From NCBI RefSeq assembly GCF_000715075.1, contig NC_134095.1:65911990-65975989 (forward strand): a DNA stretch of 64,000 nucleotides, read 5' to 3'. Positions 1-64,000 of the stretch are shown one piece after another. A program made the position numbers and the translations under genes. The number at the start of each line of letters is the position of its first letter. The first letter of the stretch is position 1. This DNA comes from Nicotiana tabacum. Its lineage: Eukaryota; Streptophyta; Magnoliopsida; Solanales; Solanaceae. The notes beneath the pieces were generated by a model. The model did not search any database, was not told the origin of the DNA, and saw only the letters and a program-made list of their open reading frames with translations.

Positions 1-1660
1 ATGAATCATTAATAACTTTTACTCTTTGAAACACCATGGATTAAGTGCGACACAAGAGCATCAAGAGTTGGCTCAACACATCAAAGGACTCTTTCTATTA
101 CTTTGGTCATTGTGGAACCCAAACTCACACATCCTCAACTCTCCCAAAACAAACCTCACCTTTAGAATAGTGGCACTCAAAACGAAGTTAATGGAAGTTC
201 ACTCATCTCTCTCAAGAAAAGCCACAAGTCCGGCTCTAGGTACCATATGCTTGCCCCTTATGTGAGTATCCACTAATGTATGATTCATTCAACTCAAGAT
301 CATATAGGGCTTTTGTGGAGACATTGTGAAGGCTTTTTGTTCGGGGTAGGAAATGTTTTGGTCTAAGTAAGTTCCATCTTCCCTTAAGCACTTCTTTTGA
401 TTTATTTGGCACATATTCACTTGACTCTTTGAGTCATTTCACTTCTTTCTAAGGGGTTAGAGAGACACACCGTCACTCTTTCTTATGCATTTCAAACCTT
501 TTCTCCCTTTTCATCTTTCTACACCTTTCATTATTTACTTTTCTTGAATCCCTTTTTGTTCTTTTTCATATTAAACATTCTATTTGCCATTTTGCTTTTC
601 TTTCTTTTTCATTGCCTTTCCTTTTCTTCATTTTTGTGCCTTTTTACCACTTTGTTGCAATATTCATCTCCCCCCAAACTTATACTTTTTTCATGTGCTA
701 AAGGAAAGATCGGGTGGCAAGAGGGGGTATCTTTTAGAACGGGTATAGGCTTGTATTATGGTTCTTGAAGGAAAAAGGTCTAAGGCTCAAAAAGGTTGAC
801 TAGGGATCTTATCATTGGTAGGTTATGGGTGTGTTCAACTATCATTTGGACAAAGGAGAGCCTATAATCATGTCTCAAGTCAGAATTCACTTAGGATTTC
901 GCCTCAACAAACATTCAGGTCAAGTTCTAGAACAATGACTCGGGACTTAGACTTGCAATGCAATTACTCACCACACAAGCTATGGGATTGCTAAAGGCGC
1001 AGAGTCGGGGTCCCACAACGACCTTAGATAAGATTTGAGCATACAATGGTCCCAAAAAACCACTTGATGATTATTGGTCAATACAAGAGTCTAAGGTCAC
1101 TACTTTTACCATCCTAAACACAACAATTTATTTTTGACCATAAGATCAAAGGCAAATGTGCTAGGCCCAAGTGAAACTTTGCTTGAGGCACCCTTAACTA
1201 CTAACTACTAAAAACGAAAAGAAAAACGGACTCAAACCTTTAAGAAGGTTGTCACGCCATCCATCATTGAGAAGAGCCACCCGGTTCACACAACACTCCA
1301 CCTTTGGAAAGAACCGTGGCATTAAGAAAATCAAAGGCTTATTGCAAACTTGAGAAATAAGAAGCTACGAATCACAAATAAGCAGCTAAGAACGAAAAAT
1401 TTGCGGAAAGTAGAATGAATATATACAAGAGGGGATTTGGATATATAATAGATGGGATGAATATGTACAATGTAACATAACTTTATATACAGACCCAAAG
1501 TAAAATAAAAGTGCGATAAATGTACGACATGTTAAATTTATATACAACCCAAAAGTGAAAAATCAAGAAAGCATAAAAAAGTATCAAATATATATACAAT
1601 CATCCGAATGAATAAAAAGTAGGGTCTCCCCCCTCAAATGAAAGCTGGCATTGTCCCCAA
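1..1660 (-). other. Non-coding tail of element A between post-pol ORF and 3' LTR
   Basis: There is no coding signal here. It aligns by eye with 32790-34590 of element B on the other strand, for example the CCCCTCAAATGAAAGC block at 1633-1648 against GCTTTCATTTGAGGGG near 32810. In both elements this roughly 1.6-1.8 kb stretch is A/T-rich, with many short direct repeats and stops in all frames. In B it ends in a polypurine tract just before the LTR. The short open frames at 26-265 and 544-768 are not shared and are not regarded as genes. Confidence 0.7.
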
Positions 1661-1898
1661 TGCCAACTAAACCAAATAAAGCATCAAAAAATGATAGGAA
1701 AAAGGATATAGGGACTCCCTATGGCCTGTCTGTCTGCTTAGGCTCCTGAGTGGTCCCAGGGTCCTCACTGTGCTCGGGAACCTTAGACTGGTTCCCGGTG
1801 GCCTGCTACTGTGCTGCTGGGACCTGAATCTAGACCTGGACAGGCTCCTGTGGTGTATCTTGTGGCTGACTGGAGGAGGCCTCCGGTAGGTCGGCCAA

Positions 1899-3743
1899 CT
1901 AGATGACTGCATCATCCGCTCTAGGAATCATCCTCTTTCTCTTTGAAGGCCTCTGTGACTGCTCTGGCTGGGGATGAGCTGGTGGCATAGGATCATCGAG
2001 CAATAAGTCCAAAGGCAGTTGGTCTGCCTTCAATCGGTCAACATCAACCCTCAATGCCTTCACAGACTCCTTAGAAGCCTGCGTCTTCCTCAATTTCTTG
2101 TGCTCCCTAGGATGCTCCTTGAGAGACTGGTTGTGTGAAGCAACTGTATCTGTGAGCACCTTCTGAGTGTCGAGGATTTTCTTCTGGTTGTCTAAAATCT
2201 CTTTCAAAGCATCCTCTATTGATTGGGAAACCTATGGGGCTGGAGGTGCCGACTGAGCCTCTACCGTGGTAGTCAGGATGGACAACTTGGATGAGGCAGT
2301 CTACATCCAGTTCTTGATACTCAAAAGTGCCTGGCTCAATCGATGGGCAGTAATAGGATGGGCCCGGGAAGATGGAATCTCCGGGTCCGTTGAGGTGGAT
2401 GGACAAGGAGGGGCAGCAGTGGAAGTAAATGCAGGCTCAGTTGGAGTCACTACCACAACTGGCTCTCCAAACTGGCCAGTTGGAGCAGTAAGTGTACTCT
2501 TGAAGTTCTTGCTCTTGGGGTTGTCATCCCCCTGCATGATGTACCAGGAAAAAGGGGCCTTCGCTTTGACTTTGATGTCGAAGGGCCTCTTCTCCACTTT
2601 CAGGTCCTGGAAGTACATAGTGAGGAAACTGGGGAACAGGTAGTTTCTGTCATGCTCAGAACCCACAATAGTAATAATCCGCGACATCACATTCCCCACA
2701 TTGATTGGGTACCTCGCCATGATCGAAGCCACTAACACAGCCTGGTGGAGAGGGAGGTAGTTGTCATGTGTCGTGGAGTCCAATCGGCTATATACAAAGG
2801 TCTCCCACCCCCGTGTCTCAAAGTTCTAACTCTGTCTCAAGATCTTGACTCCAGTAGTCAACCAGTCGGGGGTGGTACCTGGGATTGCCAGGTATTGTGC
2901 TAGCCAGGGACGACCTCCTCGCCCATTTCCATCTTTGCCATGTATAGGGTCTCATCTTCCTCATTAAACCCAAGATAGTCATTGATTGTCTTCCCGTCGA
3001 ACAACACCTTCAGATTTTGAACCTTGGTCACTTTGGATCCCTTTTTGATGTGGGCTACGTTGCTGTAAAATTCCTTGACCATGTGTTCGTTGGCATCCAC
3101 ACACTCATCTAGAAAGTGTTCCCAGCCCACTCTTGTCCTAAACTGCCTCATCACGTTGGGATTGTGAGGTACTAATCTCTATCAATAAAACTCCACTCCG
3201 GGATTAACTTCCTCACCGGCCACCATTCCCGGAACTTGTGGTACGCTACCTCACTAACAAACCAGTCCTGCCACACCTCTGGCTTCCTAGTTCGGGCAAT
3301 ACCCCCACTTGTGGTTCACCTCCTTCTCCTACTTCTTCGTCTCCCCCTACTTCCTTCTCATTACCTATTGCACCCTCTCCAGATAATGAAGCTGTGGGAG
3401 AGGTGGAGTATTCCCCACTACCATCACCTAAGCCCTCAGACGACCCAGGAGAGATGTTCATTGATGCTTGAGCAGTGGGGGATGCTGGAGGTGTATCTCT
3501 TAGTCTATGCCTCTCCGGCCAGTCAGGGATGTATTCTGGCATAGAGTCCGAAGAGATCTCCCGGGAAGGCTCGTACTCACTCCCCGACATGCCAATGGCT
3601 CTGTCAGCAGCTTTTATTGCTTTCCTCATGTTCTTGATGTTTTCCCTAGCTTGGGGAGTGAATTTTATCATTTTCTGCTTCCCTCCCCGGGAAGATCCAC
3701 CTCTGCCCGATTGTTTAGTTCCTTTGCCTCGTTGTTCTACCAT
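1899..3743 (-). pseudogene. Post-pol ORF of element A (Athila ORF / plant transposon-protein family), broken
   Basis: This is the reading frame downstream of integrase, in the position where Athila elements carry their extra (env-like) ORF. It begins at an ATG (3743) just after an apparent splice acceptor (TTGCAG). A Gly/Lys-rich basic start is followed by a segment with ANEHMVKEFYSN, VAHIKKGSK and GKTINDYLGF (2900-3154), then VASIMARYPINVGNVMSR (2301-2783), then a Lys/Asp-rich predicted coiled coil (1899-2207). These motifs recur in order in element B. From memory they resemble the 'putative plant transposon protein' / Athila ORF families; no domain search was possible. I see no signal peptide, transmembrane helix or envelope feature. 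In-frame stops and shifts separate the three pieces, so this copy is dead. Confidence 0.7.
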
Positions 3744-4400
3744 TGTCTGCAACCATAATTCAATCAGCTTGTTAGTATCAGTGTAATCAGTTAAGAACCA
3801 AAGTTGCATAAGAGAAAAGAAGAATTGTAGACAGTTCTCAGAAATAACCCAGTGCGGACCGCACAAAATGGTGTGCGGCCGCACAGGGGTCAATGCAGAC
3901 CGCACAAAATGGCCATGCGGTCCGCATAGGGGTGGGGTTCAAACTACCCACCCTCTGTATCTAGGCAGTGGGGACTGCACAAAATGTAGTGCGGCCGCAT
4001 ATGGGCATAGTGTTGTCCGCACAAAATATAGTGTTGTCTCACTGCCCAAAGTTCAGCTTCCAGGTATTTCATCAAGGCGGTCCGAACAAAATGGTACTGC
4101 GGACCGCACAGAATCGACTGCGGTCCGCACTGAATGCCCAGAAGTGGCACTGACTTAGGGTTTAACGGAATTTTGATTTTAAACATAATTAACACCTAAA
4201 CAATGGCCCTAAGTGATTTCCCATTGTTTTTAACTATAGGAGCCTACTCTAATCAAGAAATTTTACAACCTTAACCTAATCAATTGACTAAAATCTACGG
4301 GAAACATAGAGAGGGAAGCAAGAAGAACTAAAATTAAAAGAAATTAACAAAATTGAACAATTAAAAGGCAAGTAATGGTACCAGATGTAAAATGAAATAA
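3744..4400 (-). promoter_or_regulatory. Putative intron upstream of post-pol ORF, containing palindrome array B
   Basis: Read on the minus strand, a GT donor lies near 4382 (CATCTG followed by GTACCATT). A perfect plant branch-point consensus TACTAAC sits near 3772-3778, and the acceptor TTGCAG lies three bases before the ORF's ATG at 3743. The interval 3853-4131 holds six or more GCGG(A/T)CCGC or GCGGCCGC palindromes. Element B has the same TACTAAC-AG arrangement at 30741-30758, which argues that the intron is real. Splicing is inferred only. Confidence 0.5.
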
Positions 4401-4508
4401 AGTTAATCATTTCCAACAATCAATTACGAGCAAAGGGAGATGATGAACAGTGTTTGTATTAGTTTGAGATTCAAGGGTTCGAAAAGGGTAAAAGAAGAGC
4501 CTGAGGCC

Positions 4509-4763
4509 GTATTTATAGAAAAGGACCTGGGGCCCAGTCTCACCAGCCAGTACGGTCCGCACAAACTGAACCGCGGTCCGCACTATACAAATACTTTCAA
4601 GCTTGAGAAGGCAACAATCTGCGGTCTGCACAAAATGGACTGCGGCCGTAGAGGTCCACTGTGGACCGCACAAAATGTAGTGCGACCGCAGTGGAAAACT
4701 TCAGAGGGATCTACATTTCACCCTCAATAGTGCGATCCGCACTAAATGTAGTGCGGTCGCATT
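4509..4763 (-). promoter_or_regulatory. Putative internal promoter after pol: palindrome array A plus TATA box
   Basis: The minus strand reads an array of CGG/CCG palindromes (4551-4763: TACGGTCCGCAC, CGCGGTCCGCAC, TGCGGTCGCA and others), then about 35 bp, then TCTATAAATAC (plus positions 4509-4519). This copies the layout of the same element's LTR, where the array lies just upstream of TATAAAT. It would drive a transcript of the post-pol ORF without the LTR. Element B has the equivalent at 29745-30020. Confidence 0.5.
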
Positions 4764-4931
4764 AGCCACTTTAGAGACCTGGCACTTTTTCCACTATGTC
4801 CTGTACTGCATCAACACAGCCCTGTACATCTCATAACCAGTTAGCCCAAAAATCAATCATATACTAAAAAGAAAATCAAAGAAAACAAGAAGAAAACACA
4901 TGGGTTGCCTCCCAAGAAGCGCCTGATTTAA

Positions 4932-4946
4932 CGTCGCGGCACGACG
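4932..4946 (-). other. Conserved stem-loop block just after pol
   Basis: CGTCG-CGGCA-CGACG is a perfect 5-bp inverted repeat about 15 bases beyond the integrase stop. The surrounding block (about 4895-4950) is nearly identical to 29565-29610 of element B, including the GGGAGGCAACCCATGTG stretch, although neither is coding. In B the stem is partly decayed. Selection on RNA or DNA function before the elements died is possible. Confidence 0.45.
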
Positions 4947-4961
4947 CATGTTACCATCACA

Positions 4962-6119
4962 TCATTTGAAATGAAGAAGTGCCACCACGTGGCTGTCATC
5001 AATTTTTCCAAGATAATGCTTGACCTGGTGCCCAGTAACTCTGAAAACTTCACCATGTTTGTTCTTTAAATCAAGAGCACTAAACGGGGTCACACACACC
5101 ACTTCAAAAGGTCCACTCCATTTTGACTTGAGCTTTCCTGGAAATAGACGTAACTGGGAGTTGAACAAGAGAACCAAATCACCTACTTTGAACTCCTTTC
5201 CACAAGCATATTTATCATGAAGGTACTGCATCTTGTCTTATAAGGACGAACTGGAGTAGACATAGAATCTGAATTCATCAAGTTCATTGAGCTGCTTCAC
5301 ACGAAGATTGGCTGCAACATCGCACTCAAGATTTAGCTTCCTCAAAGCCCACATGACCTTGTGCTCTAACTCAAGCGGTAGATGACAAGCTTTCCCAAAC
5401 ACCAACAGATACGGAGACATACCAATCAGAGTCTTGTAAGCAGTCCTATAAGACCATAGAGCGTCATCCAACTTCTTTGACCAATCGGTCCTATTTTCAT
5501 TGACCGTCTTTGATAATATGCTTTTAATTTCCCTGTTGGAGACTTCAACTTGACCACTTGCTTGAGGATGATAGGGAGTAGAAACTTTGTGATTGACATC
5601 ATACTTTGAAAGTAAAGTGTCGAAAGCTCTATTGCAAAAATGAGACCCCCCATCACTTATAATTGCACAAGGAGTACCAAACTTTGTAAAAATGCTCTTT
5701 TTGAGAAATGCAACAATACTCCGGGCCTCATTGTTTGGTAAAGCCATGGCTTCAACCCACTTTGAAACATAGTCCACCGCCACAAGAATGTAAGTATTCC
5801 CACAAGAGTTAACAAATGGGCCCATGAAATCAATGCCTCATACATCAAAAATATCAACCTCAAGGATGGTATTGAGAGGAATCTCATCTTTCCTCGAAAT
5901 TCTACCCGCTCTTTGGCATTCGTCGCATCTCTTCACCAAATCACCCGCATCTTTGAACAAAGTTGGCCAATAAAACCCACAACTAAGAACTTTAGAAGTT
6001 GTCCTCGCCCCTCCATGATGGCCACCATAGGGAGAGGAATGACAAGCCTCCAATATACTCAATTGCTCCTCCTCCAGGACACACCTTCGGATCACACCAT
6101 CCGTGCAAATCTTGAACAA
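4962..6119 (-). pseudogene. Integrase of element A
   Basis: This is the DDE integrase that inserts retroelement cDNA. The minus strand reads an N-terminal zinc-binding module (HSSPYGGHHGG, then CDECQRAG), then the catalytic core: first Asp in [12 protein letters not shown], second in IISDGGSHF, Glu in [12 protein letters not shown]. The C-terminal domain contains [11 protein letters not shown] and [16 protein letters not shown]. Domain order and length are normal. Stop codons split it near 5834 (between the zinc module and the core) and 5236 (between the core and the C-terminal domain), with all key residues retained. It follows RNase H in the usual gypsy order. Confidence 0.9.
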
Positions 6120-6131
6120 GTATGGCTCATC

Positions 6132-7464
6132 CTAATAGAAGTCCAAAATATCCCGCTTGAGCTTCTTCCTTTGGTTAGAAGAGAGCTCACACGGGATTAT
6201 ACCGGTCACAAGGAAATTAGCAACATCGGCAAACCATGGCATATCATTCATCGACACCGAAAGGAGTTGTTTGTCAGGAAATAAATCATTGATCTCTAGG
6301 CCATCACTAGGCCTCCCCTCCTCCTCTAAGCGGGACAAGTGGTCTGCCACTTGGCTCTCACTACCCTTCCGATCCACAATCTCCAAATCAAACTCTTGAA
6401 GTAACAAGACTCATCGCATCAGTCTAGCTTTGGAGTCCTTCTTCGTCATCAAGTACCGGAGTGCAGCATGGTCAGTATGAATAATAACCTTGGCACCCGT
6501 AAGATACGGCCGGAATTTTTCCATAGCAAACACAATAGCCAAAAGTTCTTTCTCGGTCACCGTGTAGTTCACTTAAGCATCATTCATTGTCTTGCTCACA
6601 TAGTACACCAGATGAAATATTTTGTTCACTATTTGACCCAAAACCACCCCAACCGCAACATCGCTCGCATCACACATGAGCTCAAAGGTCAAGCTCCAAT
6701 TAGGCATGGTAATGATAGGGGTGGTGGTCAACTTATGCTTGAGAAGTTCAAAGGCTTTCATACATTTCTCATCAAACACTAACTTAGCATTTTTTTCCAA
6801 CAACTTGCACAAGGGGTTCACCACCTTCGAAAAGTCTTTGATAAATCTCTGGTAGAACCCCGCATGCCCAAGAAAACTTCGAACTCCCTTGACGGATACA
6901 GGGGGAGAGAGCCTTGAAATCACATCGATCTTTTCTTTATCTACCTCAATACCATGCTTCAAAATTTTGTGCCCAAGAACTATTCCTTCTCCTACCATAA
7001 AGTGGCATTTCTCCCAATTGAGAACAAGATTGGTTTCTTCACAACGGGCCAATACCCTATCAAGATTCTTCAAGCATTCATCAAATGAGTCCCCCATAGC
7101 ACTAAAATCATCCATAAACACCTCCAAAATGTCTTCCACCATATCGGTGAAAATGGCCATCATACACCGCTGAAATATAGTCGGTGCATTACACAACCCA
7201 AAAGGCATCCTAGATAAAGCAAATGTGCCATACGGACAAGTGAATGTGCCCTTCTCCTGATCTTCTGGAGCAATCAAGTTTTGGTTGTATCCAGAATACC
7301 CATCTAAGAAGCAATAGAAGGCACTCCCAACAAGTCGATCTAACATCTGATCCAGAAATGGCACGGGTCACTTTATTCAACTTGCAGTAGTCCATGCATA
7401 CCCTCCAACCGATAACTATTCTTGTCGGAATCAACTCATTTTTAGAATTTGTTACCACGGTCAT
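6132..7464 (-). pseudogene. Reverse transcriptase and RNase H of element A
   Basis: This is the polymerase that copies element RNA to DNA, followed by RNase H. Visible motifs are VCMDYCKLNKVTR, FLDGYSGYNQ, MPFGLCNAPTIFQRCM, the catalytic FMDDFS (the YXDD-box equivalent), then [16 protein letters not shown] and the RNase H start [12 protein letters not shown], and later DRKGSESQVADHLSRLEEE. A frameshift near 7364 moves the N-terminal strand to another frame. Stops interrupt RNase H near 6570 and 6410. The motif spectrum is that of Athila-lineage gypsy elements. Confidence 0.9.
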
Positions 7465-7550
7465 GCCACCCTTCTTCGGTACACATTACACCGGTGAAGT
7501 CCAAGAGCTATCAGAGATGGGGTACACAACCCCAACATCCAACACCTTGA

Positions 7551-8619
7551 TCACCTTTTTTTCACAACTTCTTGAATTGCTTCGTTCAATCTTCTTTGAT
7601 GCTCCAAGGAAGGCTTTGCATCATCCTCCAAGATAATTTTGTGCATACAGAATGCGGGGCTTATTCTCTGAATATCAGCTAGAGTCCATCCAATTATCTT
7701 TTTTTCGCTTTTGAAGCACTGCCAATATGGCATCAACCTGCATGTTAGTAAGGCAAGAATAAAGAATAACTGGCAAAGTAGAATTTGAGCCTAAGAACTC
7801 GTACCTGAGGTGTGGAGGAAGTGGTTTCAACTCCAACTCCGGAGGCTCCTCAATTGAAGGTTTAGTTGGTGGAGTCTTTCTATTCTCGAGATCCAACGAC
7901 AATTTCCTAGGCTCATAAGAATAAGATCTCATTCTATGTAAAGCATTCACGCACTCCACTCGGCTTGCATCTTCATTGACATCAAGATTCAACAATACGG
8001 CCTCCAATGGGTCCTCTACATTGATCATTACACTGGTGTCATCAATTATCACTGTTGTGATGAGGTCAACAAAAAAGCACACCTCGGTACTGTTGGGCTG
8101 CTTCATAGATTTGCACACATGAAAGACCACCTTTTCATCACCCACCCGGAAGGTGAGTTCCCTTGCTTCCACATCTACCAATGCCTTTCCTGTAGCTAGG
8201 AAAGGTCTGCCCAGTATGATAGGAACATTGTAGTCCACCTCGCAATCCAAGATCACAAAATCAACTGGCAAGATAAATTTGTCCACACGGACAAGCACAT
8301 CATCAATAATACCCAATGGTCTCTTCATCGATCTATCTGCCATTTGTAACCTCATGGAAGTCGGCCTAGGTTGCCCAATACCCAAGGTTTTGAATACTGA
8401 GTAGGGCATCAAATTGATACTAGCTCCCAAATCACATAGAGCCTTGGCAAAATCCGCACTTCTAATGGTGCAAGGAATGGTGAAGGCATCGGGATCTTCA
8501 AGCTTTGGGGCCATTGAATGCACTATAGCACTAACTTGGTGAGTCATCTTTATAGTTTTAAAATCCATAGAACGCTTCTTTGTGACCAAGTCTTTCATGA
8601 ATTTTACATAGCTCGACAT
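7551..8619 (-). pseudogene. Gag-pol aspartic protease region of element A
   Basis: The retropepsin-like protease that processes the polyprotein is visible as CDLGASINLMPYSVFK (active-site DLGA) and, about 80 residues on, VPIILGRPFLATGKAL (ILG flap partner motif). The frame runs from MSSYVKFMKDLVTKK to a frameshift near 7690, after which WTLADIQRISPAFCMHKI continues in another frame. A TAA stop separates it from gag; the homologous codon in element B is CAA, so the stop arose by a C-to-T change. Length and sequence closely match B at 25789-27018. Confidence 0.85.
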
Positions 8620-8718
8620 TTATTCAAGAGCCTCCACCAGAGGGACATTAATGGACAAGCTCTTCATCATGTCAATGAACTTCTTAAACTGATTATCATT
8701 CTTTTGCTTCGCGAGCCT

Positions 8719-10611
8719 TTAAGGATAAGGTAAAGGTGGCCTTGGCAAAGGAGCCTTGGCTTTAGGCACAACCGGCTCCGGCATGTCTATTATGTGTTCC
8801 CTAGACGGGTTCACATCATTTTGAGTTTCCACCTCGACATCTTGAACATCAATTCTCACTTCGTTGTTTACATTTTCTTTAGCCACATCTTCAACTACCA
8901 AACGGACTTCATCTTCTTGCAACTCAACATCATCATCCAAGATTTGTTTTTGTTTGGAGGCATTCACATCACCGCCTCTCCCACTTCTCGTTGTTACCAC
9001 CATGACATGATTGTTTCCACCCTTTGGCACTACCATATCACTTGGTAGGGCACCCTTAGGGAGAGTATTTAAAGACTGAGAGATTTGGCTTAATTGTACC
9101 TCTAAATTTCTGATAGAGGTATTGTGGGAAGCCAACTGTGCATCCGAATCCACATTCTTCTTCATCATCTGTTCGAACATCATTTCAATTCTACTCATAT
9201 CATTGCCAGAAGAACTAGGGCCTTAAGATGGAAAAGGGGGTGGATTGTTCGGTTGTTGTTACATTGGGGGCCCTTGAAAGCCTTGCCCCCGATTTCCTTG
9301 GTTTCCATTGTTCCATCCACCTTGACTGTTATTGCCACCCCAATTGTTGTTATTACCATTACAATTTCCTTGGTTGCCTTGATTGTTGTTCTGATTGCCT
9401 CAATTGTTGTTTTGGGTTCTGTTCCCCCAATGACCACTATTTTGTTGTTGGTTGCCCCAATTGCCTTGAGGTCTCTACTATTGTTGGTTAGAAGAGCTGC
9501 CCCATTGGCCTTGATAGTTGTTTACCTATTGAACCTCTTCACTTTGGTCATCATAACCATCATTTTGAAATCCATCAGAGTTATCATCAAATTGCTCAGA
9601 ATTCCCTTGGTTTTGTTGCCTTATTTGCCTTCTTTTGTTGACAAGCATATTGACACCCTCCATGGCATTCACTTGGCGAGTATTTTGAACTTGTTGCAAC
9701 TGTGCCTTTGCCAATTAATTCATAGTAGTTGTCAACTCCGCTATAGCATGCCCATGATCGTGTAATTCCTTATGCAAATAAATAACCGTAGGGTCACCCT
9801 GAGGCATATTGGCTCTACTTTGCCATGCAGAAGAAGTGTCAGTCATCTCGTCGAGTATATCACATGCTTCATCATATGATAGCTTCATAAAGTTTCCCCC
9901 CAGCAAAATGGTTTACTATGCATTGATTTGTTGTATTGATGCCCCGATAGAAGGTTTGTTATATCATAGCCTCGATCATATCATTATTGGGGCATTCTTT
10001 CACCATTATTCTATAATGCTCCCAAATCTCATGCAAAGGTTCTGTGGCTTTTGCTTGAAAGACAATATCTCATCACGCAATACCGCCATCTGCCCCGGCG
10101 AGAAAAATTTAGCAATGAATTTATCCGCCAACTCATCCCAAGTTGTGATAGAATGGTTAGGAAGTCTCTCAAGCCAATCTAATGCCTTCCCCCGAAGTGA
10201 GAATGGGAAGAGTCTCAACCTAAGAGCATCCTCGGACACATTCATCTGCTTGCTCCCCCAGCATGTATCCACGAACCTCTTGAGATGTTTGTAGGCATTT
10301 TGATTTGCAGCACCCGTGAAATACCCATGCTGCTCAAGTAAGGTCAACATCACATTGGTTATCTAAAAATTGTCCACCCGGACTCGGGGTGGGACAATAA
10401 CACTCGCATAGCCTTGGTTCGGAAGTACCCTGGGTGCCACTCTTGGAGGTGGCAGAGGAGGGTCTGGAACATTGTCATAGGGATTAGCATTGGCATTGCG
10501 GCCTCTACGTTGTCCTTGAGGTACAAGAGGGACTTCATCATCTACGACATCATCTACCTCCTCCCCCGCGATCACATTTCCAAGAGGGTCATTAGTGTTG
10601 TTCGCTGCCAT
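8719..10611 (-). pseudogene. Gag of element A
   Basis: The structural capsid-type protein starts at ATG 10611 with an acidic leader (MAANNTNDPLGNVIAGEEVD). A Pro-rich stretch follows, then the core with YKHLKRFVDTCWGSK, LRLFPFSLRGKALDWLERLP and TWDELADKFIAKFFSPG, the typical plant gypsy gag core. After it come KLSYDEACDILDEM, a long Asn/Gln/Gly-rich low-complexity segment (about 9240-9560), and a C-terminal Met/Gln-rich part (9198-8719). Stops after the leader, after the core, and in the Asn-rich part fragment it. Several stops replace CAA or TGG codons still present in element B. No zinc knuckle is obvious. Confidence 0.85.
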
Positions 10612-10706
10612 TTGGTACCTGAGTTATGACACAAACAAGTTAGTAAAAAAGAAGGAAAGAAGAACAATACACAAGACTAACTAAATAGATAGCCAAAATC
10701 GTTAGC

Positions 10707-10724
10707 TCCCCGACAATGGCGCCA
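10707..10724 (-). other. Primer binding site of element A
   Basis: TGGCGCCATTGTCGGGGA on the minus strand lies six bases inside the 5' LTR. It fits the 3' end of plant tRNA-Asp with about two mismatches (established Athila/Tat primer; comparison from memory). Confidence 0.8.
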
Positions 10725-10730
10725 AAAAGG

Positions 10731-12268
10731 TGATCGCGGCCTACTCCGCACTACTATTGAGTAGCGAGAGAGGGTCAGAGCAACTTTTACCCAATTTAGG
10801 GTCTGGATCGATTTCCACAGAGAGCTAGAATTTGGAATCGAGTATCTATCTAGTTTAGGATTACGTATGTGTTCCAAATTACACTTCTAATCATTTTTGG
10901 GGTTTTCATTTTACTTCTACTATTATCAACAACAAATGGTAAATGCAACTAGATTAAGCTAAGAGTTAAACTAAAAAGGGTTGTTCAAATGGTTTAAAAA
11001 GCACTAGGGTAATGACTTTCACCTAGGTGGTTAATTGACGGGTAATTGAATCTAAGACACGATTGACATAATTGGGGAGTATGATATAACCGTTGCACGA
11101 TATTACCCACTCTACAACTCTCGGTGGTTCGAGTGTTTTTGCCCGAATTGACTTTCTCAAGACCAATTGGGTATGCAAATTTGCACAAGCAACTAGGGTT
11201 CAAGTCGGGTATTACTTTCTCGAGGTTTAACCATTTAATTGGGGCTATCAATCTCTTGAGTAAGCCCCAATTCCTTGTTGGACCAATTTTGAATACTTAG
11301 GCTCTCTTTCTCAAGAAGAGCCCTAGTCAACTAAGCACAAACTAGTGTTTGCAACCACTAATTCAGCAATTAACCATGAAATTGGCCCAAATATCAAACA
11401 CTCATAGTCAATCTAGCCCTAAAATACAAAACCCATCAGTTACCCACACTAGGGTTGAACCACAACCCTAGCTTATGGGTCTAGCTACTCATAATTAAGA
11501 AAGAAAAGCAAGAAATAGATGAATAACAACTCATATTAATTAATCACTAAGGTAAATAACAAGATTCAATAATGAAAAGTAGTTAAAATTGCCCAAAATA
11601 ACTAAGAAACTCGAACACACGAGCGTAACTGCTTAATTACAATATCCGATACCCTAAAAATGGAAAAAGAAGCTATTTATACTAAGCTAAAAATTCTGGA
11701 CAAAAATGCCCCTGCGGGGTTAGTGCGGACCGCACAAAATGGTGTGCGGCCGCACTAGGGCTATGAATCTGAAGATCTGACTCTCTGAACTCAGGCACAA
11801 CGGACCGTAGAGAATGAACTGTGGCCGCAGAGGCTTCTAGTGCAGTCCGTACAAAATAGAATGCAGACCGCATTAACTTGAATCCTTGAAACTGGCACTT
11901 CTCTGATCTTGGGTTCTGCGGACCGCATTAAATTGAGTGCGACTGCATTGTTTTTAGTGCGGACCGCACAAATCCTAGTGCGGCCGCATTACCTTTGTGC
12001 CTTGAAAGTCATACTATCTGAACCTCACAGTGCGGACCGCACAAAATGTAGTGCGGCCGCACTGGTCTTGCTTTGACTGAGCTTTGTCTTATCTTGGTAC
12101 TTGTGCAAGTTTCACTCCTTTTGCGTTGATCTTTGACATCTTGTTACTTTGTTGATTAAACCTGCAATCAAGCACAAATTGTGAGCCTTTTGGGACTATT
12201 TTGTATGAATTTCTAATCAAAGCATAAGCAAGAAGGAATATAAAATGCGTTAAAATCCCTAGTTATCA
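10731..12268 (-). repeat. 5' LTR of element A (1538 bp)
   Basis: On the minus strand it begins TGATAACTAGGG and ends in GATCA next to the primer site. This matches the LTR ends of element B, and length agrees (1538 versus 1507 and 1534 bp). The TATA box AGTATAAATAGC is at 11672-11683, immediately downstream (minus sense) of a palindrome array at 11724-12061. The rest is A/T-rich leader sequence. The flanking CACCA after 12268 would be the target duplication but its partner is off-window. Confidence 0.9.
11724..12061 (-). repeat. Paired CGG/CCG palindrome array in LTR promoter of element A
   Basis: Six roughly 31-bp units are visible, each a pair of palindromes: TGCGGACCGCA, about ten bases (CAAAATGTAG type), then TGCGGCCGCA. 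The best copies start at 11724, 11958 and 12031. Others are decayed, mostly at CpG (ACGGACCGTAG, GCAGTCCGTAC). Palindrome centres are about 20-21 bp apart, close to two helical turns. The array ends about 40 bp before the TATA box. Confidence 0.8.
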
Positions 12269-14520
12269 CACCACTTGGGTAGGATCACCAATGCACTTTC
12301 GTAACATAGATACGTGAAAAATCGGATGAACAAACTCCAATTCCGAGGGCAATTCTAACTCATAAGCTACTTGGCCCACTCTTCGAATAATCCTATAAGG
12401 CCCAATATGTCGTGCGCTAAGCTTGCCTTTCTTGCCAAACCTAATTACACCTTTCATAGGTTACACCTTTAAAAATACCCAGTCATTAACCCCGAACTCT
12501 AAATCTCGTCGCCGCACATTAGAATATGACTTCTGACGACTCTGAGTTATCAATAGTCGCTCCCAGATAAGCTTTACTTTTTCTATGGCCTACTAAACCA
12601 GGTCTAGCCCATGTAACCCAGATTCTCCAACATCAAACCACCCTATGGGAGATCTACACATGCGCCCTTACAAAGCCTCGTACGAAGCCATTTGGATACT
12701 GGAGTGGTAACTATTATTATATGCAAACTCGATAAGAGGTAGATGTTCATCCCAACTTCTTTTAAAATCCAGCACACATGCTCGCAACATATCCTTGAGC
12801 GCCTGAATTGTGCGCTCGACTTGTCCATCCATTTGTGGATGAAAAGCTGTGCTGAGATTCACCTGAGTTCCTAGACCTTTCTGAAATGACCTCCAAAAAT
12901 GTGCTGTAAACTGGACCCCATGGTCAGATATAACAGATATTGGTACTCTGTGTAGTCTCACTATCTCCTTAATATATAACTTTGCATAATCTTCTACTGT
13001 ATATATAGATCTTACCGAAAGAAAATGAGCTGATTTCGTGAGCCTGTCGACTATCACCCATATGGAATCAAACTTACGATGGGAACGAGGTAAACATGCG
13101 ATAAAGTCCATGTTTATCGCCTCCCATTTCCATGTCGGGATCTCTATAGTCTGCATTAGCCCTCCAGGCTTTTGGTGCTCTATTTTCACCTGCTGGAAAC
13201 TAGGGCATTGCGCAACATACTCAGCAATGTTCTTCTTCATATCGTTCCACCAATACACATCCTTAATGTCATGATACATTTTTGTCGACCCAGGGTGAAT
13301 GGAATACCATGAATAATATGCCTCTGACATAATCTTGTCTCGTAGCCCTGCTACATCTGGAACACACAAACAACCCTTGTATATGAGAACCCATCTCCTC
13401 TGAGTTCTAACAAGGACTTCTTTTGTTGTGGAACCCGCTCTCTAAACTTGACTAACTCTAGATCCTCGTACTGCCTCTCCTTTACTTTAGCTATGAGAGA
13501 TGATTTTGCAGCATTTTGGGGTACAACTCCTCCATTGCCAGAGTCTACTAACAGAACCCCCAAACAAGCCAATTGATGAATCTCTCTTGTTAATTGTCTT
13601 TTCTCGGCCTCTACATGTGCTAAGCTACCCATAGATCGACGACTTAAGGCATCTGCTACAACATTAGTTTTCCCTGGATGGTAGAGAATGTTAACATCGT
13701 AATCGTTCAATAACTCAAGCCATTGCCTATGTCGCAAATTCAAGTCTTTTTGCTTGAAGATATATTGCAGGCTTTTATGATCTGTGAACACATCAACATG
13801 AACACCATATAAATAATGCCGCCATATCTTAAGTGCATGGACAACCACAGCTAATTCGAGGTCGTGGGTCAGATAATTCCGCTCATGCTTCTTTAACTGC
13901 CGTGAAGCATACACAATTACTTTTCCATGTTGTATTAGGACACATCCTAACCTGACACTTGAGGCATCAAAATACATGGCATAACCATATGGACCTTCTG
14001 GAAGTGCTAGAACTGGCGCTGAGGTCAACTTGTTCTTAAGCTCTTGGAAACTCTGCTCACATGCCTCTGCCCACTGAAACTTAGTCGCTTTCTGCGTTAG
14101 CTTTATTAATGGTGTTGACAGAGAAGAAAAACCCTCTACGAACCTCCGGTAATATACTGCTAAGCCTAGAAAGCTACGAATCTCTGTCGGAGTGGTAGGT
14201 CTAGGCTAGGATTTCACAACCTCAATCTTCTGAGTGTCTACCTTTATACCTCCGTTGGATAAAATATTCCCCAAGAATGCTACGGACTATAACTAGAACT
14301 CACACTTAGAAAACTTAGCATACAATTTATTATCATGGAGGGTTTGGGGTACTGCTCGTAGGTGATCCACATGCTTATCCTCTGAACGTGAATAAACCAG
14401 AATATCATCAATAAAGACTATCACGAACATATCCAAATATGGCCGGAATAGGCTATTCATCAAGTCCATAAATATGGCAGGTGCATTCGTCAATCTGTTC
14501 TTTGGAGTCATTTGATTCAT
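12269..14520 (-). pseudogene. Chromovirus-type Ty3/gypsy pol fragment (RT-RNase H-integrase)
   Basis: This is an older gypsy element cut at both ends. The minus strand reads the distal RT (14520-14293) with [15 protein letters not shown], RNase H (14028-13351) with [36 protein letters not shown] sequence and [12 protein letters not shown], and integrase (13369-12266). The integrase core shows VDRLTKSAHF, ISDHGVQFT and DGQVERTIQALKDM. The C-terminal domain has GPYRIIRRVGQVAYELELP and HPIFHVSMLRK. The zinc module has CPSFQQ where CPSCQQ is expected, so one Cys is lost. It differs clearly from elements A and B and resembles Solanaceae Tekay/Del chromoviruses; any chromodomain would lie beyond the insertion of A. 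RT upstream of the catalytic box, protease and gag are missing. Confidence 0.85.
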
Positions 14521-15051
14521 ATTGAATCTTTAGCAGATACTTAGTCATCATTCCTCATTTATGCCTAGGTTGCCACCTAGGCATAAGTGACTTCTTAGTC
14601 ACATTTTTGACATAGTGGATCCTTGCCACGTGGTTTGGGAATAACTGTTAAGTTTTTATCCCCTTATTAATTAATCGGGTAATGTCCCATTACCCGGTAA
14701 TTAACCAATTACCCGCATAATTTAAAAATTTCTCCAAATTACTTAAAATTCTACTTATTTTTAATATACTTTATATATATTTTATACATTATACTACCGT
14801 GGTCATATGGTACCTTGCATGATATCAGTTTATAATTACGAGTATTATCACTTGATCTTTATTTTATCCCAAATTGGCCATTTTCAACGAAACTCGTTTT
14901 CTCTAATTCGTGTGCCTTTTTTTCCATGGCACTTACTTATTGCTTGGTAAAAATAGCATAAATATGCTAACCTCAAGGTAATCTCATCCCCAAGTTTACG
15001 TCAATTAACTGAGAACGAATCCTTAACGTACGAAAAACGCGAGGTGTAACA
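14521..15051 (-). repeat. LTR-like sequence with three perfect hairpins
   Basis: On the minus strand a TGTTACACCTCGCG start at 15051 looks like an LTR 5' end, and A/T-rich sequence runs to the truncated RT at 14520. It carries three perfect inverted repeats: ATGCCTAGGT/ACCTAGGCAT (14561-14584), GTGACT/AGTCAC (14587-14602) and CGGGTAAT/ATTACCCG (14676-14696). No partner LTR is in the window, so identity is inferred from its end sequence and its neighbours. Confidence 0.45.
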
Positions 15052-15850
15052 GTTTCTTTACCCCACAATTAATCCCCACTTCAATAGGACACCCACAATT
15101 ACTCCACAACCCCCTACTACCTTTATTAATATATGCATGCATAAATAACAACTCTTATCCTCAAAACCTTCTTCCCCATTACCTATTCCCAACCCAAAAT
15201 TTCAAAATTGAAGGCTAGGGCTAGAATCTTACCTCTTGGATGAAGACCTTGTGACTTCTTGTGAATTCTCTAACTTTTGAGCAAGAATTGATGAGCAGTT
15301 AGCTTAGGGACTACCCCTCTCACTCTATGGCACTTCCTTTCTCTAGAAATATCAGACTTTCCCTTTACAAATGGTCCCTAACGACTATATATCAAAATAG
15401 GGTCGGGTTATGAAATTAGAAAAAATGAAGCCCGATGCAGATCTGCGGTCGCATATGTGACTGCATAATGCCCTCCGGAACTGGGCATTTCTGTACAGGT
15501 ATGCGACAGATCTGCGGTCCGCAAACCAATTCTACGGTCGCAGAAAGGACCACAGAACCTTCTTACGAAATTTCTCATGCTGGCTTCTGCGACGGATGTG
15601 CGGACCGCGAAACGGTTAGGCGGTCGCATAGTTGACCGCAAAACATTCTCCAAAATTTGCTCATTTCTCTGCTTCACTCTGCGGCTGATTTGCGGTCTGC
15701 AGATCAGTTCTGCGGTCGCATAATGGACCGCAAAAATACCCTGTTCTGCAACAATTTTTTTTCAACTCCCTAACGCTCTATTCAACCCAAAAAATCCGTA
15801 CCGGGGCGAGCTCAAAGACATTGATAATTTCTTTCTATTATTCATATTAC
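15052..15850 (-). promoter_or_regulatory. Retroelement promoter/leader with CGG-CCG-rich array
   Basis: The minus strand reads about ten TGCGGTCC / GCGGTCGCA-type motifs (15440-15735), then GATATATAGT (plus 15384-15393) as a TATA candidate, then leader sequence with a good splice donor (GAGGTAAG, near 15230). This is the same order as in the LTRs of elements A and B, although the rest of the sequence is unrelated. The apparent ORFs here are by-products of the GC-rich motif. Confidence 0.5.
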
Positions 15851-17125
15851 ACTATTGTTGTCTCCTTCCAAAGATAAATCAATAAGAGGTCAAAAGTATC
15901 CTAACGAGCAATTTACAAACAAATAAGATGCTAAATTCTCAAAAAATTGGGGAAGAATGTAACAATCACTCACATAATACATTCACTAATGCAATATTTT
16001 ATTTGATGAAAATAAGTCCCTCTTGAAAAGACAGTTCAATCACTTTCGACTTATATGACACTGAACTTTAATGCCCAAATTTAATGCTCTGTTACAATAT
16101 AATCGTTTCTAAGAAAATATACATTTACAATCATACGAAGATGGCATCATAAACTACACCCACAGAGACATGGAAGATATCATTTCCAATTAAGTTTTAT
16201 TTTCTCTCATTTTACATTTAAAACTCCAAAAGAATTTTGGTTTTAACTTTTTTACTTTCTCAATATGTTCTAATAGATATTTAACAGATGTGTAATTTTC
16301 TACAACCTCAATTGCAATAGCTTATCTTGGCACCACGAAACTCCGGGTTTTAGTTAAAATTTTATGAGACTTTACATACTTGAAAAATAGTTATAATTTC
16401 AAAAGTAATCAAAATTTAGCTACTTTTCATGTAAAAGATAAATTTGAATAAAAACACTGTTCAAAATTCGAAAATATTTCAGCATAATATGCCGGAGTTC
16501 GAATTTTTTACATGAGAACTTCCAGCATAGCATGTTGCAATTCCATAATGTGCTGGAGTTCCAACATAATATGCTGGAAGTCCATATACATGTGCTCCAA
16601 TATCCAGTATATTATGCTGGAACTTTCTGTGTGTTGGAGTTCTAACATAATATGCTGTAAGTTCATACACAGGAGTTCCAATGTCTAATATATTATACTG
16701 GAATTTTCCGTGTTGCAGCAAAATAGTAGCTATTTTTTAATGATACTGTAAACTCTTCCTATTGTTTAATTACCAGTCCAAAAACTGGTTAGCCCGTGCT
16801 ATTTTGACTTCATCGAAGTACTCTCTTTTGAACCGAAGAATATAGACGGTTTTTAGTTGGATAAATATTTCAGAATTATGATTTTATGCGGCAGTCTTTC
16901 TCTAAAATTTTGTTAACTTGACTCTCAAAACATGTTTAGTTTACAGAAATTTTGATTTCATCTTACATCTAAAGGGAAAAAAGTGAAATTATCGTCTAAT
17001 AATTTAAAGTATTTACTTATACTTTTTTTCAAATGCAAGATTTTTTTCTTACTCTGATTCCATGAATGATTCTGCCATATTCAGAACAATACTTATTGTA
17101 TTCATTTTTACTTGTCTATTATAAT
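15851..17125. other. Intergenic, A/T-rich; no gene seen
   Basis: No coding or RNA gene is seen. At 16478-16735 a motif of the type CATAATATGCTGGAAGTTC recurs in both orientations (at least eight half-copies), which suggests the inside of a non-autonomous DNA transposon or an old tandem/inverted repeat. I could not find its ends or a target duplication. Confidence 0.5.
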
Positions 17126-17861
17126 TGTATACGGTTAAAATTGAAGAGCCCAATTTTACGATCATCATGTCTTTCCGTAGCTTCACCTCGAAGGCTCGGG
17201 GCACAACTCGAGGTTCGACCTCGAGGGTTCTTTATGCCCGACCTCGGGGCAGCATAGATCGATGGTTATCACGAATTAGCGGAAAGTTCCCAAGGCGCGT
17301 AACTAGAGCTGTCAAAGTCTAGTGGGCTAGTTCAGACCCGAATCAAAGCATTAAATGGTTGTACCAGTCCCATATCTTTGTAATAAACACATTTGTACTA
17401 TGTTGGGATTCCCCCTCATATAAAAAGGGAATCCTTTTCGTTTTGTAAAAGGATCTGTTGCTCAATATTGAATACACAAGAACATTCTCTCTGCTTTCTA
17501 ACATATTCTCTTAATCTCATTACTTGCATTTATTACCTATATTCATTGTGTTCCATTTATTGTTCTTCATTTATTGCTTATTATTGACCATAAGAGCCGT
17601 CATTGATTTTATTATAACTGTTAGTCATCCATCGACTACCCTCGCGAGACATTAGACTCGACCTCGAGGCCCGTATACGCCAGCTCGAGGCACCGATTTC
17701 CAGCCCTCTGGTTTGGTCATTATACCATCTACAAGCTCTTATCTCATTTTCTAATCTCTTACCTAGTATCTATTGCCTAAATAGCTAGCATAAAAATACA
17801 TCACATATTTTTAGAACCACAAAATCAAATTTAATTATAATTACCATTTTCAAGGTAAACA
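17126..17861 (+). repeat. Solo LTR of the Tat-type element C family, with target duplication
   Basis: It starts TGTATACGG and ends GGTAAACA, the same ends as the LTRs at 19917-20688 and 43573-44344 but on the opposite strand. It is 736 bp against their 772 bp. It is flanked by a perfect 5-bp duplication, ATAAT at 17121-17125 and 17862-17866. No internal sequence remains, so it arose by LTR-LTR recombination. A TATA-like CATATAAAAAGGG lies near 17417. Confidence 0.9.
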
Positions 17862-19916
17862 ATAATAAAAATACATTTTCACTTTTAATTATTCCTTTTT
17901 GTAAACCAAGAGAACATCAAACTTCTTTTCATATTTTATCCTTATTATTTATTACCCATTTCTCAAATCATTTTTTAATACGTTTTTTAAATGCTATCAT
18001 TATTATAGGTGTTATAGTACAATATGTATTTGATTTATTACTTATTTTTTTTAGGGAGTGCAAAGTCCATTGTAAATAATTATAAGTGAGTAGAGAGTAA
18101 TAAATTAAATATATTTTTGTTTCCATATATACCGGTATTATAAAGTTAAAATAGATTGCTATACAAATATATATAATTCAAAATCTCAAAATCAGTAAGG
18201 ATTATGATGACACGAATTTGATCCATCCATCTTAACTAGAGGTCTTAATTTTTGCAAAAAGAGAACTCAACTTTTTAGTAAGAAGTGATTTCTTCTAACG
18301 AATTCATACCACAGAATAAAAACGAGACGCAAGGGGAAGGATATTGCTGAGCGTGCTTATCAAGTATTTTTTTCTTTCTATTTGTATGTTTGAGTTTTTG
18401 GATGTCAGAGAATGAGAAGTGGGATCCTAAGCAGGTGCCATTTTCAGGACGAAGTAGTGGATGGGGAAAGTTTACAAGATTGTGTTTATCATGTGTGGGG
18501 ACATTAACAAAATATGAAAAGACAACTCAATATAGGTCCTCTCTCAAAAGTCCCTTTGGATAATGCTCTTTCAAGTTCTCAACAACTCCATTTTTAAATA
18601 AAAAATAAAAATAAAAATTCGAAACAGTCGATACGCATCCTTATTATTTTACCCAATATTTGCGATTTTCAACTAGCATAGTATATAAATATTATCCACC
18701 AAAATTTACGCAGATAAAAAGAAGTTACCTATTATTTATTTATCTTAATTCGTTGATATTTGAATCCATGTCTTATATGTACACAATTTTACCTTATATT
18801 TTTTACTTGAACTTGTAATTTTCTGATCAGGACAATTTTTATTGTTGCGTCAAGATTGCTGTCCGTACGAAAGAATTTGAATGACTTTGAAATGTGAAAA
18901 AGATTATTCGATGAAAGGTTGTGGCGGGGACGTTTTACTTTTGTGGGAATAACTTCATGAGCAATGAAAGAGGAGCAGGTAAAAGCGCTTATAGTGCGGT
19001 TAATTGAATATTTTAAAGAATATAGCGTAGTATTTATTACTCAAAATGGTACTAGTAATGTTATTAAGAGCCCAAATGTTCGAGAATAGTTTAGCTTACC
19101 AATATGTGAGTCATAACATATAAATTGGAAAGTCACAATTTACCAATTTTTGTTGACTACTTTCCTATCATAGCTTCTTGTTTCTAGGCATTTCAAGCAT
19201 ATTAGTTGAATTAGTTTATTTTTCACCTAAGATCTACCAATGCTATATATTGAATTAGATGTGCGAGAAACAAAAACGCACTCTCACAGAAGCTAACCAA
19301 GCTGGAGTACAGTAGGTGCAGAGGCAATTTTTGGTGGAGCGGTGAATGCATAGAGATCGGAAAAAAACTTCGATGATCGATGAAACAAATTTTATTTCAC
19401 TAGATGGGGCTCACACATGTTCTGCGATATCCTGCGAATACTCCTCCAGTCAATCACAACCGTTTATCAGGCATTTAGCACACTAAATAAAGCAGAGAGT
19501 GAAGACCAATTCCCCCAAAATAAATTATTGAAAAAATGAAAGGGAGAAATTTAAATATTAAAAAAGAAGTATAGGAGTATCCACCATGAGCATAGTACAA
19601 AGTGTTGATTTCAAGTTTTCAACTTTGATCTGTTCATGGCAATAAAGATTATAGTAGATGCAATAACCTACGTTCAACAAAGATTTTTAAGGGAATGAGA
19701 TTCCAAATAACAGTAAACGAATAAATTCCACCATCGAATTATCCATGCATGGAAAAGCAAATGATTGCAAATGAATTACAACTTTAGTCATCTTTTTGGT
19801 ACTATATGTGGATGCTTTAAAGGGAAACCCTACCAATCATTGACTGTTGTCATGTACAAGCACAAATGAATTTCAGAATCATATATACTTCATATATTTG
19901 GGGTTAGTTCCGGGGA
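17862..19916. other. Intergenic, A/T-rich; no gene seen
   Basis: Stops occur in all frames, with no RNA gene signature and no recognisable repeat ends. Base composition is like ordinary plant intergenic DNA. It forms the left flank of the large element C. Confidence 0.5.
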
Positions 19917-20688
19917 TGTTTACCTTGAAAATGGTAATAACAATTAGATTTGATTTTGTGGTTCTAAAAATACGTGATCTATTTTTATGCTAGTTGTTAG
20001 GTGATAGATACTAAGTGAAAGATTAGAAAATAAGATAATAGCTTGTATACAGTGTAACAATCAAACCGAATGGTTGAAAATCGGGTCGTCGAGCTTGCGT
20101 ATACGGGGCCTCGAGGTCGAGTCGGGTGCCCGACCAAGAGCAGTCGATGGAGTATTAACAGTTATGATAAATTTGATGGCGGCTCTTTATGATCAATAAT
20201 GAGCAATAAATGAAGAACAATAAATAGAACACAACAAATGTAAGCAATAAATGTAACTAGTGAAGTCAAGAGAATATGTTAAGCTAGGGAGCAGAGAGAA
20301 TGTTCTTGTATCTTTAATATTGTGTATCAGGTTCCCTTACAAAATGACAAAGATCCCCTTTATATATGAGGAGGAATCCCAATATAGTACAATGCATTTA
20401 TTACAAAGATATGGGGCTAGTACAACCATTTAATGCCTTGATACGAGTTTGAACTAGCCTAATAGACTTTGTCAGCTCTAGTCACATGCCTTGGGAACCT
20501 CACATCGATCTCATGTAGCCGCTGATTTACATTGCCTCGAGGCCGATCATTGTTTATACTGCCTCGAGGTCGATTACTGAGAACCTACGGGGTCGAAACC
20601 CCAAGCTGAGCTTCGAGCCTTCTGGGGGCGGTCTTTACGAGGCGCCTTAATGACCATAAAATCGGACCACTAATTTTTACCATATATA
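19917..20688 (-). repeat. 3' LTR of element C (772 bp)
   Basis: Its plus-strand ends are TGTTTACCTTG and CCATATATA; the terminal TG of the element has mutated to TA here. Just outside it, the minus strand reads GCGGGGACTA, the expected polypurine-rich priming tract of a Tat element. It matches 43573-44344 along its whole length with scattered substitutions. Confidence 0.9.
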
Positions 20689-20929
20689 GATAGTCCCCGC
20701 ATTTCTTAGAGTGAAACGATAAGAAATGACTTTGATATCTATCTCCTTGAGCTTCCCGCGATGATGTCATGCTCATGACGTAAGCCTTCATGATAACTGA
20801 AGTGTCCCATAGGTTCATCTTTCCAGAATCATTCAATGTATCGCCGGTTTATATTCTTCGAAGCGATAATATCGCCGTCGATCCGTTTCCCAAAGTACAT
20901 CGATTGCACTGTCGGTTATGCTGCCACTC

Positions 20930-21560
20930 TTTCTATAAATGAAAGTTTTCTTGAACCAAAACTTCATTCAAATGTTCTTCAACAACCTTTTACTCCTCTT
21001 TTCTCTTCGTCCTCACCCAACGCTATTTCCTATGTTTGAAGCCCGTGGCCATAAGGTCATATGGCAGTGTTCTCATCAGTTATGCCATGGCCCTTTCCTA
21101 GATCTTTCCCATACTGAGTGGGATTGCACTGATTTTTTGTTGTTGTTGGCCCGAAATAATGAGAGAAAAATCTCAAATTATCTTCGCATTAAAGGAAATG
21201 CGGACTATGAACTTCTACTTATCTCTCTTCATTACCCGGTGCGGTGCTTCACTCCTTTTGCTTTCCGTGGAATAAAGTGATGCCATCTACAAACTGTTGC
21301 ATCCCGTACAAGTGCAATGTCTCAAGAAGTGGCTTCATAATAGTAGTGCTGGTGAGACCCATACTCGCCAGATTTTTCACCCAGCCACTTCTTCTTCTTC
21401 ATCTTTTTCTTCTTCTTCTTCATCTTTTTCTTCTTCTTCTTCATCGTTTTCTGCTTCTTCTTTAATCTTGAAGATACCATTTGAAAGACCGAGATGAGGC
21501 CTCCGAGGAAATATTTCTCGAAGATACTGCCCCCGAGGATGTACCCCCAAGAGTAGATTA
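20930..21560 (+). pseudogene. Unrecognised opposite-strand ORF region of element C
   Basis: A TATA-like TTCTATAAATG at 20931 precedes a possible leader and open frames: 20939-21280, then a Ser-rich stretch (21297-21497) with a 21-bp repeat (near 21385-21450) encoding SSSSSFS units, then a short acidic tail read as SEEIFLEDTAPEDVPP (near 21495-21560). The fragments are in different frames, so introns or decay must intervene. The transcription direction is opposite to gag, like 36724-38950. I do not recognise the product. It may be a second additional ORF of this Tat family or a remnant 3' end of the first. Confidence 0.35.
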
Positions 21561-22289
21561 GGCTTGTAGCTGTTATATATATATATTGGGTTTCTTTGTT
21601 TCTGTGTAAGGACCATTTGTGGGCTTTTGTAATCATCATTTACTAATGAAAAAGTGTTTCTTCAATTTTGCGCCTGATTTATGCCGGATTTCCCTTTATT
21701 TGTGTTTGTGAAGAATCTGAGTGCATGACTCTATCGATCGGTCCGAATAACGGGCCCAGGTGTAGGTATTTTCCCGGTTCGTGGTTGGTTAATATGATAT
21801 CCCGTGGAGCCCTTTGTCGTTCCTCGGACTGAGCCCGGATTGAACTGATACAAGCTTAGGCCGCCGGGACCCCCGACTTCGAGTTGAGTGAGAGTAGGGC
21901 TTCGAATTTTTAGAACGAAACTTAGCCTTTCAGACCCCGTCGATAGTCCTCGAAGGGGAACTTGTTCGGATGCCTGAGAATAAAGATATCCTTTAGGCTT
22001 TCGAAGGCAGTCTCCTAGTGAGAGTTCGCTCAAGCTCGGGCGACCTGAAAACTTGTTTTGACCTTAGAGCGAAGATAGCCTTAAAGCGTTATAGATAGAT
22101 CCCGAACGTGGGTACGCTTGGACTCGGATAGCCCCTGGATTAAAGTAACTGAGAGGGCGTTTAACTTGATCCGAAGGCGAGAAATAGCCTTAAGGTTTCA
22201 TTAGTAGTGTTCGAGTGAAAATTGGCTCGGGCTTAGGTGGCTCGAGGGCCAGAGGATCGGGTAAATGACCCACATTTGCAATAGCTGAA
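21561..22289. other. Non-coding spacer of element C
   Basis: It is G-rich on the plus strand, with degenerate CTCGAG and CCCGG-type short repeats and no sustained frame. In style it continues the repeat-rich spacer found at 38956-41182 of the same element. Confidence 0.5.
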
Positions 22290-22370
22290 ATCCTCGAGGT
22301 AGGGTACCACCTCGAGGTCAAGCCCGTATGAGTAGATTTTTAGAGCTTATCTTTTTTTTACAAAGGTCCG
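22290..22370. repeat. Left remnant of the 78-bp tandem repeat interrupted by element B
   Basis: CTCGAGGTAGGGTACCACCT followed by TAGAGCTTATCTT corresponds to one diverged unit of the repeat at 36132-36400. It ends at GGTCCG, the point where element B inserted. Confidence 0.65.
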
Positions 22371-23877
22371 TGACAAATAGGGATTCTAGTTCATTTTACA
22401 CTTCTTTTTACATGAGTTTTGGATTAAAAATGTATACAAATAGTCCCAAAGGCTTACATGTTGTACTTGTTTGCAGGGTTTGGTCAAAAAGTGACAAGTA
22501 GTCAAAACCAGCTCAAAAAGGAGTAAAACATGCACAAGTACTAAGAACAAGGCAAGGCACTGCTGCAACATAAATTCCACTTCAGCCGCAACATACCCAC
22601 CACGACCGCAGACCATTTAGTGCGATATGTGATGGATGAGTTCAGAGAGGTGAACTTTTGGAGCTTAAAGCAGTGCGGTCCGCGGATGATTTCTCGTGGC
22701 CGCAATCCATTTTGTGCGGTCCACGGAAAGGGGATTCAGAGAGTTGGGAGTTTGGACGATTAAAGCCAGCGCGGTTCGTAGAGCATTTTGTGCGGACCGC
22801 AGTGAAGCTACCGCGAAGAATTTTATGCGGTCCGCGGTGGCCAGATTTAGAGAGTGAAAAGTCAAGCCAAAAAGCCTCATCGCGGTCGCGGTGCATTTTC
22901 CGCGGTCCGCAATACCTCCGTCAGGGGTATTTTTGTCCAGAAAATTTGACTTAGTATAAATACTTTCTTTTTACATTTTATGGCATCTGTTAGAATCCAG
23001 AGCACGTGAATAGTGGTTTTGTTCCATTTTGAGTAATTTGTAGCTAGTTTAGCACTGAATCTTCAATTTTTAGTTTGTAATCAAATTATATGGGTTATTC
23101 TTTATCTGATTTTATGATTTCTTCCATTATTATGAGTAGTTAGACCAATTATCTAGGGTTGTGGCTCAACCCTAATGTGGGTATTTGATAGTTCTTTTGA
23201 TTTAAAGCTTAGATGTTTATGGGTAGTTGATATTTGGACTGATTTGTATTTTCCATGTTAAATTAGTGGTTGCAAACACTAATTTGTACCTATTTGACTT
23301 GTGCTCTTCTTGAGAAAGAAATCTTGAGTCTAGGAAAATCAGTTCAACAAGGAATTGGGGTGTAATCAAGAGATTGATAGCCCCAATTAAAGGGTTAAAC
23401 CTAGAGATAGTAATATCTGACTTGAGTCTATATTGCTTGCACAATTTTTCACACCCAATTGGTCTTGAGAAAGTCAATTAGGGCAAAGTCACTCAAGCTA
23501 CCGAGAGGTATATGGTGAGTAGTTCTGTGCATTGGCTATATTGCAATCCCCAGCATAACAACTTTGCCTTAGACTTTAGATCCCATCAAGTATTCACCTA
23601 GGAGAAAGTCACTTCCCTAGTGCCTTTTTAACCATTTAGAAAACCTTACAAGTATTTACTCTTAGTTTAATTTAGCATCTCAATAGTATAAAATTAGAAG
23701 TAGCAAACAACAATTATGATTGAAAGTGTAATTAAGAGCACTACACACTGCTAGTTTAGATAGGAATCCAAATCCCAATCAATCTAGCTCATTGTGGATT
23801 CGATCCCGACCATCTCGGGTAAAAGCTGCATCGACCGCTCTTGTCACTTTGTAGTGGTGTAGGGTTGGACATAATCA
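22371..23877 (+). repeat. 5' LTR of element B (1507 bp)
   Basis: It starts TGACAAATAGGG and ends ATAATCA next to the primer site. Its TATA box AGTATAAATAC lies at 22953-22963, right after a palindrome array (about 22610-22915; motifs such as GTGCGGTCCGCGG and GTGCGGACCGCAG). The remainder is leader-like A/T-rich DNA. Confidence 0.92.
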
Positions 23878-23882
23878 CTTTT

Positions 23883-23900
23883 TGGCACTTTTGAGGGGGA
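23883..23900 (+). other. Primer binding site of element B (decayed)
   Basis: TGGCACTTTTGAGGGGGA occupies the position of element A's TGGCGCCATTGTCGGGGA, with five differences. It could prime poorly, in keeping with an inactive element. Confidence 0.7.
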
Positions 23901-23998
23901 GCTAACGGTTTTGGCTATATATCTAAATAGTTTTGTGTATTGTTTTTCTTTCCTTCTGTGTTACTAATTTGTGTGTGTCGCAAACTCAGGTACAAAAT

Positions 23999-25788
23999 AA
24001 CGGCAAATAACGCACCTCTTGGAGATCTTCCCACGGGGGAGGAGGTAGATGACAATATTGATGATGAGGTTCCTATTGTGCCTCAAGCTCAAATGAGAGA
24101 CCGTCGGGCCAATGATAATGTTCCAGACCCTCCCTCACCACCTCCAAGAGTCGCTCCTCGGGTGCTTCCAAATGATGAATATGCTAGTGCAATTGTCCAA
24201 CCCCGGATTCGGGCGGGCAATTTCTAAATTACAAATGTGATGCTGACCTTGTTGGAGCAGCGAGGGTATTTCACAGGTGTTTCCTATCAGAATGCATATA
24301 AACATCTCAAAGGTTATGTGGATACGTGTTGGGGAAGCAAGCAAACAAATGTGTCAGAGGATGCGCTTTAGTTGAGATTATTCCCTTTTTCACTTAGAGG
24401 GAAGGCATTGGCTCGAGAGGCTTCCCAACCATTCTATCACTACATGGGATGAGTTGGCTGATAAGTTCATAGCCAAGTTTTTCTCATCGGGACATGTGGA
24501 AGCATTGAGGGATGAAATCTTAGCCTTCAAACAGGAATCAAATGAGCCCCTTCACGAAATCTGGGATCGATATAGAACTATGGTCAAGGAATTCCCCAAC
24601 AATGATATGACTGAGGCAATGATTTAACAGACATTTTATCGGGGTATAAACACGACCAATCAGTATGTGGTGAACCAGTTAGCAGGGGTAATTTCATGAA
24701 GTTGCCTTATGCTGAGGCTTGTGACATTCTTGATGAGATGGCTGACACGTCCTCCTCTTGGCAAAGTAGAGCCAATGTGCCACAAGGTGACCCCACAGTC
24801 ATTCACTTGCACAAAGAGCTCCATGATCATGGGCAGGCAATAGCAGAATTGACAACCATAATGAACCAGCTAGCAAAGGCACCGTTACAGCAGGTTCAAA
24901 ATCCACAATAGGTAAATGCTATGGAGGGTGTCAACATGTTAGTGAATAAAAGAAGACAAAGAGGTCAACAGAACCAAGGGAGTTTAGATCAATATGACAA
25001 TGATAGTGGTGGATTCCAAGATGATGGTTATGATGAGCAGAATGAAGAAGTGCAATATGTGAACAATTATCAGGGCCAAAGGGGCAATTCTTCCAACCAA
25101 CAACCATGGAGACCCCAATGCAATTGGGGGAATCAACAACAAGGGAATAGTTATTGGGGGAACAACAAGCAAAATGCAAACTGGGCCAATCAGAACAATC
25201 AGGGTAATTGGAATAGCAACAACAACAATTGGGGTGGAAACAACAATCAGGGTTGATGGAACAATGACAAATAAGGAAATCGGGGGCAAGGCTTTCAAAG
25301 GCCCCCAATGTATCAATAACAACTCTACCTACCCCCATTTCCATCCCAAGGTCCTAGTTCTTCCAACAATGAAATGGGGAGAATTGAAATGATGTTTGAA
25401 CAGATGATGAAAAAAAAATGCTGACTCTGATGCCCAGTTAGCATCCTACAATATTTCAATCAGAGACTTGGAGGTTCAATTAGGCCAAATCTCACAATCC
25501 TAAATACTCTCCCTAAGGGGGCTCTACCTAGTGATATGGTAGTCAACCCGAAGGGTGGGAACAACTTCGGGCATGTAATGGAGGTAACTATGAGAAGTGG
25601 ATGAGGTGGTGATGTGAACGCCTCCAAACAAATATAAATTTTGAGTAATGAAGTTGAGTTGCAAGAGGATGCGATCCTTTTGGTGGTTGAGAATATGATT
25701 GATGAGAATGTGAATGAGGAAGTGAGGATTGATATCCATCATGCCGAGGTGGACATGAACCCATCTAGGGAATACGTAATAGACATGT
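23999..25788 (+). pseudogene. Gag of element B
   Basis: It is homologous to gag of element A. The leader's initiator ATG is now ACG (near 24000), so the start is lost. Acidic leader, PPPRVAPRVLPN, core with YKHLKGYVDTCWGSK and FPFSLRGKAL, MKLPYAEACDILDEM (24696) and a long Asn/Gln/Gly-rich segment (about 25050-25260) follow in order. A frameshift near 24405 scrambles the second half of the core, and TAA/TAG codons replace CAA/CAG codons at several points. Confidence 0.85.
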
Positions 25789-27018
25789 GTGGAAATGGTT
25801 GTGCCTAAAGCCAAGGTTCCTTTGCCAAGGCCACCTCCACCTTATCCTCAAAGGCTCGCGAAGCAGAAAAATGAGAACCAGTTTAAGAAATTTATTGACA
25901 TAATGAAGAGCTTGTCCATCAATGTGTCTTTGGTGGAGGCTCTAGAGCAAATGCCGGTTTATGCTAAATTCATGAAAGACTTGGTGACAAAGAAAAGATC
26001 CATGAATTGTGAGACTATCAAGATGGCCCACCAAGTTAGTGTAATAGTACACTCAATGGCTCCAAAGCTAGAAGATCCCAGTGCTTTCACCATTCCGTGC
26101 ACCATTGGGAGTGCAGACTTTGCAAAAGCTCTATGTGATTTGGGGGCAAGTATTAACTTGATGCCCTACTCAGTTTTCAAGACTTTGGGTATTGGGCAAC
26201 CGAGGCCGACTTCCATGAGATTGCAAATGGTGGATAGAACAATGAAGAGACCTTTGGGTATAACTGATGATGTTCTTGTCCGGGTAGACAAATTTATCTT
26301 GCCGGCTGATTTTGTGATCTTGTATTGTGAGGTAGATTATGAGGTTCTGATCATATTGGGAAGATATTTCCTTGCTACTGGGAAGGCCTTAGTTGATGTG
26401 GAAGCAAGGGAACTCACCTTCCGGGTGGGTGATGAGAAAGTGGTCTTTCATGTGTGCAAGTCAATGAAGCAACCCAATAGTTGTGAAGTGTGCTCTTTTG
26501 TGGATCTTGTCACGGCAATGATATTTGATGATACTAGTGCAATGATCAATGTGTAGGACCCTCTAGAGGCGGTATTGTTGAATCTTGATGTAAATAAGGA
26601 TGAAGGCCGAGTGGAGTGTGTTAATGCTTTACATGGAATGGGCTCTTACTCTTATTAGCCTCGAAAACTCTATTTGAATCTTGAGAATAAGAAGACTCCA
26701 CCAACAGAGCCCTCAATCGAGGAACCTCCGGTGTTGGAGTTGAAGTCGTTGCCTCCACACCTCAGGTATGAATTCGTAGGCCTTAGTTCAACTTTGCTAG
26801 TTATTCTTTCCTCTTGTCTTACTAACATGCAGGTAGATGCCACATTGGCGGTGCTCCAAAAACGGAAGAAGGTAATTGGATGGACCTTAGCTGATATTCG
26901 GGGAATAAGCCCCACCTTTTATATGCACAAGATTATTCTGGAAGATGATGCAAAGCCCTCATTGGAACATCAAAGGAGGTTGAACGAGGCAATGCAAGAA
27001 GTTGTAAAAAGGAGGTGA
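25789..27018 (+). pseudogene. Protease region of element B
   Basis: The aspartic protease shows CDLGASINLMPYSVFK and LIILGRYFLATGKALVDV; in the latter an R-P-F motif has become R-Y-F. A TAG at 26554 cuts the frame after AMINV. The following IEEPPVLELKSLPPHLRYEF segment to 27018 links protease to RT and is open again. Confidence 0.85.
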
Positions 27019-28371
27019 TCAAGTGGTTTGATGTCGAGGTTGTGTACCCCATCTCTAATAGCTCTTAGACTTCGCCGGTGCAATGTGTGCCGAAGAAAGG
27101 TGGTATGATCGTGGTCACCAATGTGCAAAATGAGTTGATTCCTACCAGGATTGTTACCGGGTGGAGGGTGTGCATGGACTACCGCAAGTTGAATAAAGTG
27201 ACCCGCAAGGATCACTTTTCATTGCCTTTTATTGATCAGATGCTAGACAGACTTGTTAGGCATGCCTTCTACTATTTCTTGGATGGGTACTCAGGGTACA
27301 ACCAAATTTTGATTGCTCCGGAAGATCAAGAGAAGACCACCCTCACTTGTCTATATGGTACCTTTGCCTTTTCTAGGATGCCATTTAGGTTGTGTAAAGC
27401 ACCAACTACATTTCAGCGGTGTATGATGGATATATTTACCGACATGGTGGAGGACATTTTGGAGGTGTTTATGGATGACTTCAGTGTTTGGGTGACTCGT
27501 TTGATGAATGTTTGAAAAATCTTGATAGAGTGTTGGCTCGTTGTGAAGAAACCAATCTTGTGCTTAATTGGGAGAATGCCACTTCATGGTTGAGGAGGGT
27601 ATAGTCTTTGGCCATAAAATTTCAAAGCATGGTATAGAGGTGGACAAAGCAAAAATTGAAGTAATTTCAAGGCTCTCTCCCCCTACTTCTGTCAAGGGAG
27701 TTAGAAGTTTTCTTGGGCATGCGGGGTTCTACCGGAGATTCATCAAGGACTTTTCGAAGGTAGTTAATCCCTTGTGCAAGTTATTGGAAAAATATGCAAA
27801 GTTCATATTCAATGAGGGATGTATGCAAACCTTCGAACTTCTCAAGCACAAGTTGACAACCACTCTTATTATTACCGTACCCAATTGGAGATTACCTTTT
27901 GAGCTCATGTGCGATGCGAGTGATGTTGCGGTTGGGGTGGCCTTGGGTCAAAGATTGAATAAAATGTTTCATCCGATGTATTATGCGAGCAAGACAATGA
28001 ATGATGATCAAGTGAATTACATGGTGACTGAAAAAGAGTTGTTGGCTATTGTGTTTGCAATGAAGAAATTTTGGCCGTATCTCATGGGTGCCAAGTTTAT
28101 AGTTCATACCGATCATGCCGCACTCCGGTACTTGATGTCAAATAAGGATTCCAAAGCTAGGCTGATGAAATGGGTCTTGTTACTTCAAGAGTTTGATTTG
28201 GAGATTGTGGACCGGAAGGGTAGTGAAAACCAACTGGCGGACCACTTGTCCTGCTTGGAGGAGGAGGGAAGGCCTTATGATGGCCTAGAGATCAATGATT
28301 CATTTTCTGATGAGCAACTCCTGTCTGTGTCGGTGAATGGTATGTCAAAGGAAGAATCTCAAATGGGATAG
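27019..28371 (+). pseudogene. Reverse transcriptase and RNase H of element B
   Basis: The motifs are VPKKGGMIVVTN, VCMDYRKLNKVTRKDHF, FLDGYSGYNQILIAPEDQ, MPFRLCKAPTTFQRCM (Gly and Asn changed) and the catalytic FMDDFSV. A frameshift near 27490-27570 follows, then [18 protein letters not shown] and RNase [46 protein letters not shown] and [14 protein letters not shown]. RNase H is better preserved than in A. Confidence 0.9.
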
Positions 28372-29544
28372 TTTGGACTTCTATTGGGATGAGCCATACT
28401 TGTTCAAGATCTGCACGGATGGTGTGTCCTAGAGGAAGAGCAATTGAGTATCTTAGAGGCTTGTCATTCCTCTCCCTATGATGGTCATCACGATGGGGTG
28501 AGGACCGCTTCAAAGGTTCTTAGTTGTGGGTTTTACTTGCCAACTTTGTACAAAGATGAAAGTGAACTTGTGAAGAGATGTGACGAATGTCAAAGAGCGG
28601 GTGGAATTTCGAAGAAAGATGAGATGCCTCTCAATACCATTATTGAAGTTGATATTTTTGATGAGTGGGCATTGATTTCATGGGCCTGTTTGTTAGTTCG
28701 TGTTGGAACACATACATTCTCGTGGTAGTTGACTATGTTTCAAAGTGGGTTGAAGCCGTGGTTTTACCCAATAATGAGGCCCGGAGTGTTGTTGCCTTTC
28801 TGAAGAAGAGCATTTTTACTAGGTTTGGCACTCCTCGAGCAATCATAATTGATGGGGTCTCATCTTTGTAATCGAGTTTTTGACACTTTGCTTGCAAAGT
28901 ATTGTGTCAATCACAAAGTTTCTACTCCTTATCATCCTCAGGCGAGTGGCCAAGTTGAAGTCTCAAATAGGGAAATCAAGAGTATATTGTCAAAGACGGT
29001 CAATGCAAATAGGACTGATTGGTCAAAGAAATTGGATGATGCTCTATGGGCTTATAGGACTACTTACAAGACTCCGATTGGTATGTCTCCGTATCGGTTG
29101 GTGTTTGGGAAAACTTGCCATCTACCGATTGAGTTAGAGCACAAGGCCATGTGGGCGTTGAGGAAGCTGAATCTTGAATGGGATGTGGCAGCAAATCTTC
29201 ATGTAGAGCGGCTTAATGAACTTGATGAATTTCGATTCCATGCCTACTCCAGTTCATCCTTGTACAAGGACAAGATGAAGTACCTTCATGATAAGTATGC
29301 TCGTGGCAAGGAGTTCAAAGTGGGTGATTTGGTTCTCTTGTTCAATTCTCGGTTACGTCTGTTTCCGGGAAAACTTAGGTCGAAATGGAGTGGACCTTTT
29401 GAAGTGGTGTTTGTGACTCCTTTTGGTGCACTTGACTTGAAAAACAAAAATAGGGAGGTGTTAAGAGTTAATGGGCACAGATTCAAGCACTACCTTGGCA
29501 AGATTGATGACAGCCACATGGTGGCACTGCTCCATCTAAAGTGA
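28372..29544 (+). pseudogene. Integrase of element B
   Basis: Compared with element A, about 150 bp between RNase H and the zinc module are missing near 28350-28440. The zinc module (HSSPYDGHHDG, CDECQRAG) and core ([24 protein letters not shown]) are present in three overlapping frames. The second-Asp motif is damaged: a shift falls inside IDGGSH near 28855. The C-terminal domain has [19 protein letters not shown] and ends at 29544. The terminal TGA is followed by the conserved post-pol block. Confidence 0.9.
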
Positions 29545-29744
29545 TTTGATGGTAACCTGCATCATGTCACGACGTTAAATCAGGTGCTTCTTGGGAGGCA
29601 ACCCATGTGTCTTTCTTTTTGTTTTTATTTGATTTTCTTTTTAGTATAGGATTTGCTTTTGGTCTAACTGGTTGTGAGATGTGTGTAGGATTGTTTTGAT
29701 GCAGTGCAGGACCAAGTTGGAAAAATGTCACTCTCTGAAGTTTG

Positions 29745-30020
29745 CACTGCGGCCGCATTGCATTTCTTGCGGCCGCAAAGGCCTTAGTGCGGGGGCAAAA
29801 TTTCAATGTGGTTCGCAGTAGTGATTGGTAAAAATTGGAGGTTCTCTGAAGTTGTCATCGTGGCCGCATTGCCTTTCTTGCGGTCCGTTGTGCTTTACTG
29901 CAGCTGCGGAACATTTTGTATGGTTTGCAGTGCCTGTCTCCCCAGTACTTCATGTGTTCAAGCACCGCGGTCCGCGGTGGATAGGTATAGTGGGTCCCAT
30001 GTCCTTTTTCTATAAATAGG
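29745..30020 (+). promoter_or_regulatory. Putative internal promoter after pol in element B
   Basis: A decayed array of TGCGGCCGCA / CCGCGGTCCGCGG motifs (29750-29975) is followed about 35 bp later by TTCTATAAATAGG (30008-30020). This matches the order in element A (4763 to 4509) and in the LTR. About 60 bp downstream of the TATA an ATG (30078) opens a short frame that runs to a donor at 30147. Confidence 0.5.
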
Positions 30021-30147
30021 ACCCGAGGACTTCATTTAAAACTTTTCGCTCATTTGCTTTCCAAATAGAAAAAAACAATGTTTATCACGCCTAACTGCAC
30101 GAATTCAATCACTGATTCACTTTCATCTGTGTTGCATCTCATTACTG

Positions 30148-30758
30148 GTAATTTTAATCTTTCCTTAGTCTTTAATTGTGTTTTATTTTCTTTTAATTTG
30201 TTAGTTCTACGTCTTTTTCTTCCCTTTTTCTTTAAATTTTTAGCTTAGGTTGCATAAGTTGTTTAGATTAGGGTTAATTAGCTAAGAATGGTGATTGAAC
30301 ACCTAGTGGGTTGACAATATGTGAATTTAGGCTAAAATGATAACAATGTTGAAACCCTAAGTTGGTATTGCTGAGTTTTGCTTACCGCGACCGCGATGGT
30401 TTTTCTGCAGTCTGCGGTGCCTCTCTGCGGTGCTATTTTATGCGGACCACGGTGGTAAAACTTCATAGAGGTAAGGTTTGAGGACCGCGACCGCGGTTGA
30501 TTTTCTGCGGTCCGCGGTGTCTTCCCGCAGCCGCAATACAATTCTTGCGGTCCACGATGCCCTGAATCAGAGAGTGGATATTCTGACCCCCACCTCAATG
30601 AAGACCGCGGTGCCATTTTGTGCGGTCCGCGGTGGTCTCTTTGCAGCTGCATTGCATTTTTTGCGGACTATGGTCTGTAGTTCTGCTTTACACTATCAAC
30701 TGTCTGCAATCATACTCTTTACTGCTTCTTCTGGTTTTGATACTAACAAACACTAAAG
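30148..30758 (+). promoter_or_regulatory. Putative intron before post-pol ORF, containing palindrome array B
   Basis: The donor ACTG|GTAATT is at 30147/30148, the perfect branch consensus TACTAAC at 30741-30747 and an AG acceptor at 30757-30758. Splicing would join the short frame from ATG 30078 to the post-pol ORF in phase (codon split one base plus two). Array B (30383-30680) lies inside. Element A shares the TACTAAC-AG end. No transcript evidence is available. Confidence 0.5.
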
Positions 30759-32480
30759 GCGGAGGTGACAAACAGAAAGGCAAAGGAGAGTCCTCCCAGG
30801 GTAGGGGACGAGGTATAATCAAATTGACCCCCCAAGTCCGGCAGGCAATTAAGGACACCAGAAAGTCAATCAAGGCTGCAGATAGAGCTGCTTCCCATTC
30901 AAAAGTAAGTGAATATTTTCCCTCCCAGGAGGCATCTGACTCCGATTCAGTGCCAGAGTATGTTCCTGGCTGGCCGGAGGAGGCACAGATTGAGAGATAC
31001 ACCTCCGAGCACTCATACTGCTCGAGCTTCAGTTCCAATTTCTTCTGAGTAGTCTGAGGGCTCAGCTGAGGGCAGTGACAGTACAACATCTACTTCACCT
31101 ACTGGTTCATCACCTGGAGAGGATCCCGTCGACGATGAGGTTCCGGATGCAGAGGGAGGAGGTGTGCTACAACCTGGGGGTGTGGAGAGAACTAGAAAAC
31201 CGAGATGTGATAACGAAGATTTGTCAATGAGATTTCTTACCACAAATTTCGAGAGTGGTGGCCCAAGAGGAAGTTGATACTTGAACGGAGATTCATTGAC
31301 AAGGATCTTCTGCCTTACAACCCTAATGTGAAGAGGAAATTCAGAGAGAGATCGGGCTGGGACTATTTTACAGGCAATGTTGAGGAGGCAAATGAGCACC
31401 TAGTCAAGGAGTTCTACGCTAATGTTGCCCACATCAAAAAGGGCACGAAAGTAACTAAGGTGTGAAATTTGATAGTAAAGTTTGATGGGAAGACAATCAA
31501 TGACTACCTGGGCTTTCTAGAGGAAAATGAAACATTATACCTAGAAAAGGTAGCATTGGATGAGGACACCCGTCTGTGGTTAGCAGAGTACTTGGCACTC
31601 CCAGGTACCACCCCAACATGGTTGACAGCAGGAGTCCAAATTTTGAGGAGGACCCTGAACTTCAAGGCAAAAGGGTGGGAGACATTTGCTTTCAGCAGGC
31701 TGGACTCCATCACTCATGAGAACTCTCTTCCTATCTCCCGGGCAATTTTGGTGGCATCTATCATGGCGGGGTACCCGATCAACATCGGGAATGTTATGTC
31801 TAGGGTGATCACGAGGGTGGTGAATGAAGGTGATAGATCATACCCCTTCCCAAATTTCCTGACCATGTACTTTGAGTACCAAGATGTGTAGAAAAGGAAG
31901 TTTGATGTGAAAGTGAAACCCAAAACACCTTTCTTCTAGTACAGCCTCAAGGGTGATGACAACCCCAAAGACCTTAAAGGCAAAGCCACTGCTTCTACTG
32001 GCCAGTCTGAAGAGCCAGTAGTAGTAGTATCTTCTTCTCAGCCTCCCTCAGTTACACTAGACATTGCCCCAAGACCTTTTACTGCTACTACTCCAGATAT
32101 CCCCTCATCCTCAGCTTACCTATTGACTGCCCACCATTTGAGCCAAACCCTTACCAGTATCAACAACTAGATGCAGACAACTACTTCTAAGATGTCTGTG
32201 CTTTCTAGCTCGATGGCAGCCCAGTCCGTACCCCCACAGCCACAGGTCCCAGCCTTAGTGGAGGAGACTCTTAAGGAGCTTCTGGACAACCAGAAGAAGC
32301 TCTTGGAGAACCAAAAGTTGATATTAGATGATGTGGGTACTCATGGAAAATCACTGAAGGAGCTGGCAAAGGAAACAAAGAAGTTGAGAAAGACTCGAGC
32401 ATCAAAGGAGTTTGTGAAGGAGTTGAGGGTCGAAGTGGAGAAAATGAAGGCTGATCACTTGCCATTGGAGCTACTATAGC
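30759..32480 (+). pseudogene. Post-pol ORF of element B (plant transposon-protein family)
   Basis: It has the same organisation as 1899-3743. A Gly/Lys-rich start (GKGESSQGRGRGIIKLTPQ) leads into an acidic SDSDSVPEYVPGWPEE segment and then the main block with FIDKDLLPYNPNVKRKFRER, ANEHLVKEFYANVAHIKKG, GKTINDYLGFLEENETLYL, WLTAGVQILRRTLNFKAKGW and ILVASIMAGYPINIGNVMSR. The end is a Lys/Glu-rich coiled coil (32270-32480). A frameshift near 31045 and TGA/TAG codons at 31465, 31890 and 31938 break it. No transmembrane segment or signal peptide is seen, so an envelope role is not supported. It may be nucleic-acid-binding given the basic N-terminus (inference). Confidence 0.7.
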
Positions 32481-32769
32481 ATGACCCGACTCCAGTAGCA
32501 CAGCCTGAGCTGGAACATGAGATGGAGAGTCCAGCAAAGAGGAATGGGTGATCCCCCGAGCTAATGATGCAGTGATAGAGTTGGAGGACCTGTAGGGAGG
32601 TTCCTCTAGCCATCCTTAGGCCCAGAGCAGCCTCAGGTCCCCGTGCAGACATAGGATACCGGGATCCCATCACAGGTTCCCGAGTAGTCATATGACCCAA
32701 GGACTCAGGCTGATGACCTCATGCTGACGGAGGGCCAATGAGGAGTTTCTCTTTACTCTCTATCTTTTA

Positions 32770-34585
32770 TTGAGCTATTTTTGGTTAGTTAGCATTGAGG
32801 ACAATGCTAGCTTTCATTTGAGGGGGAAGCCCTATTTTGATGACATTGGGTTGTAAATATGATACTACTTTCTTTTTATTATGCTTTCTTTTTACTTTTG
32901 GTATGTATATAATTTTACTAGTTTATTGCACTTTTTGTACTTTGCAACCTTGGTCTGTATATAAAGTTACTTTCTGATGTATTTATTCATTTCCCCTTAT
33001 GTATATTTGTCTAAATCCTCAATTGTACATATTCATTTTACTTTTCGCATTTTCTTTCATAGCTTCTTACTTCATTTTTGTAGCTTCTTTTTTTGAGTTT
33101 TGTGTGCAATAAGCCTTCGATTTTCTTAATGTCACGGTTCTTTCTAAAGGTGGAATTTATGTGAACTGGTTGGATCTTCTCGATGATGGATGGCATGACA
33201 ACCTTCTTAAGGGTTGAGTCTGTTTTCTTTTTGTTATTGTGTAAATAGTAGCTAATGAGTAATAGTGCATCAAGCAAAGCTTCACTTGGACCTAACACAT
33301 TTGCCTTTGATATTATGGTCAAAAACAAATTGTTGTGTATATGATGGTGAAAGTTGTGACCTTGAGACTCTTGTGTTGGCCGATAATCACCAAGTGATTT
33401 TTCGGGACCATTCGTGTTGCTCAAATCTTATCTAAGGTTGTTGTGGGCCCCCGACTTTGTCTCTTTAGCAATCCTATAGCTTGTGTGGTGAGAATTTGAA
33501 TTGCAAGTCCAAGTCCTATGCCATTAGTCTAGAACTTGCCCTGAATGTTTGTCTAGGCAAAATCCTAAGTGTAGTTTGACTTGAGAAGTGATTATAGGCT
33601 CTCCTTGATCCGAATGATATCTTGAAAATTTTCATAGCCTACCAATGATAATATCCCTAGTCAACCCTTTTGAGCCATAGCCCTTTTTCTTTCAAAGACC
33701 ATGATACAAGCCTTTACCCATTCTAAAAATACCCTCTCTTGGCACCCGATATTTCTTTAGCACAAGGCAAAAGCATAAGTTTTAAGGGAGAGACGAGAAA
33801 TGCAACAAAGTGGTAAAAGGTACAAAATGAAGAAAAGGAAAGGCAATGAAAAAGAAAGAAAATCAAAAGGTTAAAAAACAATTAACAATGTAGAAGAAAT
33901 GAAAGGATTCAATAAAAGTAAAGAGATGAAAGGTGTGGAAAGTTTAGAAAGGAGAAAAAGTTTTGAAATGAACAAGAAAGAGTGACATTGTGTCTCTCTA
34001 ACCCCTAATAAAGAAGTAAATGACTTAAAAAGTCAAGAGAATGTGTGCTAAAATGAAGCAAATGAAGTGCTTAAGGGAAGATGGAACCTACTTAGACCAA
34101 ATAGTTTCTACCCTGAACCAAAAGCCTTCAATATATCTCCACAAAAGCCATAAATTATCTTGAGTTGAATGAAGCTTACATTAGTGGTGACTCACATAAG
34201 GGGAAGTTTATGGTACTTAGAGTCGGACTTGTGACCTTTCTTTGAGAGAGATGAGTGTCTTTTCCACAATCCTCGTTCTGAATGCTACAACCTAAAAGTG
34301 AGTTTGCTTATGGAGAGTTGAGGAGTATGAGTTTGGGTTCCACAATGACCAAAGTAGTGGAAAGAGTTTCCTTGATGAGTTGAGTCAACTCTTGATGCTA
34401 TTGTGTCACACTAAAACCATGGTGCTTTACATGTTGAATGTTGTTAATGATTCATTTGATTTGAGGGCAATTGTTAGTCCCAATTGATGCTAGATGAGGT
34501 AACTTTAAGTCAGCTGAATTTTCTTGGTTTTACTCTTAAGGAGGTGGTACTTATTTTAGTTGTTTGAGGACAAGCAAAAGCTTAA
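32770..34585 (+). other. Non-coding tail of element B
   Basis: It is A/T-rich with stops in all frames and corresponds to 1-1660 of element A. It includes a purine-rich stretch around 33780-33990. It carries no gene. Confidence 0.7.
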
Positions 34586-34597
34586 GTTTGGGGGAGT
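34586..34597 (+). other. Polypurine tract of element B
   Basis: GTTTGGGGGAGT lies directly before the 3' LTR (TGATAACTAGGG). This is the plus-strand primer position expected for a gypsy element. Confidence 0.8.
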
Positions 34598-36131
34598 TGA
34601 TAACTAGGGATTCTAGTTCATTTTACACTCCTTTTTACTTGAGTTTTGGATTAAAAATGTATACAAATAGTCCCAAAGGCATACATGTTGTACTTGTTTG
34701 CAGGGTTTGGTAAAAAAAGTGACAAGTAGTCAAAACCAGCTCAAAAAGGAGTGAAACATGCACAAGTACCAAGAACAAGTCAAGGCACTACTGCAACATA
34801 AAATCCACTACAGTCGCAAGAGACCCACCGCGGCAACAAACCATTTAGTGCAGTCTGCGATGGATGAGTTCAGAGAGGTGCACTTTTCGATCTTAAAGTA
34901 GTGCGGTCCGTGGAGGATTTCTCGCGGCCGCAGTAGCCTCTTCACAGCCGCAATCCATTTTATGCGGTCCGCGGAGAGAAGATTCAAAGAGTTGGGAGTT
35001 TGGAGAATTGAAGCCAGCACGGTCCGCGGAGCATTTTGTGCGGACCGCAGTGAAGCCACTACGGCCGCGGAACATTTTATGCGATCTGTGGTGTCTAGAT
35101 TCAGAGAGAGAAAAGTCAATCCAAGAAGCCTTATTGCGGCCGCGACACATTTTCCACGGTCCGCAATACCTCCGTCAGGGGTATTTTTGTCCAGAAAATT
35201 TGGCCTAGTATAAATACTTTCTTTTCACATTTTTAGGGCATCTGTTAGAATCCAGAGCACATGAACGACGGTTTTGTTCCATTTTGAGTAATTTGTATCT
35301 AGTTTAGCACTGAATCTCCAATTTCTTAGTTTGTAATCAAATTATATGGGTTATTCTTCATCTAATTTTATGATTTCTTGCATTATTATGAGTAGCTAGA
35401 CTCATTTGCTATGGTTGGATCAACCCTAGTATGGGTATTTGGTGGGTCTTTTGATTTAAGGCTTAGATGTTTATGAGTAGTTGATATTTGAACTGATTTG
35501 TGTTTTCCATGTTGAGTTAGTGGTTGCAAATACTAATTTTTGCCTATTTGACTTGGGCTCTTCTTAAGAAAGAGAGCTTGAGTCTAGGAAAATCAGTCCA
35601 ACAAGGAATTGGGGTGTAATCAAGAGATTGATAACCCCAATTAAAGGGTTAAACCTAGAGATAGTAATACCCGACTTGAGCCTATATTGCTTGTACAATT
35701 TTTGACACCCAACTGGTCTTGAGAAAGTCAATTAGGGCAAAGTCAACCAAGCTACCGAGAGGTATAGAGTGAGTAGTTCTGTGCATTGGCTATATTGCAA
35801 TCCCCAACATAATAACTTTGCCTTAGGCTTTAGATCCCATCAAGTATTCACCTAGGAGAAAGTCACTTTCCTAGTGCCTTTTTAACCATTTAGAAAACCT
35901 TACAAGTATTTATTCTTAGTTTAATCTAGCATCTCGATAGTATAAAATTAGAAGTAGCAAACAACAATTATGATTGGAAGTGTAATTAAGAGCACTACGC
36001 ACTGCTAGTTTAGATAGGAATCCAAATCCCAATCAATCTAGCTCCATGTGGATTCGATCTCGGCCATCTTGGGTAAAAGCTGCATCGACTGCTCTTGCCA
36101 CTTTGTAGTGGTATAGGGTTGGACCTGATCA
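34598..36131 (+). repeat. 3' LTR of element B (1534 bp)
   Basis: It starts TGATAACTAGGG and ends CTGATCA. It is collinear with 22371-23877, and its TATA box lies near 35205-35215 after a palindrome array (about 34800-35170). The 3' LTR retains an extra palindrome pair (near 34925-34950: GCGGCCGCAGTAGCC) that is absent from the 5' LTR and accounts for part of the length difference. Confidence 0.92.
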
Positions 36132-36410
36132 GTCCTCGAGATCGGGTACCATCTCGAGTCTTGTAATGATATCAATGGCTCCTTAGAGCCTATCTTCTTC
36201 TTGATAGAGGTACTCGAGATCGGGTACCATCTCAAGGTATGTAATGATATAAATGGCTCCTTAGAGCCTATCTTCTTCTTGATAGAGGTCCTCAAGATCA
36301 GGTACCATATCAAGGCTTGTAATGATATCAATGTCTCCTTAGAGCCTATCTTCTTTTTGACAGATGTCCTCAAGATCGGGTACCATCTCGAGGCCTGTAG
36401 ATGCGGGGGT
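36132..36410. repeat. 78-bp tandem repeat (about 3.5 units)
   Basis: Units start at 36132, 36210, 36288 and 36366, an exact 78-bp period. Each has CTCGAGATCGGGTACCATCT, then GTAATGATATCAATGGCTCC, then TAGAGCCTATCTTCTTCTTG. A further unit is left of element B (22290-22370). It belongs to element C. Confidence 0.9.
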
Positions 36411-36564
36411 CTTTGATCCCCAAAACATCATACGATAGCGTTAATTGCATGGCACAACTATGAAACAACCGAGGCAATCCTGCTGGTATATCTTCCTAAA
36501 GCGATAATGTCTTAGTCAATATTTTTAATTGGCGTTTAAGGCAGGAGGACAATCACTGCTTTCT

Positions 36565-36573
36565 CTATATATA
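36565..36573 (+). promoter_or_regulatory. TATA box candidate for the opposite-strand ORF of element C
   Basis: CTATATATAGGG lies about 155 bp before the ATG at 36724, followed by a C/T-rich leader. It points opposite to gag of the same element. Confidence 0.45.
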
Positions 36574-36723
36574 GGGTTTTCTTCCCTCATTTGAGGATTT
36601 TGCTATTTTGAGTAGTTATCCTCCTTCATAGAGTTCTTCTTTCCTGTGTTAAGTCATTCACCATTTCAACTTTGAAGCCCTTGTTCAAATTCCCGCTCCA
36701 ATTCCCTAGTTTTACCACAATTA

Positions 36724-38950
36724 TGGCTGCTACAACAGGGTCCGCTCGGCAATGAGAAGGAAGTTCTGCCTCTGATTCTCGCTTGGTTGGTGGTGCGCCG
36801 CTGGTGCCAGGCGAGCCAACCTCAGAACATTTTGTTTCGAGGGGGGACTTTTCATCAAAAAAACCTCCTAATGTCCGGGGTCATTAGGAGTATGCCTCGA
36901 AGTTTATTTCTTTAATAGGAGAGAAGCACCTTGAGTTAGTGAGGAAAGATTGGGGATGGGGGGGGGAATGTAGCACTGCAGGTACCTTCCCTTGAAGAGA
37001 GCATCATGGATCATGTTGAGGGATTTTTGAACGTATACACATACCCCTTTATGCTGCGCCCCCTTGATAGGGTCGTGCTCGACTTCTGTCAAAAGTATCA
37101 GGTTACCTTGGCACAGGTTCATCCATCATTTTGGAGGATAGTATTGATGATGAGGTTCTTTGCATAGGAAGCAGGTCTTGAGTTCACCCTTAGTCGTCTC
37201 ATCAAGCTGTACTGGCCTTTTAACCATCGAGGCCTACTAACCCTACGATGTCGATCCACCACGCCCTTCGTTATTGATGATGAAGAAGATGGGAATCGGG
37301 GATGGATGAGCCGATTCGTCCGAGTACAGACTATTGATATTATCCCTGCGGAGTTTCTGCCATTTCCTGAGGAATGGAATTTTACACGTAAGTGGTACAC
37401 TTGTGCCTTCATTGTTTTGTTTATAGTGGAGGCGGGCTCCATAAATGTGCCTTTGTTTCCCTCTATGCAGTAATTCCATGGATGTCATACGAGGTCCCCG
37501 ACCTAACGGATTGGGCTTGGAAGTTGGCGACCTACTCGACTTACAATGAACGTAAGTGGCGAGCCTTGTCTAAGGGTAGATGGGAGGCAAAACACCACGA
37601 TACGTGCTATGTGATTTGCTCCTTTTTTTTGAAAGGCACTTTCTTTTTATGTGTACTAACTCCGTCATTGTAGCCATTAGGGGGTTTTTTGAGGCGGGAT
37701 CGTGCCTTTTCGGAGAGGGAGAATGATCGCCAATTTTGGGGCCGAGGAACAATAGTAATAAGCAGAAAGGGCCTTTGCAGGGCGACAGTGATTATAGAAA
37801 GATGAGTCCAGCCCGGAGGCTTAGAGAGGATGTATCAGTTGAGCCTGCAGTGCCCGAGATCTCTGTTTTTAGAAAACCGGTCCCTCCTCCGCTGTCATCT
37901 TCTTTTCTCGCCGAAGGTACTTCGAGGAACGAGGGTTCTCTGTCGTCGACTTCTTCTCCCATCGAAGGTACTTCGAGGGATGTTCGAAGCCAAGGGCCAC
38001 ATATATCAAGCGACCGTATCCCAGCCGAGAGCGGCTCTACTGGGGTCGATGGAGCCAGACTAGTAGGTGCGCTCGACTTTTGATGAAGCTCAACGACTCT
38101 ACTTTGTGGTGAGTTTCGGCAGATCATATTGTTTTTATAGTTTTTTGCAATTTTTTACTCTCTTATCGAGTTTCTCCTTCATAGATATTCAACAAGCTCA
38201 AGTCTGAGTTGCTTCGCCGTGAGACCAGGCTGCAAGAAGCCATGGATGGGGAGAAATCCCTTAGGCTTCTTTGCAATGAAAGGGAAGACGAGTTGGCACA
38301 CTTACTGTATGAGGCGCGTCGGAGACTGAAATACGAAAGCTACCTCGAGGAGCAGGTAATTTTTGTTCCAAGAGAGTACGTGTTTCTTCCTCTATCTTCT
38401 GAGGCTAATGTTTCGTTTACTTTAGTTGCAGAAAAAGGCGGAGGACCTAGAATGCCCTTTGGGCGAAGTTGGTCAGGCCAAGTGTGAGCGTGATGAGCTA
38501 AAGGCTCGGGTGGAAACCTAGGTTGTGGCTAAGAAGGATGTTTTAGCCAAGGCTTTCGCCCTCGAAGTACAACTTCGCAATGCTCATGAGAATAGCTTGG
38601 TCCGAACGAATATGATTACAAGGTTCGAGTCCGAGCTTCTGAAGATGAAGGCCGAAGTTATGGATGCCTGGGTTGAAGCCGAATCAATCCAAACTAAGGC
38701 TGATAAGAAAGTGGCCGTCTATTTAAAGGATGTTGTCGACGCTCGTGCTGAGCTAAGGGGGGATCTCGACCAAGAGAGTAGGAGAAAAGAGTATGTTCGG
38801 TGTAAATCTCGGAGGAAATCTCTCGAGGAGATCCATGCTAGGGGCTTCGATCTCTCGAAAGAGATAAAGCAAGCAAAGACGGACAAATATGACGCTAAGT
38901 TCCTTATGTCCAATGCTGAAGATAGCGAGAAAGAGGCTGACGGGCCATAG
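36724..38950 (+). pseudogene. Spliced opposite-strand ORF of element C ('putative gypsy type transposon' family plus coiled coil)
   Basis: The reading frame runs antisense to gag and protease. Start ATG 36724, and four introns with standard borders fit: about 37388-37470 (CAC|GTAAGT..TATGCAG), about 37601-37673 (ends CATTGTAG), about 38108-38184 (GTGAGT..TCATAG) and 38356-38431 (CAG|GTAATT..TTGCAG). Exon 1 has LRPLDRVVLDFCQKYQVTLA, QVHPSFWRIVLMMRFF and WMSRFVRVQTIDIIP, resembling from memory the PF04195-type 'putative gypsy type transposon' domain. Exons 4-5 encode a Lys/Glu-rich coiled coil ending in SNAEDSEKEADGP and a TAG. Stops at 36754, about 36889, 37010 and 38519 (the last a likely CAG-to-TAG) show it is dead. 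Antisense extra ORFs are known from Tat/Grande elements; their function is unknown. Confidence 0.65.
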
Positions 38951-38955
38951 TCCCC

Positions 38956-41182
38956 AAGGGGGACATAGATCAGGCCTTTCTTTTTTGATTTTGTGTATAG
39001 TGCTTTTAAAGAACATGGAGCTTTGCATTTTTTCACATATACATATATAAAAGGAAGCTTTGCGGTTTCATCTTTTATGCACTTCCCTTTGCTGTGATGT
39101 TTGTCAGCCATTAGACAGACGAACTGGTCTTCAGGTTAAAAGAACCCTTAGGTTTATAGTACGGCCTTAGGGCTCGTTGGGCTGGCCCGTAGGCTCTTAT
39201 GCATTTGGTCGGTATGACCTTTTAGTATAAACCGACATTTAAGCTCTTATGCATTTGGTCGGTATGACCTTTTAGTATAAACCGACATTTAAGCTCTTAT
39301 GCTTTTCCTCTTAGACATATTCAGTTAAGTGTTTTGGGTTTAGTCCCCGAATCGGGTCTCGACTCGAGCTCATTGACCCTTAAGTTTTTTGAATTTAAAG
39401 CTGGCCCTTAGGCTCTTACCCGTTAGGTCGGTGCAACCCTTTATATAGGTCGGCGGCAGTGGCTCTTATGCATTGGGTCGGTATGACCCTTTATATGGGC
39501 TGGCAACAGTGGCTCTTACACATTGGGTCGGTATGACCCTTTATATGAGTTGGCGATATTGGCTCTTACACATTGGGTCGGTACGACCCTTTATATGGGT
39601 TGGCATCAGTGGCTCTTACGCATTGGGTCGGTACGACCACTAATATTGGCTTATTTTTCCCTCGTTAAGGACTTTTTGAAATTGTGTTTGCCTGACTCTT
39701 TGACGGTTCGATAAAAACCTCGATTGTGAGTTGTTATATGGAAATGGATGAGCACCTCGGGAAGTTTTGCTCGGTGGCTGAGTGTTTCGAAGCCTATAGT
39801 TTGGAGCTGACATGGTCGAAGCTCTTTTGCCTATGTCGAGGGTAGCCTGTTTAACCGGTTCTTTTTAAAGTACTTTCAAAGTAATTGAAGACCTGTGATT
39901 TTATAGCAACAGTCGGGCATCCCCGAGTCATGTTAGTTTGGCTAGTACAACCTTGTGACTATAGTCATTGTGTTTGGCCGGAGCCTTTTAGTCCTCGAGT
40001 GTAGTTTCGGTGTCTATATCGAGGGTATACCTTTTTAGGGGTCTTACAAGTTCGAATATATAGCCTTAACTTTAAGGTCGGGATAATGCCTTTTTGTAAG
40101 GTCTTATAATTTTTACATGTCTTTGAGGTCTTACAGTTTTGGTTACTTGGTACAAGTATGATTCATGCTTTGCTTGAGGTCTTATAGTTTTGGTTACTTG
40201 GTACAAGTATGGTTCATGCCTTGCTTAAGGTCTTACAATTTTTGATGTTGCCTTATAAAAGTCTTACGAGGTCGAGGTTGCCCGTATAGGGTCTTATGGC
40301 CTCGGCAGTCCCCGAGGCATTGAAAGGTTTCTTGGCTCTGGAGCCATTTTTGTAGACTTGACGTTGCCTCATTGAGGGCTTACGAGCTTGAAGCTTCCAA
40401 CCCGGGGGTCATACGGTTTCGAGTTTTTGATGCCAGTCCCCGAGTGTTCGAGACGTTCTTGGCTTCTGGAGCCATTTTTGTAACCTTGATGTTGCCTCTT
40501 TGAGGGCTTACGAGTTCGAAGCTTCCAACCCAGAGGTCATATGTCTTTGAGGTTTTTGACGTCAATCCCCGAGTGTTTGGGACATTTTTTGCTCTGGAGC
40601 CATTTTTGTAAAAAATACCGAACTCCTTTGAAACACGAAATGATTTGATGGAGGGGAAATTATTCTTTGATTACTTGGTACAAGTATACACGTTTTTGCT
40701 GTCAAGGGCTCGGTTATTTTATACAGACACAGTTCGTTCGACCGTTTGACCAGGTATATCATTTTCCTATCGAGACCCCATTTAGCACATCTTGGCTTCT
40801 CTGAGGAGGTGACCTTCCGGGGGATGCCCCTTAGAATTCGAGGTTGATTGAAAAGAAGCCTTGAATACTTGTTGAGTCTTCCTTAGGTAGCATATGGATG
40901 TTGCCACGTTAAAAACTTTGTCGGTAAAACCCTTCTTGGGATAAAAACCCGATCGAAGGAAAAGAGTGCAATGTATGCTTTCGGAACCTAAGGCCTTCAA
41001 GTTGGAAAGCGCTTCGGCTGTTTCGATTGGTTAGTGTAAAATGTAACTAAAAAGGGAGACGATTATACCTTAGTATCGATGGCGCCTTGGGCCTCGGTAT
41101 GCTTCGATGGTTTGTTCTGAGGACACGACACGGTCCTTTTCTTGTTTTATTCGGGTATAGCTGAGAATGTATCTCGTGATCG
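38956..41182. repeat. Repeat-rich spacer of element C (50-, 51- and 128-bp tandem repeats)
   Basis: This stretch lies between two convergent transcription units (the antisense ORF and gag-protease) where RT and integrase would be expected. Tandem arrays are visible: 50-bp units at 39191-39300, with the two central copies identical, and at 39411-39640 (GGCTCTTACRCATTGGGTCG type); 51-bp units at 40141-40240 (TTACTTGGTACAAGTATG); 128-bp units at 40340-40610 (GGAGCCATTTTTGTA at 40340, 40468, 40596). No RT, RNase H or integrase motif is seen in six frames. Confidence 0.8.
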
Positions 41183-41671
41183 CTATTTCACTATTTGTTT
41201 ATTCTGTGGTTTCTTCGACGTCGAAGGTGTTGGTGCCGGTGCTACATCGTGTACCGCAAACATCTCACTCACTACATATTGTTCCCCGTACATGGTTTTT
41301 ATTCCATCCTTCATTGGAAACTTCATCATTTGGTGAAGGGTTGATGGTACTGCTCTCATGCAGTGTATCCATGGCCTTCCGGGCAAGGCGTTGTACCTCA
41401 TGTCTCCTTCGATGATATGGAATTTGGCATTTTGGATAGTGCCAACCACTTTGATCGGGAGGGTAATTTCGCCTTTCATTGTTTCGCTCGCTATGTTGAA
41501 CCCGTTGAGGACTCGAGGGGCGGGCACGATTTGGTCAAGCAGTCCGAGCTGCTCTATCACCCTTGACCTGATAATATTGGTCGAGCTACCTAGATCCACA
41601 AGTATACATTTAATTTGAAATATATTTACAGGAAAAGAGATTACCAGTGCGTCGTTGTGAGGCTGAGACAA
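41183..41671 (-). pseudogene. Aspartic protease of element C
   Basis: The frame reads SQPHNDALVISFPVN, then CILVDLGSSTNIIRS (active-site DLGSS; the usual family D-P/T-G-S is changed at the middle residue), then VLNGFNIASETMKGEITLPI and GDMRYNALPGRPWIHCMRAV, where the flap-side LFGRPW is LPGRPW. It matches Tat-lineage retropepsins. It is open for 162 residues and ends in a Pro/Ser/Lys-rich tail. Nothing resembling RT follows. Confidence 0.8.
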
Positions 41672-41879
41672 GGTCTCGATGTCCTCGTCGCTGAATGTGA
41701 GAGCATCCTCGGGTATGTAACCTTAAGTTCGCTTTTCTCTAGTGATGGATATTTTTGTTCTTTTGATAGTGGGTTCCTATGGGATGTCGACCCCTCCCAT
41801 GATCATGTGTATAACATGTTGCGGCTCATTTGCTTTGTTCTTCTTGGTCGCCTCTCTTTCCTGGAATTTATTTTTGGCT

Positions 41880-43455
41880 CGATCACTAAGGAATTCTCGG
41901 AGGTGACCTTTGCTGAGTAGTCGGGCTACTTCTTCCCGAAGTTGTCAGCAATCCTTGGTCTTGCGACCGTGTGTGCCATGAAATTCACATGCTAAGTTAT
42001 GGTTCCTTTGCGAAGGATCTGATTGCACAGGCCTTGGCCACCTGGCGTCTCCAATTTTACTTATGGCCAATACGATGTCTGAAATGTCGACGTTGAAGTT
42101 GTATTCTGACAAGCGGGTGCCTCCATCAGCCCTGTGTGCCTATTGAATCTAGTTCTACTAATGAGTCCCCGAGAATTCTGGCCTCGATCCATCCTTCGGT
42201 CATTGCAGGTTATGTTGCGCCTCGGGGCGTTTCTTCTATCTTCAGTGTATGGTTGGTATCTTTCTTTGTTTGGCTTTGGCTCCTTTGCTGGAAGCTTGCT
42301 AGGATATACCGAGCCGGAGGGGGCTCCTAGTTGGTCGTCTTCAACCCTGATCTTTGATTGGTATCGGTTGTGGACGTCCGACCAAGTAACGGCGAGATAT
42401 TCGACTAAGTTCTGCTTCAACTGCTTCGAAGCTACCGAGCTTCTCTCGTTCAAACCTTGAGTGAAGGCCTGCACTGTCCAGTCGTCGGAGACTGGTGGTA
42501 GTTATATTCGTTCCATTTGAAAGCGAAATACAAATTCCCGCATCATCTCGTTCTCCCTTTGCTTGATTTTGAAGACGTCGGATTTCCTTGTAGCTACCTT
42601 GATGGCACCACTATGTGCCTTTATGAAGGCATCTGCCAGCATGGCGAATGAATCTATCGAGTTTCGGGCTAGGTTGTGATGCCACATCATCGCCCCTTTT
42701 GAAAGTGTTTCTCCGAACCTTTTTAGTAGGATGGATTTGATCTCGTCGTCCTTTAGGTCGTTGCCCTTCACTGCACAAGTGTAAACAGTGACGTGCTCGT
42801 TGGGGTCCGAGGTTCCGTTGTACTTCGGAAGATCGGGCATTCTGAACTTCTTTGGAATGGGTTTTGGGGCAGCTTTCTGTGGGAACGATTTTTGTACGAA
42901 CTTCTTCGAATCTACACCCTTCAAGATCGGGGGTGCGCCCGGAATTTGATCGACCCTAGAATTGTAGGTCTCCACCTTCTTGTCATTGGCTTCTATCTTC
43001 TTCTCGCCCGAATCGATCCTCTTTGTGAGGTCCTCGAGCATCTTTATGATGGTGGGGTCGGCTACCGACCTTTTGTTGCTTGATCTTTCTGGTGCCTGCT
43101 TGGCTTGGGGAGCCATTTCCGGTGCTACCGTGCTAGGAGTTTTCTGGTGGCTTTGTAGCTAAGCAATTGCCAACTGTTGTGCCTGTAATATTTCAAAAAT
43201 AACGTGAAGGCTAACCTCTCGTTCTTCCCTGGGTGGGGTTTTCTGAGCTTCTTGTTGGTCTCCTTAGTGTATGCTCCTGTTAGTGTGGGAGCTTATATCG
43301 ACGTGTTGGGCATCGCGTGAGACCACATCTGCGGGGATTGGCTCTGGCGCGTCCCCAGGGTTTAGTGGTGGTGCGCCAACACCCGGAACAGCTACACTAT
43401 TCTCCCCATGGTCCTCAAGACTGTTGTTTTCATATGCATTCACTGAGTTAGACAT
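41880..43455 (-). pseudogene. Gag of element C
   Basis: It starts at ATG 43455 (MSNSVNAYENNSLEDHGEN). A stop at 43264 is followed by a second long frame (43116-42502) with a coiled coil (MLEDLTKRIDSGEKKIEAND) and core motifs DLPKYNGTSDPNEHV, LKRFGETLSKGAMMWHHNL and MREFVFRFQMERI. After a stop comes 42474-42061 with FTQGLNERSSVASKQLKQNL and IRVEDDQLGAPSGSVYP, then a basic Arg/Asn-rich stretch. A degenerate zinc-knuckle-like CEFHGTHGRKTKDC lies near 41950-41990. This order is typical of Tat-lineage gag from Solanaceae. Only a few stops break it. Confidence 0.85.
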
Positions 43456-43551
43456 TTTGACCTGAAATCAAAGATTCTTGGACAAGAAAAGGCGTGAACG
43501 ATAACTTGCGTTATGTAGTAAACCAGCAAGAAAACAACCACTATTATTTTA

Positions 43552-43569
43552 GCCCCACGATGGGCGCCA
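43552..43569 (-). other. Primer binding site of element C
   Basis: TGGCGCCCATCGTGGGGC on the minus strand lies three bases inside the LTR. It shares TGGCGCC with the Athila sites, but the rest differs. I do not assign the tRNA. Confidence 0.75.
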
Positions 43570-43572
43570 AAC

Positions 43573-44344
43573 TGTTTACCTTGAAAATGGTAATAACAAT
43601 TATATTTGATTTTATGGTTCTAGAAATATATGATCTATTTTTATGCTAGTTGTTAGGTGATAGATACTAAGTGAAAGATTAGAAAATAAGATAATAGCTT
43701 GTATACAGTGTAACAATCAAACCGAATGGTTCAAAATCGTGGCGTTGAGCTTGCGTATACGGGGCCTCGAGGTCAAGTCAGGTGCCCGGTCAAGGGCAGT
43801 CGATGGAGGATTAACAGTTATGATAAATTTGATGACGGCTCTTTATGACCAATAATGAGCAATAAATGAAGCACAATAAATAGAACACAACAAATGTAAG
43901 CAATAAATGTAAGTAGTGAAGTCAAGGGAATATGTTAAGTTAGGGAGCAGAGAGAATGTTCTTGTATCTTTACTATTGTGTATCAGGTCCCCTTACAAAA
44001 TGACAATGATCCCCTTTATATATGAGGGGAATCCCAATAAAGTACAAATGCTTTTATTACAAAGATATGGGGCTGGTACAGCCATTTAATGTCGTGATAC
44101 GGGTTTGAACTAGCCTAATAGACTTCGTCAGCTCTAGTCACGTGCCTTGGGAACCTCACATCGATCTCCCGTAGCTGCTGACTTACATTGCCTCAAGGCC
44201 GATCATTGTTTATACTGCCTCAAAGTCGATCACTGAGAACCCACGGGGTCGAAACCCCGAGCTGAGCTTCGAGCCTTCTAGGGGCGGTCTTTACGAGGCG
44301 CCTTAATGATAATAAAATCGGACCACTGATTTTTACCGTATACA
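43573..44344 (-). repeat. 5' LTR of element C (772 bp)
   Basis: On the minus strand it begins TGTATACGG and ends GGTAAACA. Length is identical to the left LTR. A TATA-like CATATATAAAGGGG (minus) lies near 44015-44030. Confidence 0.92.
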
Positions 44345-45304
44345 GAACTTGAAGCATACGTGTATTTATAGCAAAATCTTTCATGCTTTGTACAATTTGC
44401 TGAAATATGCAGTTTTTCTTTTTGCCAGATTTTGAAATATGCAATTCACCATGCCCTCAAGTATATGATTTTAACTATTTTGTTATATATAAAGTACACT
44501 AAGTTCAAAACTATAGTCATAAAATATGAGTTATAATGGTATTCCACAATGATCGATTTTAAAGCTTAGATTCCGTTTCGGCTCTAAGAACTTACTTATA
44601 ACAGATTTACTAAACTCTTGTGTGTTTTCACATCGAAAGAAGATATGTCCAATTACTATCCAACCCTTTTATATAAAATATAATATCTTAATCATAATTA
44701 ATTAATATATATTTTCACCTTTAATGGAAACATAAGATGCAGATAAATATTTTCCATAATAATCAGTCTCTCCCACGTAAAACCCCTATCCATTTTAATT
44801 TATTCCACTATATAAACCCTCCAATACGAAATATAACGGCTAGAGAGGACCTGTTATGTTTAGTGCCACTATGACCACATGTACCATGTTAACTTGGCAT
44901 GAGTCAAATTGTCCAACAGTTACATATAATAAACGGACTAAACTTCTTATTTTCACCAACGCAAGTTGCAAGGACAAAGACCTGGGGCTTATATTCCACA
45001 TATCTATTCTGCATAAAATAATTAACAAATGCATTGTGGAATGTTGATGAAACAAACCAGACATCGCATTTCTTGTACGTAACCAAACAGTGTATCAATT
45101 ATACGATATTTTATATTGAGATACTTTTATTAATGCATGTAAGCTAATCGGCCCTAAATTTAGTACTCTCCTTTTTTTTTTCTTCCTAAACTTAATTGGC
45201 GCACTTTCCTAAATGAGATATAGCCACATTGGTGTTGAAACCTAGCTAACTTAAAATCGCATCAAACTGAAAAACAAAAACCGAAATCGATAAAAAGAAC
45301 CAAT
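44345..45304. other. Intergenic; no gene seen
   Basis: A/T-rich, with short opposite-strand open frames near 44850-45080 that lack support. The last 60 bases hold AAACTGAAAAACAAAAACCG-type sequence, whose style resumes after the MITE candidate at 46256. That suggests an older repeat was split by it. Confidence 0.4.
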
Positions 45305-45307
45305 TAG

Positions 45308-46252
45308 GGGTGTGTTTGGTATGAAGGAAAATGTTTTTCATGAAAAATATTTTCCTTAGAAAATGTTTACATGGAAAATGAGTGGTTTTATTTCTTATTT
45401 TCCTTGTTTGGTTGATGAGTGAAAAACTTTTTTCAGAAAATATTTTCTAGTGTTTGGTTAGAGAGTAGAAAATATTTTTTTTATATTACTCTCATCATCC
45501 CCTCCCCCAAGCCCCCATGTTTCCTCCCCCCCCCCTTCCCCCAAATACCCAACCTCTATTTTCTTCAACAATTTAATTATTCTTCTAAAAATTCACACAA
45601 ACCCAAAGGAACTAATGTGCTGCTTTACCTTTTTACACAAAATAACGTTGAAGTTTATGATCCATAACTATAAAGAAAATACTCTTTTTTTGGTTGAAAA
45701 AGAAAGTACTCTTTCTACAACATGAAAATAAAGTAATCATTTTATTGAAAAAATAAAAATACTTTTTCTAAATCATGAAAAGAAAATACTCATTTTGTTA
45801 AAATGAAAAGAAAATACTTTTTCCATATCATGAAAAGAAAGTACCTTTTTTGTTAAAATGGAAAAAATATTTTTTTATATCATGAAAAGAAAATACTCAT
45901 TTGTTGAAATGAAAAAAAAATCTATCTATAACATGAAAAGAAAGTATTATTAATAATATTTTTATTTAGGATAGGTGTGGGGGGCAAGGGTGGGGTGGTG
46001 CGGGGGTTGGGGTTGTGGTAGGTAAGGTAGGTGGGGATGGGGAGTTTTGGAAAATAATTTCTATATTTGGACGGGGAAGATTGAAAAAGAGTTTGGGAAA
46101 ATTCCCTTCTCTTGATAGGAAAAATATTTTCCTTCAATTGGAGGAAAATGAGTTCATGAGGAAAATATTTTCCAAAGTATTTAAACCAACCAAACATGAG
46201 AACATTGAAAAATATTTCCCGTAAAATATTTTCCTTCATACCAAACACACCC
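45308..46252. mobile_element. 945-bp terminal-inverted-repeat element (MITE-like)
   Basis: The ends are GGGTGTGTTTGGTATGAAGG (left) and its near-perfect inverse on the right. Imperfect inverse similarity extends about 50 bp. A 3-bp TAG flanks both sides (45305-45307, 46253-46255). The interior is A/T-rich with a degenerate tandem of ATGAAAAGAAAATACTC (45690-45945). It has no transposase, so it is non-autonomous. Superfamily is uncertain: the 3-bp duplication suggests PIF/Harbinger. Confidence 0.75.
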
Positions 46253-46255
46253 TAG

Positions 46256-47584
46256 GTTTGATTTGGTTTGGTTTAGTAATGAGTAAGAAAAACATGAACC
46301 AACTCGGCATATAAATTTATAATTTTTATATATATTTTTTAAATTTTTTATATAGGATCTTATTTAGACAAATATCTAGAAACATTAAATGGTCCTCTCA
46401 TGGAATGTAATACTTAATAGAACTATGAAGTGCATTCATTTTTATTTACTTTAAATAATCTTTGATTATATCATTATCTTCACTTTCTTATCAAGTGTTA
46501 TTAAAGTACGTCAATCTGTTTCTTCCATATTCATATGTCAAAATCTATTAAACTCTTATATCTTTTTCGAATTTGAAATGGTATTTTATCGATTATCGTT
46601 TATTAAATAGAGCATATCATCATTTAGGTTTTATATTAATTTTTGTGTTTAATTATTAAAATTCGGTTAAGCTTGAAAGTGTACATCACTGAAAATTTAT
46701 TCTTAGACTAAAAAATAACTATCATGTGTTACCCAAAAAAAACTCCCTTAAGAATATTCTAATACATCATATGTTTGACAATTTGTTCAATTCTTACTAA
46801 ACATAAATTAACGTATTAAAACTTTATCTATAACTCTAAGAAAGTATGATTAAAATAATATTCATGTGACCAGAAAATCCCAATAAAACCGAACAATTGA
46901 TATAGCAAAATCAAACTAGCCCGGCTTATGTATGTCCACACACATGCGTGTTTAAGATTTGTTTTATACCACAAGTTTCAAAAGACATCGTACTATAGTC
47001 AAACAGTATCAGAGAGACGAATGGAGTTGTTAGTATACTGGAATAGTGAAAGTTGTCTTGTCTTTCAAGGTGTACGGCTGAAGAAGCTCCACAGATGCAA
47101 ACAAACAGAGCATATAACTTTGTTCCTTCTTTTTTACTTAGCAGCACTAAATTCTCTTTTAATTCCTTATCTTTAGTGAGTAATGAGGAGAACTCCAGTA
47201 AAAGAAGAAATTCTATATTCACCAATGACAATGGAATTTCTTTGAATATATATAGAGACTATAAAGATTACATGCTTCTACTTTACGGCTTAGCAGAATG
47301 CTATTCAAAAAATGACATATGCTTTGTATATATATATATAATATACTGGCAAACATTCTCATTCCTTTTTAACAGCTTATGCAAAATGACCTGTGTTTTT
47401 GTGTTACATGTGCAAATTGTTTCTGGCACACGGGCACGCATCAGTATTTCTGTGTTGGATGTACCACCATATTACAGTTTTTAGCCAATTGTGATGACCG
47501 CCGTGTTATTATACCACATAACTGTCATTTGGCATATATTAATACCATATGGAAGCTCACATATATAAGAGAAAGGCTAGCATT
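46256..47584. other. Intergenic; no gene seen
   Basis: It begins with TTTGATTTGGTTTGGTTTAG, the apparent continuation of a repeat cut by the preceding element. The open frame 47053-47484 (143 aa) has no recognisable domain and atypical, Cys- and Tyr-rich composition; I do not call it. Confidence 0.4.
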
Positions 47585-47876
47585 TGTGAAAAGATTCTAG
47601 AGAAGTATGGACATTTCCTTAGGAAGACCGAAGACCCTAAATACCTATAAATTTACTAGAAAAGTCCTTGAAATCTTCTAGTTTTGTAGATAGTTCTAGA
47701 GAAAGTCTTTATCTTGTAAATATTAAGGACTTATGTAACAATTAATATTTACATACTAGTCCCTAAGAGACTAGTATATAAATGGGGTTATTCATTTGTA
47801 ATTCATCAAGCAAACAATTCAATTTATCTCTAATACAAAACTTCATTTAACAAATTCTCTTGTGTTCTTTCTAACA
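47585..47876 (+). repeat. LTR-like fragment with promoter, probably Ty1/copia
   Basis: It is bounded by TGTGAAAAGATTC and TTCTTTCTAACA. Inside is GTATATAAATGGGG (about 47771-47784), followed by a C/A-rich transcript-start-like region, as in short plant LTRs. After it, TTAGCGATCTTGAGTGTAG may be leader. The flanking five bases do not match (GCATT, TTCTT). No partner LTR or pol is seen. Confidence 0.45.
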
Positions 47877-48439
47877 TTCTTTTAGCGATCTTGAGTGTAG
47901 TAAAAGTGACTTGGCATAACAAGAACGTGAGTAAGTTGTGCAAGATCGAGAGCGAGTTGTCAAGTATCGCACGTGTACTTAGTTAACGACTAAGGACATG
48001 ACACAATGCTACAATGTTAAATTGTCTCCAGAACACACCGGGTACACGTTTATAGGGGCAAGTGCACAGATGGTCATTCTCATAGATGCTATTTAAAAAT
48101 TAGTCAATACTTATTTTGTCCTGAAATTTTAAATTAAAAATCTTAATTTCAAGACATTTTTGTTCTGAAAAACTGAAATCCAGGACTAACCGTTTAATTC
48201 CTAAATAGGAGCCCTTTAGAGTCTGGGTTTATACTTATCCAAATACGGGTCGATGCATTTTTTTCCTTATCTTATCGTATTTTGAAGAATTTGCACGATA
48301 TAGCCAAGTCACACCCATTTGATACGAGTACATCAAAAGGATCTTGTAACATAGCAATGTTATTATTGACTGCAGTGCTAATTCGCCAATAAAAAGGAAA
48401 TAGAAAGTTATTCTAAGCTATATGCACACAGATTAAATT
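47877..48439. other. Non-coding; no gene seen
   Basis: The first 190 bases read like the leader of the preceding LTR-like element. The rest has no recognisable feature. Confidence 0.4.
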
Positions 48440-49940
48440 AAGGAATTTTAACCTCCTATAGCAAAAGTTAACACCTTATTTATTTTAAATAAATACTATT
48501 TAAAAAAATTATATTCTATAGATACATTTTAATGTTTATAGCAAAATATATAATTTTGGTTACTTTCTACCCCTAAGCCACTAAATACTTTATTTAGTTA
48601 CACTATTTTCTTTTTCTCTCTACTTTGATACATGTCATTCTCTTCCCCCATTCCCTGAAAACACGATGCTCAATCTCAAAATTCCTCTCATCCATATCAC
48701 CTACCATTAATCACAAACGGTGATTTCAAGTTCATGATGTCTCATCACGGTGGTAAAAGGAATGCTGAGAAATCCCATGTTTCGTGTCTCTCATCCTCGT
48801 TTTCAATTCCATCAGAAACTCTAACTTTGCTCATCTTGTCTTCGCACCAATGCAACCGTTCATCATTCAGTTCACCCATTCTCAATACTCTTGACACCAC
48901 TTTTAAGTCTATTAATCCCATCAATATCTTCATCTCTTCCTCTTCTTTTCTCCAAACTGCATTTCCCTGACCGACGCAGATCTTTCACCCTTGACTTTTT
49001 CTGCATATCAAAATTATTTTAATTTTCAATTTGTTTTAACAAAAAAGAACAGATGATTAATATAGACATATATCTCAAAGCTCTTGTCACCAAGCTGCTC
49101 TCAAAAGTTGATGTCTATGTAGATCCGAATTTCAGCTCAGTGAGATTCAGGGTTTTTACTCGATGGCGAATTCGCCGGAAATTAGGGTTTGTTCTTGAAC
49201 AAAAACAACAGAGTTTGGGGCTGAGCAACTCGATTTTCTGTTAATATATTTCAATGTATTTTCAACGTATCACGCTATATTTTCATGTATTTCATTGTAT
49301 TTTTTTCATTGTAATTCAATGTATCTCGTTGAATTCAATGTATTTCATTGTATTCACAGTCTTTTTTTCATTGTATTTCAATGTATCCCGCTGTATTCTA
49401 TGTATTTCATTGTATTCACTGTCTCGTTATATGCCATGAATGTATTCATATATTTTTTAATTAATATAATTTACGTATTCAGATGTATTATATAATTTCT
49501 CTGAAGATTGCTATATGTTTGGGGTATTTTTCGGTTGAGAATCTTTTTTATAACTGGAAATACAATTTTTGTGTGTTATAATTGAGTTTGTTGAGTTATA
49601 TTAGGAGTCTATTTATGTTAATTGATTTACTTTCCGTTTAAAAACAGCGTAATCCTCTGTTCCACGCCGTGAATACAGTCAAATACAGTTGAATACAATA
49701 ATCTGTCCAGCTGTAATCTCATGTTTCACGCCATGAATACAGTCGAATACACTCGAATACAACAACTAATTAGCTGGATTTCCCTGATTCACGCCTATTT
49801 TTGCTACTGTATTCATGAATACAGTAGTTTAAATACATCTTATAACAACAAAAAACGTATCTACAATCCGTAATATAGCAAATGATATCTATAGATAGCT
49901 AATTACCACTAAAAGATAGTGCTTTATGAAAATTTCTCTT
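48440..49940. repeat. Probable non-autonomous DNA element with TGTATTC-rich interior
   Basis: Left (CTATAGCAAAAG) and right (ATATAGCAAATG) parts share short repeated words. The interior 49240-49450 is a run of ATTCAATGTATTTCATTGTA variants, and 49670-49830 carries the inverse words (GAATACAGTCAAATACAG). The arms could form a long imperfect foldback. The short open frame at 48734-48970 is not supported. Ends are not fixed. Confidence 0.4.
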
Positions 49941-49996
49941 AAATTAACTTCACCGGCCAGCTTGCTTATTCTTCAATTTAACATGTAAATGGCTAA

Positions 49997-50299
49997 GAGC
50001 CAGTTTAGACATAAGTATTTTTTCATATTTTTTTTCGAAAAATTCACTTTTTTTCTAAATCAGTATTTGACCATAAAATTTTCAATTTTCACTTGATGAA
50101 TTTTGGAATTTTCGAAAATTTGAAAAACTCCAAAAGACTATTTTTCAAAATTGTCACTCAGATCACTCACAAAACTTAAAAAACAACCCAAAATTATATT
50201 CATGTCCGAACACAACTCTAACTAATACTATTTTCACTTGAAAAAAACAAAGACTTTTTTTTTTTTGGAATTTTATAATTCTTATGTCCAAACGCCCAC
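49997..50299. mobile_element. 303-bp Harbinger-like MITE
   Basis: The ends GAGCCAGTTTAGACATAAG and (inverse of right end) GTGGGCGTTTGGACATAAG match at 14 of 19 positions. The flank is TAA on both sides (49994-49996, 50300-50302), the PIF/Harbinger target type. The A/T-rich interior folds back and holds no gene. Confidence 0.75.
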
Positions 50300-50302
50300 T
50301 AA

Positions 50303-51734
50303 AAACTAACTTCCGCTGACAAAATTACCAACACAAAGAACATAATATCCAGCTTCTCTCAGTCTGTCCTTCAGAACCTACCTTAGACTAGTGATGGTAT
50401 TTACATATCTCCATCTATAAGTAGTTCCTTCAACCAACACACTGTTCTATTAATGCCTTCTGAGATTCACCTCCATCAATTTGCATATCGTCCACAAAAA
50501 ACTCAAACATGATGCAAAAGGCTTCATAATCTGAAGCAAACATAGAGACTAGAGTGAAGAAGCAGCTACTTTCGCAGCTCACAAACTTTTTACAACTGAA
50601 ATGAATCACACATTACATGCCAAAGATTCTGTATCATCTTGTGCTCAACCAATCAAGAAAGGGGATGCGAAAGGTCATGCATCCAAATCCAACATTGATT
50701 TAACCGATAAGAGACGACCATATGATACATTTTAATGAGATTACGCACAGAAGTTTTGTGGCAAACACTCCATTTCCAAACACAGCAATCACAACATATC
50801 CCTATATAAACTAAAAGTCCATCTTAAATTTCAGATAATTTACTTGACAGAAATGAGTAACCGTAACATACAAACGACAAACAAAAGTTTGAGAAACAGA
50901 AGGCATGTCAAAAGGTAAATAACAGTTCTTCAATCACCAAAACGATAAACTGGTGCCATGTCAAGAATCAAGAGGTAGAAGAAACTGACAACAAGTTCAG
51001 GGTGCTTTTTAGCTAAGAATACTTTTGCAACCAAGTTATCTGAACAACTGGTCTACGCATGAAAATCAAACTAGAACCATTTGATACCAAATCATCAAAC
51101 AAAGAGATGCATCCTCTAGATCTTTCACTCAGAACAAAGAATATAATGTTCCCTTGCACATCACAGAAGGATGTGTCCAGACTTTACCGTAACTCAATCA
51201 TCACCTGCTCCCACAATGTACTAGATTACTTGTTTGTTTGATTGAAATTACCATGTGAAAACAAAGTCAATAATCCTCACTATTTCTTTCTTTGGAGTTT
51301 TCGACCGTGTTTTTGTGGCAATGGTGCAAACCTTATGTGTGGACAGGAGCTTGAGCCTAGGAGCAGTTGGATAGTTCATCTAAGAAATCACCAGGCGTAA
51401 AACAAGAGGGTTTGCAGAGAAGAGTGATAGCTGGGTCAGATAAAGCCTTCATTAAAGAGGAGAGAATGAGAGAGATGAAAGCCACCCCCAGCATCCAAAA
51501 AAATATAAGCAGGTTTAACCCCTAAACAACAAGTGCCAATCATATTTTCTAGTTTTTATCAATGTTATTCATACAGAACAAGACAGAGCGGCTAGCTACT
51601 ACAATATCAAAAGTTAAGAGGGTTCATTGCAAGGATAAAGATGATAAAGGGTCAAAGAACCAAAACTTAGAATAATGGAGTTACGGTTCATTTCAGTCTT
51701 ATGCAAATGCAAAAATATTATCCAAAAATGGTTT
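50303..51734. other. Intergenic; no gene seen
   Basis: Only short random frames occur (for example 51059-51241, 60 aa, no domain). No repeat ends are recognised. Confidence 0.4.
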
Positions 51735-51806
51735 TTTATTCTTATGTACATTTTACCCTCCCCAGACCCCACTTGTGGAAAACTACCGGGTTTGTTGTTA
51801 TTGTTT
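51735..51806 (+). mobile_element. 3' fragment of a TS-type tobacco SINE
   Basis: TTTTACCCTCCCCAGACCCC, then ACTTGTGG, CTACCGGG and TTTGTTGTTATTG match the known 3' end and TTG tail of Solanaceae TS SINEs. The tRNA-derived head with pol III boxes is not visible upstream, so the copy is 5'-truncated. Confidence 0.7.
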
Positions 51807-53000
51807 ATGTAAATGCATAAATATTTTCCGTATCTAATGACTAAACCTTCATATGAATTGGAGTCATGCAATCAACTGAATCATATCAGAGTAAAAAATT
51901 ATGGACCAAATAGTTCATCATAGCAACAGAATTTCATAGGAGTATAAACATAAAAAGTTTGTAGTGTAGTGCAAGAAAATAATTCCAATCACATCAGTTG
52001 AATAGGTAGTCCCTAAACATGAAAACGAAAATCATCACCAATAAGCTTAATAAAATTGTAAATGGAAAAGCAGAATCTATACAGAAGATTAAGTTTAGAT
52101 GCTTAAGGCTTTTGGCTTTTTGGTGTAACCTTCACAATGTCAGATGAAAATAGCTTGGTAGATTTCATCGACTCACTACAGGGACAGGAATGTACAAAGG
52201 AACCCTTATTTTTGTTTCTCCGTATAGAAGGGTTCTGACTATGTAAAATGTACTAGCACCATCTTAGTGCTAGATTTTCCCCCTTTTTTCTATCAATATA
52301 TCCATTACTTACCTGTTCAAAAAAAAATGTAAAAGGACTTTTGATAGACTGGAGGAACTCAGGCAAGAGAAATTTATAAAACCGAAGGGGAAATAGGTCC
52401 TAAGAAAACCAATATTCTTTTTTAAGTTATAGAAAAGTACTTTTTGGTTTTTATTGATGCAAAGAGAATTAACAAAAACAGAAAAAAGTAACTAATAAGT
52501 TAAAAAGGACCTGATGGACGTTTCTACTGGATTTGGAAGGCAGGTCACTGCTTATTGCGTTATCAATAAGGAAGACTTAGGAGTTATGCTTGACCTAAAA
52601 TTTGCTTCATACTATGTTCAAGAGAAATTGCTAAGCTGTATGTTTTGTATCAATATCATTTCCATATCAATGTTTCCAGATAGACCTTATTATTCTTTGA
52701 TCTTGTCACCAAGAAAGTAAAAAGAACGGACCCCTGTTTGCTTCTCTTTGAGAAAAGGTAACTCCTGCTTGTTTCTACTATATGCTTCATAACAAGAGTA
52801 GAATCTTGGGGGGTTAAAATGTAATATCTGCAAGATTGAGACCTGCAACATCTACATGACACAGAAGCAGATTGAGTACATTTACAAAAGAGAAGTAACT
52901 TTAACGGGGAAAGACCACCAGATTTACTGGAGAAATGAAAAAATGTCTAATGTATATTAGACATCCAAATCATGCTACATGTCTAGACTTAATCCATTTA
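51807..53000. other. Intergenic; no gene seen
   Basis: A sequence near 52285-52330 (ATCAATATATCCATTACTT then CTGTTCAAAAAAAAA) looks like the poly-A end of an old retroposed copy. The open frame 52514-52720 has no domain and is not called. Confidence 0.4.
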
Positions 53001-53256
53001 GGGTCGCTTGGTTTGAAGACAAGTTATTGATTGTTTGATATGTTGTATTAATACTGGGATTGTCAATTTTACTGTTTTATCCCAAAATAACTTATCATGG
53101 GATTACTATTCCACCCTCTAGCAGGTATATGTTATCCAGGTACTATTTTTAATCCTCGGATAACTTATCCTAGATTAGTAACCAAATAAGGGATAAGGCG
53201 GTACTAAATTTTTATCTCAGGATTATTTTTGCTTATCCGCCATACCAAACGACCCC
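53001..53256. mobile_element. 256-bp Harbinger/Tourist-like MITE downstream of the WTF9-like gene
   Basis: The left end GGGTCGCTTGGTTTGAAGAC and the inverse of the right end GGGGTCGTTTGGTATGGCGG form the terminal repeats. TTA flanks both sides (52998-53000, 53257-53259). It lies about 350 bp beyond the stop codon of the gene and could contribute 3'-end sequence. Confidence 0.8.
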
Positions 53257-53602
53257 TTAGTGTTCTAACCATTATAAGAAATATGTCGCTTTTCAGAGAC
53301 AATCTTGAGAAACCACAACAAAGATACAGGAAAGTCACATACACTGGTGCAGAGCAAGCAAAATCAGCAGGTGACACATCATAAATTACATGCTAAATCG
53401 CAACTAATACATGATAATAAAGTCCATATGCATCATTTAATTAAGAACCACACAGGAAAATCAGCTTAAATTATCAAAATTGGATAGGCAAGATTCTGCA
53501 ATATGTTGTTACAGCCTTGTAGCAGCATATATGACAACTGACAAACCTCAAACAATCAAAAGCAAACTTATTGCTGCACTGCTTCGCAGAGAGAAAAACT
53601 TT

Positions 53603-55387
53603 TCATGGTGTGAAAGCCCTCCTTTGTTCAGATCTTCCCCGGTTTCTATGAAGATCTAACTTGTTATTTGATCTTTGGTGAGCATATCGATTATCATTAA
53701 TTTCCGGTCTCCTAGAAGATCTTGAGGTTCTTTCTTCGGCCCTATTGGAACTTCGTCCAGACGAAGTCCTCAATGATCTTATTGGAAGCTTTCTGTCCTC
53801 ATATCTTGTTGGAGCATCTTGCTCACTATTATTTTCTGCTCTCCAAGATGATCTTCTTGATGTTCTTTCCACATCTCTGTTTCGATTTCTTCCGGAGGAC
53901 GCCCTCGGCGAGGTTGCTGAATGCTTCCTATCATCAACTCTTGTACTCAAGTTTAATCTTCGGCTAGGCTTCACATCTCTAGCCTCATTGTCCGTGTCAT
54001 CATCATTATTTTCTGCTCTCCAGGACGATCTTCTAGAGGTTCTTTCCACAACTTTGTTGTTTCGATTTCTTGACGTCCACGGTGAGTTTGCTGAAAGCTT
54101 CTGATCATCAACTCTTGTCCTCAAGTTCAATCTCCGGTGATGCTTCACATCTCTAGCCTCATTGTCCATCTCATCATCATTGTAGTCATTATACACATCA
54201 TCAGAGTCCTCATCATCCTCATCTTCTTCTTCTTCTTCTTCTTCCATATCATCGTGAGGTTCCTTTTCATCACCTTCATTCCGATCATGACTACCTTTTT
54301 GCTGTATATCTTTTTGTTTTTTATCCTCAGTCACCTTGTTCATGAGATGAACAAACTTATACCTCATTTCCATCAACGGGCTCCTCTGAATCAACATTCC
54401 CCTTTTATAACCCTCCTTCAATACCACACTATGTGTGCCAATCTTACTCGACACGTAGAATATGCCGGGATGCAACATTAACGCCCTCTTAAACCTAGAA
54501 CGAAGTCCCAAACACTCTCCTATCAAAAGGAGATTATCTCTCTCCGCCTTCTTCCCAACACAAAGATTAAGAATTTCATGTAAAATTGCCACTGCCCACT
54601 TATCAGCCTCATCACTCTTTGCAGGAAGATGCATTGCATTCTCATAAGGCGAAATATAAGGCAACTTCTGCCACTCATCAATCCATTTCTTGTACTTCTT
54701 ATCCACCTCAAACCCATTCGAATACTTCAAAGCAAACTTATTAACTAACAAATCCTGATCATTTTCGCTCTTCATTGCTTGTTTTTGCATAAAGGAAACA
54801 GCAAGTTCATGACTCCAACAAACTAACTCCAACACCAACTCATTATTATTCACCTGAAAATAATCAGGATATTCTGGTACTAAAGTCTTCGCATAACTAT
54901 CACATAAACCCAAATCCCATTTAAGCTTATCAATAACATGTAATGGAATTTTATTAATTTTACCTATCATCAAAAGCTTCAAGATCCTATCAGCAACATC
55001 TTCTTTGTAACTCACACTTTGGTAAAACAACTCTTCATCTGAATCAAGGCTCAGAATTTCTGGTGTTAACTTGATATGAGGGTGTATGCTAATGTTGGCT
55101 GGGAAAAACTCTTGAAAAATTGAAGGGTATTTTCGGATAAACTCGACGGGCCGAGTTGGGATTTGAAGGGAGTCTTTGGATTGTGTGATAATGTTTAAGG
55201 GGATGGATTTTGAGGGTTCAGATTTGATGAGGTTCTTGATGTTGAGAAGGGGTTTGAGGTTCTTTTCTCTTTCGACGGCGTGGTCGAGGCCACGGTCTCG
55301 GACGTGTTTGAGGGAAAGGGCATCGTCGAATAGTGTTCGCCATTGTTGACGCTGGTGGTGCTGAGTTCGACGGAGGAGGAAATGCAT
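53603..55387 (-). CDS. WTF9-like: PORR-domain organelle RNA-splicing factor, WTF9-like
   Basis: Single-exon gene of 594 codons. Residues about 26-345 form a PORR (plant organelle RNA recognition) domain: KHVRDRGLDHAVEREKNLKP, then FIRKYPSIFQEF, HPHIKLTPE, the WDLGLCDSYAKTLVPEYPDY block, KKWIDEWQKLPYISPYENA and the C-terminal LHPGIFYVSSKIGTHSVVLK. The sequence agrees best, from memory, with WHAT'S THIS FACTOR 9, a mitochondrial factor for splicing of group II introns (rpl2 and ccmFC in Arabidopsis). The basic, acid-poor first 18 residues fit an organelle presequence; the ATG is the first in frame. Odd: after about residue 360 a Lys/Asp linker, a Glu/Asp tract (365-410) and three Arg/Ser-rich repeats of about 50 residues (411-565) extend the protein by some 200 residues beyond the Arabidopsis length. 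No stop or shift; presumed functional. Confidence 0.92.
   Translation of the reverse strand: MHFLLRRTQHHQRQQWRTLFDDALSLKHVRDRGLDHAVEREKNLKPLLNIKNLIKSEPSKSIPLNIITQSKDSLQIPTRPVEFIRKYPSIFQEFFPANISIHPHIKLTPEILSLDSDEELFYQSVSYKEDVADRILKLLMIGKINKIPLHVIDKLKWDLGLCDSYAKTLVPEYPDYFQVNNNELVLELVCWSHELAVSFMQKQAMKSENDQDLLVNKFALKYSNGFEVDKKYKKWIDEWQKLPYISPYENAMHLPAKSDEADKWAVAILHEILNLCVGKKAERDNLLLIGECLGLRSRFKRALMLHPGIFYVSSKIGTHSVVLKEGYKRGMLIQRSPLMEMRYKFVHLMNKVTEDKKQKDIQQKGSHDRNEGDEKEPHDDMEEEEEEEDEDDEDSDDVYNDYNDDEMDNEARDVKHHRRLNLRTRVDDQKLSANSPWTSRNRNNKVVERTSRRSSWRAENNDDDTDNEARDVKPSRRLNLSTRVDDRKHSATSPRASSGRNRNRDVERTSRRSSWRAENNSEQDAPTRYEDRKLPIRSLRTSSGRSSNRAEERTSRSSRRPEINDNRYAHQRSNNKLDLHRNRGRSEQRRAFTP
54210..54250 (-). 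repeat. GAA/GAG microsatellite in the WTF9-like gene
   Basis: A TTC/CTC trinucleotide run on the plus strand encodes the Glu/Asp-rich tract around residues 381-390. Trinucleotide slippage would change tract length without shifting the frame. Confidence 0.8.
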
Positions 55388-55684
55388 GTAGCTAATTTTG
55401 GGGGTATTGGGGCTTATGAGTGGTGTTGTTTCGAGGGTTTAAGGAGGGCTTTTTAGGTCATAACAACATAGAAGAAAGGTAATTGCAAAGGCCATCCTTA
55501 GGTTAATGCCAAGAATGCAACTTGAGCTTCCAAGTTTAGTTATTCTTAAGATGAAGGGTTAATTTCATCTAGGAGGCTATAATAGAATACTGAACTTCAT
55601 ACAAAGACATTAAATCTATATCTATATTTACATCTATATTTATATCCTATATATTAAAAAAATTAAAGTTTACATTATAATTAA
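55388..55684 (-). promoter_or_regulatory. Proximal upstream region of the WTF9-like gene
   Basis: About 300 bp separates the start codon from a MITE. No clear TATA box is seen on the minus strand, which is common for organelle-factor genes. Promoter limits cannot be set from sequence alone. Confidence 0.4.
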
Positions 55685-56087
55685 TAGCTTGTTTGGATGG
55701 GTGTTATACATTGTTTCATAATGTATCTTATCGTATTGTATTATATTGTATTGTACTGTATCGTTTTAATGTATATAATGTTTGGATGGATTGTATTGTT
55801 TGCCGTCGTTTTATAATGTCAAGCATCGACAGTATGAAGAATAAACTTGCAATATTATAAAGAAAAAGTAAGGTACGCGATAATATTATTATATAAAAAG
55901 GTAAGGTAAAGGACAAAATAGGATTATTGAATAATAAAAAGGGGCAAGATGAGATAAAAATAAATAAATAAACGACGCAACCACACCAAATCAGTTGTTC
56001 CATAAAGTGGCATTTTTCGTCGTCACGTAACGACGAATTTAAACGATATGATACAATACAACAGGTAACAACCATCCAAACAAGCTG
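55685..56087. mobile_element. 403-bp Harbinger-like MITE upstream of the WTF9-like gene
   Basis: The ends TAGCTTGTTTGGATGG and CAGCTTGTTTGGATGG (inverse of the right end) are flanked by TAA at 55682-55684 and 56088-56090. The subterminal GTATTGTATCGTTTTAATG and ATGTTTGGATGGATTGTA match the ends of the larger element at 61028-63015, so both belong to one family. The short frame on the minus strand is not a gene. Confidence 0.85.
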
Positions 56088-56243
56088 TAAGCCAAATAGC
56101 AAGTTACTATTAACAAGTCACTTGGCAATCTTAAAAAAGATTTGTGGGGAAATTATCTAATAAGAAAATATAGAATCGGTTAAATTATATGTGGAATCTC
56201 ATTTACTAAAATTAAAATTTTAATTATATCAATTTGGATTCGA

Positions 56244-56246
<3 letters not shown>

Positions 56247-56300
<54 letters not shown>
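56247..56300. repeat. (AT)n microsatellite, about 27 units
   Basis: Uninterrupted AT dinucleotides end seven bases before the left LTR of the copia element. Length is likely to vary between individuals. Confidence 0.95.
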
Positions 56301-56303
<3 letters not shown>

Positions 56304-56307
56304 ATAT

Positions 56308-56500
56308 TGTTATAAATAGTATTTTATTTAGGGTGAATGTCTATATTTTAGAGAGATTTTAGGGATTTTACTTAGTGGCTAAGTCACTCTTTCTCTATAA
56401 ATAGAGAGGTTCTATTCCATTGTAATTGATCCCAAAATCAATAGGAATCTCTCTTTATTTTTCTCTGCAATACTCTTCTTCTTCTTTTATCATTTTATCA
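56308..56500 (+). repeat. 5' LTR of the copia element
   Basis: TGTTATAAATAG to TTTTATCA. It differs from the 3' copy by scattered substitutions and small indels (for example TGATCCCAAAATCAATAGG versus TTATCCTAAAATCAATAAG). Confidence 0.9.
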
Positions 56501-56799
56501 CACGTTATCAACATGAGACTCCAACCAATTGAGTAGAAGCTTTGGGATTGAGCATAATGATTGTCAATTGTTCCATGAGCTTCCTTCATGATTAAATTAT
56601 GGATTTAAGGTATGTATTTTACCGTATTTTTCTCTTTTATTCTATAATTTGATTATAAATACAAGCAAAGAAAATAAATTGTGATTATAACTCTAATGGA
56701 GTTAGTAAGAAATTATAACCTCTCGAAGTGGTAAAATTTATATGTCATGTCATGATCAAAGTCATGTATGATCGTGAGCACAAGAAGTGAAAACCCGTC

Positions 56800-59560
56800 C
56801 CATTGAATTTGCTTCATTCACATTCTCTTAAGAGAATGTGATAGCAATATGTGATAAGTCTGAAAGAAGACAAAATTATTACCGTGAAGGTATCGATGGA
56901 TGTGGATGTGGCAATAAACGAAATTATTATCGTCATCATTGCGGTAATGAGAATAATAAGGATTCTCAAAATAATCCTTTACTATGTGAAAGTAATATTT
57001 GTCATCAATTTGACATGAGATTTTATAAAGCACATATAGATGATTATGGTCCATTCATGATGTGAATGTGACAACATCTGATTTATGAATACATATTCAT
57101 TCTTGGAAGAATATGAACATGCTAGTGGTAGTGAATATACCATACTCACCTCTAGAAGGAGGTTTAAGATGATATAAGAAAATAATGTCATTATTATGGT
57201 ATGAATGGTCATTGGTCACGTACCTATTGCACGCTAAAATATTTTGGTAATGTGATTATTAAAGAATAACATTAATGCAAGAAACATATCTTGCATGTAA
57301 TTTTGACCATAACCATAATGGTATAACTTTCTCTTTAAAAGAGATATTTACCATACGGATGTTGATGAATATGTGGTAGTACCAAATTAACTGAGAGATC
57401 CGGGAGAACCAATTATTACTATTTTGGAGGAATAAAATTTATTATCAATAAGGTATTGTGTTGTAGTAAGTCTCAAAGAAACTTAATTGAGTTTCTAAAA
57501 TATTCGTGAAAGCGGTTGGTCATACTGAGACTATAAATAAAGGAAAGATTTAATATCTTTTATTACTACAACTTGTAGTGGGGTAATATGTACATGAAAA
57601 ACTACCTGCTTTATTCTCCAGTTTGTACTACACAAATAAAAGAATACTACAATAAAGTTGATGTTTATTGATATAAAAACCCATATCATAATAAACTTGG
57701 AGTTTATTGATAATTGCACACGTCATGGTGTAAATCTGAAGTTTATCAATATTGATAATTTATTCAGCTGGCACAGTATGTTTAGCTATGTTAATTTAAG
57801 TATGATGTGCAAAAATAATAGAGAATTTATATGGGTAAATATTAAAGAAATAGAAAGTTTTTTACAAATTCTCTTATATTGCTTGTTCTCATTAATTAAT
57901 AGACCAACTAAAATTGGGATTGAATCACATGAATACTGAAAATATCAAAGGTGAATATGAGTCCATTCACCTGCCATGTATACTACATAAGATGCATCTG
58001 TGAGATGGTTACATGTACAATTATTATTAACCTGCAAACTAGTATTTGAGGTAACTTGCTTAATAATTTAATTTAGAGCATAATTTTCAAATTTTCTATT
58101 CAAGACAGTTCATCTTGATAAGTAGGTTTACATCATAACTGGTTTAGCAAAATGATTTATTGAGTGCCTCCACTTAATAGCGAAATTGTTGCTTTGAGAA
58201 CAAAGTTATCTATATATCAGTTTGATATATGTTATATACGAAAGTATATTACATTCTCCCCTCACAAGTGGTTCGGGGTCAGGGACCAAATTATTTCATC
58301 TTATTATTATTGTTGTACGTTGCATATTTTGATTAACACCATAACACATAAATATGGGTTTTCAAAGTTCAGAAAGTAAGTTAGTTTTTCTAACATGAGG
58401 GGGGGGGATATGATAAACAGTTGAAAAAAGTTACATAAAATGAATTATCATTTGTACATTTAGATCCTCGAATAGATAATATGAACTTGAAATTCATAAA
58501 AAAGATAATTTATTTGCAATATATTGCAAAGCATGCCGGATGCAGTTGCTGACCTAAAGAAAGTAACTATATTCTCATTACAAATGCTCATATTAAGTCC
58601 TAGAAGGACAAAGTCTATGGTACACTTAAAGCGTATAGACAAATCAGTTTCAAATAAAACTTCTTAATAAAGAAGATGAGCAAATGATCATAATAAGGAG
58701 GTAAGTGATCTAGAAGATCCCATGACATAACACTTCATAAAATCTCAGGAGAGATTTAGGTACCTGAAAATATGAATGAAGATATCTCTATGTTATGTCT
58801 TTATGAAAAAATATTGAAACTGATATAAAATGTTCGTCGACGACATCTACGATAGAGCTAAGTATAGATGAGGACCTCAAGTCTGTCGAATACAGACACA
58901 AAAATATTGGCCTAATGGAAGAGACACAATTCAAATAGAATTGGTTTCATAGGAAAGACATGTAATTTTGAACATGTAGTTCAAAGACTTGAAAGTATAA
59001 AGTCAATGATATGTGCAATCAGTTTTCGATATCTTATTTGTCTAGCATGACATGAAAACTTGATATGCATCTAATTAAAATCTATTATATGACTTAACTT
59101 ATATGACAATCCTTGAAGGATTTTAATCGCTTGAAGCATATACAATTCTTGATCCTGAAGTACCATATGATAAGTGTAATTTGTGCACATATGTATCTTG
59201 CTATAACTATAAGCATGGTAATGTGATAGCGGGAATTTTTACATCTATGGAGATATTGAAAAGGCCATCCCACAACATTTTATAAAGACCTTATATATCT
59301 CTCAAGAATGATGATTTCAAGGTGCGACATATTCATTCAAGTTAATATGACTGATTTGTTTATCAAGTCTCTACCAATGATCTTTTGAAGATGATGCACA
59401 TGATTGGAATGTGAAGGTTCAAGGATGCGAATTAATGCTATCATCAGGGAGAATTAATATGCGTTGTACTCTTTTTTTCCTTACAAAGTTTTGTCCCACT
59501 AGGTTTTCCTTACAAGGTTTTTAACGAGGCAACCAAAAGGCATATTGTTAGATATGTGTA
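56800..59560 (+). pseudogene. Gag-pol remnant of the copia element
   Basis: Decayed gag motifs are readable: NKRNYYRHHCGNENNKDSQN and a damaged zinc knuckle CHQFDMRF (56880-57050). Near the end, fragments such as TNDLLKMMHMIGM and LTKFCPTRFSLQGF (about 59380-59540) match the usual copia RNase H tail and post-pol sequence. Between them stops and shifts are so dense that RT and integrase are not readable with confidence. Confidence 0.65.
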
Positions 59561-59658
59561 CTTTTTTTTCTTCTCCAGAATTTTTTTCACACTGGGTTTT
59601 ATTTTAGTTAAGGTTTTAACGAGGCACATTATCTGTTGAATACACATTCAAGGGGGAG

Positions 59659-59852
59659 TGTTATAAATAGAATTTTATTTAAGGTGAATGTCTATATTTT
59701 TGAGAGATTTTAGGGATTTTACTTAGTGGCTAAGTCACTCTTTCCCTATAAATAGAGGGGTTCTATTCCATTGTAATTTATCCTAAAATCAATAAGAATT
59801 TCATCTCTACTTTTCTCTGCAATACTCTTCTTCTTCTTTTATTGTTTTATAA
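59659..59852 (+). repeat. 3' LTR of the copia element
   Basis: TGTTATAAATAG to TTTTATAA; the expected terminal CA is AA here. It is preceded by AAGGGGGAG. Confidence 0.9.
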
Positions 59853-60895
59853 TAAATACTATTTATTGAAAAAACATGATTTTTTCACGACTAATGTAAT
59901 TTAACTTAGAAACTTTTTAATGTTTCATTCACTCAGCTAATACAAATATGGTAATGTCCATGACTCACAATGAAATTTTTACATATAATAGTATATATGC
60001 AAAATTAAATTTTCAAATAAGGAGATATTGTTAAAAAACTGTCTTTACTAAAAATATTAACCATATCAATGAAATTTTGAGTATCAAGGGGTTAAAATTC
60101 GAAGGTTTGAGTTGTGAGGTTATGACACATTTTAGAACACGAGAAATCAAGAAAAAACTTTCTCACTTGAATTGCTTGTTTAGTATGAAAGATGAATGCT
60201 AATTTATGTGCTATATTATTTTTGGTATTTCAACTAGAATCTCCATTTGATTATTTCTACTAAGTTCTTCGAAAAAAGTTTTTGTTTTGTTGCTAGTATT
60301 CAATAGCTTCTCTTTAGGGTTATGCTGTTGTCGTATCGAATATTTTATTGCAAAGAATTTTCAGTTATCAATCGAACACCTCTAAATATCATCAAGTTTA
60401 TCTTTTAGTTTAACTAGTGCTCTTGAAACTGGATTAATACGAGAACTTGAAAGTACATTAGAAGAAAGAGCGGAGTAGATAGGGTGCATATACAAGAGTG
60501 TATGCAGGGATTTTTATAAGCGATGTCGAAATTTATAGAAGAACTGGAATGTTACTTTGATTATCATACTTTTAGAGAAGAAATAACATTAGTTTATTGG
60601 TTTTGCTGAGTCTTAAGTTAAAAAAGATTCTGAGTTCAATTCTAAAAATGTGTTAGTTGAGGTTTGAACCTTTGACCTCTTAGAGCAAAATCAAGCACAA
60701 AACCAATACACCAAGGCACATTTTATGTCAAGTGGTGTCATTTTTTCTTACTTATCCGTTTCCGTACAGTATTAATACATATATTTAGTAAAATTTTCCA
60801 ACGAAGTGGTGTCGCATGATACCGCTTGAGGAAGCGTGCATCCGCCCCTATGCATATATCTGTCGCAGTAATATAATATGCTACGTGTAACGACC
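59853..60895. other. Intergenic; no gene seen
   Basis: A/T-rich with no coding signal. CGCATGATACCGCTTGAGG near 60810-60840 is adjacent to the gypsy LTR but is not clearly part of it. Confidence 0.4.
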
Positions 60896-61027
60896 CGGCC
60901 GGTCGTTTCATGAGTTACCGCTCCGTTTCCCTCATTTCTGCTTCCTTGTGTGTTGTTCAGCTGTATTATATCATATCATATTGGTGTGTTTTGTTCGGAG
61001 TGGCCTTATGGTGGAATAAGACACTTA

Positions 61028-63015
<1,988 letters not shown>

Positions 63016-63554
63016 TTAGTCTCTTAAGTTGGTTATTTAGTTGGTAAAGTCAACCGGAAGTTGACTTGTGGGTAAATGATCTCGAAATTGGGTTTTTATG
63101 GTTTGAATAGCTTCGTGTGATTTGGGACTTAGGAGCGTGTTCGGAATGTATTTTGGAGGTCCGTGGTAGATTTAGGCTTGAATTTGCGAAATTGAAAATT
63201 TGGCATTTTCCGGTCGGCAGTGAAAATCTTGATATCGGGGTTGGATTGGAATTTCGGAAATTGGAGTAGGTCCGTTGTGTTATTTGTGATGCGTGTGCTA
63301 AATTTAAGGTCATTTGGACGAGGTTTGGTAGGTTTTACATTGTTTGCGGAATTCGGAAGTGTTGGAATCCTTAGGCTTGAATCTGATGGTGATTTGATGT
63401 TTTGATGTTGTTCTGAGTGTTCCGAAGGTTGGAATAAGTTTGAATGGTGATATGTGACTTGATGGCATGTTTGGTTGAGGTCTCGAGGGCCTCGGTATGG
63501 ATTTGGGTGGTTGACGGAAGGTTTGATCTTGAATTGTTGCTGCAGATTTTACTG

Positions 63555-63820
63555 CTTCTGTTGTTTCCGCACCTGCGGAGTGGGGACAACAAGTGCGATG
63601 ATCGCAGAAGCGGGAAGCAACCACATATGCGGAGTTTGTCACATGAGCGAATAGATTGACTGCACCTGCGAGCCCGAAGGTGTGAGGCCTGGGGCGCAGG
63701 TGCGGAAGCTGGTGACTTAAGTTAAAACCGCAAATGCGGTTATTTTGACCGCAAAAGTGGCTCATAGGTGCGTGAAATGGGTCAGAGGTACGAAAGTGCT
63801 GGGCAGAATGTATAAAAAGT
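63555..63820 (+). promoter_or_regulatory. CGG/CGC-rich promoter stretch and TATA box of the right-end LTR
   Basis: A series of GCACCTGCGG, TATGCGGAG, GGTGCGGAAG and AATGCGGTT motifs (about 63565-63740) precedes GTATAAAAAGT by roughly 70 bp. The order parallels the LTR promoters of elements A and B, but the motifs are single half-sites rather than palindrome pairs. Confidence 0.5.
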
Positions 63821-64000
63821 CCCATTTGCGATTTTCAGCCATTCTTTCACCATTTTTGTGCGATTTTGGAGCTCCAAGCCGTGAATTCAAGGAGGAATTG
63901 AGGGGTTTCAGTGAGGTAAGTTGCTTGGACTTTGTATTTGGTGTTTGTGATGAATTATATACTACTTAATCATGAAACTACTGGGGAATTTGGGGTGAAA

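What the first reader, a model, noticed from the sequence alone, without database searches (positions are those of the whole stretch)
11672..12061. Paired-palindrome array with two-turn spacing directly upstream of a retrotransposon TATA box
In the LTR of element A, six units pair TGCGGACCGCA with TGCGGCCGCA across about ten bases, placing palindrome centres about 20-21 bp apart (two helical turns). The array ends about 40 bp before TATAAAT. Elements B (both LTRs) and A share it. Seen directly: motif, spacing, position. Inferred: sites for a dimeric DNA-binding protein acting as promoter or as a silencing target; each palindrome is also a CG/CHG methylation target. I know of no named system with this description.
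Basis: partly seen in the sequence, partly recalled or inferred. Interest (0 to 1): 0.8.

Follow-up and report, generated by a model that had tools for sequence, protein, structure and literature searches.

The report
Palindrome arrays at retrotransposon promoters
Two related jumping elements in a tobacco-type genome carry rows of evenly spaced GC-rich mirror-image DNA sites just before the start signal of their main promoter and again before a second, internal start signal, an arrangement known from another superfamily of plant retrotransposons and most likely a landing pad for a paired DNA-binding protein.

Summary
The array is real. The window holds 61 GCGG-N0/1-CCGC sites (5.8 expected), and 27 neighbouring pairs lie 19-22 bp apart (0 in each of 100 shuffles). 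The usual unit is two palindromes 12 bp apart, one with a 0-bp and one with a 1-bp centre.

The first internal array is also followed by TATAAATA, 39 bp (A) and 40 bp (B) after the nearest palindrome; in the LTRs the distance is 48-49 bp. A third locus shares only the motif.

A named precedent exists. Sirevirus (Ty1/copia) "RM boxes" are CGG-CCG palindromes clustered in CpG islands before the LTR TATA box and before the env-like gene (PMC2829016). Here the architecture sits in Ty3/gypsy, Athila-type elements. An internal ENV-ORF promoter is already reported for Arabidopsis Athila6A (PMC4977677).

Most likely these are upstream activating sites for a dimeric host factor serving two promoters. 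Binding, activity and methylation are untested. Verdict: new variant of a known kind.

The parts
10731..12268 (-). 5' LTR of element A (sense runs 12268 to 10731; TGATAACTAGGG...GATCA), followed by a PBS-like TGGCGCC
   Evidence: homology to B LTR 73% over 10949-12268; LTR end and PBS-like stretch read
11724..12061 (-). palindrome array in U3 of A's LTR: 9 sites at 7/8 or better; six pair slots, three of them exact
11674..11681 (-). TATAAATA of the A LTR, 48 bp after the nearest palindrome centre
4551..4761 (-). A internal array 1 (8 sites, 5 pairs) between integrase and extra ORF
4510..4517 (-). internal TATAAATA of A, 39 bp after the nearest palindrome centre
3853..4129 (-). A internal array 2 (8 sites, 5 pairs) between internal TATA and extra-ORF start
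1902..3743 (-). extra ORF (eORF) of A, broken; ATG at 3743; pieces with PF20167 (2903-3178, 2301-2825) and a later piece (1902-2231) with a basic cluster
22371..23877 (+). 5' LTR of element B
   Evidence: 89.4% identical to 34598-36131; flanking 5-mers GTCCG and GTCCT, 4 of 5 alike
22674..22911 (+). palindrome array in U3 of B 5' LTR (7 sites, 3 pairs)
22955..22962 (+). TATAAATA of B 5' LTR, 49 bp after the nearest palindrome centre
29748..29976 (+). B internal array 1 (5 sites, 2 pairs)
30011..30018 (+). internal TATAAATA of B, 40 bp after the nearest palindrome centre
30386..30631 (+). B internal array 2 (7 sites, 3 pairs)
31214..32476 (+). eORF pieces of B, broken; PF20167 in 31214-31462 and 31466-31888
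34598..36131 (+). 3' LTR of element B
34902..35165 (+). palindrome array in U3 of B 3' LTR (8 sites, 4 pairs)
35209..35216 (+). TATAAATA of B 3' LTR, 49 bp after the nearest palindrome centre
15444..15720 (-). third array in an unidentified locus (6 sites, 2 pairs with 11-bp spacers); minus-strand TATATAG (first T at 15391) about 57 bp after the nearest palindrome centre; the strand is inferred from this TATA-like site

Best explanation
The array is a cluster of upstream regulatory sites for a dimeric DNA-binding protein of the plant (identity unknown) with a GCGG half-site. Two dimers sit on the same face of the helix, two turns apart. The elements use such clusters at two promoters: the LTR promoter for the full-length RNA, and an internal promoter for the extra ORF after integrase. 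Shown here: motif, 0/1 centre, 12-bp spacer, the fixed distances to two kinds of TATA box in two diverged elements. Inferred: that a protein binds, that it acts on transcription (activator more likely than repressor), and that the internal TATA is used. An internal ENV-ORF promoter is reported in the related Athila6A of Arabidopsis (PMC4977677).
For: Sites far above chance, with only 0- and 1-bp centres: exact 9 and 20, against 0 at gaps 2-5; 61 sites and 27 phased pairs. Spacer is 12 bp in 21 of 27 pairs, 11 in 4, 13 in 2; pairs of unlike centre 21 of 27 (P 0.002). TATA distances are 48, 49 and 49 bp in the LTRs and 39 and 40 bp internally; 5 of 16 TATAAATA in the window have a site within 60 bp upstream, against 3.9% of random positions. 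The five belong to one element lineage, so they are not independent. Internal TATA block conserved between A and B while the arrays around it turned over. Core bases diverged less than linkers between A and B LTRs: 8 of 53 against 77 of 213 columns (P 0.003). The same architecture is described in Sireviruses. The third locus has the motif without shared flanks.
Against: No binding, expression or methylation data. Cores are not significantly more conserved than the rest of the LTR (8 of 53 against 250 of 1029, P 0.14), and the aligner tends to lay motif on motif. Arrays changed faster than the rest of the LTR after B inserted (40 of 281 against 94 of 1224, P 0.001). No known factor was identified. 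Internal array 2 has no TATA after it. Only two elements of one lineage were seen, plus one unidentified locus.
Confidence: 0.6

Rival explanations
1. The palindromes act in RNA. Each pair folds into a hairpin in the transcript (U3 lies at the 3' end of genomic RNA, and the internal arrays are inside it), feeding small RNA production and silencing, as proposed for maize Sirevirus palindromes. It may coexist with the promoter role as its cost.
For: A LTR array folds better than shuffles, z -6.85, 0 of 100 as good; B 5' LTR array z -2.60, 4 of 200. Excess small RNAs on palindromic LTR regions of maize Sireviruses is stated in PMC10760457 (passages).
Against: Palindromic DNA folds well as RNA whatever its role. 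The 12-bp spacer, two-turn phasing and fixed TATA distance are not asked for by hairpins, and the unlike centres put a bulge in the stem. No small RNA data here.
Confidence: 0.15
2. The extra ORF's own product binds the arrays and controls or de-silences the element, as VANC does for VANDAL transposons, or as the foamy-virus transactivator acts on LTR and internal promoter (the latter recalled).
For: Arrays lie in non-coding stretches at LTR and directly before this ORF. The product starts with a basic RG-rich stretch, and 7 of the 8 relatives whose sequence reaches the C-terminal region have a run of three or more K/R there. VANC21 binds arrays of a short motif in its own element (PMC5735166, passages).
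Against: No recognised DNA-binding domain, no PDB relative, structure model unusable (mean pLDDT 41.8). The third locus has the motif with no such ORF identified near it. Sireviruses without ENV also carry RM boxes in LTRs.
Confidence: 0.1
3. A neutral by-product: a short palindromic unit that multiplied by slippage or unequal exchange, spacing inherited and without function.
For: Linkers between pairs recur in form; sites expand and contract between A and B; Tandem Repeats Finder reports one array stretch, 4077-4135. Neutral repeats can look regular.
Against: Fixed distance to TATA at two different promoters, core better kept than linkers despite CpG content, same motif at a locus with no other similarity, and the Sirevirus parallel.
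Confidence: 0.12

Closest known systems
Sirevirus RM boxes (Ty1/copia; Bousios et al. 2010, PMC2829016; passages and sections 9 and 19 seen)
   Same: Palindromes with CGG-CCG core, 8 or more copies per element, starting 200-400 bp into the LTR (here 207, 303, 304 bp), clustered in CpG-rich DNA shortly before TATA, and extra copies before the env-like gene.
   Different: Host element is Ty3/gypsy (PR-RT-RNaseH before INT, extra ORF after INT), not Ty1/copia. Here a TATA box follows the internal array in both elements; the 2010 authors could not conclusively identify an internal promoter. The two-dimer unit with 12-bp spacer is not described in the passages seen.
Palindrome-rich LTR cis-region of maize Sireviruses (Bousios et al. 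2016; not held; known from passages in PMC10760457 and PMC5311732)
   Same: Palindrome cluster in the LTR regulatory part, fast evolving, strong predicted secondary structure.
   Different: Different superfamily and motif (CACCGGAC...GTCCGGTG); small RNA mapping not available here.
Athila6A of Arabidopsis with internal ENV-ORF promoter (PMC4977677, passages)
   Same: Athila-type element with promoter before the ORF after integrase, and an intron in the characterised transcript set.
   Different: No palindrome arrays mentioned in the passages seen; the Arabidopsis sequence was not compared here.
VANDAL/VANC anti-silencing system (PMC5735166, passages)
   Same: Element-borne arrays of a short motif in non-coding regions.
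   Different: DNA transposon; motif is not palindromic (YAGTATTAY) and copies point the same way; its binding is shown, ours is not.

Membership tests
Sirevirus RM box | palindrome with CGG-CCG core | tested here: met
   GCGG-N0/1-CCGC, 61 sites in the window
Sirevirus RM box | at least eight copies per element | tested here: met
   A: 9 in LTR, 16 internal; B: 7 and 8 in LTRs, 12 internal
Sirevirus RM box | cluster beginning 200-400 bp into LTR and lying shortly before TATA | tested here: met
   starts 207, 303, 304 bp in (coordinates); TATA 48-49 bp after last palindrome centre
Sirevirus RM box | additional copies before the env-like gene | tested here: met
   two internal arrays between INT and PF20167 ORF in both A and B. 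Whether the ORF is env-like is open.
Sirevirus RM box | forms a CpG island | tested here: met
   CpG o/e 0.79-1.32 and GC 51-56% in the 8 arrays against 0.29 and 0.52 in the rest of the B 5' and A LTR. 8 of 8 arrays overlap island-like stretches, but 16 of 24 such stretches in the window lie elsewhere
Sirevirus RM box | element is a Ty1/copia Sirevirus | tested here: not met
   A has protease, RT/RNaseH, then integrase, then the extra ORF: Ty3/gypsy order
Athila (Ty3/gypsy) | Ty3/gypsy domain order and extra ORF after integrase | tested here: met
Athila (Ty3/gypsy) | tRNA-Asp-type primer binding site | tested here: inconclusive
   TGGCGCCATTGTCGGGGA after the A LTR read by eye; the tRNA match is recalled, no tool compared it
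Athila (Ty3/gypsy) | RT groups with Athila in a tree | not tested
   no Athila reference sequences at hand
VANC-like self-binding system | element-encoded protein binds the array | not testable with these tools
   needs a binding assay; structure model unusable

The most novel reading that the evidence does not exclude
The extra ORF, long called env-like in this kind of element, encodes a nuclear regulator that binds the paired palindromes at both the LTR and the internal promoter, a plant counterpart of the foamy-virus LTR/internal-promoter circuit or of VANC, and unrelated plant retrotransposon superfamilies have converged on CGG-CCG arrays because they use this kind of switch.
Probability: 0.1. 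Interest if true: 0.85.

Novelty: new variant of a known kind. Interest (0 to 1): 0.5.

Why it matters
RM boxes were reported as Sirevirus-specific within Ty1/copia. The same layout in Ty3/gypsy elements points to convergence on a common host factor or constraint. The pair geometry (two palindromes, 12-bp spacer, 39-49 bp to TATA) gives a precise probe for finding that factor, and the array plus TATA before the extra ORF makes the old question of how plant retrotransposons express their post-pol ORF directly testable.

Tried and rejected
Own-genome scan for the motif: the genome search (own, same request) did not complete in 17 tries, so enrichment across the genome is untested. Motif scan of viral contigs: 0. 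Relatives of the eORF and integrase in viral contigs: none confirmed. B LTR start against plasmids: none.

Structure of the PF20167 domain: mean pLDDT 41.8, unusable, so no fold search was made. PDB by sequence: none. Rfam at gathering score: only MIR6152, unrelated.

LOB-domain (LBD) factors considered as binder because their recalled site GCGGCG resembles the half-site; the searches (listings only) gave nothing decisive, so no factor is named.

Splicing from an internal leader to an acceptor before the eORF ATG: A has TACTAAC and GCAG just before the ATG, but no convincing donor shared with B was found; left open.

Classical envelope: no clear membrane segment in the eORF pieces (highest 19-residue hydropathy 1.47 within the ORF), but two of eight relatives reach 1.72-1.73, so this is weak. 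One of my A pieces (3246-3745) was read in the wrong frame in that script and does not count.

Literature: the motif string itself, 0 papers. No paper on palindrome arrays in Athila came up. Of the five papers, passages of four were seen and one, PMC9519882, was not opened. Most subscription papers are not held.

Full report
What was checked. The window holds two related LTR retrotransposons. Element B (+) has LTRs at 22371-23877 and 34598-36131, 89.4% identical, with flanking 5-mers GTCCG and GTCCT. Element A (-) has its 5' LTR at 12268-10731 and runs off the left end of the window; its LTR is 73% identical to B's. In A the order is protease, reverse transcriptase with RNase H, integrase, then an extra ORF with PF20167, which is Ty3/gypsy order. 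The stretch after the LTR (TGGCGCCATTGTCGGGG) and the polypurine tract of B (TTTGGGGGAG) look like Athila; that label rests on memory plus the general description in PMC6317226 (passages), not on a tree.

The array. Searching for GCGG-N0/1-CCGC at 7 of 8 or better gives 61 sites in 64 kb, against a mean of 5.8 and a maximum of 14 in 100 dinucleotide shuffles; 58 of the 61 fall in eight arrays. Exact sites have a 0- or 1-bp centre (9 and 20) and none has a centre of 2-5 bp. Neighbouring sites lie 19-22 bp apart in 27 cases, against none in any shuffle; each array taken alone has more such pairs than random placement gives (P 0.028 or less in all eight, not corrected). Between the two cores there are 12 bp in 21 of 27 pairs, 11 in 4 and 13 in 2. 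Pairs join unlike centres in 21 of 27 (P 0.002), in the order 0-gap then 1-gap in element sense in 15. The spacer tends to cATTTTGT. In the A LTR, six pair slots exist, three exact and three degenerate.

Where the arrays lie. The same arrays are also inside both elements, between integrase and the extra ORF: one before and one after an internal TATAAATA. From nearest palindrome centre to first T of TATA the distance is 48 bp (A LTR), 49 and 49 bp (B LTRs), 39 bp (A internal) and 40 bp (B internal); 5 of the 16 TATAAATA in the window have a site within 60 bp upstream, against 3.9% of random positions. These five come from one lineage, so the probability printed there overstates the case; there are really two kinds of promoter. 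A and B align across the internal TATA (CCTTTTTCTATAAATA), while palindromes around it have been gained and lost. The second internal array has no TATA after it.

A third array (15444-15720) lies in a locus that I could not identify. It shares only the 12-bp motif with A and B, has two pairs with 11-bp spacers, and a minus-strand TATATAG lies about 57 bp beyond its nearest palindrome.

Tests for and against function. Between the A and B LTRs, in columns where B's two LTRs agree, cores differ in 8 of 53, spacers 9 of 30, linkers 77 of 213, rest of LTR 250 of 1029. Core against linker P 0.003, core against rest P 0.14. The alignment favours motif on motif, so this is modest support. Between B's own LTRs the array changed faster than the rest (40 of 281 against 94 of 1224, P 0.001), yet kept more CpG (19 of 30 against 6 of 18, P 0.07). 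Thus there is no sign of rapid CpG loss by methylation, and no proof of selection after insertion. As RNA the A array folds far better than shuffles (z -6.85) and the B array less so (z -2.60); any palindrome would.

The extra ORF. In A its ATG is at 3743, matching the start MVKQRGKGSK-type of relatives. It is broken in both A and B. Relatives show a basic RG-rich start, PF20167, a charged stretch resembling a coiled coil (by eye), and in 7 of the 8 that reach it a run of three or more K/R. No clear membrane segment was found in the window's pieces, though two of eight relatives are borderline. Pfam names no DNA-binding domain, the PDB has no relative, and the model was unusable.

Comparison with the known. 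Bousios et al. 2010 (PMC2829016; passages, sections 9 and 19) described RM boxes in 13 Sireviruses: palindromes, all but one with a CGG-CCG core, starting 200-400 bp into the LTR, forming CpG islands with TATA on average 37 bp after, and, in elements with an ENV gene, further copies before it (77 of 79 linker copies). They called the RM a Sirevirus-specific feature within Ty1/copia and could not conclusively identify an internal promoter. The present arrays meet each of these features that I tested except the superfamily. PMC4977677 (passages) reports transcription starts, an intron and an ENV-ORF promoter in Arabidopsis Athila6A, so an internal promoter at this place has precedent. The combination (RM-type arrays at both promoters of Ty3/gypsy elements, with an internal TATA at fixed distance) did not come up; the library lacks most subscription papers.

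Judgement. The reading as sites for a dimeric protein at a promoter is the best one and is strengthened by the internal promoter, but rests on anatomy. The claim of no named precedent falls. I file it as a new variant of a known kind, interest 0.5.

Noticed in passing
window 3853-4761 and 29748-30631: Internal arrays and internal TATAAATA between integrase and extra ORF in both A and B; outside the finding's coordinates but central to it.
   Followed up: yes
window 15052-15870: Unidentified minus-strand locus with palindrome array, TATATAG and a leader-like stretch; shares only the motif with A and B.
   Followed up: partly
window 12270-14500: Minus-strand gypsy-type pol fragment (RNase H, integrase) directly beside the start of A's LTR; A may have inserted into it.
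   Followed up: no
window 49603-49709: Rfam match to MIR6152 microRNA precursor, minus strand, 73.3 bits.
   Followed up: no
window 53603-55438: Minus-strand 611-aa ORF with a PORR domain (plant organelle RNA recognition), E 6.8e-112: likely a host gene.
   Followed up: no
window 36132-36399: Tandem repeat of 78 bp, 3.4 copies, starting at the base after B's 3' LTR.
   Followed up: no
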